This document shows positions 1 to 64,000 of a stretch of DNA of 64,000 nt, piece after piece (position 1 is the stretch's first letter; every line of letters begins with the position of its first letter). Made by a program: the position numbers and the translations under genes. The notes beneath the pieces were generated by a model that was given only the letters and a program-made list of their open reading frames with translations, ran no database searches and was not told the origin of the DNA. Origin of the DNA: Sporosarcina jeotgali (GTDB lineage Bacteria > Bacillota > Bacilli > Bacillales_A > Planococcaceae); NCBI RefSeq assembly GCF_033304595.1, contig NZ_CP116341.1:1965001-2029000 (forward strand), given 5' to 3'.

Positions 1-220
1 AATGGTAAATGATTCGCGACACCGTGAACAAAGTTAAGATGAGGAACAGTAAGATAACGACCGTTAAATAGAGTATGAATTTCTTTTCCAGCGCTGGATC
101 TGTATTAGAATCCGTTATATTGAAAAATTGGCTGATGACAATCCATAACACAACTGAAAAGACAACTAGTGCAGCACTAGTTGTGAGTAGGATTCTTTGG
201 GAGTGACCTTCTTTTTTCAT
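1..220 (-). CDS. phoR: Sensor histidine kinase PhoR-like, N-terminal part (runs off the window)
   Basis: The first 73 codons of a membrane protein are visible and the gene continues past the left edge. The ATG (218-220) overlaps the phoP stop codon as ATGA, so the two are probably translationally coupled. The visible part has a basic N-terminus (MKKEGHSQR), a hydrophobic segment at about residues 10-30, a polar stretch of about 16 residues, and a second hydrophobic segment at about 47-68. PhoR normally follows phoP and is its cognate kinase, so the identity rests on position. PhoR kinases usually carry a PAS-like extracytoplasmic domain between the two membrane segments; here the loop is far too short for one. 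The catalytic domains lie outside the window. Confidence 0.72.
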   Translation of the reverse strand, partial: MKKEGHSQRILLTTSAALVVFSVVLWIVISQFFNITDSNTDPALEKKFILYLTVVILLFLILTLFTVSRIIYH

Positions 221-927
221 GAATATTCCTCGAATTTATAGCCGATCCCCCGCACGGTTTTAATGGAACGCGGTTTTTTCGTATCTTCTTCGATTTTATC
301 CCGAAGATGACTAATGTGAACATCTACAATACGAGTATCCCCGCTAAAATCGTAGTTCCAAACTGCGGATAACAGCTGATCACGGGATAAAACGCGATTT
401 TTATGTTTCATAAGATGAACAAGAAGTTCGAATTCCTTTGGCGTAAACTCAAGCAGTTCCCCGTTCAGCTCTGTTTGATACCGCTCAAGATACACCGTTA
501 ATCCATTGATGCTTATACTATCGCTCGGCTGTTTCGGTCCATTCGCACGGCGCAGCACCGCTTTCACACGGGCCGTCAGCTCACGCGGGCTGAAAGGCTT
601 GGTCATGTAGTCGTCTGCACCTATCTCCAATCCTAAAACCTTATCGGTCTCATCCCCTCGAGCAGTCAGCATGATGATAGGGGTTTCCATATTGCGCTGC
701 CTTAAGTTACGGCAAACATCGATGCCGTCCATACCAGGGAGCATAATATCGAGCACAATCAAATCCGGCTTGCTCTTCGTCGCTACTTCCAAAGCATCCA
801 ACCCGTTTGTCGCTACTAGCGTCAGGTACCCGTTTTGTTTCAGGTTGTAGTCGAGAAGTGTGCAAATCGAAGGGTCGTCTTCTACGATTAATATCGTTTT
901 CGTTGAAATTGCCTCTGCAGTATTCAT
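217..927 (-). CDS. phoP: Response regulator PhoP (OmpR/PhoB family)
   Basis: A 236-residue two-component response regulator. The receiver domain (about residues 9-125) has the acidic pair in LIVEDDPS, the phospho-acceptor Asp in [13 protein letters not shown], the conserved Thr in IIMLTAR and the Lys in DYMTKPFS. The C-terminal winged helix (about 135-234) includes [12 protein letters not shown] and ends in [12 protein letters not shown], as in PhoB/PhoP proteins. The mdh-phoP-phoR order points to PhoP, the regulator of the phosphate-starvation response. It starts one base after the MaoC-like gene ends and overlaps the kinase start by ATGA. The upstream ribosome-binding site is weak, which fits translation coupled to the preceding gene. 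Confidence 0.93.
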
Positions 928-928
928 A

Positions 929-1408
929 TTAAAAATTATCCAATGACTGTGATGTCAGTTGTTTTTCTTTTAATTCAGGGGCAGCAACGGTCACAGAGCC
1001 GATAATCGTCTGATCTCCGGATTCGTTTACGGCATTTACAACTATATCGATACGATTCTCATCAGTATGAACCGCTTGTACTTCTAATGTAATCGCGACT
1101 GTTTCGTAATGGTACACAGGAACAGGAAACTCCAGATGCTGAGCAAGAATATACGAGCCCGGGCCCGGTAAGTATTTAGAAACAGCCGACGTAATGATAC
1201 CGGTCAGCATAAGTGTCGGTACAATCGGTTTTTTAACGGCTGTTTGTGAAGCGAAATCATGTTGAATATAGATCGGATTCGGATCGTTCGTTAATCCAAG
1301 ATAGAGCAGAAGATCTCTATCTTCTATTTTTTCAGTCAATTTAAGTTTCTCTCCAACCTTAATATCGTTAATCCCTCTTCCGACTCTTCTTTTTTTACCA
1401 AGTATCAA
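929..1408 (-). CDS. MaoC-like hot-dog domain protein
   Basis: A 159-residue protein with one MaoC/(R)-enoyl-CoA hydratase-type hot-dog fold. The fragment LTNDPNPIYIQHDFA resembles the active-site helix of that family, where Asp and His act on the acyl-CoA. The stretch around HLEFPVPVYHYETV matches the usual following strand. The start is TTG at 1406-1408, preceded at about 6 bases by a GGGGGA ribosome-binding site. It lies between mdh and phoP and is close enough to phoP (1 bp) to be cotranscribed. A hydratase or thioesterase-like role on an acyl-CoA is likely, but the substrate cannot be told from sequence. Confidence 0.75.
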   Translation of the reverse strand: MILGKKRRVGRGINDIKVGEKLKLTEKIEDRDLLLYLGLTNDPNPIYIQHDFASQTAVKKPIVPTLMLTGIITSAVSKYLPGPGSYILAQHLEFPVPVYHYETVAITLEVQAVHTDENRIDIVVNAVNESGDQTIIGSVTVAAPELKEKQLTSQSLDNF

Positions 1409-1465
1409 AAAAAGTCCCCCTTATTAGGTACTGTCCATCTACTTTAAAGTCTATCATAAAACGAA

Positions 1466-1505
1466 AATAAATCGAGTGGTGTCTATAGACACCACTCGAT
1501 TTATT
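1466..1505. terminator. Perfect 40-bp palindrome after mdh, probable terminator
   Basis: Two 20-base arms (1466-1485 and 1486-1505) are exact inverse complements with no loop bases; the arm core is ATCGAGTGGTGTC. On the minus strand the hairpin is followed by a T-rich run (ATTTATTTTCGTTTTA). It sits just after the mdh stop codon and before the MaoC-like gene, so it probably ends the mdh transcript. Confidence 0.75.
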
Positions 1506-1511
1506 AGAATA

Positions 1512-2450
1512 TCAGGCGAGCACTTCCATGACAGCTTTCACGGAGTCTGCTGATTTACGCAGCGCCTGTTTCTCTTCGTCTGTTAAATCAAGTTCAATAA
1601 TCTTTTCAATTCCGTTTTTCCCCAGGACCGTCGGAACCCCCAAGTAAATCCCATCCATCCCGAATTCGCCTTCCAGATAAGCGATCGCAGGAATAATCCG
1701 CTTCTGATCTTTCAAAATGGATTCGGCCATTTCCACGAGAGCAGCAGCCGGAGCATAATATGCGGATCCATTGCCGAGAAGGTTTACGATCTCTGCACCG
1801 CCTTTACGCGTCCGCTGCACAATTTCTTCAATCCGCTCGGCGGAGATTAACGTATCTAGCGGCACCCCTCCGGCAGCAGAATATCGGACGAGCGGCACCA
1901 TATCGTCCCCATGTCCGCCTAACACGAATCCAGACACGTCTTTCACTGAAACATTCAGCTCTTGCGCAACGAATGTGCGGAAGCGCGCCGTATCCAAGAC
2001 TCCTGATTGACCAATCACTCGCTCTTTTGGCAATCCTGATTCTTTATAGACCGTATATGTCATCGCATCGACTGGATTCGTTAAGACAAGAATCGTCGTA
2101 TGAGGTGAATGCTTGATGATTTCAGCTGTCACCGACTTCATGACTTTCTGATTCGTCTGGACAAGGTCATCCCGGCTCATTCCAGGCTTGCGTGCAATCC
2201 CTGCGGTTATGATGACAATGTCTGAATCCTTCGTGTCTGCATAGTCAGCCGTTCCCGTGATTGAAGCATCGAACCCTTGCACAGGACTCGCCTCCAGCAT
2301 ATCCAGCGCCTTCCCCTTAGTCGAGCTCTCCATATTCGGGATGTCCACCAGCACCACGTCACACAATTCTTTCTGAGCAAGCAAAAACGCAGTCGTAGCC
2401 CCCGTAAATCCAGAACCAATAACAGAAACCTTTTTACGAATCATAGACAT
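1512..2450 (-). CDS. mdh: Malate dehydrogenase
   Basis: NAD-dependent malate dehydrogenase of the lactate-dehydrogenase-like type, catalysing malate to oxaloacetate in the TCA cycle. The ATG at 2448-2450 gives [17 protein letters not shown] and 312 residues, the length of the B. subtilis enzyme, and has a strong AAAGGAAG site 7 bases upstream. An upstream in-frame ATG (2513) lacks such a site. The N-terminal Rossmann motif is GSGFTG, the acidic residue for NAD follows at LVDIPN, the substrate loop has [12 protein letters not shown], and the catalytic His is in [10 protein letters not shown]. It follows icd, but a terminator and an intergenic repeat element separate the two, so mdh is probably transcribed on its own. 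Confidence 0.96.
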
Positions 2451-2525
2451 ACTAAAACTTCCTTTCAGAAATAAAATTTGCGAATCACTAATTTTCAATG
2501 AAGTAACTTTCATCTAAACACACCG

Positions 2526-2648
2526 TTGATTGAAGCGGCAGGCGGCGACTCCTGCGGAATAAGCGAAGATCGAAGACCCCGCAGAAGCGAAGCGCCGAGG
2601 AGGCTGAGATCGAGCCCGCGGAAAGCGTCCGCCTAGAGCGTAAATCAA
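2526..2648. repeat. Bacillales intergenic repeat element (~123 bp, imperfect inverted repeat)
   Basis: A GC-rich element in an otherwise AT-rich gap of about 310 bp between icd and mdh. The ends carry TTGATT and AATCAA. Inward, GGCAGGCGGCGACTCCTGCG on one side pairs imperfectly with GCGGAAAGCGTCCGCC on the other, and the middle reads GAAGACCCCGCAGAAGCG and GAGGAGGCTGAG. I recognise this pattern as a short non-coding repeat scattered between genes in many Bacillales genomes. It contains no plausible gene and has the base composition of a structured, MITE-like sequence. Copy number in this genome cannot be seen here. Confidence 0.75.
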
Positions 2649-2681
2649 CACCGTCTAATTTCCGAACCTATTTTTATATAA

Positions 2682-2720
2682 ACAAAAAGCAGAGGCTACA
2701 TTTAAAGCTCTGCTTTTTGT
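2682..2720 (-). terminator. Rho-independent terminator of icd
   Basis: Stem ACAAAAAGCAGAG (2682-2694) pairs with CTCTGCTTTTTGT (2708-2720) around a 13-base loop. It lies 40 bases after the icd stop codon, with T-rich sequence on the minus strand. Confidence 0.88.
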
Positions 2721-2760
2721 CTCTTACTTATTGTGTACCTGTCGAATACGAATCGTAAAC

Positions 2761-4029
2761 TTATAGGTTTTTGATTAACTCGTCAGCGAACTCAGAAGTC
2801 TTCACTTCAGTTGCGCCGTCCATCAAGCGTGCGAAGTCATACGTAACCACTTTAGAAGCGATTGTCTTTTCGATTGACTTCGTGATCATGTCTGCAGCTT
2901 CGTTCCAGCCAAGGTGCTCAAGCATCATAACGCCAGAAAGAATAACAGATGATGGGTTCACTTTGTCAAGACCCGCATACTTCGGTGCAGTACCGTGAGT
3001 AGCTTCGAAGATTGCGTGTCCTGTAAGGTAGTTAATGTTTGCGCCTGGTGCGATTCCGATTCCGCCGACTTGTGCAGCAAGAGCATCAGAAACGTAGTCA
3101 CCATTCAAGTTCATTGTTGCAACAACGTCGAATTCTTTCGGACGTGTCAAGATCTGCTGAAGGAAGATATCAGCGATAGAATCTTTAACGATGATTTTGC
3201 CTGCAGCTTCAGCGTCAGATTGCGCTTTGTTTGCAGCATCTGTACCTTTTTCATCTTTAATGCGGTCGTATTCGTTCCATGTGAATACTTTGTCGCCGAA
3301 TTCTTGCTCAGCTACTTCATATCCCCAGTTTTTGAATGCGCCTTCTGTGAATTTCATAATGTTTCCTTTGTGTACAAGTGTCAATGATTTACGGCCTTCT
3401 TTGATTGCATAGTTCAAAGCACCGCGGACCAGACGTTTTGTACCTTCTTCAGAAATCGGCTTAATGCCAAGTCCAGAAGTTTCAGGGAAACGAATATTTT
3501 TAACGTTGAGCTCATCTTGCAGGAACTTGATAAGTTTTTTAACTTCGTCAGAACCTTCTTTGTACTCAATTCCTGCGTAAATATCTTCTGTGTTTTCACG
3601 GAAGATGACCATGTCACAGTCTTCAGGACGTTTTACCGGTGAAGGAACACCTTCGAAGTAACGCACTGGACGCAAGCATGTGTAAAGATCAAGTTCTTGA
3701 CGAAGAGCAACGTTCAATGAACGGAATCCGCCGCCGATTGGAGTCGTCAAAGGACCTTTAATCGCAATCAGGTATTCGTCAATCGTATCAAGTGTAGCTT
3801 GTGGAAGCCATTCTCCAGTTTCGTTGAACGCTTTCTCTCCAGCTAATACTTCTTTCCAAACTAGTTTACGTTTGCCGTTGTACGCTTTATCTACAGCACC
3901 TTCAAGTACGCGTGAAGCTGCATGCCAGATATCAGGACCTGTACCGTCACCAATGATGAATGGAACTGTTGCGTGATCGGGAACGTTTAATACACCGTCT
4001 GTTACTGTAATTTTACCTTCGTTAGTCAT
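2761..4029 (-). CDS. icd: Isocitrate dehydrogenase [NADP+]
   Basis: Decarboxylates isocitrate to 2-oxoglutarate in the TCA cycle. The ATG at 4027-4029 ([12 protein letters not shown]) is preceded by GGGAGGAATTATA and yields 422 residues, about the Bacillus length; the in-frame codon 7 positions upstream is inside the ribosome-binding site. Family features include the phosphorylatable-Ser loop ([15 protein letters not shown]), the substrate-binding Arg residues in [12 protein letters not shown], the metal-binding aspartates in [18 protein letters not shown] and the adenine-binding region GTAPKYAG. It lies 69 bases downstream of citZ with only a weak hairpin between, so citZ-icd is probably one operon ending at the terminator after icd. 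Confidence 0.97.
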
Positions 4030-4057
4030 TATAATTCCTCCCAAAGTCATAAGTATA

Positions 4058-4083
4058 GGGCCGGTATAATTATATACCGCCCC
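4058..4083 (-). other. Intercistronic hairpin between citZ and icd
   Basis: GGGCCGGTATA and TATACCGCCCC form a nearly perfect stem around ATTA. No T-run follows on the minus strand, so it is more likely an RNA-stability or processing element than a terminator. Confidence 0.4.
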
Positions 4084-4098
4084 AAAGATTTTTGCTAA

Positions 4099-5214
4099 TT
4101 AGCGCTGATCGATTGGCACATATTTTTGCATATCTGGTCCGATGTACTCGGCACGAGGACGGATCAGGCGGTTGTTATCATACTGCTCTAGAATGTGTGC
4201 AATCCATCCGGAAATGCGTGAAACTGCAAAAATCGGAGTAAATAAATCATGATCAATCCCAAGTGAATGATAAACCGAAGCTGAGTAAAAATCAACGTTT
4301 GGCGGTAATTTTTTCTCGCCCGTAACGATTTTCTCAATTTGCTCGGACATACGGAAGTATTTACCTTCTCCTCGAAGTTCCGTTAGCTTTTCAGACATCT
4401 CGCGAAGGTGCTTAGCGCGTGGATCTCCTTTACGGTATACACGGTGGCCAAAGCCCATGATCTTTTCTTTGTTCGCAAGCTTATTGTGGATGTACTCGTC
4501 CACTTTGTCTTCGTCGCCAATTTCCATTAGCATTTTCATAACTTGCTCGTTTGCACCGCCGTGCAATGGACCTTTAAGAGCTCCGATTGCTGCTGTAACG
4601 CCTGAATACATATCAGACAGTGTTGCAACACAAACACGTGCTGTAAACGTCGACGCGTTTAACTCGTGGTCTGCATGCAGGACCAGTGCTTTGTTGAACG
4701 CTTCTTCTTCAATCGGCTCCGGCTTTTTGCCGTTCAGCATGTAAAGGAAGTTTGCAGCGTAACCTAGTGTTGTGTCAGGAGCTACCGGCTCGAGTCCTTT
4801 GCGAATACGTGCAAATGCAGTGACAACCGTCGCAATTTTCGCTTGAAGTTTAATTGCTTTCAGATAGTTCTCTTCTTTGGACATATCTTCAGCTTTCGCG
4901 TCATATAACCCTAACAAGGAGATTGCTGTGCGCAATGCCGCCATAGGGTGGACGTCTTTGATTGGATACGTTTTGAAATGAGCGAGCACTTCTTCTGGAA
5001 CGGACATGTTATCTGCCAATTGCTGCTTCAATTCAGCTAGCTCATCTTCTTTTGGTAGACGCAGGTGCCAGAGAAGATAGACGACTTCCTCGAAACTTGC
5101 ATTATTTGCAAGATCGTCAATGTCGTACCCGACGTATGTAAGGGTATCATCGATGATTGAACTGATCGCGGATTGTGTCGCTACAATTCCTTCTAAACCT
5201 TTAGTAGATGTCAT
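4099..5214 (-). CDS. citZ: Citrate synthase (CitZ type)
   Basis: Condenses acetyl-CoA and oxaloacetate to citrate. The ATG at 5212-5214 (MTSTKGLEGIVATQ) follows a GGAGAG site and gives 371 residues, typical of the short Gram-positive type II enzyme. The catalytic set is visible: His in GPLHGGANEQV, His in GFGHRVYRKGDPRA and Asp in PPNVDFYSASVYHSLGI. The C-terminal PRAEYIGPD supplies the substrate-binding Arg. It is the first gene of citZ-icd and has its own sigma-A promoter and a perfect cre site directly after it, so carbon-catabolite repression by CcpA (encoded at 47414-48418) is expected. Confidence 0.97.
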   Translation of the reverse strand: MTSTKGLEGIVATQSAISSIIDDTLTYVGYDIDDLANNASFEEVVYLLWHLRLPKEDELAELKQQLADNMSVPEEVLAHFKTYPIKDVHPMAALRTAISLLGLYDAKAEDMSKEENYLKAIKLQAKIATVVTAFARIRKGLEPVAPDTTLGYAANFLYMLNGKKPEPIEEEAFNKALVLHADHELNASTFTARVCVATLSDMYSGVTAAIGALKGPLHGGANEQVMKMLMEIGDEDKVDEYIHNKLANKEKIMGFGHRVYRKGDPRAKHLREMSEKLTELRGEGKYFRMSEQIEKIVTGEKKLPPNVDFYSASVYHSLGIDHDLFTPIFAVSRISGWIAHILEQYDNNRLIRPRAEYIGPDMQKYVPIDQR

Positions 5215-5310
5215 GAAACTCTCTCCTTCAGTCAGCAGCCTTCTAACCACCCGTTGATTTTTTGTCTACCGGTTGGGGCAGTCGGCTGATCTGCTAATAT
5301 TATTTCCGCC

Positions 5311-5324
5311 TAAAAACGCTTACA
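5311..5324 (-). promoter_or_regulatory. cre site (CcpA operator) at citZ
   Basis: On the minus strand, TGTAAGCGTTTTTA matches the cre consensus TGWAARCGYTTWNW at every position. It begins 6 bases downstream of the citZ -10 element, covering the predicted transcription start, a position that should repress. Confidence 0.88.
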
Positions 5325-5330
5325 AAATTC

Positions 5331-5359
5331 ATTATAATCAACTTTGTCTGTTTTGTGAA
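5331..5359 (-). promoter_or_regulatory. Sigma-A promoter of citZ
   Basis: Minus strand: -35 TTCACA (5354-5359, 5 of 6), a 17-base spacer, and -10 TATAAT (5331-5336, perfect). The predicted start is near 5324, about 110 bases ahead of the citZ ATG. Confidence 0.88.
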
Positions 5360-5418
5360 TGAAAATGCACGAGATTTACAGGAAATCTATTAAATCGGAG
5401 TGAATTTCTATTAAAAAA

Positions 5419-6381
5419 TTGACTGCAGCATCCTTTTTTAAACAATACATGGCCCCATTCCTGCCCGGACTCATCGGTGGAATCTTTATATTTTTAGTTC
5501 CTCCAGCTGGAATCGCCATCATTCTGGCCTATTTCGCAGCACCTGTTGTGAATTTCACGTACCGCATTCTTCGTCTGCCTAGAACAATTTCAACACTAGT
5601 CGCCATGTTAGTAATAATTAGTGCAGCTGCAGGTATTTCAATGATGGCTGTGCATGGGCTGATGGACACATTGCCCATTGCGGAACGGCATTTGGAACCT
5701 TATACAGGGAACCAGGACTGGTCAGGTGTTGCCATTACCTTTTTGAAAGAAAATGTACTAACTGCAGGCCATACGCTTGTTGAACATACGCTCACATTTA
5801 CAGGCGTCCTCTTCCAACAAGTATTCACTCTCTTTATTTTTCTGGTCGCCTTTTTCTTTGCTCTCCGAGAAACAGGAAAAGACCGATTTTGGTTCCTCGT
5901 CTACTTTCCATCTTCGATGCGCCGTCAGGCACATCGTTTATTTAAAAAGTCAGGGGAACTTATCGGTCATTTCATTTCCATAGAGGCCCGTCTTGTTTGT
6001 TTAACATTTCTTCTGCTGTGCATTGGATTCTTTTTACTCGGATTCTCTTCACCTATCGGTACTGCGTTTCTCATATCACTTGCAGACAGTTTGCCATTCT
6101 TAGGTATTGGATTGTTCTTATTTCCGATGATACTTTTCTATTTCTATACAGGAAATTACATATTCGGTTCAGCGCTTCTGCTGCTTTACATCTTGACGCT
6201 CGTCACCCGGCAAATCGCAGAGTCCTATTTATGGGCCTCCACATTCCGGGTTAAGCCTGTCCATGCCTTCCTCATAACCGCGAGTTCTTTTTATCTATTC
6301 GGGCTGCCGGGAATTCTTCTGACGCCATTCCTTTTGTTTACAGCTATGAAAATTCGAAATCACCCTAAGTTCATCGAATGA
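5419..6381 (+). CDS. ytvI: AI-2E family transporter / permease (YtvI-like)
   Basis: A polytopic membrane protein of about 320 residues from the AI-2E exporter (UPF0118) family, next to citZ as ytvI is in B. subtilis. Hydrophobic segments lie at about 13-32, 38-57, 60-80, 130-150, 200-235, 240-262 and 280-310, with the central soluble region typical of the family. No transported substrate is known with certainty for this branch. The start is unclear. The TTG given here is 18 bases from the nearest ribosome-binding site (GGAG, 5397-5400). An in-frame ATT at 5410-5412 sits 9 bases from it and would add MKK to give MKKLTAASFF. An in-frame TGA at 5401 excludes anything longer. The 3' end overlaps fxsA tail to tail by 11 bases. 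Confidence 0.85.
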   Translation: MTAASFFKQYMAPFLPGLIGGIFIFLVPPAGIAIILAYFAAPVVNFTYRILRLPRTISTLVAMLVIISAAAGISMMAVHGLMDTLPIAERHLEPYTGNQDWSGVAITFLKENVLTAGHTLVEHTLTFTGVLFQQVFTLFIFLVAFFFALRETGKDRFWFLVYFPSSMRRQAHRLFKKSGELIGHFISIEARLVCLTFLLLCIGFFLLGFSSPIGTAFLISLADSLPFLGIGLFLFPMILFYFYTGNYIFGSALLLLYILTLVTRQIAESYLWASTFRVKPVHAFLITASSFYLFGLPGILLTPFLLFTAMKIRNHPKFIE

Positions 6382-6754
6382 TAAGTGTCCCTTTTTTCAT
6401 TTTCTTATAAATTTGCTGAATGATAAATGGACGAATTATTTTTCGCGGCCAGCTGAAGAGTAAAAGAAAACCAATCACATCTGTGATAAAACCAGGAACG
6501 AGTAACAGCAGACCTCCCGCAAAAATACACAATCCGTCTATGATTGGCGGTCCGGGGGGATCACCCGCAGCCATCCGTTCCCTGAATTCGCCTATTGCTT
6601 TAAAGCCTTGTCTTTTTGCCATGTAGGCTCCGCCGATTCCAGTGAGCAGAATAATGGCGAGCGTAGGCATTACACCGACTTGGTTTCCCGCAACGAGCAA
6701 TAATGTCAATTCACTTGCTGGGACAGCCAAAAATAGAAGCAGTAGCCATTTCAT
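6371..6754 (-). CDS. fxsA: FxsA family membrane protein
   Basis: A 127-residue membrane protein of the FxsA family, whose E. coli namesake relieves phage T7 F-exclusion when overproduced; its normal role is not known. Hydrophobic segments lie at about 3-20, 26-44 and 72-100, with the conserved GGAYMAKRQGF loop and the basic C-terminal tail seen in the family. It is encoded between pyk and the convergent ytvI, with the pyk terminator directly upstream. Its last 11 bases overlap the end of ytvI on the other strand, and no terminator separates the two genes. Confidence 0.85.
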   Translation of the reverse strand: MKWLLLLFLAVPASELTLLLVAGNQVGVMPTLAIILLTGIGGAYMAKRQGFKAIGEFRERMAAGDPPGPPIIDGLCIFAGGLLLLVPGFITDVIGFLLLFSWPRKIIRPFIIQQIYKKMKKGTLIIR

Positions 6755-6774
6755 TTTCAGGTCTCCTCTTTGAG

Positions 6775-6809
6775 AAAAACCGCTATCCTAAAATCAGGCA
6801 GCGGTTTTT
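6775..6809. terminator. Terminator after pyk (possibly bidirectional)
   Basis: AAAAACCGCT (6775-6784) pairs with AGCGGTTTTT (6800-6809). A/T runs on both sides mean it can end pyk on the minus strand and possibly read-through from ytvI on the plus strand. Confidence 0.82.
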
Positions 6810-6811
6810 GT

Positions 6812-8572
6812 TTATAGAACTTTAGCATGACCTTTATAGATGACGCCCGTTTCAGCATCCATCGTAATTTCTTTATCATGCTTTATGATATCTGTTGCAT
6901 TCTTCACTCCGACAATCACAGGAATGCCTAAATTCAGTCCGACGATTGCTCCGTGGCTAGTAAGTCCGCCTTCTTCAGTAATCAGGCCGGCACACTTTTC
7001 AAGTACTGGCAGCATATCACGGTCTGTCGAATGTGTCACGAGGATTGCACCTTCAGCATTGAACGCTTCAGCTTCAGCTGCGCTGCGGGCAACAATCGCC
7101 CGGCCATACGCTACAGACTTTCCGATACCTTGTCCTTTAGCAAGAAGGTCACCGATCACATGGATCTTCATCAGATTCGTTGTGCCTGCTTCACCAACCG
7201 GTACACCTGCCGTAATAATCACGACATCACCGTGTGTCACATACTTATGCTTAACACTTTCTTCAACGGATTCATCAAGAATCGAGTCAATTGAGCTGAC
7301 ACGTCTTCCAACGATTGGATACGCCCCCCATACGAGTGTAAGACGGCGAGCGACTTGCTCTGAAGAAGTAACAGCGATAATCGGGCACCCAGGACGGTAT
7401 TTGGAAATCATCCGAGCTGTCGTTCCGCTTTCAGTTGGAGCGATCACTGCTTTTACATTTAAGTTAATGGCTGTGTAAGCAGCAGCTTGTCCGATTGCAT
7501 CCGTCAAGTTGCCATGCTTTTCTCTGCGACGCGTAGAGATGAATGAACGGTAGTCAAAAGACTCTTCAATCTTATTCGCGATGCGTACCATCGTTTCCAC
7601 AGATTCTACAGGATATAATCCGGCTGCTGTTTCACCTGATAGCATGATTGCATCAGTACCGTCAAAGATTGCGTTCGCCACATCACTCGCTTCTGCACGG
7701 GTCGGACGCGGGTTGCGCTGCATTGAATCCAACATTTGTGTCGCTGTGATAACAGGTTTGCCTGCCTGGTTGCATTTTTGTATAAGCTGCTTTTGAATGA
7801 CTGGAACTTCTTCAGGAGGAATTTCCACGCCAAGATCTCCACGAGCAACCATTAAGCCATCAGACACCTTGATAATATCGTCAATATTGTCGACACCTTC
7901 TTGGTTTTCAATTTTAGGAATGATATGGATATTTGAGCCATTATTTTTTTCTAACAGTTCGCGGATCTCCAATACATCCTCGGCACGGCGGACGAAAGAA
8001 GCAGCGACAAAGTCGATCTCTTGCTCAATACCGAACAGAATATCTTCTTTATCTTTTTCCGTGATTCCCGGAAGCTGTACGGAAACGCCGGGAACGTTGA
8101 CGCCTTTTTTGTTCTTCAGCTCACCGGAGTTCATCACTTCAGTGTGGATGACACCTTCAGATTTATCTTTACCCAGGACTTTCAACATGACAAGACCGTC
8201 ATCCAAAAGGATGGTATCGTCTTTATCCACATCGTCAATCAGCTGATCATACGTAATTGAGAAACGTTCTTTTGTCCCAACGACTTCCTGCATGGATACA
8301 TCAATCTTTTGACCCGCCACGAGTTCAATCAATCCGTTTTCCATCGAATGCGTACGGATTTCAGGTCCTTTTGTATCGAGTAAAATTCCGACAGTTTTTT
8401 GTTTAGCAGCAGCTACTTTACGGATTGCCAGAATGCGCTGCAGATGTTCGTCATGGTCTCCATGGGAGAAATTCAAACGCGCTACATTCATACCCGCGTC
8501 GATTAGTTGTTCTAGACGTTCTGGTGATTCACTTGCAGGTCCGATTGTACAGACGATTTTAGTTTTCCTCAT
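6812..8572 (-). CDS. pyk: Pyruvate kinase with C-terminal PEP-utilizer domain
   Basis: Converts PEP and ADP to pyruvate and ATP, the last step of glycolysis. The 586 residues comprise the catalytic barrel ([14 protein letters not shown] at the start, [10 protein letters not shown] and the signature TATQMLDSM), the C domain (residues about 350-470), and an extra C-terminal domain of about 110 residues with the phosphohistidine-type motif GGLTSHGAI. That extra domain is typical of Bacillus-type enzymes. It is the last gene of the accD-accA-pfkA-pyk run, 33 bases after pfkA, and ends at a terminator. The AAGGAAG ribosome-binding site is rather far (about 13 bases) from the ATG. Confidence 0.97.
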
Positions 8573-8605
8573 TGGTTCAGAACACTTCCTTTTCAGTGAG
8601 TTCCA

Positions 8606-9577
<972 letters not shown>

Positions 9578-9603
9578 CTAACAACAAAGTCGAATCACGC
9601 AAA

Positions 9604-10557
9604 TTACTCAGTAAACACACCGACTTTTCTAAATTTATCATAACGGTCTTGAACGAGTTCATCAGCGTCAAGCTTTCCTAACTCTTGAAGCGCATTCATT
9701 AAAATCGTTTTCATATTTTCAGCTTGCTGCTTCGGATTCCGATGCCCTCCGCCTAATACTTCCGGAATGATGGCGTCTATAATTTCCATCTTCAACAAAT
9801 CCGGCGCAGTAATTTTCATCGCTTCAGCGGCTTCTTTTGCATAAGCTGCATCTTTCCACAAAATAGAAGCTGCCCCTTCAGGTGAAATAACTGAATACGT
9901 AGAGTGCTCTAGCATATAAATCCGGTTTGCAACGCCTAATGCTAATGCGCCGCCGCTTCCGCCTTCGCCAATAACAATTGAAATCACAGGTACAGTGAGA
10001 CTTGCCATTTCGACAAGATTGCGGGCAATCGCTTCACTTTGACCGCGCTCTTCTGCTGCTCGGCCCGGATAGGCACCTTTCGTATCAATCATACAAATGA
10101 CGGGGCGTCCGAATTTCTCAGCTTGCTTCATCAGACGCAATGCTTTCCGATATCCTTCAGGATGCGGCATTCCGAAGGTGCGCTTCACATTTTCTTTTGT
10201 ATCTTTCCCGCGCTGATGTCCGATAATTGTAACAGGTTTCCCTTCGAATGAGCCAATACCGCCAACAATCGCAGCGTCATCACCAAAAGCACGATCTCCA
10301 TGGAGTTCGATGAAATCTTCGAATAACTCGCCAATGTAATCGTACGTAGTTGGCCGCTCTGGATGGCGTGCCACTTGCACACGTTCCCACGTCTCCATGT
10401 TGCCATAAATATCGTTTTCCAGCTTGACTAGACGATCATTTAAATTCCGAATCTCATCGGACAGATCGACTTCGTTTGTTTCCGTAAACTCTTTCAGTTC
10501 CTGAATTTTTTCTCTTAATTTAATAATAGGTTCTTCAAATGACATGGTTTTCTTCAT
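9604..10557 (-). CDS. accA: Acetyl-CoA carboxylase carboxyltransferase, alpha subunit
   Basis: One half of the carboxyltransferase that moves CO2 from biotin-BCCP to acetyl-CoA, making malonyl-CoA for fatty-acid synthesis. The 317 residues show the crotonase-like core with [42 protein letters not shown] and the glycine-rich [12 protein letters not shown]. Its ATG overlaps the accD stop as ATGA (10554-10557), so the two partner subunits are translationally coupled. A GGGGGAAG ribosome-binding site lies inside the end of accD. Confidence 0.97.
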
Positions 10558-11417
10558 TGTGCTGCTTCCCCCTTCGTATGAAGCCGGATGATGCGAGAAA
10601 GCATATCCTGTAAGTCTACACGATGGACGACTGCATCCAGCTGGCCGTGTGCTAGTAAAAACTCGGCCGTTTGGAAGTCTTCTGGCAACTTTTCACGAAC
10701 CGTTTGTTCAATAACCCGGCGACCTGCAAATCCAATAAGTGCTTTCGGCTCAGCAAGATTAATATCGCCGACAGAAGCAAAGCTTGCTGAAACCCCGCCA
10801 GTTGTCGGGTAGGTCATAATAGATATATATAAAAGTCCTTTTTCGGAATGCCTGTTTAAGGCAACACTCGTTTTCGCCATTTGCATAAGGGATAGAACGC
10901 CTTCTTGCATGCGGGCACCGCCGCTTGCGGAAAAGATCAGCATAGGAACTCCGAGCTCTGTCGCTTTTTCTACCGCTCTCGTAATCTTTTCACCTACAAC
11001 TGATCCCATTGAACCCATTCGGAAATGAGGATCCATAACAGCAATCGCCACTCCATTTCCATCAATTTTCCCTGTACCTGTCAGAACAGCTTCGTTAAGT
11101 CCAGTTTTCTCTGCATCCTTTTTCACTTTTGCTGCATAAGCAGGAAATTCTAATGGATTTTCAGTCACTAGATGGTCATCCATGGAAACAAACGTGCCTT
11201 CATCCATCAACGAATCGATTCGTTCCTGTGCAGTCATTTTGAAGTGGAAATCACATTTAGGACAAACTTTCAGCAATTTCCCCAGTTCTTTCGTTGGTTC
11301 AACATGCTTACATTCTGGACATTTTGTCATAATTCCTTCAGGTACATCACTTTTAGACTTCGCATTCGGCATGATTGCCTGCTGTTTTTTCACATTTGTA
11401 AATAAGTCCCTTAGCAT
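10554..11417 (-). CDS. accD: Acetyl-CoA carboxylase carboxyltransferase, beta subunit
   Basis: Partner of AccA. The 287 residues begin with a four-Cys zinc ribbon ([12 protein letters not shown] ... [10 protein letters not shown], residues about 30-56) that binds the metal and RNA/DNA in characterised homologues. The crotonase-like carboxyltransferase domain follows, with [12 protein letters not shown] and [12 protein letters not shown]. Its first 7 bases overlap the end of the GntR gene, and it overlaps accA by ATGA, so regulator and both subunits form a tightly packed set. Confidence 0.97.
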
Positions 11418-12073
11418 TCGTGTTCGCCCCTTCTTTCACCTTTGACAATGTCCAGCCAGTCCGTATACTGCCTGACGGCGAGTTGACTGTTCCCGTTCAT
11501 CATCTCTTTAAGTAAATTCGATGCAACTTCTTTCTCTTCTTCTGCCATCGCTTCATGGTATGGAACGCGGCTATATTGTTTCAATAAGAACCAAATTTTC
11601 AACGACAAACGATTGCCTGAAATCACTACGATTTCTTGTAATAATTCTTCTCTGATAACAGGATCTGGGCCTTGGAATTTAACTAAAAAGCTTCCCCATA
11701 CAGGAAGCGTTCTTCGTTCAGGATCATTGGAAATACATTCAATTGCCGCTTTCTCATGAATTCGCCGTGTATCCTCCACACCTTTTAATGATTGTGGATT
11801 TTGCAAGATGAATGTAGAAAGAACTTCCACTAACTGATGCTTTTTATAGTCTGCAAGAAATGTTCCTTCTCCCCTTCTTGTTTCAATCAGTCCAAGAAGT
11901 TCAAGACTTCGGAGTGCTTCCCGAATTGTGGATCTGCCGACTTGCAGCCGGTCTGCAAGCATTCGTTCAGATGGTAATTTATCCCCAACGACGGCACCTT
12001 CTTCTTTAATGATTGTGCGCAGATCCGCAACAATATCCAGAAATCTTTTCGATGATGGACGAGAGTTTTCCAT
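11411..12073 (-). CDS. GntR/FadR family transcriptional regulator of the acc operon
   Basis: A 220-residue regulator starting at the ATG at 12071-12073 ([11 protein letters not shown]), 7 bases after a GGAG site; the longer upstream frame has no ribosome-binding site. Residues about 5-75 form the GntR winged helix ([36 protein letters not shown]). The rest is helical and FadR-like, but it lacks the His residues with which the FCD class binds metal. The gene overlaps accD by 7 bases, and a FadR-like palindrome lies about 35 bases upstream. A repressor that controls its own operon, and so malonyl-CoA supply, is the simplest reading; the effector, perhaps an acyl-CoA, is inferred only. Confidence 0.82.
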
Positions 12074-12103
12074 GTCCAAACTCCTTTTTATGCTGCATTC
12101 TAA

Positions 12104-12118
12104 AGTGGTCAGACCACT
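12104..12118. promoter_or_regulatory. FadR/GntR-type operator upstream of gntR-accDA
   Basis: AGTGGTCAGACCACT is a perfect 15-base palindrome with the core TGGTCAGACCA, which fits the TGGTNNNACCA form of FadR-type GntR operators. It is about 30 bases ahead of the GntR gene, in the 153-base gap after dnaE. Confidence 0.7.
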
Positions 12119-12226
12119 ATCCTTTATTAGCATACAAAAAAGCACGCTTGCCGTAAAGTGATATCCGGAAATCCTTTCTACTTGTAAAGGAAGTTGACTT
12201 TTCTGTTAGTAATCAAAGAGAAAGAT

Positions 12227-15200
12227 TTAGAAATTCAAAAGATCTTGAACAACGAGCTGCGGCTTGCCACTTCTCACTTCTATCGCGCCTTGAAGCACGA
12301 GTAAGGACTGTTCTTTCAGTCCACTGCTGCAAGCTGCATATTGTTTCGGGAATAACGTACACGAAATTTCTCCTGTCTCATCTTGTAATTCGAGAAACGC
12401 CATCGCTTCTCCTTTTTTTGTCCGGATCCGCTTCACTTCCAACACCAATCCGGCGAGAACTACCTTCGTTCCTGATGATTTTTCAAGGGCATCTGCAATC
12501 GGATTCGCCTTAGTCTCAAGTTTCTTTTTAAAAGATGCAATGGGGTGTTCAGATAGATAGAATCCAAGCGTTTCTTTTTCATAGTCGAGTCTCTGCATAT
12601 CCGACATTGTTCCGCCAGGACTATATTTAGGACTTGCCATCCCTTTCATCATCCCTGCCAGCAGGTCCGGCTCATCTGAAGAAGGCCTTACAAATAATGC
12701 ATGTTTTCTGGCTGCTTCTATAGTTGCAAGCAGCACTTCACGGGTTTGACCAAATTCGTCGAGTGCGCCCGATTTCACGAGAGGCGGAATTGTTTTTTCA
12801 GTGAAGTTTTCTGCACCAAGTGCGACAGACAAGTCAAATAAGGTTTGCAGCGTCACTTTTTGTTGACGTGCCCTTTGAAGGACTGTGTAAAATGGATAGC
12901 TGATTCCTTTTATTGCGCTCAGTCCAAGCCGTATGGATCCATTTTCCGTGGTGGCAGACCAGTTGCTCTTTGTAATGGAAGGACCCATAACGGCAATCCC
13001 CTTTGTCCTCACTTCACGTATGAAATCCATGGTCTTCTCTGCGGAACCTGCTAAAACGGACAGACATCCCGCATAAAAGAATTCGGGTTTGTTCGCTTTC
13101 AAATACGCAAGCTGGAAGGAAATCAACGAATAGGCAACTGCGTGACTTTTCGGGAATCCATAGTCCGCAAACTTTACGATCAGTTCGTAAATATCGCCTG
13201 CAATATTTTTAGGAAAACCATTACGCTGTGCGCTGTCTGTAAAATGGACGCGTTCCTGCATGAGCACATCTCGTTTCTTTTTACTGATTGCGCGTCGCAG
13301 CAAATCAGCTTCCCCCAGCGTAAATCCAGCAATCTGAACTGCAATCTGCAAAATCTGTTCCTGATAAACGATGATCCCATAGGTTTCTTTTAAAATCGGC
13401 TCCAATGCCGGATGCATGTAGTGAATGGGTTCTAATCCCTTTTTCCTTCTGCTGTATAACGGAATATTTTCCATCGGTCCAGGCCTGTACAACGCATTGA
13501 TGGCATAGATATCTTCAAATGCATCCGGTGAGATGTCACGAAGTGCTTTCCGCATACCCGGAGATTCAAATTGGAATATCCCCGACATATCCCCTTTTCT
13601 GAACAACTCCAATGTCCGCTCATCGTCAAGGGGGATTGTATCCAAGAAAAGTTCCTCTCCCGTTTCAAAACGGATCATTTTACGTATTCTGTCAAGCAGT
13701 GTCAAATTGCGTAATCCGAGAAAATCCATTTTTAAAAGACCAGCTTCTTCAGAATCATTCATCGCCCATTGTGTTAGATAGATGGAATCGCCGCCACTTT
13801 GCAGAGGAACCGTTTCAACTAGCGGTGTTGGTGAAAGAATAACTCCTGCAGCATGAGTAGAAGCATTTCTAGGCAGCCCTTCTAACGCAAGGGATACCGT
13901 GTACCAGCGAGCACGCACTTCCTCCCGCTCAATCCAAGTCTGCAGTTGTTTTGACTGACTAACTTTTTCTTCAAGTGTTTTTCCTGGAAGCTCAGACAGC
14001 ATTTTAGACAGGAATGTCATATCTTCATTCGAAAAACCGAATACCCTGGCTGTATTGCGTGCAACGGATTTAGCTGATAGCGTACCAAACGTTATAATTT
14101 GGGCAACGTGGGCTTTCCCATATTTTTGTGCGACATATTCAACAACTTCCATCCGGCGTGTATCTGCAAAATCGACGTCAATATCCGGCATGGTCACCCT
14201 GCTTTTATTCAAAAACCGTTCAAAAATCAATCCATATTTCAGCGGATCTACCGCAGTAATTCCAAGTGAGAATGCAACGAGGGATCCGGCAGAAGATCCC
14301 CGGCCAGGTCCAACTTCAATATCGTTCTTTTTGGCATAAGCTATAAAATCTTGAACGATTAAGAAATAATCCTGATAGCCCATTTCTGTAATCACATCTA
14401 ATTCGGTTCGAAGACGCTCTTCGTATGCGTTGGAAATCTGACCGAAGTGCCTTTCTAAGCCTTCCCGGCATTGAGCTTCAAGCAGGTGCGCAGCGGATCT
14501 ATTTTCACTTACAGGGAATTTAGGCATGAGCAAGTGCTTTTTCGGCAACTGCACGTTACAAGCCATTAGCACTTCCGCTGCTTTTTCCAACCAATGCTCT
14601 TTACCCGCGAACCATTGTTCCAGTTCTTGCTGCTCAGGTACGTAGGCGTCATTATATAAATTCTCAGGACGTGCTGGGTCATTTAACTTGAAACCGTCAC
14701 GAATTGCTTGTGCTGCTTCAAAACTGAATGCGTCTTCAGGATTAATAAATCTCGCTTCGTGGCTCGCAACAATGGCAAGACCTTCGGAAGCGGCCAGCTG
14801 TTCAATCGATGGTTCCTCAGGATGCACCGCTCCAGCCGCACGTGAAATTCCTATATAAAGTTCTTTTGTCGAGCAATGCATTTTTAAAAGCTGGATCGTA
14901 TCTGCAGTTCGGATTTCGTTCCAAGAGGGATCTGTAAGCGGAAAAATAACGGCGCAGTTCGCAGTATAGGATTTCAACCATTTTTCAGGCAAGTTTTCAG
15001 GTTCACGCGTTGCCGCAGCACTGCTAATCTTTAATAACTGACGAAAGCCTGCTTCATTTTTTGCATAGATGTAGCATATTGGCGTTTCTCCAGTCGCCAG
15101 TTCAATCTTCACGGAGAGCCCGATGACTGGATGAATGCCATACTTCGTCATGACTTTCCAAAACGACCGGATCCCTGAAAGAGTCGAATTTACAATTGCA

Positions 15201-15307
15201 GCCGAAACAGCCCCTCTTCTTTGCAGAAGAGGAGCCAGACGGTCAAGCTTTATAATGCCGTTAAGTAAGTCGGCTCCCGTAATAATTTGCGGATAAACAA
15301 GCTTCAT
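12227..15307 (-). CDS. dnaE: DNA polymerase III subunit alpha (DnaE)
   Basis: The DnaE-type replicative polymerase which, in Bacillales, extends primers before PolC takes over. The 1026 residues are somewhat shorter than B. subtilis DnaE (about 1115). The polymerase core is intact: GPGRGSSAGSLVAF, the catalytic pair in MPDIDVDF (about residue 372), the third acidic residue in LLKMDFLGLRNLTLL (about 526), YGIIVYQEQI and the helix-hairpin-helix region. An OB fold lies at the C-terminus (VVLAGLVLEVKRIRTKKG). The N-terminal PHP domain is degenerate: where others have HLHVHS-type ligands it reads YPQIITGADLLNG. GGAGG lies 8 bases before the ATG, 18 bases after nrnA. Confidence 0.95.
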   Translation of the reverse strand: MKLVYPQIITGADLLNGIIKLDRLAPLLQRRGAVSAAIVNSTLSGIRSFWKVMTKYGIHPVIGLSVKIELATGETPICYIYAKNEAGFRQLLKISSAAATREPENLPEKWLKSYTANCAVIFPLTDPSWNEIRTADTIQLLKMHCSTKELYIGISRAAGAVHPEEPSIEQLAASEGLAIVASHEARFINPEDAFSFEAAQAIRDGFKLNDPARPENLYNDAYVPEQQELEQWFAGKEHWLEKAAEVLMACNVQLPKKHLLMPKFPVSENRSAAHLLEAQCREGLERHFGQISNAYEERLRTELDVITEMGYQDYFLIVQDFIAYAKKNDIEVGPGRGSSAGSLVAFSLGITAVDPLKYGLIFERFLNKSRVTMPDIDVDFADTRRMEVVEYVAQKYGKAHVAQIITFGTLSAKSVARNTARVFGFSNEDMTFLSKMLSELPGKTLEEKVSQSKQLQTWIEREEVRARWYTVSLALEGLPRNASTHAAGVILSPTPLVETVPLQSGGDSIYLTQWAMNDSEEAGLLKMDFLGLRNLTLLDRIRKMIRFETGEELFLDTIPLDDERTLELFRKGDMSGIFQFESPGMRKALRDISPDAFEDIYAINALYRPGPMENIPLYSRRKKGLEPIHYMHPALEPILKETYGIIVYQEQILQIAVQIAGFTLGEADLLRRAISKKKRDVLMQERVHFTDSAQRNGFPKNIAGDIYELIVKFADYGFPKSHAVAYSLISFQLAYLKANKPEFFYAGCLSVLAGSAEKTMDFIREVRTKGIAVMGPSITKSNWSATTENGSIRLGLSAIKGISYPFYTVLQRARQQKVTLQTLFDLSVALGAENFTEKTIPPLVKSGALDEFGQTREVLLATIEAARKHALFVRPSSDEPDLLAGMMKGMASPKYSPGGTMSDMQRLDYEKETLGFYLSEHPIASFKKKLETKANPIADALEKSSGTKVVLAGLVLEVKRIRTKKGEAMAFLELQDETGEISCTLFPKQYAACSSGLKEQSLLVLQGAIEVRSGKPQLVVQDLLNF

Positions 15308-15325
15308 TGTCTATCCCTCCATTCA

Positions 15326-16267
15326 CTAGTTACATGCACATAACGATTGTACTTTCTGAATCACTTCATCTGCTTCTTCCCACGTCTTAACTGAGGCACC
15401 TGCAGCTAGCGGATGGCCGCCGCCGCCGTATTCAGCCGCCAAATTATTAATGACAATTCCTTTAGAGCGCAAGCGAACACGAATCTGATCCTCTTCTTCT
15501 ACAAATATCAGCCACGCACAAATGCCTTTAACATCTCCAAGTGAACTGACGAGTGAAGACGTTTCTTCTGCTTTCACATCGAATTGTTCTAAAATCGTTT
15601 TTGTGAGCTTAATATAGGCTGCTCCATTTTCATCGATTGTGAAGTTTTGGTAAACGTACCCTTGCAAGTGAAGGAGATTTCTTTCCACTTCATACATCCC
15701 TGCAAAGATTTGCTGCCGGTCAAAATTGTATTTGATTAATTCGCTGGCGATTTCAAATGTCTTTCCTGTCGCACTCGGATACATGAATCTGCCTGTATCC
15801 CCTACAATTCCAGCAAACAGAAGTCTCGCCGATTCATCTGGAAGCTTCCACCCTTTAACGTCTCTGCCTTCAGCAAATAGTTCATAAATCATTTCTGAAC
15901 AAGAACTCGCATCTGTATCGACCCACAATACATCCCCGTACGGATCCACATTTGGATGATGGTCAATTTTCACTAAGCGGCTTCCTTTCAGGTACGATTG
16001 TCCATCTACCCGTTCGGTGTTTGCTGTATCGGTTACGATGACTAATGCATTTTCGTACATGTTATCGGTTACAAGATCCTGTCCAGCGAGAAATGACAAC
16101 TGTCCATCGTCACTTCCTGCAGCGTAGACGTTTTTGTCAGGATAATTCGCTTGAATCAGTTTCATTAATCCCACTTGCGAACCGAAAGCATCAGGGTCAG
16201 GGCGGACGTGCCGATGAATAATAATCGTAGAATGCTGTTCAATTGTGTCAATGATTTGTCTTTTCAT
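15326..16267 (-). CDS. nrnA: Bifunctional oligoribonuclease / PAP phosphatase NrnA (YtqI)
   Basis: A DHH/DHHA1 phosphoesterase of 313 residues that degrades nano-RNAs and removes the 3' phosphate from pAp in B. subtilis. Metal-binding motifs are in order: HRHVRPDPDAFGSQ, VIVTDTANTERVDG, the DHH in VKIDHHPNVDPYGD, SSCSEM, and the DHHA1 GGGGHPLAAGAS near the C-terminus. It lies 18 bases upstream of dnaE, the same order as in B. subtilis (ytqI-dnaE), and is probably cotranscribed with it. Confidence 0.94.
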   Translation of the reverse strand: MKRQIIDTIEQHSTIIIHRHVRPDPDAFGSQVGLMKLIQANYPDKNVYAAGSDDGQLSFLAGQDLVTDNMYENALVIVTDTANTERVDGQSYLKGSRLVKIDHHPNVDPYGDVLWVDTDASSCSEMIYELFAEGRDVKGWKLPDESARLLFAGIVGDTGRFMYPSATGKTFEIASELIKYNFDRQQIFAGMYEVERNLLHLQGYVYQNFTIDENGAAYIKLTKTILEQFDVKAEETSSLVSSLGDVKGICAWLIFVEEEDQIRVRLRSKGIVINNLAAEYGGGGHPLAAGASVKTWEEADEVIQKVQSLCACN

Positions 16268-16364
16268 TTTTCATTTCCTCCGATATTTAAAGAATTGCGG
16301 TCGCATTTGAGTTATAAAGCCGCTACAATAGAAGCAGTGCTGGATTCTTTTGGAGGGCTATACT

Positions 16365-16685
16365 GTGAAGACTTTAAATTTCATACTTGTATTCTTGATT
16401 ATTGCTTCGGCAGTATTCTACTTTTACTTTAAAACCCGGCAATTCCGGACAAGTCAAGTGTTCCCTATTCGAAAAAAGATGTTTTCATCGAAAGCGGGGA
16501 TGTTTTTAGGACTCTTGCTTGTCTTTTTCGGTATCAACCAGCTTATGCTGTTTGGCGGGGTTACAACTTATGTGATTTCTGGGATCTTCATCGTACTTGG
16601 AGGCTATGTATCCATCTTTAACTGGAAAGCCGATAAGTATTACACTCAATTTGTCGATGAAGAATCTCGGTTGAACAAGCGCTGA
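16365..16685 (+). CDS. ytpI: YtpI family membrane protein
   Basis: A 106-residue membrane protein matching YtpI, conserved next to nrnA in Bacillales; function unknown. The GTG at 16365 is 8 bases after GGAGG, while an in-frame TTG 15 bases upstream lies inside that site. There are three hydrophobic stretches at about residues 4-21, 45-62 and 66-85, with a conserved QFRTSQVFPIRKKM loop after the first. It is divergent from nrnA and ends directly at a terminator. Confidence 0.85.
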   Translation: MKTLNFILVFLIIASAVFYFYFKTRQFRTSQVFPIRKKMFSSKAGMFLGLLLVFFGINQLMLFGGVTTYVISGIFIVLGGYVSIFNWKADKYYTQFVDEESRLNKR

Positions 16686-16709
16686 TGCCTATTGCATCAG
16701 CGTTTTTTT
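16681..16709 (+). terminator. Terminator of ytpI
   Basis: GCTGATGC (16681-16688) pairs with GCATCAGC (16694-16701), then a run of seven T. The stem includes the ytpI stop codon and the T-run reaches the convergent ytoI stop. Confidence 0.9.
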
Positions 16710-18015
16710 ATCGTTCCAACAGCTGATAGGTGACTAGTGCTTTACCAATCATTTCACCTTCTGAGTATAGCGTAATATCCATTTTCACGACACGCCGGCT
16801 CATGTGCAGAATTTGTGGTTCCACAGTGACACTGCTTCCAAGCTGAACATGTCTCATAAAATAGATTGATAAGTTCTCTGGAACACTTTCCCCGCGTTTG
16901 GTAAGCTTAATCGCGCGGTTGCCTGTTTCGGCCAACAATGTGGTCAAAGCACCATAGGACAATGATCCAAGCTGATTGGTCATCTGCGGAATCACTTCAA
17001 AAATTACATTTTGAGGATTTTCCGTATCCGAGTGCATTTGGTTCTTTACGATATCGTCAATGGTTTGGCCTTGCTGCGGCTGGCGCTGTGCCAATTGGAA
17101 AGCTTTCAGAACATCTTGTCTGCTAATGACACCATCCAGCAAACCCGCTTCTGTCACAACAGGGAGTAAATCTATTCCCTCCCATACCATTATGTGGCCA
17201 GCCGATGCAACGCTCATCTTGCCAGTCGCTGTAATCGGTGAAGCCGTCATGACTTTTCCTAACGGTTCGGATTCCTGTTTTCCGACGACGTCTTTAGATG
17301 TGACCATTCCAACAACCCGGCCATTTCTTTCAATAACGGGAAACGCTGAGTGTGAAGTTTCACGGCTAAGTTTGTTAAATTGACCAACCGTCTCTTGTAT
17401 AAACAGTGTAGACGTATTTGAAAGTTGGTGCTGGATGTCTTCTACAAGAAGGATATCCTTTTCAATCATTTGGTCACTGATAGCCCGGTTCAGCATGGTC
17501 GCAACGGTAAACGAGTCGTAGGTCGTTGTAATAACCGGCAAGTCAAGAGAATTCGCTAACTTTTTCACTTCATCCGTTGTATCAAAACCGCCTGTCACTA
17601 AAACCGCTGCCCCTTCGCTTAGAGCTAACTGGTGGGCCTTTTGGCGATTTCCAACAATCAGCAGACTTCCCGCGTCGATATAACGGCGTATATCATCCAG
17701 CTGCATGGCACCAATCAGGAATTTAGTCAGCGTTTTATGTAATCCACCGCTTCCTCCCAGCACACTCCCGTCCACAATGTTTACAACTTCAGCAAACGTC
17801 AGCCGTTCAATATTCTCTTTTTTCTTCTTCTCGATTCGCACCGTCCCGACACGCTCGATTGTATTTACAAGTTTGTTGTTCTCTGCTTCCTTAATCGCAC
17901 GGTATGCAGTTCCCTCACTAACTGTGAGCGCTCTTGCAATTTGCCGTACTGAAATTTTCTCACCAACAGCGAGGTCTTCAATGTGGCGCAAAATCTGTTC
18001 ATGCTTTGTCGACAT
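16708..18015 (-). CDS. ytoI: YtoI: HTH, DRTGG, CBS-pair and hot-dog domain protein
   Basis: A 435-residue multidomain protein. In order it has a helix-turn-helix (about 1-60; KISVRQIARALTVSEGTAYRAI), a DRTGG domain (about 85-185), two CBS repeats (about 190-310; HSAFPVIERNGRVVGMVTSKD and LLPVVTEAGLLDGVISRQD) and a hot-dog thioesterase-like domain (about 330-430). The ATG at 18013-18015 is 6 bases from an AAGGTG site; the GTG 9 bases upstream is part of that site. CBS and DRTGG domains often sense adenine nucleotides, so a ligand-controlled regulator is likely, but no target is known. It is convergent with ytpI. Confidence 0.9.
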   Translation of the reverse strand: MSTKHEQILRHIEDLAVGEKISVRQIARALTVSEGTAYRAIKEAENNKLVNTIERVGTVRIEKKKKENIERLTFAEVVNIVDGSVLGGSGGLHKTLTKFLIGAMQLDDIRRYIDAGSLLIVGNRQKAHQLALSEGAAVLVTGGFDTTDEVKKLANSLDLPVITTTYDSFTVATMLNRAISDQMIEKDILLVEDIQHQLSNTSTLFIQETVGQFNKLSRETSHSAFPVIERNGRVVGMVTSKDVVGKQESEPLGKVMTASPITATGKMSVASAGHIMVWEGIDLLPVVTEAGLLDGVISRQDVLKAFQLAQRQPQQGQTIDDIVKNQMHSDTENPQNVIFEVIPQMTNQLGSLSYGALTTLLAETGNRAIKLTKRGESVPENLSIYFMRHVQLGSSVTVEPQILHMSRRVVKMDITLYSEGEMIGKALVTYQLLER

Positions 18016-18073
18016 TGCATTCACCTTTTTCTATGTATGCCTACCTTCAGTTTACCATAAATCCATAAAAAAT

Positions 18074-18111
18074 AACCGAGCTGGGAGAGAATTATCTCTG
18101 CCAGCCCAGTT
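18074..18111 (-). terminator. Terminator of ytkL
   Basis: AACCGAGCTGGGAGAGA pairs with TCTCTGCCAGCCCAGTT with two mismatches. On the minus strand it is followed by TTATTTTTTA. It separates ytkL from ytoI. Confidence 0.8.
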
Positions 18112-18114
18112 GAC

Positions 18115-18795
18115 TCAAAGCTGGACCACTTCACCAGCTTTCATCACGAGTACTTCATGATCTCTGACGAGTTTTTTGAAGTCCTCTGGATCTTGTACGA
18201 TTGGCGGAAACGTATTGTAATGAACTGGAACTGACAACTTCGGCGATAGCAGTTCTACCGCAAATGCAGCATCTTCAGGTCCCATCGTAAAGTTATCACC
18301 TATCGGTAAAAATGCGATATCGATTGCATGACGCTTGCCGATCAGTTCCATGTCACCAAAGAGTGACGTGTCTCCTGCATGGTAAATCGTTTTTCCTTCT
18401 GCCATGAACAAGATTCCGGCAGGCATTCCCATGTAGATCAGCTGCTGGTCATCAGTTGTGTAGGATGAACTGTGAAATGCCTTCGTGAACTTTACCGTTC
18501 CAAAATCAAATTCACACGCTCCCCCAATGTTCATGCCGTGTGTTTCTAATCCTTGCCATCCAAGCCATACGGCAAGTTCGTTCGGCGCAACCACTAATGC
18601 CCCGCTCGCTTTTGCAATTTCAATCGTGTCCCCTACATGATCATTGTGTCCATGCGTCAACAAGATGACATCCGGCTTTTCGTCCGCTGCTTTTAAATCC
18701 GTTAAATCATTTCCTGTAATATAAGGATCGATCAAAATCACTTTGTCGTTTGTTTTAATCTTTACGATTGAATGTCCATGATAAGAAACTTCCAT
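18115..18795 (-). CDS. ytkL: Metallo-beta-lactamase fold hydrolase YtkL (UPF0173)
   Basis: A 226-residue metal-dependent hydrolase with the MBL signature [12 protein letters not shown] at about residue 50, further ligands in [13 protein letters not shown], and the C-terminal VPVHYNTFP. It matches the UPF0173 family, whose substrate is unknown. The ATG at 18793-18795 (MEVSYHGHS) is preceded by GGAGG at 11 bases and gives the usual family length; an in-frame GTG 18 bases upstream overlaps the ribosome-binding site. It is divergent from the downstream-coordinate peptidase gene. Confidence 0.9.
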
Positions 18796-18867
18796 TGGTT
18801 TTGACACCTCCACTTAGTGTTCTTTCCTTTCTATCAATTCGTGAAACCCCATGTAAACCCTCTTTTT

Positions 18868-18876
18868 TGGTATGAT
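18868..18876 (+). promoter_or_regulatory. Extended -10 promoter of the M24 peptidase gene
   Basis: TGG followed by TATGAT forms an extended -10 element 26 bases ahead of the start codon. No good -35 hexamer is visible at 16-18 bases. Confidence 0.55.
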
Positions 18877-18902
18877 AGGGTTGTGATTAAGGAGGAATAA
18901 CT

Positions 18903-19997
18903 ATGACAAAACTTAAAACGATTCAACAGTATTTAGAGGACAATAACGTAGAGGCGGCATTCGTAACGACACCTGATAACATTTTTTACCTATCAGGATT
19001 CAGCAGTGACCCCCACGAGCGCCTTCTTGGCGTCATGATTTTCAAAAACGCAGAGCCATTCATCGTCTGCCCGCTCATGGAAGTTCCCGATGTGAAATCT
19101 GCAGGCTGGGATTTCGGAACGGTCGGTTACGAGGACACGGATGACGCTTGGGAGTTTGTACTAGCTGAAGTGAAACGTAAAGCGGGGACTCTTAGTTCAA
19201 TCGCAATCGAAAAATCTCACCTGACTGTTGAGCGTCTGGAACGTATGACAGAGCTCTTCCCTGAGGCAGAATTCTCTCGTTTAGATGAACAGCTGAATAC
19301 AATGCGCAGCCATAAAGATGCAGAGGAGCTTCAACTGCTCCGCGAAGCTGCCGCTTTAGCGGACTATGCAATCGAAGTAGCGTGCGAAAATATTGCTGAA
19401 GGTGTTAGTGAACTTGAACTCCAAACAGCTATTGAGTTTGCGCTGAAGAAAAAAGGCGTTCAAAAGATGTCCTTCGATACTACTGTTTTATCAGGTCCTA
19501 AAACCGCTTCTCCACACGGAACACCGGGAGAACGTAAAATCCAGCAAGGTGATTTTGTTTTAATGGACCTCGGAGTAGTCCATAAAGGATATTGTTCGGA
19601 TATTACGAGAACAGTTTCGTTTGGTGAGCCATCTGCCGAACAGCGCAGCATTTACGAAGCAGTTCGTTTTGCCAATCAGGCAGCAATCGATCTTGTAAAA
19701 CCAGGCGTACGTGCAAGTGAACTGGATAAAGCTGCGCGCGAAGTCATCACAAAAGCTGGATACGGAGAGTACTTCACTCACCGCCTTGGACACGGCCTCG
19801 GAATTTCTGTTCACGAGTTCCCATCCATCCATGGAGCAAACGACTTCCAATTGGAAGAAGGCATGGTCTTTACAATTGAGCCGGGTATCTACAATTCAGC
19901 AATCACTGGTGTGCGTATTGAAGATGACGTTGTTGTCACTGCAGACGGAATTGAAGTGCTGACGAAGTTTCCGAAAGAACTTAAGATTATTAAGTAA
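18903..19997 (+). CDS. M24 family metallopeptidase (Xaa-Pro dipeptidase/aminopeptidase type)
   Basis: A 364-residue cytosolic peptidase of the pita-bread fold that cleaves Xaa-Pro bonds. The N-terminal creatinase-like domain (1-130) is followed by the catalytic domain. The five metal ligands can be placed: Asp in VLMDLGVVHKG, Asp in CSDITRTVSFG, His in HRLGHGLG, Glu in FTIEPGIY and Glu in VRIEDDVVV. The ATG follows AAGGAGGAATAACT. It stands alone between ytkL (divergent) and ald (convergent), with a bidirectional terminator after it. It may be named pepQ or an Xaa-Pro aminopeptidase; sequence alone does not decide. Confidence 0.9.
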   Translation: MTKLKTIQQYLEDNNVEAAFVTTPDNIFYLSGFSSDPHERLLGVMIFKNAEPFIVCPLMEVPDVKSAGWDFGTVGYEDTDDAWEFVLAEVKRKAGTLSSIAIEKSHLTVERLERMTELFPEAEFSRLDEQLNTMRSHKDAEELQLLREAAALADYAIEVACENIAEGVSELELQTAIEFALKKKGVQKMSFDTTVLSGPKTASPHGTPGERKIQQGDFVLMDLGVVHKGYCSDITRTVSFGEPSAEQRSIYEAVRFANQAAIDLVKPGVRASELDKAAREVITKAGYGEYFTHRLGHGLGISVHEFPSIHGANDFQLEEGMVFTIEPGIYNSAITGVRIEDDVVVTADGIEVLTKFPKELKIIK

Positions 19998-20001
19998 CTA
20001 G

Positions 20002-20039
20002 AAAAAGCAGAGCCCGCAATTTGCGGCCTCTGCTTTTTT
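20002..20039. terminator. Bidirectional terminator between the M24 peptidase gene and ald
   Basis: AAAAAGCAGAG (20002-20012) pairs with CTCTGCTTTTT, with an inner CCGCAATTTGCGG hairpin. A/T runs on both sides serve both convergent genes. Confidence 0.88.
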
Positions 20040-20049
20040 GATTCTTCTT

Positions 20050-21168
20050 TTATCGGCTCAATAAAGATTCAGCAGATACATATTCGATTCCCTGTGCTTC
20101 AGATACCGCTTTATACGTCAAGTAGCCTTCAAGCGTGTTAACCCCTTTAAGCAGCGCTTCGTTGTCTAAACAAGCTTGGCTGTATCCTTTGTTCGCAATT
20201 TGTAACGCGTAAGGAACCGTTACGTTTGTAAGCGCCATTGTAGAAGTACGCGGAACAGCACCTGGCATATTTGCAACTGCATAATGGACGACGCCGAATT
20301 TTTCATATGTTGGATCGTCGTGCGTTGTAATACGATCTGAAGTTTCAAAAATACCGCCTTGGTCAATCGCAATATCAACCAATACAGAACCTGGTGACAT
20401 CGATTTAACCATCTCTTCACTTACAAGTTTAGGTGCACGCGCTCCTGGAATCAGTACACAGCCAATTACTAGATCTGCATCTTTTACAGAAGTAGCGATG
20501 TTAAATGGATTCGACACTAATGTTTGGACATCATCTCCGAACAATTCATCCAGCTGACGAAGCCGTTCCACTGATAGATCCAAAACTGTAACACGAGCTC
20601 CCATTCCGATTGCAATGCGGGCTGCATTCGTTCCAGCTTGTCCTCCGCCAATCACGGTAACGTTACCGCGTTGAACACCCGGTACGCCTGAAAGCAGAAT
20701 TCCTTTCCCGCCTTCCATTTTCTCCAAGTACTGAGCTCCAATTTGAGTTGCCATACGGCCAGCCACTTCACTCATTGGCGCAAGCAGCGGCAACGAACGG
20801 TTTGGTAATTGAACCGTCTCGTACGCAATTCCGATTACTTTATTATCCAGTAATGCTTTTGTTAACTCTACTTCGGAAGCCAGATGTAAATACGTGAACA
20901 AAATGAGACCTTCACGGAAATAACCATACTCAGAAGAAACGGGTTCTTTTACTTTCATAACCATTTCTGCTGCCCACGCTTCAGCTGCAGTTGCAACAAT
21001 CTCAGCACCCGCTTCACGGTATTCTTCATCTGTAAAATTAGAGCCGAATCCTGCCTGTGTTTCGATAAGCACCTCGTGCCCCGCTGATTTCAAGTTGAAT
21101 ACTCCAGCTGGTGTCATTGCGACACGATTTTCGTTGTTTTTTATCTCTCTAGGTACTCCAATACGCAT
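20050..21168 (-). CDS. ald: Alanine dehydrogenase
   Basis: NAD-dependent conversion of L-alanine to pyruvate and ammonia, used in alanine catabolism and needed for normal sporulation in B. subtilis. The 372 residues show the AlaDH/PNT N-terminal domain ([20 protein letters not shown], with the substrate Arg and Lys of KVKEP), the conserved HLASE, and the Rossmann segment [17 protein letters not shown] with LDLS as the NAD-binding acidic strand. It is flanked by a terminator on one side and the divergent usp gene on the other, so it is a single-gene unit. Confidence 0.97.
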
Positions 21169-21388
21169 AGTTAGTTCCTCCTCAATGAATGTGTTCGGCT
21201 GTCCAGTATGTACCGTTCAAACCTTTGCACAATAAGTGTAGCAGATAGTATTCTTTTTTGCCGTATTATTTGCATTGAACAACAAATATTTTTAATTTGC
21301 CGATTTTTAATAGTTAAGAAGGAAATAGTGAGAGATTTGGAGTATAGTACTTATAGAAGGATAATTTAAATGTAGGAGTGTGGTAACG

Positions 21389-21838
21389 ATGTCATTAGTA
21401 TACAACCAAATCATTGTTGCGGTAGACGGATCAAAAGAGTCGGAATGGGCTTTCAAAAAAGCAGTAGCGATTGCTAAACGTAACGACGCTAACTTGAACC
21501 TTGTCAACATCATCGACACACGTTCGTACTCCGCTGTTGAAGCCTATGACCGTTCAATCGCCGAGCGCGCTCAATCTTATGCTGTAGAGTTGCTTGAAGG
21601 ATACAAAGAACAAGCAGCAGCTGCCGGATTAACACACGTGAATGTTATTGTGGAATATGGTTCACCGAAAACAATGATTCCAAGAGAAATCCCTAAAAAG
21701 ATCGAAGCGGATTTGATCATTTGTGGTGCAACTGGTTTAAATCCGGTTGAGCGTTTCCTAATCGGCAGTGTATCAGAGAATATCGTACGCGCAGCAAAAT
21801 GTGACGTACTCGTTGTTCGTACACCCGAAGGCGCATAA
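21389..21838 (+). CDS. Universal stress protein (UspA family)
   Basis: A 149-residue Usp domain protein with the ATP-binding signature G-2x-G-9x-G-S visible in GATGLNPVERFLIGS, and the N-terminal VAVDGSKESEWAF strand-loop. The ATG at 21389 is about 10 bases after GGAG and gives a normal Usp length; an upstream GTG overlaps that site. Such proteins bind ATP and aid stress survival; no specific role is known. It sits between ald and ytxK, where many Bacillales and staphylococci also keep ackA, which is absent here. Confidence 0.92.
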   Translation: MSLVYNQIIVAVDGSKESEWAFKKAVAIAKRNDANLNLVNIIDTRSYSAVEAYDRSIAERAQSYAVELLEGYKEQAAAAGLTHVNVIVEYGSPKTMIPREIPKKIEADLIICGATGLNPVERFLIGSVSENIVRAAKCDVLVVRTPEGA

Positions 21839-21846
21839 GTAAACGC

Positions 21847-21885
21847 AAAAAGTGTCCTTCTCATTACGAGAAGGACACTTTTTTT
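21847..21885. terminator. Bidirectional terminator between usp and ytxK
   Basis: AAAAAGTGTCCTTCTC pairs perfectly with GAGAAGGACACTTTTT around ATTAC (16-bp stem), with A/T runs on both sides. Confidence 0.92.
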
Positions 21886-21887
21886 AC

Positions 21888-22808
21888 TTACTTCACATTT
21901 TCTTTTGCCCAGTCTTCTATATTGTTAAAGAATGACATCATCGCTTGCTTGTCCGTCATATCCGGGACAGCAGCAAGCAATACATCTGGAGTTGGCATTG
22001 CTTGTTCGGAAGGTTTTTGCAAAATCAGCAAGCTTTTAGATTGAGCCGCATTTTTGAACAGTGTTTGCGGTAATTGTAAAATCCCCCGAATCACCGTGTG
22101 CTTTTTCAAATACGTGTGCAACTCACCCGCTTGTGCAGATTCAAATAACGTAGAAGGTACAATAAATATTCCATAACCTTCAGGCTTCAAATGATGGATC
22201 GTTTGTTCAATGAACAAATGATGAGCATAGGCATGTCCTTCTGCAGGCATCATTTCAAAATTCAGCGCGTTTTCATCATCAGGATAATAACCGACCGGTA
22301 AATCACATACCGCTAAGTCAACTGGATCTACCAGTAACGGACGCAGTGCATCTTGTACGTAAATTTGAACAGTCTGCTCCATAAGATCGGCACCCGTTAC
22401 AATCAATCTTGCCAGCAACTCATCGATTTCAACTGCCACTGAAGATACTGGCACATCCAGTGAATTCATGACAGTTAACAGTAAATTACCTGTTCCAGCT
22501 GCAGGGTCCAGCAATTCAACCCTTTCTTTTTCAGGCAGCAGCGAACTTGCGATACGAGCGATCAGCATTCCGATTGCATCTGGAGTCATCTGATGATGAG
22601 GCTGCACATTTTGTCTCATCCCTTTTAAAATCGCAAGTTGTAGCCCGCGACGTATCTCTTCTTTCGTGACTTCACCTTGTAAGTCAGGACCAGCTGTCCC
22701 TTCTCTCCAACTTTGGCAAGCTTCAATAAGCTGCTCCAAGTAAAGTGCTTCGTCCTTACTTGCTGCTTCATCTAAATACGTAAAGATCTGTTCTGTATTT
22801 GTTTTCAT
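21888..22808 (-). CDS. ytxK: Class I SAM-dependent methyltransferase YtxK
   Basis: A 306-residue protein resembling N6-adenine DNA methylases of type I systems, but solitary. The SAM-binding loop is LLDPAAGTGNLLLTV (about residue 105). The position where adenine methylases have NPPF/Y reads CDLPVGYY, so catalysis on adenine is doubtful. There is no partner specificity or restriction gene nearby. Its neighbours match B. subtilis ytxK (beside tpx), whose function is not established. RBS GAGGGA precedes the ATG. Confidence 0.87.
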   Translation of the reverse strand: MKTNTEQIFTYLDEAASKDEALYLEQLIEACQSWREGTAGPDLQGEVTKEEIRRGLQLAILKGMRQNVQPHHQMTPDAIGMLIARIASSLLPEKERVELLDPAAGTGNLLLTVMNSLDVPVSSVAVEIDELLARLIVTGADLMEQTVQIYVQDALRPLLVDPVDLAVCDLPVGYYPDDENALNFEMMPAEGHAYAHHLFIEQTIHHLKPEGYGIFIVPSTLFESAQAGELHTYLKKHTVIRGILQLPQTLFKNAAQSKSLLILQKPSEQAMPTPDVLLAAVPDMTDKQAMMSFFNNIEDWAKENVK

Positions 22809-22864
22809 TGGAATCCCTCTTCTTCCTTCTTTTCAATACGTTATCCCGCCTGACAGCCGCCATG

Positions 22865-22894
22865 AAAAACCCATCCGACAGCCGGATGGGTTTT
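22865..22894 (-). terminator. Terminator of tpx
   Basis: AAAACCCATCCG pairs with CGGATGGGTTTT around a 5-base loop, 25 bases after the tpx stop codon. Confidence 0.88.
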
Positions 22895-22918
22895 CTTCAG
22901 GCAACAGCTGCCTAACAC

Positions 22919-23425
22919 TTACGCTTTCAATTTCTCCACAGCATCCAAAGCCTCTTGGTAATCCGGGTGATCGGTTACTTCACTAACATATTCGGAGTAA
23001 GCAATCTTGTCATCTTTATCAATTACAAAAATTGAACGAGCGAGCAGACGAAGTTCTTGAATTGCCACCCCGTAGGCCTCTCCAAACGATAGATCTTTGT
23101 GATCCGATAGAATCTGGATATTGCCGATTTCTTCTGTGGAACGGTAACGGGCTTGTGCGAATGGAAGGTCAACAGAAATCGTCATAACTTCCACATCGTC
23201 TCCAAACTTTCCAGCCTCTTCATTAAATCTATGTGTTTGTTTAGAACAAACACCCGTGTCGATTGAAGGAACGACACTGATTAGACGAATCTTCCCTTTG
23301 GAATCATCGAGAGTCACGGGTTGAAGATCATTTGCCAGCACTGTGAAATCCGGAGCGTTGTCGCCCGCTTTTAGTTGTTTTCCGGCCAATGTAACAGGAT
23401 TATTCTTGAATGTAGTTGAAGTCAT
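22919..23425 (-). CDS. tpx: Thiol peroxidase (atypical: no resolving cysteine)
   Basis: A 168-residue Tpx-type peroxiredoxin that reduces hydroperoxides. The ATG at 23423-23425 (MTSTTFKNNPVTLAG) is 7 bases after GGAG. The peroxidatic Cys60 lies in the family signature PSIDTGVCSKQT, with the active-site Arg further on. Typical bacterial Tpx has a resolving Cys about 35 residues later in FAQARWCG-like sequence. Here that position (95) is Arg, in FAQARYRSTEE, and Cys60 is the only cysteine in the protein. It would have to work as a 1-Cys enzyme, with an external thiol such as bacillithiol resolving it. The gene order tpx-RDD-sppA follows the B. subtilis neighbourhood. Confidence 0.94.
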   Translation of the reverse strand: MTSTTFKNNPVTLAGKQLKAGDNAPDFTVLANDLQPVTLDDSKGKIRLISVVPSIDTGVCSKQTHRFNEEAGKFGDDVEVMTISVDLPFAQARYRSTEEIGNIQILSDHKDLSFGEAYGVAIQELRLLARSIFVIDKDDKIAYSEYVSEVTDHPDYQEALDAVEKLKA

Positions 23426-23457
23426 TAAGATTCTCCTTTCAGTATCCATCTATCTTA

Positions 23458-24054
23458 CTAGATAGACTGATCGCCTTGCAACTGACGGCTCTCATCTACT
23501 GTAACTGTGTTGACTGTGTTCAGTTTTTCATAAATTTGTTCATGAATAACTTCTGTATCCGCAAACAAGTCATGCAGCGCCTCTTTACGTGGCATGAAGA
23601 TCACAAGTAAATACGGAATCAGCAATGTTTTAGAAATATAACGTCCTACGACTTCTCGAAAAAGAAGTGATCCCCATCCAAGTGGTTCCCCGCTCTTTTT
23701 AACAACCCGGATTCCCATAATCATTTTCCCGGCAGTTTGACTGAAAAACTTTGTCATCAGTAAGAAGTACGCAAGGAATAGAATGAGCATGATGAGCTTA
23801 TATGGGCTATACAGCAAAAATATCGGATCCTTGATCGGGAAATCGCCTATCCTGAAAATAGGCTTTATCAGGATACCGCTGACTGCTCCTACTATAATGA
23901 TATCAATCAAATACGCCCAAAATCGAATCCAAAATCCAGCTGGTTTCTTGATGAATTCTTGTGTTCGCGGAGCAAAGGATTCCTGTTGAACCGGTTCAGA
24001 TTGAATCTGAATTTCTTTAACTTCTTCGATTGGCTGTTCCATTTGTTCAGACAT
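23458..24054 (-). CDS. yteJ: RDD family membrane protein (YteJ-like)
   Basis: A 198-residue protein with an acidic, Gln-rich N-terminus (1-38), then an RDD domain: GFWIRFWAYLIDIIIVGAV carries the Arg and Asp that name the family, with further membrane segments at about 80-100 and 150-165. Its function is unknown. It starts 17 bases after sppA with a GGGGAGG site and is the second gene of an sppA-yteJ pair, as in B. subtilis. Small cytoplasmic tails at both ends suggest a role in the membrane beside the SppA peptidase, but that is inference. Confidence 0.88.
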   Translation of the reverse strand: MSEQMEQPIEEVKEIQIQSEPVQQESFAPRTQEFIKKPAGFWIRFWAYLIDIIIVGAVSGILIKPIFRIGDFPIKDPIFLLYSPYKLIMLILFLAYFLLMTKFFSQTAGKMIMGIRVVKKSGEPLGWGSLLFREVVGRYISKTLLIPYLLVIFMPRKEALHDLFADTEVIHEQIYEKLNTVNTVTVDESRQLQGDQSI

Positions 24055-24071
24055 TCTGTCAACACCTCCCC

Positions 24072-25082
24072 TTAACGTTCACCATACAAATACATCATGC
24101 GCGGTGCTTGGTAGTCAGTCAGAAGTTTTTGGATCAACTCTGCATCAGCATTTTTCTTAAACAATCCAGATACACTCGTTCCGAATAACGAAGAAAAACT
24201 ATCTGTGGAACTATATTCAAATACAGTCGGATTTTCTAATCCTGACTCTGAAATTAGCGCATCAATGACATCTGGTAATTTTCCATAATCGTCCGCAAGT
24301 CCTGATTCAATCGCTTGGCGGCCATTCATGATTCGTCCATCCGCCACTTTCTTAACGTCGGCTACGGTCATGCCGCGGCCATCAGCTACGATTCCCACAA
24401 ATCGTTCATAAGAGTCGTTGATCATTTCTTGAAGCATATCTCTTTCTGCCTGTGTCATTTTACGATTCGGACTCATCATATCTTTATAAGGTCCTGTTTT
24501 GATCGTATTAAAATCAATACCGATTTTGTCTGCCAGCTCAGCATAATTCAAACTTTCCATAATTACGCCAATCGAACCTGTAATTGTCTCGGGATGAACA
24601 AAGATTTTATCCGCAGGAGCTGAAATATAATAGCCTCCTGAAGCTGCCATCGATCCCATCGACACGTAGATAGGAATATCTCGATTTTCTTGGATAGCAA
24701 TGATTTCATCATAAATATCTGATGACTCCAAAACCCCGCCGCCTGGTGAGTCTACGTGCAATACCATCCCTTTCACCGTTTCATCTTCACGAATATCAGC
24801 CAGCTGATTCAGAAGGTTTTGGTGATTGTAGCCTGCCGCTGCAAAAGGTGATGCAGGCCCTGTATCTTGAATAACCCCACTCACATCCAGCACTGCAATG
24901 CGCTCTGTAGAATCACCTTGGTCGATTATACTTTCTTCGTAAGTCGGTCCACCCATAGCAAAGCTTTCATCAAATAACGCGTTAAAATCCCTTGTAAATA
25001 TGAATGAGAGCGAGTTAACACCGATTGAGACAACAACTAAGGCTGCAGCCGATATTAAGGCAATCCATCGTTTCGTCGACAT
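24072..25082 (-). CDS. sppA: Signal peptide peptidase SppA
   Basis: A membrane-anchored serine protease of family S49 that degrades released signal peptides. The 336 residues begin with one membrane segment (WIALISAAALVVVSIGV, about 6-25). The catalytic Ser lies in SMGSMAASGGYYISAP (about residue 147) and the Lys in IKTGPYKDMMSPNRKM (about 199), giving the Ser/Lys dyad of the B. subtilis enzyme. HVDSPGGGVLESSD precedes the Ser. RBS AAAGGAGG lies before the ATG. The next gene downstream, 17 bases away, encodes the RDD protein. Confidence 0.94.
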   Translation of the reverse strand: MSTKRWIALISAAALVVVSIGVNSLSFIFTRDFNALFDESFAMGGPTYEESIIDQGDSTERIAVLDVSGVIQDTGPASPFAAAGYNHQNLLNQLADIREDETVKGMVLHVDSPGGGVLESSDIYDEIIAIQENRDIPIYVSMGSMAASGGYYISAPADKIFVHPETITGSIGVIMESLNYAELADKIGIDFNTIKTGPYKDMMSPNRKMTQAERDMLQEMINDSYERFVGIVADGRGMTVADVKKVADGRIMNGRQAIESGLADDYGKLPDVIDALISESGLENPTVFEYSSTDSFSSLFGTSVSGLFKKNADAELIQKLLTDYQAPRMMYLYGER

Positions 25083-25146
25083 TTCAAAATTCCTCCTTTA
25101 GTTCATAGTACGTGTACGTATGAGCAAACAGAATGTTTCATCCGAA

Positions 25147-26085
25147 TTAAGATTGGTGCGAAGATTCATGTTTATCAATACGAACCATCATTCTTTTATT
25201 CCTTACATAACGCAGCACTTCCGGCACCGTAAACACTAATAATGCAATCCAAATGAAGGCAAAACTGAGCCATTCAAACTTACCAAACGATTCTCCGTAA
25301 ATAAGAACGCCAATAATCAGCATCATCGTTGGAGCTATATATTGAAGAAAGCCCGTTACATATAGCGGAATGGATGGAACACCTTTCGCAAAAAACACTA
25401 ACGGTAAAGCCGTTGCAATGCCTGTTAAAATAAGCAATACAACCGTTAATGGATTCGTATCCATTATAACAGCATCTCCCGTTGAAAAAATCCAGCCATA
25501 TGCTATTAGAGCGATCGGAACTGTAAACGCCGTTTCAATGGCAAGTCCTCTTGTTGCGTCAACTTTAATATGCTTTTTAATAAGGCCATACAGAGCGAAC
25601 GTGATTGCCAATACAAAGGATATCCACGGAAAAACACCATAATGGATTGTTAAAATCGTAACTCCCACCGCTGCAAGGAGGAATGCCGCTTTTTGGTTTC
25701 GATTCAATGCCTCTTTTAAGAAGATGATTCCTAACAATACAGAAACTAACGGATTTATGTAATACCCGAGGCTCGCCTGTACGATAAAGTCATGATTCAC
25801 TGACCATATATACGTAAACCAGTTGATTGTCACAAGAAACGAAGCCGCACAAAGACTCCAAAATTGCTTTTGCGTCCTCCAAAGTTCCTTTAAATCGTTA
25901 ACCAATTTTCCCCCTTGCCCCATCAGTAATAGAGCCAAAACTGTTAAAAGGAATGCCCAGATGATACGATTCACTAAAATTTCTCCACTGCTAACGTGGT
26001 GAAGACTTTTCCAATAAATCGGCATGAATCCCCATAATACATAGGCGGTGAACACCCATAGTGCGCCTTTTTGTTGTGTTTGCAA
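25147..26085 (-). CDS. rarD: EamA/RarD family transporter
   Basis: A 312-residue membrane protein with ten predicted hydrophobic segments in two EamA repeats. The N-terminal segment (KGALWVFTAYVLWGFMPIYW) and the loop with NRIIWAFLLT are characteristic of RarD. RarD was first noted in chloramphenicol resistance in other bacteria, but the substrate is not defined. The start is TTG at 26083-26085, preceded by AGGGGG at 8 bases. It sits alone on the minus strand, with a terminator of the neighbouring acyl-CoA synthetase gene upstream. Confidence 0.9.
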   Translation of the reverse strand: MQTQQKGALWVFTAYVLWGFMPIYWKSLHHVSSGEILVNRIIWAFLLTVLALLLMGQGGKLVNDLKELWRTQKQFWSLCAASFLVTINWFTYIWSVNHDFIVQASLGYYINPLVSVLLGIIFLKEALNRNQKAAFLLAAVGVTILTIHYGVFPWISFVLAITFALYGLIKKHIKVDATRGLAIETAFTVPIALIAYGWIFSTGDAVIMDTNPLTVVLLILTGIATALPLVFFAKGVPSIPLYVTGFLQYIAPTMMLIIGVLIYGESFGKFEWLSFAFIWIALLVFTVPEVLRYVRNKRMMVRIDKHESSHQS

Positions 26086-26175
26086 GTGCCTGCCCCCTAT
26101 TCACAGCATTTAGCTGCACGAAATATCTCTCAATTATAAGGGGGCACGTTAGCAAGGTAAAGCCTTTAGCAAATT

Positions 26176-26210
26176 AAAGGACTGAGATTATTGAAATCTC
26201 AGTCCTGAAT
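26176..26210 (-). terminator. Terminator of the acyl-CoA synthetase gene
   Basis: AGGACTGAGATT (26178-26189) pairs with AATCTCAGTCCT (26195-26206), directly after the stop codon at 26212 on the minus strand. Confidence 0.85.
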
Positions 26211-26211
26211 T

Positions 26212-27783
26212 TTACTTTACCTCTTGTTTTCGAAGCTGAACACGCATGATTTTTCCGGATGCTGTTTTCGGCAGTTCTTCAACAAATTCAATTTTCCGCG
26301 GGTACTTATAGGGTGCTGTACGCTGTTTTACGTGATCTTGCAACTCTTTTACCAGCTCACTGTCATCTTTCTTAGATGGATCCCGTAAGACGATGAAAGC
26401 CTTAACGACCGTTCCCCGAACTTCATCCGGGCTTCCGACAACTGCGCATTCCTTTACTGCAGGATGATTTGTTAATGCATCCTCTACTTCGAACGGTCCA
26501 ATTGTATAGCCGGAACTAATGATGATGTCATCTCCCCGGCCCTCAAACCAGAAGTATCCATCCTCATCTTTTTTCGCGCGATCTCCAGTGATATAATACT
26601 CCCCTCTGAATTGCATCGCCGTGCGCTCAGGATCTCGCAAGTACTCCTTAAACAAAGCAGGCGTTGAAACGTGAACAGCGATATCTCCCACTTCTCCCAC
26701 TTGTGACGGCTTACCTTCATCATTAATGATTTCCACACGGTTTCCTGGCGTCGGTTTTCCCATAGATCCTGGTCTTGCATCCATGCCAACCATCGTTCCA
26801 ACTAGTAATGTATTTTCAGTTTGACCATAGCCATCTCTTACTTGAAGAGAAAACACTTTTTCAAATGTATCGATGACTTCTTTATTCAACGGTTCCCCTG
26901 CGGATACAGCACTGCGCAGAGAAGACAAATCATAACTGCTTAAGTCCTCGGCTTTTGCCATGAATCTGTATTCTGTCGGTGTACAGCAGAGAACATTTAC
27001 TTGATACGTCTTGATCATCTCCATGTACGTTTTCACATCAAACTTGCCATTGTATACAAGACCCGTTGCACCGCTTCCTAACACAGCAAGGAACGGTGTC
27101 CAAATCCACTTTTGCCATCCTGGTGCCGCTGTAGCCCAAACCATATCTCCTTCTTGAATGCCTAACCAATTCTCACCAGTCGTTCGAAGGTGAGCGTATC
27201 CCCATCCATGCGTATGTACAACACCTTTTGGTTTGCCCGTGGTTCCCGATGTATACGATAAAAATGCCATATCACCGGCTTTTGTAGGTGCAGCCTCATA
27301 TTGAGCGGGTGCTTTTTTCATCTCGTTAGTCAGAGACACACTTCCAGCGTCTGCTTTTCCAACAACAAACAACGTGACATTTTCGATGCCTTGTACTTCA
27401 GACAGCTGACTTGTAAATGCTTCATACGCAACAATTGCTTTTGCGCCGCTATGCGCTAATCGGTATTCAATTTCTGATGCCCGCAGCATCTCAGATGAAG
27501 GAATTACTGCTATTCCTGCTTTTAACGCTCCTATATATGCAACATACGCTTCAATTAACCTTGGGACCATCACTAATAGGATGTCTCCTTTTTTCAAACC
27601 GTTTGCTCCATAAACAAAAGCTGCTCGATTTGCTTCTTCCATCAACTCATCATATGTATATTCCTTTTTATTGCCTTCTGAGTCGACGTAAATTAATGCT
27701 CTCTTATTTGTTCCATCTGCGTACTTTTCAATTTCAGATACAATATTATAGTCCTCAGGTGCAAGCAGTTCTTCTCTTTTCAT
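26212..27783 (-). CDS. ytcI: Acyl-CoA synthetase, medium-chain/acetate type (YtcI-like)
   Basis: A 523-residue AMP-forming ligase of the ANL superfamily. Motifs in order: the P-loop-like FLSYTSGTTGKPKGV (about 175), AGEPLN and DGYGQTE for adenine, the hinge Asp in YFWFEGRGDDIIISSGYTIG and the catalytic Lys in LPKTASGKIMRVQL near the end. It activates a carboxylic acid as the acyl-adenylate and then as the CoA thioester. Similarity is to the acetate/medium-chain group rather than to AcsA itself, which is encoded at 42987-44705. Its place beside sspA matches ytcI of B. subtilis. Confidence 0.88.
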   Translation of the reverse strand: MKREELLAPEDYNIVSEIEKYADGTNKRALIYVDSEGNKKEYTYDELMEEANRAAFVYGANGLKKGDILLVMVPRLIEAYVAYIGALKAGIAVIPSSEMLRASEIEYRLAHSGAKAIVAYEAFTSQLSEVQGIENVTLFVVGKADAGSVSLTNEMKKAPAQYEAAPTKAGDMAFLSYTSGTTGKPKGVVHTHGWGYAHLRTTGENWLGIQEGDMVWATAAPGWQKWIWTPFLAVLGSGATGLVYNGKFDVKTYMEMIKTYQVNVLCCTPTEYRFMAKAEDLSSYDLSSLRSAVSAGEPLNKEVIDTFEKVFSLQVRDGYGQTENTLLVGTMVGMDARPGSMGKPTPGNRVEIINDEGKPSQVGEVGDIAVHVSTPALFKEYLRDPERTAMQFRGEYYITGDRAKKDEDGYFWFEGRGDDIIISSGYTIGPFEVEDALTNHPAVKECAVVGSPDEVRGTVVKAFIVLRDPSKKDDSELVKELQDHVKQRTAPYKYPRKIEFVEELPKTASGKIMRVQLRKQEVK

Positions 27784-27881
27784 GAAGTCTCCCCCTTTTA
27801 AACAATATAGTCAGTATACATCTAAAATTTATGCAATTCAAAAAGAAACCTAGTTATGTTTTAAGTTTTTCTCCACATACT

Positions 27882-27911
27882 AAAAAAACTGCCCCCCTTA
27901 TGGGGGCAGTC
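27882..27911 (-). terminator. Terminator of the SASP gene
   Basis: ACTGCCCCC pairs with GGGGGCAGT around CTTAT. On the minus strand a run of seven T follows. Confidence 0.92.
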
Positions 27912-27922
27912 CGAACGGTTAT

Positions 27923-28132
27923 TTATTCTTGATAACCTTTCATTTGTTGCTGAGCTTGACGAACCAATCGCTTAGTAATTTCTCCGCCGACGGAACCGTT
28001 GGCACGCGATGTTGAGTCTGCTCCAAGCTGAACTCCAAATTCTGAAGCGATTTCGTTCTTCATTTGGTCAAGCGCTTGTTGAACTCCTGGTACTAGAAGT
28101 TGGTTTGAATTGCCGCTGTTTGAGTTTGCCAT
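27923..28132 (-). CDS. sspA: Alpha/beta-type small acid-soluble spore protein
   Basis: A 69-residue DNA-binding protein that coats and protects spore DNA against UV and heat. The N-terminal [18 protein letters not shown], the germination-protease (GPR) cleavage region [11 protein letters not shown] and the C-terminal [18 protein letters not shown] are all diagnostic. The RBS GGGAGGTGA is strong. It has a sigma-G-like promoter and its own terminator, so it is a single forespore gene. It is good evidence that the organism forms endospores. The exact paralogue (sspA, B, C or D) cannot be told. Confidence 0.96.
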
Positions 28133-28157
28133 GTTGATGTCACCTCCCTTGTGACCA

Positions 28158-28186
28158 TAGAATGTACCGATTGGGTAAATTCATGC
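28158..28186 (-). promoter_or_regulatory. Sigma-G promoter of the SASP gene
   Basis: Minus strand: -35 GCATG (28182-28186), a 17-base spacer, and -10 CATTCTA (28158-28164). Both fit the sigma-G forms GHATR and CATNHTA. The predicted start is about 20 bases upstream of the start codon's ribosome-binding site. Confidence 0.75.
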
Positions 28187-28387
28187 ACACAAAGGAAATG
28201 GTATCTTTTTCATATTATGAAATCAGCCATTAAAAAGTGTCTAAAACCCTTTCTAATCAACACTTTCAAGGAAACCGACATAGTATTAAGCATTAAAAAA
28301 ATTTACATTAAAATATGAATCGACCGTTCGAATCACTCTTTTCAACAAAGTCGATTACTTGTTTTCAGGGCAATTCAAGAAGGATCT

Positions 28388-29590
28388 TTACAACAAGTCA
28401 CTAAATTCGTCCGTTTTTTCTTCAATAAAACAGTCGATGATTGTGCGGTTTTGAATGGCTTCCATTATCATCGGCTCGAAGCCGATGAAACTTTCGTAGA
28501 ACTCCACTTTTTCTAAACGCGGTTTTGTTTTCGGGCTGGATGGCGTGAAAACAGTACAGCAGTCTTCAAAAGGCTGAATTGATGTTTCATATGTGCCGAT
28601 CTTTTTAGCGATTTGGATAATCTCCAGTTTGTCTGTCGCAATAAGCGGACGTAATATCGGTGTCGAAGTAACTGCATTAATGGCTGTAAAACTTTCGAGA
28701 GTTTGACTCGCTACTTGTCCCAAGCTTTCGCCAGTCACAATCGCGAGTGCACCGATTTCATTTCTGAGCTGATCTGCAATTCGCATCATGATTCTTCTCG
28801 TGGATGTGATGGATACGTTTTCAGGAACTTGTTTTACAATAGCTTGCTGAATATCGGTGAATGGAATGATGTGCAGCTTTATCTTTCCGCCATATGCGCT
28901 GATTTGCCGTCCCAATTCAATAACTTTTTCCTGAGCTTGCTCACTCGTAAATGGAGGACTTGCGAAATGAATAGCTTCTATAGTAACTCCGCGCTTCATC
29001 ATTAAGTATCCGGCGACAGGACTGTCAATTCCGCCAGAAAGCATTAGTAAAGACTTTCCATTTGAACCTACAGGCATTCCGCCAGCACCTTTATAAACTT
29101 TCGACGAAAGGAATGAACCATCATTCCGAATATCAATATGCAATAAAATATCCGGTTTTTTTACGTTCACACTCAGATTGGAATGCGCTTTTAAGATGGT
29201 GCCGCCGATTTCTCTTTGCAGCTCCCCAGTAACTAACGGGAATGACTTATCCGTTCTGCGTACTTCAACCTTGAACGTCTTCTCCTCCGTGTCCTCGGTT
29301 TCAAAGATGGCAAGCGCGGTTTGCTGAATCGCTTCTACTGTCGATTCGCATTTCGCTATCGGACTAAAGGATTGTATACCAGCCACGTCTGAGAGTCGCT
29401 CTATCGCTTGTTCAAGATCATCGCTTGTTGCGTATAAAAACATCCGATCACGCTCTGCTTTTAGTTTAACCGATTGTAAGTCGTGAAGAATTTGCTTGAT
29501 ATTCGCTGTAAGTTTTTGTATAAACACTTTTCGATTTCGCCCTTTTAAGGACATTTCTCCGTATCTTATGAGAAGTTCATTCCATATCAT
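28388..29590 (-). CDS. thiI: tRNA 4-thiouridine synthetase ThiI
   Basis: Transfers sulfur to tRNA U8 and to ThiS in thiamin synthesis. The 400 residues contain a ferredoxin-like region and THUMP domain (about 1-165) and the PP-loop adenylation domain with LMLSGGIDSPVAGY (about 184). There is no C-terminal rhodanese domain, as is usual in Bacillales. The Cys in QPFEDCCTVFTP near the end may take over the sulfur-transfer step. The gene overlaps the end of the cysteine desulfurase gene by 14 bases, so sulfur donor and acceptor enzymes are translated together. Confidence 0.95.
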   Translation of the reverse strand: MIWNELLIRYGEMSLKGRNRKVFIQKLTANIKQILHDLQSVKLKAERDRMFLYATSDDLEQAIERLSDVAGIQSFSPIAKCESTVEAIQQTALAIFETEDTEEKTFKVEVRRTDKSFPLVTGELQREIGGTILKAHSNLSVNVKKPDILLHIDIRNDGSFLSSKVYKGAGGMPVGSNGKSLLMLSGGIDSPVAGYLMMKRGVTIEAIHFASPPFTSEQAQEKVIELGRQISAYGGKIKLHIIPFTDIQQAIVKQVPENVSITSTRRIMMRIADQLRNEIGALAIVTGESLGQVASQTLESFTAINAVTSTPILRPLIATDKLEIIQIAKKIGTYETSIQPFEDCCTVFTPSSPKTKPRLEKVEFYESFIGFEPMIMEAIQNRTIIDCFIEEKTDEFSDLL

Positions 29591-30725
29591 GCTGCTTCAT
29601 CCCTTTCTTGATGGTCTTCAAAAACTCCTGAATCACTTGTGCCAGTATCTCAATTTCATCATCTATATTCTTCTTGCCGAAACTAATTCGAATCACACCT
29701 TTACGATAGTCATCCGGCAGATGAATTGCTTGGATGACATGGCTTACTTTGTTTGCTTTGGACGAACATGCACTGGAGGTGGAAACCATGATTCCACGTT
29801 GCTGGAAGTAATTCACTGCGACTTCACCAGTAATACCTTTAAACGCAATTGTGAATATGTGAGGGCTGCCTTCTGCAGGCGAACAAATCCGGACCAGTTT
29901 TTCGGACTCCATCATTTTTCGCAGCCGGCGGTTCCATCTTTGGTACTTGGTGACATCATTTCCCTCCAAAACTTTGCGGATTGCTTTCGCAAACGAAGCC
30001 GCACCAGGTGTATTGACGGTGCCGCTTCTATAACCGTGTTCTTGGCCACCGCCAAAAGAAATTGCTTCGGGCTCTTTGAATTTCTTTGTTAATAAACAGC
30101 CAGTCCCTTTTAACCCATGAATTTTATGCGCTGAAAGTGTTACCGCGTCCACCCATTCCGGATAGGGCAAAGAAATCTTTCCCAGACTCTGCACACAATC
30201 CGAGTGAAAAATTGCTCGGGAATGGTCGCGTACCACTTTCGAACACGCTTCGATTGGCTGCACAGTTCCAATTTCATTATTCACATGCATGACACTTACT
30301 AAAATGGTCTCTTTTCGAATCTTTTGTCTCAGTTCTTCAGGGGATACTTCACCTGCTTCATTCACTGATAGGAAATCGATTTCAAACCCTTCGGTTTCAA
30401 GATGAAGACACGCATTCCGAACTGAATCATGCTCGATCTCAGTTGTAATTATATGATTTCCACGATGTTTAAGGCTTCTTGCATACCCGATTATTGCTAA
30501 ATTATTTGCTTCCGTACCCCCAGAAGTGAAAATCACTGTGCCTTCAGAATCTCCGGCCAGTGCTGCAATTTGCTTCCTTGCAGATTCCAGGAGCCGTTCT
30601 GCTTGGTTCCCAGCTTGATGAAGGGAAGCTGGATTCGCATAGTACTCCAAGTTGGCTCGTGTAAAAGTCTCTAGAACTTCCGCGTCGGGAATCGTCGTTG
30701 CACTATTATCCAGGTAAATCATCAT
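29577..30725 (-). CDS. Cysteine desulfurase (NifS/IscS family), partner of ThiI
   Basis: A 382-residue PLP enzyme that takes sulfur from cysteine and passes it on as persulfide. The N-terminal MIYLDNSATTIPD, the PLP Lys in SAHKIHGLKGTG (about 203), the His region FHSDCVQSLGK and the catalytic Cys loop STSSACSSK (about 325) are all present. It lies directly upstream of thiI and overlaps it, so its main job is most likely tRNA thiolation (the nifZ position in B. subtilis). The ribosome-binding site is AAAGGA, 7-8 bases before the first of two ATG codons. The upstream ezrA is separated by a hairpin. Confidence 0.94.
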   Translation of the reverse strand: MMIYLDNSATTIPDAEVLETFTRANLEYYANPASLHQAGNQAERLLESARKQIAALAGDSEGTVIFTSGGTEANNLAIIGYARSLKHRGNHIITTEIEHDSVRNACLHLETEGFEIDFLSVNEAGEVSPEELRQKIRKETILVSVMHVNNEIGTVQPIEACSKVVRDHSRAIFHSDCVQSLGKISLPYPEWVDAVTLSAHKIHGLKGTGCLLTKKFKEPEAISFGGGQEHGYRSGTVNTPGAASFAKAIRKVLEGNDVTKYQRWNRRLRKMMESEKLVRICSPAEGSPHIFTIAFKGITGEVAVNYFQQRGIMVSTSSACSSKANKVSHVIQAIHLPDDYRKGVIRISFGKKNIDDEIEILAQVIQEFLKTIKKGMKQHDME

Positions 30726-30759
30726 GATCTCGTCCTTTCATGCAACTTAAGCGGCACAA

Positions 30760-30788
30760 AGCCACCTGCACGCATTGTGCGGGTGGCT
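30760..30788 (-). terminator. Hairpin after ezrA, probable terminator
   Basis: AGCCACCTGCAC pairs with GTGCGGGTGGCT with one mismatch. The T-run on the minus strand is short (TTTG), so termination may be partial and read-through into the desulfurase gene is possible. Confidence 0.6.
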
Positions 30789-30799
30789 GAAGGTGACAC

Positions 30800-32497
30800 T
30801 TACTGTACGTGCTCTTGTAATAATTCTTCAATTCGCTTCATCGCTCCAGGCTCCGCTTCTTCAACAGCCGTAGCTGCCTCTTCCAGAGCTTTTGCATAAC
30901 GGAATTGTCTAAACGCCATTTCTGCTTCCAGCAATCGGGCGTGCATTGCTGGATGAGATGCGCGATATCGATTTCCATATTGAATGATTTGTTCCGTCAG
31001 CAATGCATTTTCCAACATCTCATCAATTTTCGAAACGACTTCGTGAACTACTTTTTCAGCGTTGTTTATATACTCTTCAACGAGTGCCATATTAAGCGGA
31101 ACTTCTTCCAATCCATTCTGAACGATAAAGATCTGTTCATCCGCTTCTTCTAAACGAACTTCGATATCATCGGGTACTCCTGGAATATTGGCTTTCAAAA
31201 GTTTACGCTCCGTTTCCTGTAACGTTCGCGTAAGTTGTTCCAACCGTTTAACAACACTTATTTCATCTGTTCGAAGGCTTTTAATACGATCTTGGAACGA
31301 AACGGTTTCCATTTCAACACGATCCAGCGTTTCAGCTACTGTACGCAAGTCCTGTGCCAGTCCTGAGTACGCAGACTCTCCGTTCTCTCCTTGGCTCGTT
31401 AACAATTCAAACTGCTTAGCAGCTTCTGATAAGTCCACAAGGAAGCCTTTAGGAACCGCCGCTTCTTTTTCATCTAAGCGATAGCTTTGCTGCACGAATA
31501 ATGCTTCATCTGCAATCTCTTTAGCAAATGCTTTGACCGACACTAATTTACTGGCAACATCACTATAGTTTTGTTCCATATACTGCCGCTCTTTTACTTC
31601 TTCTTCTAAGGAATCATAGAACGAATCCAAACTCTCATCGATTTCAGCCAACCGCTGTTGAACGGGTTGAACGTCTAGAGTTTCGACTTTACCAAGCAGC
31701 TCTTCTGATTCACGCTCAATCGATGCTAATGAGGATTTCAAGTTTAAGTGTTCTAAGTAGTACCCATCTTCTGCCATTTCTTCTACACCGTTTCGTAATT
31801 CTCGCAGGGTAGATGGTAATTTACTTTGTAATTCACTAAGTATAGAAGGTATTTCTTTAATTAACGGGAACAATTCATTGGCTTTAGATGCCACTGCAAT
31901 TACATTTTCTCTTGCTTGCAAGTAATTTCCGTTATCTGTCAAATCATCGTATTCTTCAAATGCAGGCTGGAAATATTCAAGTTCTTTTTCCAATGCCGGG
32001 ACCGCTCTTCCAAACGAATGCTGGTGAGCCAATACGGATTTGCGTGCTTCCCTGAATTCTTCTTTCAAAGTTTCCATTTCCACACGGTTTTTTTCTTCAC
32101 TGCCAATCAGTTCATTCAATTCCTGCAAAATCGAATTTTTCCGTTCTTCACAAACTGTCAGTTGTTGTTCGATGTCTTTTTCAATTCCAGTCGCTTTCTT
32201 AAAACGGAATCGGTCGACCATCTCTTCGGTATCAAATAGCAAGGAATCAATTTTCGGCACGAGCACATCGACGACTTCCGTCCATTCGTTGCGCCAGCGT
32301 TCAAATTTCTCCTCTGTTTGACCTGTCATATTCAGCTGTTTGACTTTTGTCATTTCCTCAAATATCGGTTCATGCTGGATCTGAAGCTTTTCATGCTCCA
32401 GCTTACTAATTTCCTGGATATGCTTTCGTCTCAACAAAAACATTGCAACAGCCAGCACAATCACTATGATGATTGGAATGATGAAGTAGTTCACCAT
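30800..32497 (-). CDS. ezrA: Septation ring formation regulator EzrA
   Basis: A 565-residue membrane-anchored regulator of FtsZ assembly. An N-terminal membrane segment (FIIPIIIVIVLAVAMFLL, residues 4-21) is followed by RRKH and a long cytoplasmic region rich in Glu, Lys and Leu with heptad-like coiled coils, as in the spectrin-like fold of EzrA. The length is close to the B. subtilis protein (562). The order thiI-desulfurase-ezrA on the same strand is that of B. subtilis. A weak -35/-10 pair (TTTAAA, 17 bases, TATTAT at 32534-32539) lies about 35 bases ahead of the start. Confidence 0.95.
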   Translation of the reverse strand: MVNYFIIPIIIVIVLAVAMFLLRRKHIQEISKLEHEKLQIQHEPIFEEMTKVKQLNMTGQTEEKFERWRNEWTEVVDVLVPKIDSLLFDTEEMVDRFRFKKATGIEKDIEQQLTVCEERKNSILQELNELIGSEEKNRVEMETLKEEFREARKSVLAHQHSFGRAVPALEKELEYFQPAFEEYDDLTDNGNYLQARENVIAVASKANELFPLIKEIPSILSELQSKLPSTLRELRNGVEEMAEDGYYLEHLNLKSSLASIERESEELLGKVETLDVQPVQQRLAEIDESLDSFYDSLEEEVKERQYMEQNYSDVASKLVSVKAFAKEIADEALFVQQSYRLDEKEAAVPKGFLVDLSEAAKQFELLTSQGENGESAYSGLAQDLRTVAETLDRVEMETVSFQDRIKSLRTDEISVVKRLEQLTRTLQETERKLLKANIPGVPDDIEVRLEEADEQIFIVQNGLEEVPLNMALVEEYINNAEKVVHEVVSKIDEMLENALLTEQIIQYGNRYRASHPAMHARLLEAEMAFRQFRYAKALEEAATAVEEAEPGAMKRIEELLQEHVQ

Positions 32498-32700
32498 TGT
32501 CCATCCCCCTATTCCGCAACGACTCTACAATTGATAATACCTTATATAGTAACACGTTTAAAGAATTTTCGTGTTGAAAAAGGGCGAATCTTCGTCGAAA
32601 ATTTGTTTACTTGTGTGAAACACCTCGAAAATTGTATGATTCCATTAGATATCCTGCTTAATTGTCAGGAACTAACTATACGGAATAGAGGGTGTTTTTC

Positions 32701-33180
32701 ATGTTCATGGGGATTGAGTATTCAAAGCATCCAGCTGAAAGTTATCGTCAGCTGGCAGATCAGCTGCAACTTTTGTTAGACGGCGAAAAAAATCGCATTG
32801 CAAATTTAAGCAACGCTTCTGCTTTACTAAGTAACTTTTTAGAGCGTACGAATTGGACGGGTTTTTATCTATTGGAAGAAGGCGAACTCGTTCTCGGACC
32901 ATTCCAAGGACTTCCGGCTTGTATTCGCATTCCTATGGGAAGAGGTGTGTGCGGGACTTCCGCTAAAAACAGAGAAACACTTGTCGTTGAAGATGTGAAC
33001 GCGTTTGAAGGACACATTGCGTGTGATTCTGCTTCTCAATCTGAAATCGTGATTCCACTCGTGAAAAATGATGAGCTCATCGGCGTATTAGATATTGACA
33101 GTCCTGAAATCGGCCGGTTTTCTGAAGAGGATCGCGCTGGTCTGGAACAGTTTGCTGAAGTTCTTTTACGACATATCTAA
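32701..33180 (+). CDS. msrC: Free methionine-(R)-sulfoxide reductase (GAF domain, YtsP)
   Basis: A 159-residue single GAF-domain enzyme that reduces free Met-(R)-sulfoxide. The three catalytic cysteines are at 74, 84 and 108 (in LPACIRIPMGRGVCG and GHIACDSAS). Their spacing of 10 and 24 is the same as in the E. coli enzyme (84, 94, 118). The ATG at 32701 is 6 bases after GAGGGTG. It is the B. subtilis ytsP equivalent, divergent from ezrA. A methionine gamma-lyase gene lies next to it, so two methionine-related enzymes are adjacent but convergent. Confidence 0.92.
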   Translation: MFMGIEYSKHPAESYRQLADQLQLLLDGEKNRIANLSNASALLSNFLERTNWTGFYLLEEGELVLGPFQGLPACIRIPMGRGVCGTSAKNRETLVVEDVNAFEGHIACDSASQSEIVIPLVKNDELIGVLDIDSPEIGRFSEEDRAGLEQFAEVLLRHI

Positions 33181-33195
33181 GGTTGATTCGTTCAT

Positions 33196-33237
33196 ACAAA
33201 AAGCAGCGGAGTCTATTCACACTCCGCTGCTTTTTGT
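33196..33237. terminator. Bidirectional terminator between msrC and the methionine gamma-lyase gene
   Basis: ACAAAAAGCAGCGGAGT pairs perfectly with ACTCCGCTGCTTTTTGT around an 8-base loop; it serves both convergent genes. Confidence 0.92.
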
Positions 33238-33251
33238 TTACTTAGTTTTCA

Positions 33252-34463
33252 TTAACTTGATAAAGTTTGCTGTGCTTTAGCAACTTGGAGGAATGCTTGA
33301 TCCAAATCAGCAATGAGGTCATCAGCGTGCTCTAATCCAGCCGATAGGCGAAGAAGGCCATCACTGATGCCCATTTTTTCACGGTCCTCAGCCGGTACTC
33401 CTGAGTGTGTCATTGTTGTCGGATGCTGAATCAGCGTTTCTGCGTCTCCCAAACTGACCGCAATTTTGATTAAGTTGAGATGGTTCATGAAGGTTTGCGC
33501 TACAGGCTGACCGCCTTTTATCGTAAAGGAGACGAGCCCTCCGCCTGCAGACATTTGGTTCTTAGCGATGTCGACTTGCGGATTGTTTTCATCGAATGGA
33601 TAAAAGATCGCTTCCACTAAGTCTTGTGTTTTTAAATACTCCATTAACCCGGTAGCGTTTTCAGTATGTCTCTGCATTCGAACAGAAAGAGTTTTTAAAC
33701 CCCGTATGAGCAGCCATGCATCGAAAGGAGATATAATTCCCCCGTAGTCTTTTTGAACACTTCCGCGGATCTCATCCATTTCCTCTTTGTTTTTACCTGT
33801 TAGCAAGCCGGCGATGACATCTCCATGCCCATTTATATATTTGGTGGCACTGTGCAAAACAAAATCCGCTCCAAAATCGATCGGGTTTTGCAAATATGGG
33901 GATGCGAATGTATTATCCACGACGATTTTCAAGTTGTGTCGTTTTGCAACAGCTTCGACCGCCCGAAGATCAGCGAGTTCCATTGTAGGGTTAATTGGTG
34001 ATTCAATATAGATACAAACCGTGTCAGGCGTAATCGCCGCTTCAATTTCTTCCTCTGTGCCCATAGAAGTCAGGGTATGGGTAATGTTATACTTCTGTTC
34101 CATTATTCCAAGAAGACCGAATGTGCATCCGTAGATCCCGCGTGAACAGATGATATGATCGCCTGTTTTCGTCAAATGAGTCAAGATTGCACTGACAGCC
34201 GCCATTCCAGAACCGAATGCGAGGGAACCTGCACCATTTTCAAGCTCCGTCATACGCTCTTCTAACACTCTTACTGTCGGATTCCCTAACCTTGAATAGA
34301 TGCCGCCTTCTTCTTCCCCTGCAAATCGTCTCGCCCCTTGCTCGGCAGTGTCGAATGCATAGGTAGAAGTTTGATATAACGGAACTGCTAAACTCCCGTG
34401 ATGCGTGCTGCTGTCATAGCCTTTGTGAACCGTCGCTGTATCTTTATGCATTTTGCCAGTCAC
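33252..34463 (-). CDS. Methionine gamma-lyase (Cys/Met metabolism PLP enzyme)
   Basis: A 403-residue PLP-dependent lyase. PLP Lys208 is in LHSATKYINGHGDV, and the residues around YSRLGNPT and SGMAAVSA bind cofactor phosphate. Cys113 in the loop GIYGCTFGLLG is the cysteine that marks methionine gamma-lyases against cystathionine gamma-lyases and synthases, so conversion of methionine to methanethiol, 2-oxobutyrate and ammonia is the best call. The start is GTG (34461-34463), 10 bases from AAAGGTGG. It has its own sigma-A promoter with a perfect cre site, suggesting CcpA repression when preferred sugars are present. Confidence 0.86.
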   Translation of the reverse strand: MTGKMHKDTATVHKGYDSSTHHGSLAVPLYQTSTYAFDTAEQGARRFAGEEEGGIYSRLGNPTVRVLEERMTELENGAGSLAFGSGMAAVSAILTHLTKTGDHIICSRGIYGCTFGLLGIMEQKYNITHTLTSMGTEEEIEAAITPDTVCIYIESPINPTMELADLRAVEAVAKRHNLKIVVDNTFASPYLQNPIDFGADFVLHSATKYINGHGDVIAGLLTGKNKEEMDEIRGSVQKDYGGIISPFDAWLLIRGLKTLSVRMQRHTENATGLMEYLKTQDLVEAIFYPFDENNPQVDIAKNQMSAGGGLVSFTIKGGQPVAQTFMNHLNLIKIAVSLGDAETLIQHPTTMTHSGVPAEDREKMGISDGLLRLSAGLEHADDLIADLDQAFLQVAKAQQTLSS

Positions 34464-34490
34464 TTTGAATCATCCACCTTTCGCCATTGA

Positions 34491-34504
34491 AGTAAACGCT
34501 TACA
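34491..34504 (-). promoter_or_regulatory. cre site at the methionine gamma-lyase gene
   Basis: Minus strand TGTAAGCGTTTACT fits the cre consensus TGWAARCGYTTWNW at every position. It starts 3 bases downstream of the -10 element, nearly the same placement as at citZ. Confidence 0.85.
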
Positions 34505-34507
34505 TTC

Positions 34508-34536
34508 ATTGTATGCTTACGAACTACAAAACTCAA
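34508..34536 (-). promoter_or_regulatory. Sigma-A promoter of the methionine gamma-lyase gene
   Basis: Minus strand: -35 TTGAGT (34531-34536), a 17-base spacer, -10 TACAAT (34508-34513). The gene starts about 45 bases downstream. Confidence 0.75.
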
Positions 34537-34556
34537 AGAAAATCGGTACTTGCAAG

Positions 34557-36413
34557 TCATTCTGCAAGTACCGATTCACTGACAACAATTCGATTTTTAC
34601 CGCCTGATTTTGCCGAGTAGAGCGCTTCGTCTGTATTCTGAAATAGTTGCTGATAGGTTTCCTGATTAGTCGATGGTGCCCACACACTCACACCGATCGA
34701 AACAGTAACGGAAGGATTCGTCAGTTGGGGCATTTTTAGAAGCAGCTGTTTTGCAAGCCGTTTACCTTCAATAAGAGTTGCTCCCGGCAAGTAAACCGCG
34801 AATTCTTCTCCTCCCCACCGTCCTGCTATATCCTGATCCGTAACGCTCGATTTCAGAACGTCAGCGGTTTGTTTTAGTACAGAATCTCCGATAGCATGAC
34901 CAAATTGGTCGTTCACCTGTTTAAAGTCATCCACGTCCAATAGAAGGAAGGCACCGCCGATTCCTTTTTTAAATGCCAAAGACATATGCCGGTCCAAATA
35001 GCCTCTCGCATATAAGCCGGTCATTTGATCTTTGTTCGCAAGGTTTTGCAACTTCTCACGGAGCGCGGAATTAGAAAGTGCGAGTGAGGAATGGCTAATA
35101 ATCGACCTGACGAGCTTGAAATCTTCAAAAGTAAAATGATATTTTTCTGTATGCATCAGCAAAGTATATCCTGCTATTTTTTCAGAAATGACTATAGGAG
35201 CAATCATTAGTGAACGATATGGGGTGAAGCCCTCAATGTCCTCGTTCTTCAAATCTGCAATAAATACAGCTCCATTTTCCTTTCTCACACGGCTTTCAGC
35301 ATAGTCTAGATACCGGTTTCCTGCCTGGGTTTGGAAATAATCGGTTGATTCTTTCGATAGCACAGGCGCTTGCTGATCTTTAAAATACACAAATGCTACT
35401 TCTTCAGGGTCAAATGTTTCGTTAAGACGAGTATTAATGTACGTGATCATTTCCTCAAAAGTGAGCCGCTCTGTAAGTTTTTTCGATACTTCATTGACCA
35501 ATTGCAATTCGTGAATCATTCGATGGGACTGATCATACAAGCTTGTATTTTCAATCGCGTGTCCGGCACTTTCGGAAATATTCCGAACGAATTCCTTCTG
35601 CATTTGTGAAAATACATAATGACCAGGAGCTGTGAGCTGAAGAATGCCATACGTACCTTGCATTCCTTTCACGGGCGCGCTTAAGATTTCGGTATCTTTT
35701 CCTGCACCTTTTCCAAGCGCCAGCTCTCCGGAAAGAAAAGCTTCAACTGTTGACGGCAGCTCATTGGAATAATCGAACAATCGATATGAACAAGACGAAT
35801 CCAGTTGCTCTTGTGAAAGAATTAAATCCACTTGAATCGGATCCAGATTTCTAGAAATCGTTGACACCAGCTGGGAATGGATGACCCCTAATTCCATAGT
35901 TGAATTGAAGGTTTTTGTCGCTTCAAGCAGGCTTTGATAATTTTGGGAATGCTTGTAGAGCGATTGATATCCTTTAATGGTTTCAATAAGTCTGCCCATT
36001 AGCAGCTGGAACTTCTTGAAAAACTCAGAGGATGCAAAAGAATGCCACTCATCCGTCGATTTCACCAGAATCATCGCGACAGGTTCTCTCTTTTCGTTTC
36101 GAATCATAAGCGTATCGTCTGCAAAGTCCAGCGCATCCTCTGTTTCCGAAGAGGTTGCAGTCAGCATAGGTGACGTTAACGTTTCCACGACACCCACTCC
36201 GTCACGGGTATCTTGTTTAAGAAGAGAAGCTGCAGAATAGAAATGATTGTCTTCATATAGAAAGAACTCTATTTTCGTAACATTAAAGTTGATTTTAAAA
36301 AGATTTTCAAACAAGCTGATGAATTCACGGTCATTCAGGTTCTGCATTACACCTAACATTAAATCGAGTAAGTTGCTTTTAATCGATTCATACATTTGCT
36401 CATTTGTTTTCAT
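34557..36413 (-). CDS. dgcP: GAF-GGDEF diguanylate cyclase (DgcP/YtrP-like)
   Basis: A 618-residue soluble protein with GAF-like regions (about 30-290 and 300-440) and a C-terminal GGDEF domain (about 455-610). The active site is intact (RWGGEEFAVYLPG, about residue 536), with ANKDQMTGLYARGYLDRH and LLLDVDDFKQVNDQFGH, so it should make c-di-GMP. The inhibitory-site RxxD is absent (TDQD at that position). The ATG at 36411-36413 is 4 bases after GAGGGTGG; a start 18 bases upstream overlaps that site. It sits between rpsD and the msrC region as ytrP does in B. subtilis. Confidence 0.88.
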   Translation of the reverse strand: MKTNEQMYESIKSNLLDLMLGVMQNLNDREFISLFENLFKINFNVTKIEFFLYEDNHFYSAASLLKQDTRDGVGVVETLTSPMLTATSSETEDALDFADDTLMIRNEKREPVAMILVKSTDEWHSFASSEFFKKFQLLMGRLIETIKGYQSLYKHSQNYQSLLEATKTFNSTMELGVIHSQLVSTISRNLDPIQVDLILSQEQLDSSCSYRLFDYSNELPSTVEAFLSGELALGKGAGKDTEILSAPVKGMQGTYGILQLTAPGHYVFSQMQKEFVRNISESAGHAIENTSLYDQSHRMIHELQLVNEVSKKLTERLTFEEMITYINTRLNETFDPEEVAFVYFKDQQAPVLSKESTDYFQTQAGNRYLDYAESRVRKENGAVFIADLKNEDIEGFTPYRSLMIAPIVISEKIAGYTLLMHTEKYHFTFEDFKLVRSIISHSSLALSNSALREKLQNLANKDQMTGLYARGYLDRHMSLAFKKGIGGAFLLLDVDDFKQVNDQFGHAIGDSVLKQTADVLKSSVTDQDIAGRWGGEEFAVYLPGATLIEGKRLAKQLLLKMPQLTNPSVTVSIGVSVWAPSTNQETYQQLFQNTDEALYSAKSGGKNRIVVSESVLAE

Positions 36414-36462
36414 ATAGCCACCCTCTATCATTCATTAGAAACTTTGAATAACTTATCATCAT

Positions 36463-36471
36463 TTTATAGCA
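36463..36471 (-). promoter_or_regulatory. Extended -10 promoter of dgcP
   Basis: Minus strand TGC then TATAAA forms an extended -10 about 50 bases ahead of the dgcP start. A convincing -35 is not visible. Confidence 0.5.
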
Positions 36472-36561
36472 TCGCAACACGAAATGCAACTTTATGACTA
36501 GTTCAATGTATCCATTTTGAATGATTTAATCTGGAAGGACTCTAGTCTCTCTTGAAATCAC

Positions 36562-36590
36562 TTGACGTCACTGTTCAATATTGGTATGAT
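36562..36590 (+). promoter_or_regulatory. Sigma-A promoter of rpsD
   Basis: -35 TTGACG (36562-36567), a 17-base spacer ending in TGG, and -10 TATGAT (36585-36590). This is a near-consensus, extended -10 promoter; the start is near 36597, about 180 bases before rpsD. Confidence 0.88.
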
Positions 36591-36596
36591 AATCGT

Positions 36597-36772
36597 TGTG
36601 TAAAATAATTGCAGCAGTTGTGTGTTCTCTATTGCTCAGTCTGTTCCTCAATTTGAGGTGTATCCTGTAACCCTTGGCTGCAGAGGTGAAGATACATGAA
36701 AACAGAATGTCGTAGGGATTGAACGCATCTGGTCTTATTTTACAACAAAATAAAACCAACAGAGGAGGAGTC
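36597..36772 (+). promoter_or_regulatory. rpsD leader (ribosomal protein S4 autoregulatory RNA, probable)
   Basis: About 175 untranslated bases lie between the rpsD promoter and its GGAGGAG ribosome-binding site. In Bacillales this leader folds into a pseudoknot that S4 binds to repress its own translation. Here the last part holds a stem GGTCTTATTTT / AAAATAAAACC (about 36731-36756), close to the ribosome-binding site, and several GC-rich pairs upstream (GCAGCAG, CTGCAGAGG). Assignment is by position and length; the fold was not computed. Confidence 0.6.
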
Positions 36773-36776
36773 ATTC

Positions 36777-37379
36777 ATGGCTCGTTATACAGGTCCATCT
36801 TGGAAACAATCTCGTCGTCTTGGTATCTCACTAAGCGGCACTGGTAAAGAAATCGAAAAGCGTCCTTACGCTCCAGGTCAACACGGCCCGAATCAGCGTA
36901 AAAAACTTTCTGAATACGGTCTTCAACAACAAGAGAAACAAAAACTTCGCTTCATGTACGGTGTGAATGAGCGTCAGTTCCGCACATTGTTCAACAAAGC
37001 AGGTAAAATGCAAGGAATCCACGGTGAGAACTTCATGATCCTTCTTGAAACTCGCTTGGACAACATCGTTTACCGTCTTGGTCTTGCTCGCACACGTCGT
37101 GCAGCTCGCCAGCTTGTAAACCACGGTCACATCCTTGTTGACGGTAAGCGCGTAGATATCCCTTCTTACAGCGTGAAGCCAGGTCAAGAGATTTCTCTTC
37201 GTGAAAAATCACAAAACCTTGACATCGTTAACGAATCAATCGAAATCAACAGCTATGTACCTGAGTTCGTAGCGTTCAATGCTGACACTAAAGTCGGTTC
37301 ATTCGTACGCCTTCCAGAACGCAGCGAGCTTTCTGCTGAAATCAACGAAGCTCTTATCGTTGAATTCTACTCTCGTTAA
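36777..37379 (+). CDS. rpsD: 30S ribosomal protein S4
   Basis: A primary rRNA-binding protein of the small subunit, needed for early 30S assembly and accuracy. The 200 residues start [16 protein letters not shown] and hold the S4 domain at about 92-155 ([28 protein letters not shown] split over the RNA-binding helices). The RBS AGAGGAGGAG is strong. It is a single gene, transcribed toward tyrS but on the opposite strand, with a strong terminator and the repeat array in between. Confidence 0.98.
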
Positions 37380-37391
37380 TAATGAGTTTAC

Positions 37392-37424
37392 ATCCCTTCC
37401 GGAGTTTCCGGAAGGGATTTTTTT
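37392..37424 (+). terminator. Terminator of rpsD
   Basis: ATCCCTTCCGGA pairs with TCCGGAAGGGAT around a 3-base loop, then seven T. Confidence 0.93.
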
Positions 37425-37463
37425 GATTTGTTGAGTTCATTTTTAGGATGTGCTGTTTCTTAG

Positions 37464-37680
37464 GTTATGATCACTTTATTGCAGGTTATGAGCGCTTTCC
37501 GCGCGTTATGAGCGCTTCTCCATGGTTATGATCACTTTCCGCGGTTTATGAGCGCTTCTCCATGGTTATGATCACTTTTCACGATTTATGAGCGCTTCTC
37601 ATTGGTTATGATCACTTTCCGCGCGTTATGAGCGCTTCCGCTGAGTTATGAGCTTTTCCTAGGTGATGATCATTCTCACT
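37464..37680. repeat. 20-bp repeat array, tract 1 (11 units)
   Basis: Direct units of 20 bp (the first 21, the last two 18) share TTATGA at the start and CRCTT in the middle. Two unit types mostly alternate: GTTATGATCACTTTCCGCGG (with TGATCA and, across the junction, CCGCGG) and TTTATGAGCGCTTCTCCATG (with AGCGCT and CCATGG). All are in the same orientation. In-frame stop codons occur in every reading frame and the period is not a multiple of three, so the tract does not encode a protein. It starts 40 bases after the rpsD terminator. Confidence 0.93.
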
Positions 37681-37867
37681 AGATTCCGCGATAAGATACC
37701 TTCTCCCACCCATATCCAAACTCGCGACCAATCCTTCTTTTCCTAATTTTAGAAACCAAGACTAATTGCTGTGCTTCGCTTCGCTGCGCATTCAGGGATA
37801 GATAAATGGAGTAGTTAGGATTTCCACTTCCTCCTCGATTGTTCACAAGGTGAAGACCATTTTTCAT
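37679..37867 (-). other. Spacer between the two repeat tracts, with a doubtful 62-codon reading frame
   Basis: A unique-sequence stretch of about 190 bases splits the repeat array. It holds an open frame of 62 codons on the minus strand (starting MKNGLHLVNNRGGSG, with SLNAQRSEAQQLVLVSKIRK in the middle) that fills the spacer almost exactly. There is no ribosome-binding site before its ATG and I do not recognise a domain. It may be a remnant of a gene, part of a mobile repeat unit, or chance. Confidence 0.3.
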
Positions 37868-37870
37868 TGA

Positions 37871-38170
37871 TTTATGATCGTTTCTCTATTGTTATGATCA
37901 CTTTTCACGATTTATGAGCGCTTCCCCATGGTTATGATCACTTTCCGCGGTTTATGAGCGCTTCTCCATGGTTATGATCACTTTCCGCGATTTATGTGCG
38001 CTTCCCCATGGTTATGATCACTTTCCGCGATTTATGTGCGTTTCTCCATGGTTATGAGCACTTTCCGCGATTTATGAGCGCTTCACCATGGTTATGATCA
38101 CTTTTCGCGCGTTATGAGCGCTCCCACATAGTTATGATCACTTCCCCCGGGTTATGAGCCCTTGCCCCAA
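37871..38170. repeat. 20-bp repeat array, tract 2 (15 units, exact period)
   Basis: Fifteen direct units of exactly 20 bp run from 37871 to 38170 with no spacer. The A type (TTATGATCACTTTCCGCG) and B type (TTATGAGCGCTTCTCCAT) alternate almost strictly, forming 40-bp higher-order units with four palindromic hexamers (TGATCA, CCGCGG, AGCGCT, CCATGG) 8-12 bases apart. Base changes fall mostly in the second half of the units; TTATG is kept in all fifteen. It ends at the tyrS terminator. Confidence 0.95.
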
Positions 38171-38172
38171 TA

Positions 38173-38207
38173 AAAAAAGAGAAGGAAATATCTCCTTCTC
38201 TCTTTTT
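38173..38207 (-). terminator. Terminator of tyrS
   Basis: GAGAAGGA pairs with TCCTTCTC around six bases, with A-run and T-run on the two sides. It lies between the tyrS stop and the repeat array. Confidence 0.85.
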
Positions 38208-38217
38208 CCTATTCAAC

Positions 38218-39483
<1,266 letters not shown>

Positions 39484-39752
39484 TTAACTTCCTCCTCCAT
39501 TTTTGCTTCACAAATACAAAAAAAGTCCCTGCACGATCTAAAAGATCATGCAGGGACGCTAACTGTAAATGTAAGCGCGGTACCACCCAGCTTGAGATAT
39601 TATCTCCGCTTTATTAGCAATAACGCCGCTATCCGCGCAACACTCCAAAGCTGTAATTCGTAAACAGGATACCGAGCAGCTTCCACCTACCGCTGCCTCT
39701 CTATACGGATCGCCTGCCACTACTGCGGCTTCTTCACTGTGAAGAGTAACTA
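39484..39752 (-). promoter_or_regulatory. T-box riboswitch, tyrosine specific
   Basis: A leader of about 270 bases ahead of tyrS. The T-box sequence GGGTGGTACCGCGC lies at 39575-39588 on the minus strand. It is followed by the terminator stem GTCCCTGCATGATCT / AGATCGTGCAGGGAC and a T-run (39519-39557). The stem I part has the specifier region GAATTACAGCTTTGGAG; its UAC codon (39653-39655) is a tyrosine codon. Uncharged tRNA-Tyr should pair with this codon and, through its NCCA end, with the T-box, favouring antitermination. Confidence 0.95.
39519..39557 (-). terminator. T-box leader terminator of tyrS
   Basis: Fifteen-base arms at 39525-39539 and 39543-39557 with one mismatch, followed on the minus strand by TTTTTTTG. 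It is the conditional terminator of the T-box. Confidence 0.93.
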
Positions 39753-39758
39753 CATCAC

Positions 39759-39786
39759 ATTGTAGTCGAAAATGGAAATTTGTCAA
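39759..39786 (-). promoter_or_regulatory. Sigma-A promoter of the tyrS T-box leader
   Basis: Minus strand: -35 TTGACA (39781-39786, perfect), a 16-base spacer, -10 TACAAT (39759-39764). The start is near 39752. Confidence 0.88.
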
Positions 39787-39814
39787 ACAAATTCAGTTCA
39801 CTACTGTTAGAATA

Positions 39815-39823
39815 TGCTATAAT
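39815..39823 (+). promoter_or_regulatory. Extended -10 promoter of the class A PBP gene
   Basis: TGC followed by TATAAT (39818-39823, perfect), 27 bases ahead of the start codon. The -35 region is weak. It is divergent from the tyrS promoter. Confidence 0.65.
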
Positions 39824-39849
39824 TAATAAGATTTTTAGGAGGGAACGAA

Positions 39850-42800
39850 TTGACAAAACAGGACAAAAAACGTGTTGAAGAACTTGAAGATAAATTCGAA
39901 GCGATCAAGAAAACCAAATGGGCAAAAAATACCCGGATTGCCTCTGGCGTCATCTGGAATCTCTTTTTGCTTTTCTTCGTTATCGGTTTGACGTTAACGG
40001 TTTTCGGCGCTTCCGTAGGGGCGGGTTACTTTGCCTCACTTGTTGAAAAGGAACCTCTTCGTTCCAAACAGGAAATGCGAGATGAAATTTTAAGTTATGA
40101 AGAAACATCCGAAATCTATACAAATGGAAAGTATTTAAGGAAAGTACGAGCTGATATTGACCGCAAAGAGGTCAAACTCGAGGACGTCTCCCCTTACGTC
40201 ATCAACGCCGTGTACGCGACGGAAGATGAGTACTTTAATACACATAACGGGATTGTTCCTAAAGCGGTTTTCCGCGGACTTTTCCAGGACGTCACCAACT
40301 CAGACAGTCAAACGGGCGGATCCACACTAACACAGCAACTTATTAAAAATCAGATTCTAACGAACGAAATCTCATACGAACGTAAAGCAAAGGAACTCTT
40401 GCTCGCGATGCGTTTAGAGCACTTTATGACGAAAGAAGAGATTCTGGAAGCCTATTTGAATATCATTCCTTACGGACGAAATTCAAACGGCGGTAACGTC
40501 GCAGGAATTGAAGCGGCTGCAGAAGGTATTTTCAATAAGACTGCAAAAGAACTGAATCTGGCTCAAGCTGCTTATATCGCGGGGATTCCACAAGCTCCGT
40601 TTGCTTATACACCATTCTATAATGGCTCAAATGGCTTGAAAGACGAAGAAGGGCTGAAACCCGGCGTGAATCGGATGAAAACTGTATTATTCCGCATGAA
40701 AGAAACGGAATATATTACAGAGAAAGAATATAATGAAGCCATCGCCTACGATATCACAAAAGATTTCAGAACTGCTGCACCTGCACCTAAGAGCAGAGAT
40801 GAATACTTAACTGATGAAATACAGCGCAGTACCATCGCTATTCTAGCTGACAAAATTGCAGAAGAAGATGGAATTGACAAAGACCGGTTAAAAGAAGATA
40901 AGAAACTGAATGAGAAATATAGTATTTTAGCAGAACGTTCCATGCGAAATGATGGCTTCCGAATTCATTCAACTGTTGACTTGCAATTGTACAATGCGAT
41001 GAATGATGTTTCAGAAAACTTTTCACAATATGGATTCACGACTGCTGTGACAGCAACTAACAAACAAACCGGCGAGAAGAAAACGGAGAAATTACCCGTT
41101 CAAGTCGGAGCCACACTGCTGGACAACAAGACAGGGAAAATTTTAGCCTTTGTCGGCGGCCGGGATCATGAAATAGAAGCGACAAATCATGCAACACAGA
41201 CTACCCGTCAGCCTGGTTCAACGATTAAACCTTTACTTGTATATGCACCTGCTATTGAATTTGGTTTAATTGGTGCAGGAAGTCCTGTCGTTGATGTGAA
41301 ATTCCGAGCTGGCTCGTATGCTCCAGCCAACTTTATACCGACACAAGAGCTGGGCATCATTTCTGCCCGTCAAGCGCTGACCACTTCACAGAACTTAGCT
41401 GCACTCCGTCTTTATCAGCAAATGATTGATCGGCGGCCTGCAGAGTTCCTGGAAAAAATGGGTTATTCAAGTTTAGTAAAACATGACTACACAAACCTTT
41501 CCGCTGCACTCGGCGGTTTGGAATACGGCGGAACAGTTCAAGAAAACACAAGTGCATATTCCACACTCGCTAATAGCGGTCAACACGTAGAACCGTACAT
41601 TATCGAGAAAATCGAAGATCGCTCAGGTAAAGTTGTTTATCAGCACAAAGTCGAGCCTGTGCAGGTATTCAGCCCGCAAACTGCGTACATCGTAACAGAT
41701 ATGCTTCGTGATGTTGCTACTAGTGGTACTGCTAAAGTAATGAAAAGCAAACTGAATTTCAATGTGGATATTGCAGCTAAAAGTGGGACAACCAATGGAT
41801 TCAGCGATGCCTGGCTGCTAGGGTATAACCCTAACGTTTCTCTAGGTGTATGGCTTGGTTATAAGTATCAGACTAAATCACTTGAGGGACCAGGAAACGC
41901 ACAATATGGTACTGCAAGCTCACGTACAAATGCTTTGTATGCTCAATTCATGAATGCCATCAACCAGGCCCGTCCTGAAACAGTTGGTCAAGGCGTACGC
42001 TTCCAGCAGCCAAAAGGTGTTGTAAACCGCTCATTCTGCGGAATCTCCGGACTAGCACCGTCAGCTGCATGTTCAGCTGCTGGATTAGTCCGTTCTGATC
42101 TATTCAATGCAAATGTCATGCTTCCTAACAAACCGGATGACAGCATCATTTCTTCAGCTTCGGTATCTGTTAAAGGCACACGATATGCTGCATTGCCTTC
42201 GACACCTTCAGAATTCATTACTGCTGGCGGCGTTGGGGTCAATCAAGAATTTATCAAACGGATGCTCGGACCTCTTGGCGGGGATGCATCTAAGTTATTC
42301 CCGATAAAATCATCCTTTGCATCTCGCGTCGTATCAGGAGCGATCTTCCCTGCGGATGGTGCAGCGCCTGCAAGTGTAAGTGCATCGGCAAATGGATCTG
42401 TACTAACATGGAGTGCGTCACCTTCAAATGATGTTATTGGGTATTATGTCTACAATGGCGGAACACGTGTAGGGACAATCAGAGATGGTCAGTCACTTTC
42501 ATTCCCAATCGGAAGTGGCACTTATACAGTACGAGCTGTAGATATTACGGGGTTAACTTCTGCTCCTTCGAACGCAGTTACGATAGCCGCGGAAACACCT
42601 AAACCAGAAGAAAAACCGGACGACTCAACAAATGGATCAGGAGATGGTGACGGTAATACAGGAACGACACCGCCTGATTCGAATACTGGTGCAGATAACA
42701 AACCGAAACCGCCTGCTAACGGAGGCGGCGATACTAAACCGAAACCGCCTGCTAATGGTGGTGGAGATGGGAAACCGAAGCCGCCTGCTAACGGCGGCGA

Positions 42801-42897
42801 TGGGAAACCAAAACCGCCCGCTAACGGAGGAGGCGACGGGAAACCGAAGCCGCCTGCTAACGGCGGCGATGGTGAGGGTGATTCAGATGGTGACTAA
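39850..42897 (+). CDS. Class A penicillin-binding protein with FN3 domain and KPKPPANGG repeat tail
   Basis: A 1015-residue bifunctional peptidoglycan synthase. A short cytoplasmic region and one membrane segment (about 31-62) come first. The GT51 glycosyltransferase domain (about 80-260) has ATEDEYFNTHNGI with the catalytic Glu and GGSTLTQQLIKNQ. The transpeptidase domain (about 370-660) has the nucleophile in QPGSTIKPLL (about 456), SQN, and AKSGTTNGF (about 644). A fibronectin type III-like module lies at about 835-915. The Pro/Gly-rich tail has five copies of KPKPPANGG(G)D. The start is TTG, 6 bases after AGGAGGG. A class A PBP at this place between tyrS and acsA is not seen in B. subtilis. 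Confidence 0.95.
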   Translation: MTKQDKKRVEELEDKFEAIKKTKWAKNTRIASGVIWNLFLLFFVIGLTLTVFGASVGAGYFASLVEKEPLRSKQEMRDEILSYEETSEIYTNGKYLRKVRADIDRKEVKLEDVSPYVINAVYATEDEYFNTHNGIVPKAVFRGLFQDVTNSDSQTGGSTLTQQLIKNQILTNEISYERKAKELLLAMRLEHFMTKEEILEAYLNIIPYGRNSNGGNVAGIEAAAEGIFNKTAKELNLAQAAYIAGIPQAPFAYTPFYNGSNGLKDEEGLKPGVNRMKTVLFRMKETEYITEKEYNEAIAYDITKDFRTAAPAPKSRDEYLTDEIQRSTIAILADKIAEEDGIDKDRLKEDKKLNEKYSILAERSMRNDGFRIHSTVDLQLYNAMNDVSENFSQYGFTTAVTATNKQTGEKKTEKLPVQVGATLLDNKTGKILAFVGGRDHEIEATNHATQTTRQPGSTIKPLLVYAPAIEFGLIGAGSPVVDVKFRAGSYAPANFIPTQELGIISARQALTTSQNLAALRLYQQMIDRRPAEFLEKMGYSSLVKHDYTNLSAALGGLEYGGTVQENTSAYSTLANSGQHVEPYIIEKIEDRSGKVVYQHKVEPVQVFSPQTAYIVTDMLRDVATSGTAKVMKSKLNFNVDIAAKSGTTNGFSDAWLLGYNPNVSLGVWLGYKYQTKSLEGPGNAQYGTASSRTNALYAQFMNAINQARPETVGQGVRFQQPKGVVNRSFCGISGLAPSAACSAAGLVRSDLFNANVMLPNKPDDSIISSASVSVKGTRYAALPSTPSEFITAGGVGVNQEFIKRMLGPLGGDASKLFPIKSSFASRVVSGAIFPADGAAPASVSASANGSVLTWSASPSNDVIGYYVYNGGTRVGTIRDGQSLSFPIGSGTYTVRAVDITGLTSAPSNAVTIAAETPKPEEKPDDSTNGSGDGDGNTGTTPPDSNTGADNKPKPPANGGGDTKPKPPANGGGDGKPKPPANGGDGKPKPPANGGGDGKPKPPANGGDGEGDSDGD
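42700..42873 (+). repeat. Tandem 33/36-bp repeats in the PBP C-terminal tail
   Basis: Five in-frame copies (42700, 42736, 42772, 42805 and 42841) encode KPKPPANGGGDT, KPKPPANGGGDG, KPKPPANGGDG, KPKPPANGGGDG and KPKPPANGGDG. Third positions differ between copies. Copy number can change in steps of 11-12 residues without a frameshift. Confidence 0.95.
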
Positions 42898-42936
42898 TCC
42901 TCACCGTCCCCCGCTTTCCTAAAATTTCAAACTAAA

Positions 42937-42977
42937 AAAGCTGGACAGTTCCCATACGGGGTAACTGTCCAGCTTTC
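42937..42977. terminator. Bidirectional terminator between the PBP gene and acsA
   Basis: AAAGCTGGACAGTT pairs with AACTGTCCAGCTTT, with an inner CCCATACGGG hairpin; both convergent genes end here. Confidence 0.9.
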
Positions 42978-42986
42978 TTTGTATTA

Positions 42987-44705
42987 TCAGTCTTCCATCG
43001 TCGACAAATCGCCTGTTGGTAAATCGAGTTCCCATGCCTTTAGCACACGTCTCATGATTTTACCGCTGCGTGTCTTTGGAAGTTTATCTTTGAATTCAAT
43101 TTCTCGAGGAGCTGCATGACCTGCCAGCTCTTTTTTCACAAATTGACGAATCTCTTCTTTCAGTTCATCTGTCGGCTCATAGCCGTCATGCAGCGCAATG
43201 AACGCCTTGATGATTTCACCGCGAACTGGATCGGGTTTACCGATAACCCCTGCTTCAACAATCGCAGGGTGCTCAATTAATTTACTTTCAATTTCAAATG
43301 GACCTACGCGCTCTCCGCTTGTCATGATCACATCGTCAACACGACCTTGGAAGAAGAAGTATCCGTCCTCATCCATATAGGCTGAATCCCCAGATACATA
43401 CCATTCATCATTCAAGAAATAAGACTCGTACTTTTCAGGATTATTCCAAATGGCTCTCATCATCGCTGGCCATCCTTTTTTCAACGCCAAGTTGCCCATT
43501 CGGTTTGGAGGTAAAACGTTTCCTTGATCGTCTACGATTGCTGCTTCAATACCCGGCACCGGTTTCCCCATAGAACCTGGCTTCAATGGAAGGGAGCCGA
43601 AGTTACAAATCATCTGTGCACCAGTTTCCGTCATCCACCATGTATCATGGATTCGCATATTGAATGTTTCCATCCCCCAGCGAACGACTTCAGGATTCAA
43701 TGGCTCTCCGACAGACAAAATATGGCGAAGGGATGATAAATCATGCTTTTCCATCGCAGCGCTTCCTGCGCCCATCAGCATACGGAAAGCTGTCGGAGCG
43801 CTATACCAGACGGATACACCAAATTCTTCTACCGCGCCATACCATGCATCTGTAGAGAAGCGTCCACCGACAATCAGGTTTGTTGTACCGGCCAGCAGCG
43901 GACCGAAAATACCATATGCCGTGCCAGTCACCCAACCTGGGTCAGCTGTACACCAAAATACATCTTCTTCACGCAGATCGAGTACCCACTTTGCAGTTTG
44001 CAATTGCTGAACCATTGCTTCTTGGACGTGCAAGACACCTTTAGGTTTTCCTGTAGAACCTGAAGTATAATGGAGCAATGTCGGTGATTCACGATCCAGC
44101 CACTCCACATTGAAGTCTTTAGATGCTTTTTCAAAATGCTTGCTGAAACTAATTACTTTACCTTCTTCTGCTACATCGTCCCCCACGACGAAAACAGTTT
44201 CCAATTTCGGTAAGCGGTCGACTGGAATGCGATCTACGAGTTCCGGAGTTGTGACGATTGCTTTTGCATCGCTGTCGTCCAACCGGTCGTAGACAGCCCC
44301 CTCCATAAATGCTTCAAATAACGGACCTACAATTGCACCGATTTTTAAAGCACCTAAAAGAGCGAAGTATAATTCAGGTGACCGCGGCATAAAGACGAAA
44401 ATCCGATCGCCTTTCTCCAAGGTTGAGCAATTTTTTAATACATTCGCAGCCTTATTCGAGTACTTCTTTAAATCTCCGAATGTATAAGTTTCGTTGCGTG
44501 AACCATCTTTATAGTAAAGCGCAACTTTGTTTTTGCGGAAGGAATCGGCATGTCGATCAACCGCTTCGTGCGCAATATTCACTTTTCCCGTTTCATACCA
44601 GCTGAAGGCTTTTTCAGCTTCTTTCCAATCGAAATCAGCCGCCAATTTGTCATAGTTTTCCATCTGATAATCAGATTGTAATGCCGGAATTGTTTTTAAA
44701 GCCAT
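42987..44705 (-). CDS. acsA: Acetyl-CoA synthetase AcsA
   Basis: AMP-forming acetate activation for growth on acetate and scavenging of overflow acetate. The 572 residues hold LLHYTSGSTGKPKGVLH (about 210), the adenine site DTWWMTETGAQMI, the hinge Asp in GYFFFQGRVDDVIMTSGERVG and the catalytic Lys in LPKTRSGKIMRRVL (about 548), which is the residue acetylated by AcuA in B. subtilis. It is divergent from acuABC, the modification operon that controls it, exactly as in B. subtilis. RBS AAGGGGG lies 7 bases before the ATG. Confidence 0.97.
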   Translation of the reverse strand: MALKTIPALQSDYQMENYDKLAADFDWKEAEKAFSWYETGKVNIAHEAVDRHADSFRKNKVALYYKDGSRNETYTFGDLKKYSNKAANVLKNCSTLEKGDRIFVFMPRSPELYFALLGALKIGAIVGPLFEAFMEGAVYDRLDDSDAKAIVTTPELVDRIPVDRLPKLETVFVVGDDVAEEGKVISFSKHFEKASKDFNVEWLDRESPTLLHYTSGSTGKPKGVLHVQEAMVQQLQTAKWVLDLREEDVFWCTADPGWVTGTAYGIFGPLLAGTTNLIVGGRFSTDAWYGAVEEFGVSVWYSAPTAFRMLMGAGSAAMEKHDLSSLRHILSVGEPLNPEVVRWGMETFNMRIHDTWWMTETGAQMICNFGSLPLKPGSMGKPVPGIEAAIVDDQGNVLPPNRMGNLALKKGWPAMMRAIWNNPEKYESYFLNDEWYVSGDSAYMDEDGYFFFQGRVDDVIMTSGERVGPFEIESKLIEHPAIVEAGVIGKPDPVRGEIIKAFIALHDGYEPTDELKEEIRQFVKKELAGHAAPREIEFKDKLPKTRSGKIMRRVLKAWELDLPTGDLSTMED

Positions 44706-44729
44706 AACAGAACCCCCTTGATATATATG

Positions 44730-44743
44730 TACTAACGTTTTTA
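44730..44743 (-). promoter_or_regulatory. Possible degenerate cre site upstream of acsA
   Basis: Minus strand TAAAAACGTTAGTA matches the cre consensus with two mismatches (position 2 and one T of the right half). It lies about 25 bases ahead of the acsA start. B. subtilis acsA is CcpA-controlled, which makes this worth noting, but the match is weak. Confidence 0.35.
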
Positions 44744-44841
44744 TTCTACATGAACTTCTATTAAATTAGCAAACAAATAACATTTTTCCGATAGTTCTCC
44801 GTTTTGTAAGAAATAACATCAAAATCATCATACGATTCATG

Positions 44842-44847
44842 TATACT
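44842..44847 (+). promoter_or_regulatory. -10 element of the acuABC promoter
   Basis: TATACT, preceded by TG one base early, lies 39 bases ahead of the TTG start proposed for acuA. The -35 is not clear. A start near 44854 would rule out the ATG at 44856 as the main start. Confidence 0.45.
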
Positions 44848-44885
44848 GTAAGCAGATGGATTATCAGCTGAAGGCGGTGAAATGG

Positions 44886-45518
44886 TTGGAACATGTAAAA
44901 ACCTATAATGCGTTGGAATTGAAGCATAGAAATGGAGATCTTATTATAGAAGGTCCCATACGAACTTCCGATCTTGAAAGTTATGCATTTCATGAAGGAT
45001 TGGTAGCATTCAGACCTCCAGCACAGCAGCACAAAGCTTTGGTTGGAATTTCTAAGCTGCCTGAAGGCCGAATTATTATTGCCCGAAATCAAGATCAAAT
45101 TGTCGGATATGTTACTTACTTGTATCCTGATCCACTAGAGCGCTGGTCTGAGGGAAATATGGAAAATTTGATTGAATTAGGCGCAATTGAAGTCATTGCC
45201 AAGTATCGGGGGGGCGGTGTCGGTAAAGCGCTTCTCGAAGTTTCAATGATGGACGATGCAATGGAAGACTATATTGTCATTACAACTGAATACTATTGGC
45301 ATTGGGACTTAAAAGAGACCAAGCTGAATGTCTGGGAGTACCGAAAAGTGATGGAGAAAATGATGCAGCACGGAGGACTCGAGTATTTCGCAACAGATGA
45401 TCCCGAAATTTGTTCACACCCGGCAAACTGTTTAATGGCTCGAATTGGCAAACGCATCGAGCAAGAGGATGTTCAGCGATTTGACAGCCTGCGTTTTAAA
45501 AACAGATTTCTGTACTAA
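44886..45518 (+). CDS. acuA: Protein acetyltransferase AcuA
   Basis: A GNAT-family protein of 210 residues that acetylates and inactivates AcsA. The TTG at 44886 gives MEHVKTYNALELKH, which aligns with the B. subtilis start and length (210), and lies 6 bases after GAAGGCGGTG. An in-frame ATG 30 bases upstream has no ribosome-binding site. The acetyl-CoA loop is seen in the stretch RGGGVGKALLEVSMMDDA, and the conserved WHWDLK and ATDDPEICSHPANC follow. First gene of acuABC, 15 bases before acuB. Confidence 0.94.
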   Translation: MEHVKTYNALELKHRNGDLIIEGPIRTSDLESYAFHEGLVAFRPPAQQHKALVGISKLPEGRIIIARNQDQIVGYVTYLYPDPLERWSEGNMENLIELGAIEVIAKYRGGGVGKALLEVSMMDDAMEDYIVITTEYYWHWDLKETKLNVWEYRKVMEKMMQHGGLEYFATDDPEICSHPANCLMARIGKRIEQEDVQRFDSLRFKNRFLY

Positions 45519-45533
45519 GAAAGAAGGGAAACT

Positions 45534-46184
45534 ATGTTAATCGAAGAAATCATGAAAACTGAAGTCATTACATTAACACCCGATCATACAGTAAAAGATG
45601 CTGCAGACTTAATGAGAATACGCCACATCCGGCACCTCCCTATTGTTATTCAAGACAATCAGCTTGTCGGGATTGTAACCGACCGCGACTTGAAAGAGAT
45701 CCTTCCATATGGAGATAAGCCAACAGAAAATCTTGCTGCGGTTTATGAAATGCAGCTTTCCGAATGCATGGTCAAGAATCCCATTACAGGGCATCCGATG
45801 GACTTTGTAGAGGAGTCCGCGTTAGTTTTCTATCATAACCAAATTGGTTGTCTCCCTATCGTTTCCAACCAGCAGCTTATCGGTATCATTACAGAAACAG
45901 ATTTATTATATAAATATATTGAGTTAACAGGTGCACATCAGCCCGGTTCACAAATTGAAGTTCGTGTTCCTAACATTCCTGGAATTCTATATGAAGTGAC
46001 GAAAGTGTTCAATGAATTCCAAACGAATGTACAAAGTGTGCTGGTCTATCCTGACAAAGAGAATGAAGCAAATAAAATTCTAGTGATCCGCATTAAGACG
46101 ATGAATCCTATTCCAATTATCGAAGGACTAAAAGGGCGTGGATTTGACGTTCTTTGGCCGAACTTTCCTGGGGCAGAAGTATGA
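45534..46184 (+). CDS. acuB: AcuB: CBS-pair and ACT domain protein
   Basis: A 216-residue regulatory protein with two CBS repeats (about 1-58 and 75-133; RHIRHLPIVIQDNQLVGIV and IGCLPIVSNQQLIGIITETD) and a C-terminal ACT-like domain (about 138-210; EVRVPNIPGILYEVTKVFN). CBS pairs usually bind adenine nucleotides and ACT domains amino acids. AcuB is known to affect acetoin and acetate use in B. subtilis, but its mechanism is not settled. It overlaps acuC by ATGA. Confidence 0.94.
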   Translation: MLIEEIMKTEVITLTPDHTVKDAADLMRIRHIRHLPIVIQDNQLVGIVTDRDLKEILPYGDKPTENLAAVYEMQLSECMVKNPITGHPMDFVEESALVFYHNQIGCLPIVSNQQLIGIITETDLLYKYIELTGAHQPGSQIEVRVPNIPGILYEVTKVFNEFQTNVQSVLVYPDKENEANKILVIRIKTMNPIPIIEGLKGRGFDVLWPNFPGAEV

Positions 46185-47347
46185 AGAAGGATGCCGTTTT
46201 CATATTTTCAGAAGATCAGCTGGGTTACTCATTTTCAGATACACACCCTTTCAATCAGAAAAGAATCGTTTTAACATTAGATTTACTGAAAGAGATGCAT
46301 GCGATCACCGACGAAGATATTATCCCTCCCCGCGTAGCAACGGACGAAGAATTGATGTTAGTACATGAACCCAAATTCGTTGAAATGGTAAAGAAGGCGG
46401 GCAAAGGTGAGGTTGGACCTGAAGTTGGAAGCGTATATGGAATCGGGACTGAAGATACGCCGATTTTTCCAAATATGCATGAAGCGAGTGCTATGCTCGT
46501 CGGCGGCACTTTAACTGCTGTGGATGAAGTCATGCAAAATCGCGCTGGCTATGCGCTAAATCTTGGCGGCGGCCTTCATCATGGTTTCCAGGGAAAAGCC
46601 TCGGGATTTTGTGTTTACAATGATAGCTCTGTCGCCATCCGTTATTTACAGAAAAACTACGATTCGCGAGTTCTTTACATCGATACGGATGCCCACCACG
46701 GCGATGGAGTTCAGTGGACATTCTACGACGACCCCGACGTATGCACATTGTCCATCCATGAAACGGGACGTTATCTATTCCCCGGAACCGGGCATGTAAC
46801 TGAACGCGGGAACGGAAAAGGCTATGGGACTTCGTTCAACTTTCCGATTGATGCTTTCACGGAAGACGAATCCTTTCTTTCCATTTATGAAACCGCTTTC
46901 CGTGAAGTCGTTGAATGGTTTAAACCCGATGTGATTTTGACGCAAAACGGCGCGGATGCTCATTTTTTTGATCCGTTAACTCATTTGTACGGCACGATGG
47001 AAATCTATAAGGAAATACCTAGAATCGCCCGCGAACTGGCAGACGAGTATTGTAATGGCAAATGGATAGCGGTAGGCGGCGGCGGATATGATATATGGCG
47101 GGTCGTCCCCCGGGCTTGGTCGCATATCTGGTATGCGATGAAGAAACTACCCGCACCGACAGGACCTCTACCGAAAGAATGGCTGACCCGCTGGCAGCCG
47201 GAGTCACCTGTCCCTCTGATTGAAACGTGGGAAGATCCCCACCCCTTATATAAACCGATTCCTAGAAAAGCAGAAATTGAAGAAAAGAATGCTCAAGTCA
47301 TGGACCGTTCACTGCACTACATACGAAGTGAGCAACAACCGCGATAG
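46181..47347 (+). CDS. acuC: AcuC, class I/II histone-deacetylase-like protein deacetylase
   Basis: A zinc-dependent deacylase of 388 residues that reactivates acetylated AcsA. The ATG at 46181 overlaps the acuB stop (ATGA) and gives MKKDAVFIFSE and the B. subtilis length. The HDAC active site is complete: GGGLHHGFQGKASGFCVYND with the His pair, YIDTDAHHGDGVQWTFY with Asp and His zinc ligands, the second Asp in QNGADAHFFDPLTHL, and the Tyr in AVGGGGYDIWRV. It is the last gene of acuABC and ends at a bidirectional terminator. Confidence 0.96.
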   Translation: MKKDAVFIFSEDQLGYSFSDTHPFNQKRIVLTLDLLKEMHAITDEDIIPPRVATDEELMLVHEPKFVEMVKKAGKGEVGPEVGSVYGIGTEDTPIFPNMHEASAMLVGGTLTAVDEVMQNRAGYALNLGGGLHHGFQGKASGFCVYNDSSVAIRYLQKNYDSRVLYIDTDAHHGDGVQWTFYDDPDVCTLSIHETGRYLFPGTGHVTERGNGKGYGTSFNFPIDAFTEDESFLSIYETAFREVVEWFKPDVILTQNGADAHFFDPLTHLYGTMEIYKEIPRIARELADEYCNGKWIAVGGGGYDIWRVVPRAWSHIWYAMKKLPAPTGPLPKEWLTRWQPESPVPLIETWEDPHPLYKPIPRKAEIEEKNAQVMDRSLHYIRSEQQPR

Positions 47348-47352
47348 TGGAA

Positions 47353-47399
47353 AAAAAAGAAAAGCAGAGCGACTGACTTAGCCCTCTGCTTTTCTTTTT
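47353..47399. terminator. Bidirectional terminator between acuC and ccpA
   Basis: AAAAGAAAAGCAGAG pairs with CTCTGCTTTTCTTTT around a loop of about 16 bases; it serves both convergent genes. Confidence 0.88.
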
Positions 47400-47413
47400 T
47401 GGATTTCTAAACA

Positions 47414-48418
47414 TTAGTTACTTCGTACAGAATCTCGCTGTTCCAATTGATATGGCAAGACAACTTGCTTTTGGTCAACTTCTTCACCATTCATCAACTT
47501 CGTTAAGAGTCTCATCGATACGGCTCCTAAATCATACAACGGCACACGAATAGCTGTTAACTGCGGACGCACTGCTCTCGCAAGAATAGAGTGCTGGAAA
47601 CAGATCAGCTCGATATCATTCGGTACCGCAAGACCTGCATCGCGTATTCCATTCATTAATCCGACAGCAATTTCGTCATTTCCTGCAAAAACAGCTGTAG
47701 GAGGTTCGGGTAACTTCTTTAAACGGTTCCATACTTCGTATGCGTCATCGTATGTATTATCCGTCTCGACGATATACCCTTCAGGAATTGATAAACCTGC
47801 TTCAGCCATCGCTTCTTCATACCCAGTCTTCTTAGAAAGCCGATTAATGTCACGGCTGAATGGCCCGGAAATGAACGCTATGCGTTTATGGTCGTTTTCA
47901 ATCAGCTCATTCACTGCAGCGTGTGCGGCTTCCTTATTTTCGATATTCACTGTCGGAAATTCAAATTTAGAATCCAGCGTCCCTGCTAACACAATTGGGA
48001 TGTTTGCAGAATTCATTTCCTTACGTACATCATCTGAGATCGAATCGCTCATGAATATTAACCCATCCACTTGCTTCCCTAAATGATCCTCAATGAGTTC
48101 CATTTCACGCAGCGGGCGCTTATCAGAGTTCGATAGAATGATGTTATACTCGTACATCGTCGCAACATCTGCAATCCCTCTAGAGAGTTCTGCATAATAA
48201 CTTTTTGAAATATCCGGTACGATCACACCTACAGTTGTCGTTTTTCTGCTGGCGAGGCCGCGTGCCACGGCATTTGGCCGATAGCCGAGCCGTTCAATGC
48301 ATGCTGTTACCTTCTTACGCGTTGCTGGTTTCACGTTGGGATTACCATTGACCACCCGTGATACAGTAGCCATTGAGACGTTCGCTTCTCGGGCCACGTC
48401 ATAAATTGTTACCGCCAT
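47414..48418 (-). CDS. ccpA: Catabolite control protein A
   Basis: LacI/GalR-family master regulator of carbon catabolite control. The 334 residues begin with the helix-turn-helix MAVTIYDVAREANVSMATVSRVVNG and the hinge helix NAVARGLASRKT, followed by the periplasmic-binding-protein-like domain that binds HPr-Ser-P. RBS GGGGAGG lies before the ATG. The aroA-ccpA-acuC neighbourhood is that of B. subtilis. Two perfect cre sites in this window (citZ and methionine gamma-lyase) are likely targets. Confidence 0.97.
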   Translation of the reverse strand: MAVTIYDVAREANVSMATVSRVVNGNPNVKPATRKKVTACIERLGYRPNAVARGLASRKTTTVGVIVPDISKSYYAELSRGIADVATMYEYNIILSNSDKRPLREMELIEDHLGKQVDGLIFMSDSISDDVRKEMNSANIPIVLAGTLDSKFEFPTVNIENKEAAHAAVNELIENDHKRIAFISGPFSRDINRLSKKTGYEEAMAEAGLSIPEGYIVETDNTYDDAYEVWNRLKKLPEPPTAVFAGNDEIAVGLMNGIRDAGLAVPNDIELICFQHSILARAVRPQLTAIRVPLYDLGAVSMRLLTKLMNGEEVDQKQVVLPYQLEQRDSVRSN

Positions 48419-48460
48419 ACTGACCTCCCCTTTCTCCGTATCATTTTATCTTCCGTTCCT

Positions 48461-48469
48461 ATTATACCA
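48461..48469 (-). promoter_or_regulatory. Extended -10 promoter of ccpA
   Basis: Minus strand TGG followed by TATAAT (48461-48466, perfect), directly after the T-run of the aroA terminator. The -35 region would fall inside the terminator stem. Confidence 0.65.
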
Positions 48470-48497
48470 AAAAGCCGGAGCCATGGAAGCTCCGGCA
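48470..48497 (-). terminator. Terminator of aroA
   Basis: GCCGGAGC (48474-48481) pairs with GCTCCGGC (48489-48496), then TTTTT on the minus strand. Confidence 0.88.
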
Positions 48498-48502
48498 TAA
48501 AA

Positions 48503-49585
48503 TTATACAATTTGATGTGTATTCATGAAACGCTGCATCTCTTCGTAGAATTCGTCAAATTGTTCAATGTTCATTTGTTGAGCTGAGTCAGACAAAGCAA
48601 CCGCCGGGTCTGGGTGTACTTCTGCCATGACCCCATCAGCACCGACAGCGATTGCTGCTTTAGCCGTTGGAATCAGAAGATCTTTTCTGCCTGTAGAGTG
48701 AGTAACGTCCACAAATACAGGTAAATGCGTCTCTTGCTTTAAGATTGGAACAGCAGAAATATCTAGTGTATTGCGAGTCGCACGTTCGTACGTACGAATG
48801 CCCCGTTCACACAGCATAATTTGGGAATTCCCTTTTGACATGATATATTCTGCAGCGTGGATGAATTCATCGATTGTTGCAGCTAGTCCGCGTTTCAACA
48901 ATACTGGCTTGTTGGCTTTTCCTGCTTCTTTAAGAAGCTCGAAGTTTTGCATATTCCGCGCACCGATTTGAATGACATCTATATAATCAAGCGCTTCTTC
49001 TAGATGTGAAGGGGTTATGATCTCTGTCACGATGGACAGCCCTGTTTCATCCGATACACGCTTTAAAATCTTCAATCCTTCCAATCCTAACCCTTGGAAA
49101 TCATAAGGTGATGTACGCGGCTTATATGCACCGCCACGCATCATTGTGAGTCCTTTTGCTTTAATGGACTGAGCTACTGCCAGCACTTGTTCATAGGACT
49201 CAACAGCACATGGTCCGAAGACAAATGAAGGCGTCCCATCCCCAATTTTTTCACCGTTAATGTCTACGATAGTATCTTCTGCTTTTCGTTTACGTGAAAC
49301 GAGAAGTGCTTTCTTCTGCTCGTCTTCTTGAATTTCAAGTGCAGACATGAAAATCCCTTTAAATACTTGTTCAAGAATACCATTTGGAATGGGTCCTTTG
49401 TTCGCATCTTTCAAGAAATCCAGCATTTCTCTCTCTCGAACCGGATCATAACGATTAACACCTTGTTTTTCTTTTACTTTACCGATTTCTTGCACGACAG
49501 CCGTACGATCGTTAATGAGATCTAAAATCTTTACGTTCAGTTCAGTTACCTGAGACCGAAGCTCTTCCAAATCATTTTGGCGCAT
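48503..49585 (-). CDS. aroA: Bifunctional chorismate mutase / DAHP synthase
   Basis: First enzyme of the shikimate pathway, fused to an N-terminal AroQ-type chorismate mutase that acts as its feedback sensor. Residues 1-85 are the mutase ([20 protein letters not shown]) and about 100-355 the DAHP synthase barrel ([33 protein letters not shown], and the metal-binding region [12 protein letters not shown]). The ATG at 49583-49585 ([10 protein letters not shown]) is 7 bases after GGGGAGGAG; two codons further upstream lie inside this site. 360 residues, close to B. subtilis AroA (358). Confidence 0.96.
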
Positions 49586-49661
49586 AATCATTCTCCTCCC
49601 CATTCATAGCATTCCCTTTTCGCATTGGAGAATGTATGGTACATTTTATAATAATAGACCT

Positions 49662-49690
49662 AGTATAATGAACCTCGGTTGAAAAGTCAC
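49662..49690 (-). promoter_or_regulatory. Sigma-A promoter of aroA
   Basis: Minus strand: -35 GTGACT (49685-49690), a 17-base spacer, -10 TATACT (49662-49667). It lies about 75 bases ahead of the aroA start. Confidence 0.7.
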
Positions 49691-49746
49691 GCTATTTCGC
49701 TAAATTGTCATATATAATATATCGGAAAGTCTTAGGAGGTACTAAA

Positions 49747-51879
49747 GTGGCGCCTTTATTCGCACTTGATATCGGAACACGTTCTGTTGTCGGAATTATA
49801 TTGGAAGAAGTAAACTCAGGGTATCATGTTGTCGATCTGGAAGTAATTGAACATAAGGAGCGCTCCATGATTGACGGACAAATACATAACATAGTCAGTG
49901 TAGCTTCAGTGATTGAGCAAATGAAAACCTTGCTCGAAGAACGGCACGGACCTTTGAAAAAAGTCAGCGTAGCTGCTGCAGGACGCGCATTAAAAACAGG
50001 AATCGGCAAAATGTCAGTCGATATTACAGAGCATGCACTCATCAACACAGAAGACATCAACCGATTGGAACTGGGTGCCGTCCAAAAAGCACAGCAAGAG
50101 TTACTATCCTCTGACTCCATCACATCAGAGAATCAATATTATTGCGTGGGATACTCTGTTCTGCATTACTTGCTGGATGAAGATGAGATTGGCAGTTTGA
50201 TTGACCAAACAGGCCGCTCTGCCAGTGTTGAAGTCATTGCTACATTCTTACCGCGTGTTGTAGTGGAATCGCTGCTCTCAGCGCTAAAACGAGCAGACCT
50301 TGAAATGGACGCACTGACCCTTGAACCAATTGCTGCCATCAATGTCTTGGTACCGCAATCGATGAGACGGTTAAATGTAGCTTTAGTCGATATTGGTGCT
50401 GGCACCTCAGATATTGCACTTACTAATCATAACACCGTTTCTGCATTTGGTATGGTTCCAGTGGCTGGAGACGAAATTACTGAAGCATTGAGTTCCAGCT
50501 ATTTGCTGGATTTTCCTGAGGCAGAACGCATAAAGCGATTGCTGTTCAACGAAGATACTGTGGTCATCAATGATATTTTAGGTTTCGAACAACAACTTCC
50601 CTCACAAGAAGTGATTACGAGCATTATGCCTGCGATCGACAGACTCTCAGAGTCGATTGCCAATGAAATCAAGCGATTAAACAATGCGTCCCCTCAAGCC
50701 GTGATGCTGGTGGGCGGCGGCAGTCTGACTCCTGCTCTGACGAGTAAACTCGGCGCTGCTCTCGAGCTCCCATTACAGCGCGTTGCTGTCCGCGGGCTGG
50801 ATGCATTGTCTGAAGTGACACTTGCAGAGCACATCATCTCCTCTCCTGCACTTGTAACGCCAATCGGAATTGCAATCGCAGCAAAACGTGCACCGATTCA
50901 ATACATGTCTGTAACTGTGAATGATAAGACAATCCGACTCTTTGAGCTAAAAGAAATGACAGTAGGTGATGCGCTTCTGGCAGCAGGGATTAAAGCTAAA
51001 CAATTATACGGAAAGCCAGGTCTTGCGCTGCGTTTCACACTGAACGGGCAAGAAATTACACTGCCTGGAAGTCATGGAACACCTTCAGTAATACTTAATA
51101 ACGGTGAGTCCGTCAGTTCAAAAGATCCGATTTGTAATGGGGACTCCATTGAACTCGTATTAGGAGAAGATGGACACTCTGCACACGCTGCTATAGAAGA
51201 TGTGACTGAAATACAAACTGAAATGATTTCTGTAAAAATCAACAATCAGACGGTGATATTAAAAACGGAAGTAATCGTGAATAACAGCCCGCGAGATCTG
51301 CAGACAATGATTCAAGACCGGGATGATATCCAGGTTCATTGCCCATTTACATTGCGTGATGCATTACACATCTTGAATGAGGACAGCGGCAGTCATGGAT
51401 CCCTCCAAGCGGTCATGCTGAATGGAAAACGGGTACATCTCAAATCCAAGCCTCCTGTTTATTCTCGCAACGGATTTCCCATCTCTCTTACTTCTCAATT
51501 GGAAGATGGAGATCATATAACGAGCGAACAAAAGTCCCTGACTACAGTGGCAGAAGTTGCAAATGAATTGGGCGTTCAATTGACAGAACAATTAACAGTT
51601 GCATTCAACGGCACTCAAGTAACCATTACGAAACCACGGTTCTCCGTCATGCTGAATGACCAGCCAGTTGAACCGACTGCCAAGCTTACAGAAGATGACC
51701 AGTTGAAAGTGACGCCCTTAACAGGACAGCCGATTACATTCAGTGATGTTTTTGCATTTGTAGATTATCAGTTGCCTGCTGGTTCAGCAACTTCCTATAA
51801 ACTGCTTCGTAACAAACAGCCGATACAATTTTATGATCAGCTATTCGGAGGAGACGAATTAGAAATTTTAATTACGTAA
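49747..51879 (+). CDS. FtsA/PilM-like actin-fold ATPase with repeated C-terminal modules
   Basis: A 710-residue protein. Residues 1-375 form an FtsA/PilM-type ATPase: phosphate-1 loop FALDIGTRSVVGIIL at the very start, phosphate-2 in VALVDIGAGTSDIALT, and adenosine loop VMLVGGGSLTPALTSKLG. The C-terminal 330 residues contain three similar-looking beta-rich segments (about 388-475, 493-605 and 611-710), each with a (L/V)NG(Q/K/T) turn and a GD-(S/H/E) ending. There is no membrane segment or typical FtsA amphipathic tail. The GTG at 49747 is 7 bases after AGGAGG. It is conserved in position beside aroA/ccpA in other Bacillales as far as I recall, but has no assigned role. Confidence 0.82.
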   Translation: MAPLFALDIGTRSVVGIILEEVNSGYHVVDLEVIEHKERSMIDGQIHNIVSVASVIEQMKTLLEERHGPLKKVSVAAAGRALKTGIGKMSVDITEHALINTEDINRLELGAVQKAQQELLSSDSITSENQYYCVGYSVLHYLLDEDEIGSLIDQTGRSASVEVIATFLPRVVVESLLSALKRADLEMDALTLEPIAAINVLVPQSMRRLNVALVDIGAGTSDIALTNHNTVSAFGMVPVAGDEITEALSSSYLLDFPEAERIKRLLFNEDTVVINDILGFEQQLPSQEVITSIMPAIDRLSESIANEIKRLNNASPQAVMLVGGGSLTPALTSKLGAALELPLQRVAVRGLDALSEVTLAEHIISSPALVTPIGIAIAAKRAPIQYMSVTVNDKTIRLFELKEMTVGDALLAAGIKAKQLYGKPGLALRFTLNGQEITLPGSHGTPSVILNNGESVSSKDPICNGDSIELVLGEDGHSAHAAIEDVTEIQTEMISVKINNQTVILKTEVIVNNSPRDLQTMIQDRDDIQVHCPFTLRDALHILNEDSGSHGSLQAVMLNGKRVHLKSKPPVYSRNGFPISLTSQLEDGDHITSEQKSLTTVAEVANELGVQLTEQLTVAFNGTQVTITKPRFSVMLNDQPVEPTAKLTEDDQLKVTPLTGQPITFSDVFAFVDYQLPAGSATSYKLLRNKQPIQFYDQLFGGDELEILIT

Positions 51880-51917
51880 AAAACGCCATTCAGCGCAGAA
51901 GCTGAATGGCGTTTTCC
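51880..51917. terminator. Bidirectional terminator between the FtsA-like gene and ytxH
   Basis: AAAACGCCATTCAGC pairs perfectly with GCTGAATGGCGTTTT around a 6-base loop. Confidence 0.92.
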
Positions 51918-51920
51918 CGT

Positions 51921-52640
51921 TTAATTAGTTTTAGGTTTTTCATCAGAAACTGCGTTCTGATTGATGTTTTTGTTCTTACCGATATTATCTGAATTGTCAT
52001 AGGCAACATCACTATTTTTGGTAGTTTGATTGCTTGCCTCTTTTTTCTCTTCAGCCTTTTTAGAAGCATCTTTCTGGCCGTTGTTCACAATAGGCTCTTC
52101 GCCTTCAGAAGAAGCTGTGCCATCATCCATTGGTGCAGTCGTCTTTGAAGTCATCGATTTTACTTTTTCAGTCTGGTCTTGGACATTTTTCTTAAGGTCT
52201 TCAGACTTTTCTTTAGCTGCTGCAGAAAGCTGTGTCGCTTTTTCTTTTGCAGTACTGGACAAATCAGCTGCCTTATCCTTAGCAGTGGATGTGAAATCTG
52301 CTGCTTTGTCTTTAGCAGTAGCTGTCAGGTCGACCGCTTTGTCTTTCGCTGTGGAACTGAGCTCGATGCTTTTATTTTTCAATTGCACTGCTTGAGTCGA
52401 AAAATCATCGCGCATTTCTCTACCTGTTTTAGGTGCTAGGAAAAGTGCCGCCGCTGCACCAATTACTCCGCCCACTACTGCTCCCATTAAAAAGCTGCCT
52501 GAGCTTGAACTTTCTTCTTCATAGAAACGGTCTGTATCCGTTGGGAAGTAATTATAATTCATCGGTAATTGGGATGGCTCTCCGTAAGAGTTTTCATAAA
52601 TATCGTTCTGTTCATTTGTTTTGTTGTAGTTGTCGCTCAT
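51921..52640 (-). CDS. ytxH: YtxH-domain general stress protein with 11-residue repeats
   Basis: A 239-residue protein with a polar N-terminus, one Gly/Ala-rich membrane segment (about 48-70, ending FLAPKTGREMRDDF, the YtxH signature), then five 11-residue repeats (residues 96-150) such as STAKDKAADLS. These look like the amphipathic repeats of LEA-type stress proteins. A long disordered, Lys/Asp/Asn-rich tail follows. B. subtilis YtxH is induced by general stress. A sigma-B-like promoter lies about 170 bases upstream. RBS AAGGAGGAG lies before the ATG. Confidence 0.88.
   Translation of the reverse strand: MSDNYNKTNEQNDIYENSYGEPSQLPMNYNYFPTDTDRFYEEESSSSGSFLMGAVVGGVIGAAAALFLAPKTGREMRDDFSTQAVQLKNKSIELSSTAKDKAVDLTATAKDKAADFTSTAKDKAADLSSTAKEKATQLSAAAKEKSEDLKKNVQDQTEKVKSMTSKTTAPMDDGTASSEGEEPIVNNGQKDASKKAEEKKEASNQTTKNSDVAYDNSDNIGKNKNINQNAVSDEKPKTN
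52191..52355 (-). repeat. 33-bp tandem repeats within ytxH
   Basis: Five in-frame 33-base units encode the 11-residue pattern (S/A)TAKDKA.DL(T/S). Copies differ at several codons. Confidence 0.9.
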
Positions 52641-52808
52641 GCGATCTCCTCCTTAAAATGACGTTTCTAGGTTGGTCAGTAGTCCAATGGCATTCTTCTG
52701 TCTGCACGGTTCGTAACTTCGCTGAATGTTTACATTGCAGCGACTTTCCGTTATGTACAACAGATTGAAGCAGTTCACTCCTCCCTGTCAACGATCTTAT
52801 GAGTACTT

Positions 52809-52834
52809 TTACCCTGACACTCTGCAGGCTAAAC
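52809..52834 (-). promoter_or_regulatory. Sigma-B-like promoter upstream of ytxH
   Basis: Minus strand: GTTTAG (52829-52834), a 14-base spacer, GGGTAA (52809-52814). Each hexamer is one base from the sigma-B consensus (GTTTAA / GGGTAT), with correct spacing. It implies a leader of about 160 bases, which holds no convincing gene. Confidence 0.62.
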
Positions 52835-52904
52835 TTTAACCTTAGTTTCCATTTTCGACAACAAGTCAGTATTTCCTTTTAAAAAATCAAGATTTGTTCA
52901 AAAA

Positions 52905-52940
52905 AAAGAAAACAGCCTGATTAAATTAATCAGACTGTCT
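52905..52940 (-). terminator. Terminator of murC
   Basis: ACAGCCTGATTA pairs with TAATCAGACTGT (one mismatch), then TTTTCTTTTTTTT on the minus strand. The stem overlaps the murC stop codon. Confidence 0.85.
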
Positions 52941-54243
52941 TCTGTTCAGCAATATGCTGCTGATAAGCATTCAAATACTTTTGTACGTCCCCTGCGCCCA
53001 TAAACAAAAACACAGCCTCTTCATGTCCATCAAGTGCTTCAATAGCCTCTAGCGTCAAATGTTCAGAACCAGGGATTTTTTCAGCCAAATCATCCACGGT
53101 CAGCGTACCTGATTTCTCCCGGGCAGATCCAAATATATCACATAAGTAAACTTGGTCAGCTTCAGCAAGGCTTTCTGCAAATTCGTTCAAAAGTGCAGCC
53201 GTTCTTGAAAACGTATGCGGCTGGAAAACAGCAACGATTTCACGTTCAGGATACTTCTGTCTTGCGGACTGAAGTGTTGCACGAATTTCCGTTGGATGAT
53301 GTGCATAGTCATCGATTAGAATCGCGTTTTCGGTTTTAATTTCAGTGAATCTGCGTTTCACGCCATCGAAGCTCTTTAGACGTTCTGCGACAATATTCGG
53401 TTCCAATCCTTCATACTGGCAAAGCGCAATGACTGCCAATGCGTTTTTAATTGCATGGTCCCCGGGCATCGGAATGGTGAAAGAATGATAGAATTCGTTG
53501 CGTACAAATACATCAAAAGAAGTCCCCTCAGCGCTTTTCACAATATTGGAAGCACTAAAATCATTTCCTTCTCCAAGACCATAAAGCACAACAGGAACAT
53601 TTGCTTGAATGGCCAGGCAGTTCGAGTCATCCCCGCATGCGATGATCGCCTTTTTTACATTTAATGCCATATCGCCAAATGCATTCAATACATCTTCCAT
53701 GTCTTTAAAATAGTCCGGATGATCGTAATCGATATTCGTGATGATTGCATAATCCGGTTCGTACGCTAGGAAATGCCGCTTGTATTCACATGACTCAAAT
53801 ACAAAAAAGTCGCTGTCTTGGACACCTTTTCCTGTACCATCCCCGATTAAATAAGAAATGGGTGCAAATCCGGTTAGAACATGTGCCAGTAACCCAGTCG
53901 TGGATGTTTTTCCATGCGTACCCGTTACCGCTACAGAAACAGATTGTTTCATGTAGTCCGCCAAAAAGTCATGATAACGAATGACATCGAGCCCAAGTTC
54001 ATGCGCCTTCACTAATTCCGGGTGTGTATCCGGGAAAGCATTTCCTGCAATTATTGTAAGTCCTTCAGTAATATTGTCTTCACTGAAAGGGAGTACGTTA
54101 ATAGAACGTTCATGAAGAGGTTCCTCTGTGAAAAAGTGCTTTTCCACATCAGACCCTTGAACTTCGTTTGATGAATCATGAAGAATTTGAGCGAGTGAGC
54201 TCATTCCAGATCCTTTAATACCTGTAAAGTGAAATTTCGTCAT
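52930..54243 (-). CDS. murC: UDP-N-acetylmuramate--L-alanine ligase
   Basis: Adds the first amino acid of the peptidoglycan stem peptide. The ATG at 54241-54243 ([18 protein letters not shown]) is 7 bases after GGAGG and gives 437 residues. The N-terminal UDP-binding loop is [12 protein letters not shown], the ATP-binding loop [14 protein letters not shown] (about 108), and the central [16 protein letters not shown] and [13 protein letters not shown] are the Mur-ligase signatures. It follows sftA with a gap of 77 bases on the same strand, the sftA-murC order of B. subtilis. Confidence 0.97.
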
Positions 54244-54320
54244 TGTGCAACCTCCTGGGAGCAAACTGTTCCCTAATATCTCTCATTGCTAATTCGTGTT
54301 GTAAGTTCATATTTCTAATC

Positions 54321-57086
54321 TTATGCTTCATGATCAGGATTCAGAAATGACTCTAAGTCCGCTTCTGTTAAATAGACATCCCGTGAACGGCTGCCCCGTT
54401 GTTCAGAGATGAAACCATGCGCTTCCATTCGATCCATAATCTTAGCGGCTCGATTGTAGCCAATACTAAAATGACGCTGCATCAATGAAGTCGATGCACT
54501 CCCCTGTTCAATGATGAATGAACAAGCCTGAGTAAACAATGGGTCAGATTCCTCTTCTTCCACAACAGCAGCCAGTAAATCTTCCTGACCGAATAAGTAT
54601 TCCGGCGCCGCTTCACTTTTCACATGATCAATAATGCTTTCAATTTCATCATCTGTTACAAATGTCCCTTGCAAGCGAATAGGTGAAGATTGTCCATTCC
54701 CGATATAAAGCATGTCGCCCCTGCCGAGAAGGCGTTCAGCACCTGCCCCGTCGATAATCGTACGGGAATCGATTTGAGAAGACACCGCAAATGCGATTCG
54801 TGTCGGAATGTTGGCCTTGATAATTCCAGTAATCACGTCAACAGACGGACGCTGCGTTGCGATTATCAAGTGAATTCCACAGGCACGAGCCTTTTGTGCA
54901 ATACGGCTGATTGAAACTTCCACATCATTTGGTGCAACCATCATCAAATCTGCAAGCTCGTCAATTACGATAAGTAAATACGGCATCTTTTGAGAAAACT
55001 GTCGACTTGCTTCTGCCATTTGGTTATATCGCTCAATATTCCTTGCACCTGCATGTGCAAACAGCTCATAACGGCGTTCCATCTCATCGACCGCCCATTT
55101 CAGTGCAGCAGTTGCAGCTTTTACATCCGTGATTACAGGACTAATCAGATGCGGTATGCCATTAAAAGGAGCCAACTCTACCATTTTGGGGTCAATCAGC
55201 ATCATCTTAAGTTCTGTAGGGGATGCTTTATATAACAAACTTACAAGAATCGAATTGATGCATACTGATTTTCCGGAACCAGTTGCCCCTGCAATCATTC
55301 CATGAGGCATTTTCCTCAAGTCAATTGTCACAGGCTCACCTGTTAAACTCAGTCCAAGGACCGCTTCAAGCGGTGACTCCGAATTCGAAAACTTTTCGGT
55401 ATCAATAACTTCTGAAATGCGTACAGGACGAGTTGTCCGATTCGGTATTTCAATTCCAATGGAGCTTGTACCAGGAATAGGAGCCTGGATCCGGATATCT
55501 TCTGCCGCAAGCGCTAATTTAAGATCATCGGTTAAATTACGAACCTTGCTGACTTTAGTTCCAAATCCGACTATCAGTTCAAACCGAGTTACTGTCGGCC
55601 CTTGAACTGCTTCTAATATGTCAGCTTCCACAGCAAAATGAGAAAGTGCTTCGACTAGTTTTTCAGATTGGGAAGTAAGCCATTCCGTATCTTCCTGCTG
55701 CTCTTCAGCTGGCAGTAACTCTTCCATGGAAGGGAACACATAGTGAGGCAGCACCTGCTCCTCGTCCTCTGTTTCTTCAGGAAGCGCTGCGATGTTCAAG
55801 GGTGGCGGTTGAACCGCTCCTACTGGCCGATTGCTTCCGTTCTGTGTTTCTGTCTTTGTAAACTGTATTCCCTTGCTAACAGCAGCAGGCTGCTCATTTC
55901 GTACAGGCACACTGGCAGGTTCTTTGTATGCGGGTGCATCAGTTACAGAAAGTGACCGTAATTGCTGCTTTTCTTTGTCTGATTTCAACATGACAACGTT
56001 AAAAGGAACAATCTTTTCATCAGAAGCTTTTTCTGGTTCTGAATGAGAATCTGTCTCAGCTTCTTGCATGTCCTCAATGTGTAACACCTCAGGAACACCA
56101 CTTACAAGGTCATCTAGCTCTGTATGCTCTTCATCTGTCTCTTGTTCTTCTAATACATCAAGTGCAAAATCTTTCTCATCAAGTATCACTTGATCAAGTT
56201 CTTCGCTATCAGGTTCTAAAACTGCAATTTGTACGTGATCTGAAATGGTTTCTTCTTTCAGTGTTTGTTCATGATTAATTTCAGCGCGCAACTGATCTGT
56301 CGTTGAAATCAGCGGATTTCTGTCCTCTATTTCAACAACATCTGCTTCCGGCTGATCAGCCACTGATGAAGAAGATTCAGGCTGCTCTTCAAATACTTCA
56401 TTCACTTCGATTTCAGGTCCAACAACGTGTTGGGGATCCAAATCCTCAATAACCGGTGTCCCGATTTTCCTTCCCGACGGCAAAACTTCTTTAGGTAAAA
56501 AGAGATTCGATGGCGGTACTTTCTTTGTATCCGGTTGATCATCGTAAGTGGATGTGATTTCGTGTTCAATTTTTACTGAAGCACGCTTCGGTTGTGAAAA
56601 TCCATAAACTGGTGAAGGCACTTCCGTTGGTGTAAACGGCTTGTTCGTACGTTGTTTTACAATTTCGGATTTACGTTCCACTTGCTTAACTACTTTGGGC
56701 TGAACCGTTTTAGAGCGTTCAGGCTGCTCTTTATATTTCGTTCTGCTTCCCGCTCTATGGATTTCACCAATAGGCGGTTCTGCGGGCCATCTATTATTTT
56801 TGTATAATGGTATCGTTTCAGTTGTGTCTTTATTTTCTACTGGAAGCGATTCTTGCTTCTTTATTTGTACAGGTTCGTGAGGGTCTTCATCCCATCCATA
56901 AATTTCAGCATCAGTAATCATAGGAAATCTAAATGCCGGCCGCTGCGGCGAGTTTGTTTCTTGCGGTTGTTCATACTCTCTTACTTCATCGGAGACTTCT
57001 TCAAACGTCTCATCTTTCAAGTCTTGTAATTCTTCATCAGATTCGGAGCCAAACAAGCGGCTCATCGTTTTTTTTATCCAGCTCAC
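54321..57086 (-). CDS. sftA: DNA translocase SftA (FtsK/SpoIIIE family, soluble)
   Basis: A 921-residue DNA pump that clears chromosomal DNA from the closing septum. There are no membrane segments. The first 440 residues are acidic, Gln/Pro-rich and probably disordered. The motor follows, with Walker A in GMIAGATGSGKSVCINS (about 600), Walker B in LLIVIDELADLMM (about 703) and the arginine-finger region ATQRPSVDVITG. The C-terminal gamma winged helix (about 850-915; STSLMQRHFSIGYNRAAKIM) reads chromosome polarity sequences. The start is GTG (57084-57086) with a weak ribosome-binding site; an ATG 21 bases further in is possible. Length and lack of a membrane part fit SftA rather than SpoIIIE. 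Confidence 0.94.
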   Translation of the reverse strand: MSWIKKTMSRLFGSESDEELQDLKDETFEEVSDEVREYEQPQETNSPQRPAFRFPMITDAEIYGWDEDPHEPVQIKKQESLPVENKDTTETIPLYKNNRWPAEPPIGEIHRAGSRTKYKEQPERSKTVQPKVVKQVERKSEIVKQRTNKPFTPTEVPSPVYGFSQPKRASVKIEHEITSTYDDQPDTKKVPPSNLFLPKEVLPSGRKIGTPVIEDLDPQHVVGPEIEVNEVFEEQPESSSSVADQPEADVVEIEDRNPLISTTDQLRAEINHEQTLKEETISDHVQIAVLEPDSEELDQVILDEKDFALDVLEEQETDEEHTELDDLVSGVPEVLHIEDMQEAETDSHSEPEKASDEKIVPFNVVMLKSDKEKQQLRSLSVTDAPAYKEPASVPVRNEQPAAVSKGIQFTKTETQNGSNRPVGAVQPPPLNIAALPEETEDEEQVLPHYVFPSMEELLPAEEQQEDTEWLTSQSEKLVEALSHFAVEADILEAVQGPTVTRFELIVGFGTKVSKVRNLTDDLKLALAAEDIRIQAPIPGTSSIGIEIPNRTTRPVRISEVIDTEKFSNSESPLEAVLGLSLTGEPVTIDLRKMPHGMIAGATGSGKSVCINSILVSLLYKASPTELKMMLIDPKMVELAPFNGIPHLISPVITDVKAATAALKWAVDEMERRYELFAHAGARNIERYNQMAEASRQFSQKMPYLLIVIDELADLMMVAPNDVEVSISRIAQKARACGIHLIIATQRPSVDVITGIIKANIPTRIAFAVSSQIDSRTIIDGAGAERLLGRGDMLYIGNGQSSPIRLQGTFVTDDEIESIIDHVKSEAAPEYLFGQEDLLAAVVEEEESDPLFTQACSFIIEQGSASTSLMQRHFSIGYNRAAKIMDRMEAHGFISEQRGSRSRDVYLTEADLESFLNPDHEA

Positions 57087-57240
57087 TCTATCACTCTTTT
57101 CATTTCAATCAACCTATTTTAGCAGAAATACTAGGGTAAAATCAAATAGTCGTGTGCTGGCGAGTATACGAAATTGGATTTAAAGTCGCTCCGACCGGTA
57201 TTTATGATCAAAAGTACTCTCGTTTTAATTAAATTTCCAT

Positions 57241-57274
57241 AAAAAAAACAGAGAACTTAACCAGCTTCTCTGTT
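57241..57274 (-). terminator. Terminator of ytpR
   Basis: ACAGAGAA pairs with TTCTCTGT around a 10-base loop, then a run of eight T on the minus strand. Confidence 0.88.
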
Positions 57275-57285
57275 CGGATTCTTTT

Positions 57286-57891
57286 TTAGTTTGTAAATGC
57301 GCTTCCTACTTCAGCGTCCCCGGCTAAAACGAGAATCCCTTTTTCCGCAGGTGCATCTGGCAGATCCAATTCTTTTGCAGAACAAATCATTCCTGATGAG
57401 GGAACTCCGCGCAGTTCCGCGTCGCGAATGATCATACCGGATGGCATTACTGCCCCTACTTTGGCAACGACAACTTTTTGGCCACTTTCAACATTCGGTG
57501 CACCGCAAACGATTTGCAGCGTTTCACTGCCCACGTTGACTGTGCAAATATTGAGCTTGTCCGCATTTGGATGCTTTTCTTTTGAAACAACGTGACCAAC
57601 AACAAATTTCGGACTGAAATCTACATTAAGTTCAAGTGAAACCCCATTCTTTTCAAGCGCTTCCTGAATCTTTGCAACTAGTTCCGGCGTTAATTCGATC
57701 GAACCATCTGCATATTCTCCAACATATTGAGTTGCGTTAAATACGTTCAACGCTACTGCTTGTCCATCTTGTGAAGACTTAATAAGCGTAATATCACCTT
57801 TAGTTTCAATTTCTGTTTGCTCAGGACGCTCGGTTGTCAGTTGAACCAGCAACACGTCACCTACACCATTTTTGTTAATAAAGACGTTCAT
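57286..57891 (-). CDS. ytpR: YtpR: tRNA-binding (EMAP-II/OB) domain protein
   Basis: A 201-residue protein with an N-terminal DUF4479-type domain (about 1-90) and a C-terminal tRNA-binding OB fold like that of the PheRS beta subunit (about 92-198; VVGHVVSKEKHPNADKLNIC, IVCGAPNVESGQKV, LRGVPSSGMICSAKEL). It may bind tRNA or structured RNA; no target is known. Its ATG overlaps the ytpQ stop by ATGA (57888-57891). It is the last gene of the lipoprotein-ytpQ-ytpR run and ends at a terminator. Confidence 0.92.
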   Translation of the reverse strand: MNVFINKNGVGDVLLVQLTTERPEQTEIETKGDITLIKSSQDGQAVALNVFNATQYVGEYADGSIELTPELVAKIQEALEKNGVSLELNVDFSPKFVVGHVVSKEKHPNADKLNICTVNVGSETLQIVCGAPNVESGQKVVVAKVGAVMPSGMIIRDAELRGVPSSGMICSAKELDLPDAPAEKGILVLAGDAEVGSAFTN

Positions 57892-58706
57892 TTCTTTTTC
57901 TCTCCTTTTTCTGCGACACGATTTTTAGCCATGATGAAGATAGGTTCAAGCTCCCCATCGTTATAGAGGAATGATAACGACGTAATCGGCACTGTTCCTG
58001 TCGTAAAGAAGTGCATCGTCATTTGCGCAAGAACATCATATCCCGTGTCATTTTGTATATCCCCGATGATTAATACATCTTGGTGAGGTACAGAGACCGT
58101 CATATGACCGTCAATGCGAGTCGCCATCTCTTTCAAAAATGCAGCATTCAATATTCGGCTTGCATCATAACCATCATTTATGTTCAGGAAATAATATTTA
58201 TTGCCAGCTACTTCATCTACTTTAACATCTGTCGGCAGTTTTCGGGCATTAAATAATGCTGCCTCAGTAATTTCTTTTTCTGTTTTCCCAAGTTCTGAAA
58301 GCATGCCCTCATCAATAAGACGATACGTTTTCCCCTGGTCCAATGCGTAATAGATTGCAGTTTCAGCTGTATGTTCTTTCATTAAAAATGGACTGCCCGC
58401 TTTTGACTGTTTTGGAAATGACGTTGAACGGATAACAGGAAGAATGGTGGCATTGGCATCGAACCCTTGTTGCTGTTCTGCCTCCATTGCATGGAATGTC
58501 TCTTGAATGGTGTAGACAACTTCATCAATAGCTGCATCCTGTTTTAATTCGTACTTTGCCAGAATTTCAGGAAGGGATATGTCCATTCCCCTATGTAACC
58601 CGTTATGGTCGAGACGAACTCGATCTGCTTTTTTATCGAACTTCCATTCAAAGTGCTGAGAAGAAAGCCGCTTTTTCAGTTCTTCCACTAATTGTTCTGA
58701 TTTCAA
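57888..58706 (-). CDS. ytpQ: YtpQ (DUF1444 family)
   Basis: A protein of about 272 residues of the DUF1444 family, conserved beside ytpR in Bacillales and of unknown function. The TTG at 58704-58706 is 8 bases after AAGGAGAGG; an in-frame GTG 9 bases upstream is part of that site and so is unlikely. No signal peptide or membrane segment is visible. Conserved features include LPVIRSTSFP, YYALDQGKTYRLIDE and HDV-like VPHQDVLIIGDI. It overlaps ytpR by ATGA and starts 30 bases after the lipoprotein gene. Confidence 0.88.
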   Translation of the reverse strand: MKSEQLVEELKKRLSSQHFEWKFDKKADRVRLDHNGLHRGMDISLPEILAKYELKQDAAIDEVVYTIQETFHAMEAEQQQGFDANATILPVIRSTSFPKQSKAGSPFLMKEHTAETAIYYALDQGKTYRLIDEGMLSELGKTEKEITEAALFNARKLPTDVKVDEVAGNKYYFLNINDGYDASRILNAAFLKEMATRIDGHMTVSVPHQDVLIIGDIQNDTGYDVLAQMTMHFFTTGTVPITSLSFLYNDGELEPIFIMAKNRVAEKGEKKK

Positions 58707-58736
58707 CGTTTTCACCTCTCCTTAGATAAATCTATT

Positions 58737-59255
58737 TTATGATGCGATTTGTACAGAACGTGCGATTTCCATCATGCGCGCGATGGCTGCAACTAAATCT
58801 TCCTTCGGCACGATTGCCGTCACTTGAACAGGACCGGTGCCCGTTACGACTTCAACAGAAGAATCCCCATGTGCGCTAATTGCTGCAAATCCAAATACGC
58901 CCGCATCCGAAAAGGTTTGCTTCTGGATAAATTCTTTACTAGTATCCGCCATCAGCAACTCATAATACGCATGAGAGTCTTGTTTAGCATTCGGATCATA
59001 GTGTGCTGTATAAGTTTGACTTCGTTTCGATATCAAAAATGTGCGGTCTTCTTTCATCATATCTGCTTTCCAGCCAACCGGCTTATAGAATTCGACCTTA
59101 TCTATAGATTCCGTCGGTTGTTTACGGTTCATCTCAAATGCATCTCGCGCTGCTTGCATCGCTTCGTCTGTTCTCTCTTCAACAGTTCGTCCGCATGCTG
59201 TCAGAACGAGTATCAAAAGTGCTGCTGTTATAAAGCAGGTAGTTTTCCTGATCAC
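58737..59255 (-). CDS. Putative lipoprotein, unknown function
   Basis: A 172-residue exported lipoprotein. The signal peptide (MIRKTTCFITAALLILVLTAC) ends in the lipobox LTAC, so Cys21 should be lipid-modified and the mature protein anchored outside the membrane. The rest is soluble and mixed alpha/beta (KVEFYKPVGWKADM, YYELLMADTSKEF), with no family I recognise. The start is GTG at 59253-59255, 7 bases after GGAGG. It is the first gene of a unit with ytpQ and ytpR. In B. subtilis a thioredoxin-like gene (ytpP) occupies this place. Confidence 0.82.
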   Translation of the reverse strand: MIRKTTCFITAALLILVLTACGRTVEERTDEAMQAARDAFEMNRKQPTESIDKVEFYKPVGWKADMMKEDRTFLISKRSQTYTAHYDPNAKQDSHAYYELLMADTSKEFIQKQTFSDAGVFGFAAISAHGDSSVEVVTGTGPVQVTAIVPKEDLVAAIARMMEIARSVQIAS

Positions 59256-59359
59256 GTCTTCGCCTCCGTTTCAATACAATATGTTTAGTTTAGCTGTCAG
59301 CACATATCCGTGCAACCATCAGAATCGCATTTTACTGGATTACACCTGTTTTCGCAGTG

Positions 59360-59403
59360 AAAAGCAGTCGGTAACAGATGAACATCTGAAACCCACTGCT
59401 TTT
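59360..59403 (-). terminator. Terminator of ytoP
   Basis: AAAAGCAGT (59360-59368) pairs with ACTGCTTTT (59395-59403), with an inner CAGATG/CATCTG stem. Confidence 0.8.
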
Positions 59404-59427
59404 AAATGATTGCCTGGCCAATCGAAA

Positions 59428-60501
59428 TTACGCGTTTTGTTTAATTGTTTCAAGAGTTGTTTTGTCACACGTCGTAACCAATTTCACAAGAAGTTCTTTT
59501 GCTGCTGCGTAATCATCGGTATGAATGATTGATGAAGATGTGTGAATGTAACGAGAACAAATGCCGATGATCGCACTCGGTACACCTTCGTTTGAAATAT
59601 GGACTTTCCCTGCATCTGTTCCGCCTTGTGAAACGAAATACTGATATGGAATGTTATGAGTTTCTGCCGTATCGAGGATGAATTCACGGATCCCGCGATG
59701 CGTGATCATCGTTCTATCCAGAATACGCAATAGTGTCCCTTTGCCGAGCTGCCCAAATTCTGTCTTGCTTCCGGACATATCATTTGCAGGACTTGCATCC
59801 AATCCAAAGAACAAATCAGGATTAATCATGTTTGCAGCCGTTTGAGCTCCACGCAAACCGACTTCTTCCATTACTGTTGCTCCAGAGTAAAGTTGGTTTG
59901 GCAGGTCTGTATCTTTAACTTCCTTCAACAATTCCAAGGCCAATCCGCAACCGTATCGATTATCCCAAGCCTTAGCCATAATCTTTTTTTCGTTCGCCAT
60001 CGGTGTGAACGGACAAACCGGTAACGCTTGTTGACCTGGACGGATTCCGATGCGCTTTGCATCTTCCAGATCATCCGCACCGATGTCAATCAGCATATTT
60101 TTAACGTCCATTGGCTTCGCGCGCTGTTCATCGGTCAAAAGATGTGGAGGAATGGAACCGATAACGCCTGGAATTACACGTGTGTCTGTAATAATTTCAA
60201 CACGTTGTGCGAGCATAACCTGGTTCCACCAGCCGCCAAGTGTTTGGAAACGAAGCATTCCATTTTCCGTAATTCCTGTAATCATGAAACCGACTTCATC
60301 CATATGTCCAGCTACCATTATTTTAGGGCTGTCCTCAGGTCCTTTACGAACACCAAAGATGCCTCCCAAGTTGTCTTGAATCATTTCATCTGAATATTTT
60401 TCAAGCTCGCCGCGTAAATAGTTACGTACCGCATGCTCGTTACCTGGCGCACCTGGTAATTCTGTTAGCGTTTTAAACATTGCAAGAGTTTCGTTATTCA
60501 T
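59428..60501 (-). CDS. ytoP: M42 family glutamyl aminopeptidase (YtoP)
   Basis: A 357-residue dizinc aminopeptidase of family M42, usually a large cytosolic oligomer that removes N-terminal Glu/Asp and other residues. Metal ligands fit the family: His in [11 protein letters not shown], Asp in [11 protein letters not shown], Glu pair in [11 protein letters not shown], Asp in [12 protein letters not shown] and the C-terminal His in [11 protein letters not shown]. The ATG follows AGGAGGTAATCCTTTT. It stands alone between the lipoprotein gene's terminator region and the divergent ytzB. Confidence 0.93.
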
Positions 60502-60628
60502 AAAAGGATTACCTCCACTTTAAATTATGTACATTACGTATTGTAGAACAATTCAGTCGAAATTACCAATTGTCCAGTTCGTCATCCGAAAGAATAGAGT
60601 GAGTAGTCTCGCTTATTCAAATTGAAAG

Positions 60629-60637
60629 TGGTATGAT
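60629..60637 (+). promoter_or_regulatory. Extended -10 promoter of ytzB
   Basis: TGG followed by TATGAT, 37 bases ahead of the start codon; the -35 is weak. Confidence 0.55.
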
Positions 60638-60674
60638 ACACTTATTAAAATGACTAGTAAGGAGTGCTGTCCGT

Positions 60675-60989
60675 ATGAAGTTCAAAGAATTTGCAGCCGG
60701 CGTTCTGACCGGAGCAGCTGCAGGATTAGTCGTCAAAGGAGCCGTAGATCGTGCAAACTCTGCTGTTCCAGCTGAGCAAGTATTAAAAACAGTAAAAGAT
60801 GCATTTAAAAAAGAAGGTCCAATCGATGGTTCATGGATTGTGATGAAAACTGAGCCATTCACGAATAACGTCATTTCTATGAACGTTTACAGAGGCGGAG
60901 TTTCACGCATTAAAAATGGCGTGTTGGAACAATATGAATTCGCAGCTGATGCTAAAACAGGCACAGTTGTCGAGCTCGTTAAAAATTAA
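60675..60989 (+). CDS. ytzB: YtzB-like small protein with PepSY-type domain
   Basis: A 104-residue protein with a Gly/Ala-rich N-terminal hydrophobic stretch (FAAGVLTGAAAGLVVKGAV, residues 5-23), which could be a membrane anchor or uncleaved signal, followed by a small PepSY-like fold (WIVMKTEPFTNNVISMNVYRGG). Its position beside ytoP and its length match ytzB of B. subtilis; its function is unknown. RBS AAGGAGTG lies before the ATG. It is a single gene with its own terminator. Confidence 0.85.
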   Translation: MKFKEFAAGVLTGAAAGLVVKGAVDRANSAVPAEQVLKTVKDAFKKEGPIDGSWIVMKTEPFTNNVISMNVYRGGVSRIKNGVLEQYEFAADAKTGTVVELVKN

Positions 60990-61017
60990 ATTCCTAGTTC
61001 TTTCCGGGAATGAATAA

Positions 61018-61066
61018 GGGCTGTCTCAAATAGTCATGTAAACTGACTACTTGGAACAGCCCTTTT
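61018..61066 (+). terminator. Terminator of ytzB
   Basis: GGGCTGT pairs with ACAGCCC, with an inner TAGTCA/TGACTA stem, then TTTT. Confidence 0.82.
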
Positions 61067-61140
61067 AAATTCGTCTAAAAAGAATTAATAAGTAAACAAA
61101 ACTGCTGTTCTTCATACAGCACTCGTTTCGGGTATTCCAG

Positions 61141-61986
61141 TCAACGAGTTCTTTCCACTGATTCAATGACATGTTTCCCGGTTTCATCGAAGCGAACGAC
61201 CCGATAAACAGCGTCATGGTAGAAGAAGAAACGATGACCTTCCTGACGTGCTTCTTTCATGAGCTTTTCTTTCGCGAAGATGGAATCCATCGGGTAGTCA
61301 TCGAACGCCAGCACCCATAACGGGTTACTGTGCGCATGTGTAGGCATGATGTCAGCCATATGGATCATCGTCTCTCCGTTTTGCTCAAGGCGGATAATGC
61401 TGTGACCGTCACTGTGACCGCCTGTGTGAACCATTGTAACTCCCTGCAGAGGTGAAAACTCTTTCTCAAAAGGCTTCACTTGGTCTTGGATCGGCTCCCA
61501 GTTTTCTTTGAAGTACGTATTTCTTGAGCGGATATTCGGGTTACGCATTTCATCCCATTCAATTTGCGAAACGTAGATCTCGGCATTCGGAAAAACAGAA
61601 ACGAGCTTGTCATCTTGCCATTCCGTCAGTCCAGCTGCATGATCATTATGCAAATGCGTCATGAGAACCATGTCGATGTCTGCCGCAGTTAAGTTGAACT
61701 CAGAAAGACTTTCTGCAACTCGAGTTTCTGCGCGGATTCCTAAGTTACGCTTTTTCTTTTCATCCAGCTTCCCTTTGCCGATACCAGAATCAATCAGCAA
61801 GTTTTTCCCTTTGAATTGAAGTAAGATTGGATCTGTCCGTAATTCAATCAAGTTGTTCTCATCAGGTGCATACTTTTTAGCCCACATTGCTTTAGGAACT
61901 ACGCCAAACATCGTTCCCCCATCCAAATAATTGACGCCCCCGTCAAGCCAAGTGAGTTTCATATCGTAGAAATTGTATGTATCCAT
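61141..61986 (-). CDS. ytnP: Metallo-beta-lactamase fold hydrolase YtnP (lactonase-like)
   Basis: A 281-residue MBL hydrolase. The dizinc motif MTHLHNDHAAGL (about 112), the bridging ligands in HTGGHSDGHSII and MADIMPTHAH, and the final His in FFYHDAVYRVV are present. B. subtilis YtnP has been linked to N-acyl-homoserine-lactone-type quorum quenching and to interference with Streptomyces signalling. The natural substrate of this copy cannot be told. It lies 23 bases after trmB on the same strand, as in B. subtilis, so it may be cotranscribed. Confidence 0.9.
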   Translation of the reverse strand: MDTYNFYDMKLTWLDGGVNYLDGGTMFGVVPKAMWAKKYAPDENNLIELRTDPILLQFKGKNLLIDSGIGKGKLDEKKKRNLGIRAETRVAESLSEFNLTAADIDMVLMTHLHNDHAAGLTEWQDDKLVSVFPNAEIYVSQIEWDEMRNPNIRSRNTYFKENWEPIQDQVKPFEKEFSPLQGVTMVHTGGHSDGHSIIRLEQNGETMIHMADIMPTHAHSNPLWVLAFDDYPMDSIFAKEKLMKEARQEGHRFFFYHDAVYRVVRFDETGKHVIESVERTR

Positions 61987-62009
61987 TCAAACATCCCCTT
62001 TTGGTTGAA

Positions 62010-62660
62010 TTATGCTTTGCTCATGAACCTTGCTTCCAGACGATAGATGGGTTGTCCTTTCGCCGAAAACTTCTCTTCATATTCCGTCATCACATTATCT
62101 TCAGGCATTTCCGCATGCAGATCCAGCGATACATCCAGCAAACGCATTCCGTATTCAGACATTGCAACAAGTGAGTACTCGAATAATCCCCGGTTGTCTG
62201 TTTTGAAATGGATTTCTCCATCTTCCGGCATGACGGATTGATATAAACTTAAAAATTCACCGTGAGTGAGACGACGTTTCGCATGTCTCGATTTCGGCCA
62301 TGGATCTGAGAAGTTCAAATAGACGCGGGCAACTTCTCCCTTTTCAAAGATATCAGTAAGTTCTTTCCCATTTGCGCGCAATAACCGTAAATTAGCAGGA
62401 ATTCCTGAATCAACGACTTTTTCTACTGCTGAAACGATAATACTGTCAAAATGCTCGATTCCAATATAGTTGATATCCGGATTTGCTAATGCCATCCCTA
62501 CAACAAACTGACCTTTTCCTGTCCCAACTTCAACATGGACCGGGTTTTCATTTCCAAAAATTGCGGACCATTTCCCACTCTTTGTTTCCGGTTCTTTAAT
62601 AACAATTCCAGCATGCTCTTCTAAATAATCTTTTGCCCAAGGCTTATGGCGCAATCTCAT
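62010..62660 (-). CDS. trmB: tRNA (guanine-N7-)-methyltransferase
   Basis: Methylates G46 in the variable loop of tRNAs using SAM. The 216 residues contain the Rossmann SAM motif VHVEVGTGKGQFVVGMA (about 42), the acidic NYIGIEHFDSI, the catalytic loop YLNFSDPWPKSRHAKRRL (about 118) and the C-terminal TEYEEKFSAKGQPIYRLEA, all diagnostic of TrmB. It is followed by ytnP and preceded by an uncharacterised gene 32 bases upstream. The ribosome-binding site is weak (AGAGTGG). Confidence 0.97.
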   Translation of the reverse strand: MRLRHKPWAKDYLEEHAGIVIKEPETKSGKWSAIFGNENPVHVEVGTGKGQFVVGMALANPDINYIGIEHFDSIIVSAVEKVVDSGIPANLRLLRANGKELTDIFEKGEVARVYLNFSDPWPKSRHAKRRLTHGEFLSLYQSVMPEDGEIHFKTDNRGLFEYSLVAMSEYGMRLLDVSLDLHAEMPEDNVMTEYEEKFSAKGQPIYRLEARFMSKA

Positions 62661-62692
62661 CGTTCAACCACTCTTTTCTTCATTAATGTTAA

Positions 62693-63700
62693 TTATTCGT
62701 TTTCCGTTTCCAGCGATTGGTCTTCTGTTTCAAACAATCGGCTTGCGGCTGTTGTTTGACAAAGGTCAAGTATTGTTTGTGCAGCTTTAAATTGATTGGA
62801 TTTCATGGGAGTGCTCAATTTCTTCCCTTTTTCCAACCATTTTGGATAATCTCTTCGATCGATGATTTGGATATCATGAGCAATACCAGGAAAGTCAATA
62901 TAACTTTCTCTTGAAAGCAGGAGTTTTCGAATCGGGAAATCGACTTCCTCGGATGCAAAAAGACTGGATACAATCTTCGCCATCCGGTTCAGGCCAATTG
63001 TCGGATTCAATAATTTGGTTTCTTGTTCACCGAGCTTTTTACTCCAAAACCGTTCTCCGCTCCCTACTAAGACAGAGCTTTCTTCCGCTTGCAGAACGGT
63101 CATGCAAATGCATTCAACGGGCGTCATGAGGAGGACTTCCAATTCGACAGGTGCTTTTTTTATTTTCAGGACAGGATAATAGAAGAGCAAATAGCTATCT
63201 GGCAAGCTCTCTAAAAAGTCATGAAGCAGCGGATCTCTCATGAATTTGCCGTCTATCCGAGACCGTTCAGTCAGCGTTGAACTTGCCCATTTCAATTGGA
63301 AGTGGAAAAGCTGTTCGATATACAGCTTACGCAGCTGTTGAACGGACCGTGGATCTTGAATAATATTCGGAGAGAATTGCAAGTCATCATTTTCATGTTG
63401 CTGATGCTTTTCTTCATCGGTACCTGCCTGTTCTTCTTTTCTAAAAGGAAGGAAGCGGGATAACGTGGAAAATCGCTTTTTTCCAGCTTCCTCTTCTATC
63501 GGGCTTTCGTTCTCTGGATGAACGGCTGATGATTCCCCATCAGCCGCAATTTGCCAGCTCGCTAGATCGACTCCATTGTCCCATTGCCGTTTCATACGTT
63601 CCCATTGGGATCGTTTCAGACGGATGAATTGGGTCGTATAACGAGATAGGTCATGTTCATAACGCGAGACGTAATCGAGCATTTTGACAAGCTGGGCCAT
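62693..63700 (-). CDS. Uncharacterised protein, NERD-like (apparently catalytically degenerate)
   Basis: A 335-residue protein that I cannot assign with certainty. The N-terminal part is basic (YEHDLSRYTTQFIRLKRSQW), and the middle is acidic and low in complexity. Residues about 165-270 look like a nuclease-related (NERD) domain: LPDSYLLFYYPVLKIK, ELEVLLMTPVECICMTVL, then RFWSKKL, LNPTIGLNRMAKIV and the late strand DIQIIDRRDYPKWL. In active restriction-like nucleases the second strand ends in ExK; here those positions appear to be Thr and Leu. RBS GGTGAG is 7 bases before the ATG. It lies between the transaminase gene and trmB on the same strand. Confidence 0.62.
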   Translation of the reverse strand: MAQLVKMLDYVSRYEHDLSRYTTQFIRLKRSQWERMKRQWDNGVDLASWQIAADGESSAVHPENESPIEEEAGKKRFSTLSRFLPFRKEEQAGTDEEKHQQHENDDLQFSPNIIQDPRSVQQLRKLYIEQLFHFQLKWASSTLTERSRIDGKFMRDPLLHDFLESLPDSYLLFYYPVLKIKKAPVELEVLLMTPVECICMTVLQAEESSVLVGSGERFWSKKLGEQETKLLNPTIGLNRMAKIVSSLFASEEVDFPIRKLLLSRESYIDFPGIAHDIQIIDRRDYPKWLEKGKKLSTPMKSNQFKAAQTILDLCQTTAASRLFETEDQSLETENE

Positions 63701-63726
63701 CTATCGACTCACCTGCGCTTTCTGAT

Positions 63727-64000
63727 TCAGTTAATTTCCATTTTCAGTTCGTGAATCGTTTCTTCAAACACTTGTTGCAGCCGTTCCGTGACTCGTCCAG
63801 GTACTCCTTCACCGACAGGTTTCCCGTCAACAGAAACAATCGGTGTGATTTCTGAAGTTGTCGAAGTGAGGAAGAGTTCATCCATTTCGTTGAATTGCTC
63901 CAGTGTGAACGGCTCTTCCATTACACCGATACTATGCTTTGCACACAATTTCAGCACGACTCTTCGCGTAATCCCATTAAGGATCAGATTCGTTGCCGGG
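63727..64000 (-). CDS. dat: D-amino-acid transaminase, C-terminal part (runs off the window)
   Basis: The last 90 codons of a class IV PLP aminotransferase; the gene begins beyond the right edge. The frame is open to the window end, giving PATNLILNGITRRVVLKLC, then EEPFTLEQFNEMDELFLTSTTSEITPIV. In D-amino-acid transaminases this region carries the TSTTSE loop that binds PLP phosphate and the substrate, and NGITR is typical. The enzyme makes D-glutamate and other D-amino acids from D-alanine for cell-wall synthesis. It could also be a branched-chain or 4-amino-4-deoxychorismate relative, but the loop favours Dat. Confidence 0.88.
   Translation of the reverse strand, partial: PATNLILNGITRRVVLKLCAKHSIGVMEEPFTLEQFNEMDELFLTSTTSEITPIVSVDGKPVGEGVPGRVTERLQQVFEETIHELKMEIN

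Follow-up and report, generated by a model that had tools for sequence, protein, structure and literature searches.

The gap between rpsD and tyrS of Sporosarcina jeotgali is filled with short tandem repeats, and the question raised by this locus is whether these are a local product of slippage or sites at which a protein might act on the chromosome, both of which had been put forward in a preliminary description. The window, i.e., the whole stretch of 64,000 nucleotides that was analysed, corresponds to positions 1965001-2029000 of the single-contig genome of 3,203,634 bases, and in window coordinates the locus is laid out as follows:

36777..37379, plus strand: rpsD (ribosomal protein S4), left flank, convergent (Pfam Ribosomal_S4 and S4)
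37392..37418, plus strand: intrinsic-terminator-like hairpin, 12 bases 3' of rpsD and followed by a T tract (hairpin scan, sequence)
37465..37683 (genome 2002465-2002683), plus strand: array tract 1, 11 units of TTATGA[TG]C[AG] and linker
37684..37871: spacer of 188 bp between both tracts
37872..38171 (genome 2002872-2003171), plus strand: array tract 2, 15 units
38178..38201: hairpin resembling a terminator, on the tyrS side, preceded by an A tract and followed by a T-rich tract (hairpin scan, sequence)
38218..39483, minus strand: tyrS (tyrosyl-tRNA synthetase), right flank, convergent (Pfam tRNA-synt_1b and SYY_C-terminal)

All 26 direct units (11 + 15) lie on the plus strand, each consisting of a TTATGA[TG]C[AG] core and an 11-bp linker, and the steps from unit to unit are 21 bp, eight times 20 bp and 18 bp in tract 1 and 14 times 20 bp in tract 2. 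The preliminary description, according to which 26 units of almost always 20 bp occupy the gap in two tracts, is borne out by unit chaining and by comparison with shuffled sequence: allowing for at most one mismatch, TTATGAKCRCTT matches the window 25 times, with 23 of the matches inside the gap, as compared to a mean of 1.7 and a maximum of 5 in 100 shuffles. Its coordinates are accurate to one or two bases, the spacer that it put at 190 bp measures 188 bp, and Pfam agrees on both flanking genes. Periods of 20 and 40 bp are detected in the array by TRF, and the alternation of two unit types (TGATCA / AGCGCT) described before is real but imperfect. The hexamers CCGCGG and CCATGG, also pointed out there, recur in the window array and in the 230-kb array but are not general among the other arrays displayed, and the palindromic hexamers in the linkers are a local feature.

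About 45 bp separate the rpsD-side hairpin from the start of the array. As the hairpin scan around the array yielded two hairpins as compared to an average of 1.0 in shuffles, the reality of these hairpins rests on their place and form and not on their count. No promoter-like site was detected by a simple consensus search of the kilobase around the array, and between window positions 36400 and 39600 no Rfam family matched at the gathering threshold. The 188-bp spacer contains CGCGACCAATC at 37723 and GCTTCGC at 37773, both of which are enriched near other arrays. Elsewhere in the window, a GGDEF gene lies on the opposite side of rpsD (Pfam), and positions 42700-42872 form an in-frame tandem repeat, the proline/lysine/glycine-rich tail at the C terminus of a penicillin-binding protein (39850-42897).

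With respect to the rest of the chromosome, a two-unit pattern (at most two mismatches) gave 186 matches on one strand and 188 on the other, the reversed control giving none, and R1, a sequence-only model of 52 positions built from 55 stretches, matched the S. jeotgali genome 205 times. The list of arrays comprises the loci among the 150 matches listed of these 205, together with an array at 193 kb found by pattern; units were chained in 31 stretches around the listed places, and two echo rows were removed (the minus-strand rows 830282 and 830604, which are echoes of the plus-strand array 830290). The preliminary description had held that absence of the units elsewhere in the genome would speak for a local slippage product; in fact, at least 47 intergenic arrays of TTATGA[TG]C[AG] units were found. 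Since weaker arrays may have been missed, this number is to be taken as a minimum, and the lower limit of 8 units described below applies to the listed arrays.

In these arrays, the 550 steps comprise 506 of exactly 20 bp and 29 of 21 bp, and 53 of the 4527 positions of inner units depart from the 9-bp core. Exactly 8 units occur in 18 of the 47 arrays and up to 31 in the largest, and only two arrays have fewer than 8 (5 and 7 units, paired at 1902 kb). The units of each array lie on one strand, with stray opposite matches at the edges of a few as judged by both-strand clustering, and have an AT skew of about -0.3. Many arrays have been homogenised in 40-bp steps, and blocks of array and spacer are duplicated, five times at 2837-2838 kb and twice at 2608 and 2776 kb.

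A comparison was possible with G201, a second single-contig genome of the genus, in which array places were grouped by eye. Its 26 arrays contain 7 units in nine, 8 in twelve, 9 in four and 11 in one case, and of the 180 steps, 147 measure 20 bp and 30 measure 21 bp, 24 of the latter being the first or last interval. Among inner units, 8 of 1386 positions depart from TTATGA[TG]C[AG], i.e., the core is kept to 99.4%, a value flattered by the counting of units with at most two mismatches in the nine core positions, and the core is usually preceded by a T. Linker positions 14-19 carry 0.04-0.63 bit each, and positions 10-13 and 20 carry 0.55-1.3 bit and are thus informative too, so that the contrast between core and linker is graded. 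In the eight-unit arrays (n = 12), inner linkers have an identity of 0.52 within and 0.51 between arrays, and therefore the core is not preserved by recent copying. Shared ancestry of the unit order was likewise rejected for these twelve, units of the same rank having an identity of 0.48 as compared to 0.46 for any other unit. Taken together, both identities argue that the twelve arrays are neither freshly expanded nor fresh copies. In the TTATGA[TG]C[AG] core as such, the T or G at position 7 is associated with the A or G at position 9 (T-A 370, G-G 295, G-A 104, T-G 15).

Several further sequences accompany the arrays. Directly 5' of the first unit, TGTGAAG is found in 14 of the 26 G201 arrays (L083, L136-L164) and in none of the 47 of S. 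jeotgali, from which it follows that many G201 arrays have a defined 5' boundary. GCTTCGC or GCGAAGC occurs within 350 bp of 24 of the 47 S. jeotgali arrays, which is 7.8 times the rate in the remaining, mostly coding fetched DNA. A possible companion block near arrays consists of a GCTTCGC..GCGAAGC hairpin followed by CCAATTAAATCTTGG..GATTGGT; it is found at 37684-37871 of the window and in other array flanks, e.g., at genome positions 2837145-2838592, 2775839 and 2608283, and its hairpin part is matched over 25 bases at one G201 array (2716241). The unit strand carries an upstream TTRATTKG-type motif in 19 of the 47 S. jeotgali arrays, as compared to 7-9 for the three other settings of side and strand, and in 1 of the 26 G201 arrays.

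By comparing the proteins flanking the 47 S. jeotgali arrays (94 queries) with the array loci of other species it is evident that some arrays reside between the same genes. Both flanking genes are common to an S. jeotgali and a G201 array in six cases (640, 910, 1645, 2779, 2972 and 3039 kb) and one flank in three more (230, 283 and 2747 kb), with 26 G201 arrays compared and, on a rough estimate, fewer than one case expected by chance; weak flank matches (602350, 2252623 and 2260709) and the 2779-kb match repeated via the 2776-kb arrays were not counted as shared. Flanks are also held in common with arrays in G116, G170, G188, G176 and G154. The orientation of the array relative to the genes is identical in the 15 cross-species pairs set side by side (strands read by hand), and in the three pairs with equal unit counts, positions 1-8 agree in 263 of 288 cells, taking T/G at position 7 as a difference, and the linkers in 211 of 396. 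The 3039-kb array has exactly 8 units in both S. jeotgali and G201. Compared with the close relative G188, the 1645-kb array has recognisable ends and a middle that has been turned over, with 15 against 19 units. Judged by these sequence comparisons, part of the array positions is old. As to the random loss in relatives that the preliminary description had considered telling, some arrays do stand between the same genes in other species, although presence across the genus is patchy.

It might be assumed that the arrays are a dispersed satellite, i.e., a selfish or neutral tandem repeat that spreads through intergenic regions with a replication strand bias and expands by slippage, with no function for the host. 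In line with this are the homogenisation of many S. jeotgali arrays (5 to 31 units), the duplicated array and spacer blocks, the differing copy numbers of orthologous arrays and the patchy presence in the genus, and some mobile elements are reported to target the lagging-strand template (PMC6006769). Slippage, as suggested before, does act on the arrays, as is apparent from these copy-number differences and from the 40-bp steps of homogenisation. However, the G201 arrays are not homogenised and yet preserve core and pitch, some arrays hold their position and orientation between species despite differing linkers, and the window array has no match in plasmid or phage records (BLAST, low-complexity filter on), so that an origin from either was rejected. 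The satellite reading is therefore considered rather unlikely, albeit the best surviving of the alternatives. The sole match in a viral contig (L171, IMG/VR) is a short TTATGAACCC decamer repeat, which fits the search pattern and is a different repeat.

Among gaps of 100-1500 bp between frames of at least 90 codons, with controls taken from the same fetched DNA, none of the 37 with an S. jeotgali array is divergent as compared to 23 of 68 array-free gaps (p = 1e-5); the gene context of G201 was excluded, being ORF-based and including one or more false divergent calls (2591631, for which the homologues indicate a convergent gap). With the origins set by dnaA (3183771 in S. jeotgali, 2396245 in G201) and the termini at the opposite point, TTATGA lies on the plus strand in all 27 left-arm arrays of S. 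jeotgali and on the minus strand in 16 of the 20 right-arm arrays. After neighbours have been collapsed, 29 of 33 loci follow replication (p = 6e-6), the leading strand mostly carrying GMTCATAA, and four are oriented against it (193, 326, 830 and 1490 kb). Of the 18 arrays in convergent gaps, for which the direction of the genes has no bearing, 17 follow replication (p = 4e-4), two of the arrays sharing the window gap. In G201 the polarity is weak, with 31 of 50 collapsed (p = 0.09) and 37 of 59 uncollapsed loci (p = 0.03). The polarity could also reflect the A/T skew of the units instead of a function in replication.

An insulator role has been proposed for BIME/gyrase sites, and 160 bp, the length of eight units, is close to the footprint of gyrase. 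Accordingly, the arrays might be conceived as insulators at transcription ends, in the form of polar roadblocks or supercoil sinks behind terminators that stop read-through or absorb supercoils. Besides this agreement in size, the avoidance of divergent gaps and the position of the window array between two terminator-like hairpins are in favour of such insulators. However, array orientation is not linked to transcription: the four codirectional arrays by genes opposing replication (602, 910, 2252 and 3034 kb) all follow replication instead. In addition, at 602 and 830 kb the array abuts the start of a gene with its 3' end, and an insulator function hence appears still less probable than a satellite.

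The third alternative, that the repeats act after transcription as processed small RNAs, as a protein sponge or as a CRISPR-like array without cas genes, is the least probable of the three. In a published case, a non-CRISPR repeat array next to a GGDEF gene undergoes transcription and processing (PMC10910872), and in the window a GGDEF gene is found beyond rpsD; however, the part of that source which describes the locus names an MFS gene and neither rpsD nor tyrS, and the arrays considered here occur at dozens of sites. The excess of fold stability in 24 S. jeotgali arrays is mild (mean z of -2.5 for the minus and -1.6 for the plus strand, with minima of -6.0 and -4.4) and may be accounted for by pairing between the palindromic cores of different units. 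The location of the window array between terminator-like hairpins, the lack of a promoter-like site in its kilobase and of an Rfam family likewise argue against transcribed arrays. In agreement with the preliminary description, a CRISPR array and a coding sequence were both rejected, the first because the 11-bp linkers follow one graded consensus and are not unique spacers, the second because the period is not a multiple of three and TTATGA...TCATAA puts a stop on each strand. Clusters of DnaA boxes are an improbable reading as well, TTAT...CAC resembling a DnaA box only if bases are inserted.

In other species, the same gap may hold arrays with another core. Among 30 chosen genomes of the genus, rpsD was found in 29, and in 11 of these tyrS lies at most 1.5 kb away. 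The rpsD–tyrS gap contains TTATGAKC units in G176; CGCGC[AG][CT]A units of about 21 bp within a 102-bp higher-order repeat in G116, G170 and G151; TATCGGACA units of 21 bp in G200 and G201; a CCTAGTGACC/GGTCACTAGG array in both orientations with a 52-bp period in G185 (L179); and, by inspection, five 21-bp units in G166. No array is evident in this gap in G154, G140 and G152. As judged from their sequences, TTTATCGGACACTTT and TTTATGATCACTTT appear to be two forms of the same unit.

Across the genus, R1 matches 40 of 68 genomes at E <= 0.001, and since only 14 of the 68 have at least 35 matches, the genus can do without the TTATGA[TG]C[AG] core. Of 18 best-match loci from other species, 17 contain a TTATGAKC array, with 4 to 36 units and 224 of 233 steps of 20 bp; arrays of 4 and 5 units occur in G085 and G162. 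The CGCGC pair pattern is found in 19 of the 68 genomes (control, 2), and several genomes, e.g., G151, have both cores (TTATGAKC and CGCGC). In CGCGC arrays, 145 of 222 steps measure 21 bp and 41 measure 20 bp. The TATCGGACA pair pattern occurs in 11 of 200 genomes of the family and its control in 8, and single matches are therefore meaningless. Runs are found at eight TATCGGACA loci in the genera g10 and g12 (L238, L242-L248), five of which comprise exactly 5 units at a 21-bp pitch with differing linkers, the remaining loci having 6 units or being degenerate; judging by their similar flanks, L243, L245 and L247 appear to represent a single locus in three species of the same genus. The preliminary description had suggested, with hesitation, that related repeats exist elsewhere in the Planococcaceae, and this was thus correct: arrays are spread across Sporosarcina, and 21-bp TATCGGACA runs resembling them are found in further genera of the family.

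The CGCGC core, too, is oriented. Among the matches listed in G180 (40 of 40), G193 (about 100 of 132) and G195 (10 of 28), with loci grouped by eye, CGCGC is on the leading strand at 20 of 24 loci (p = 0.0015). In the rpsD–tyrS gap of G116, G170 and G151, however, the CGCGC units are found on the sense strand of rpsD, which would oppose this strand rule if rpsD is located on the same arm in those genomes.

The combination of a core repeated at a 20-bp pitch, drifting linkers and partly old positions asks for a protein that reads each core along with its neighbours from one side of the helix. We therefore favour, with a probability of roughly 45%, the reading that the window array belongs to a set of dozens of docking sites on the chromosome for a candidate sequence-specific DNA-binding protein with a role in replication, segregation or folding of the chromosome. 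Each 20-bp unit would represent one site, its TTATGA[TG]C[AG] core being the part recognised, and two helical turns between sites would place all of them on the same side of the DNA. A group of some eight proteins (160 bp) might then assemble cooperatively into a wrapped or filamentous complex, by analogy with ParR on plasmid parC, and the modal 8 sites would correspond to the minimal cooperative complex. As the arrays are located in non-divergent gaps at gene ends and mostly follow the direction of replication, the role of the complex would most likely be in replication, segregation or folding, where a polar mark helps. Changes of the core among species would be expected if the protein changes its specificity.

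That the array might bind a protein, or be a chromosome-organising or replication-related site, had been suggested in the preliminary description; phasing, protected core and genome-wide recurrence and, in S. jeotgali, replication polarity favour these first two of its readings, and such a site is accordingly to be regarded as putative. On the other hand, no par-like genes adjoin the window array, and many S. jeotgali arrays have expanded far beyond 8 units, up to 31, which both argue against docking sites.

Beyond the single species, we tentatively consider a chromosome-maintenance system of the Planococcaceae, in which diversifying DNA-binding proteins might act on dozens of polar phased arrays, commonly of 8 x 20 bp or 5 x 21 bp, that mark the direction of replication along both arms, with the core swapped between species and the pitch and the rpsD–tyrS location kept. 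If the arrays are docking sites, the S. jeotgali chromosome keeps about 600 phased binding sites for one unnamed protein, and they would be, to our knowledge, the first chromosomal counterpart of the direct-repeat centromeres of plasmids. The different cores found in one gap would offer a ready test of the coevolution of protein and site. If the arrays are a satellite instead, a bacterial satellite can hold its core and 20-bp pitch at shared sites across species, which would be equally unexpected.

Amongst known systems, the closest in build are the plasmid partition sites bound by ParR (parC) and omega (parS), which likewise are runs of direct repeats, 20 bp long for the ParR of pSK41 and numbering 7, 9 or 10 iterons in parS of pSM19035, and whose complexes are helical or wrapped and fall into families with mutually exclusive sites, ParR families not binding each other's parC (PMC9426499, PMC5016525); the repeats of pSK41 are given as 10 bp instead in PMC4911067. 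With units of 20 bp and a modal count of 8, the arrays resemble the tandem direct repeats of some 10-20 bp that are typical of parC. However, plasmid sites usually lie by their partition genes, whereas the arrays are found at dozens of chromosomal loci in replication orientation, the window array being flanked by rpsD and tyrS and not by a par operon.

KOPS 8-mers occur in isolation and are scattered over the chromosome. The translocase guide sequences KOPS and SRS are comparable to the arrays, which run from origin to terminus on both arms in S. jeotgali (29 of 33 loci) and weakly so in G201 (31 of 50), in being short motifs that on either arm point from the origin towards the terminus (for KOPS, PMC2680272); unlike the 8-bp KOPS, the arrays present about eight phased sites each in intergenic gaps.

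Interspersed intergenic repeats offer a further comparison. The STAR elements of staphylococci are intergenic direct repeats of variable spacing and copy number whose function is not known, but they consist of a 14-bp GC-rich repeat with copies at least 40 bp apart and with locations differing between species, and the part of the source dealing with them describes neither phasing nor replication polarity (PMC3532100); their consensus T(G/A/T)TGTTG(G/T)GGCCC(C/A) is not that of the TTATGA[TG]C[AG] core. REP and BIME elements likewise occur outside genes in high copy number and form composite structures to which proteins bind (PMC2817692), but REPs are palindromes in alternating orientation, in contrast to the direct units on one strand of each array. 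The TAACTGA repeats of Beggiatoaceae form many intergenic sets of short direct repeats; unlike the 20-bp phased units in gaps at gene ends, however, these are heptamers, present in the main genome in 2-6 copies and for the most part immediately 5' of start codons (PMC4679880).

A description of TTATGA[TG]C[AG] arrays was not found in the open-licence literature. Interspersed intergenic direct repeats as such are known from STAR, TAACTGA and REP, none of which, as far as these sources describe them, combines this pitch and unit count with shared positions and polarity, and there is a real chance that the arrays may represent a new system.
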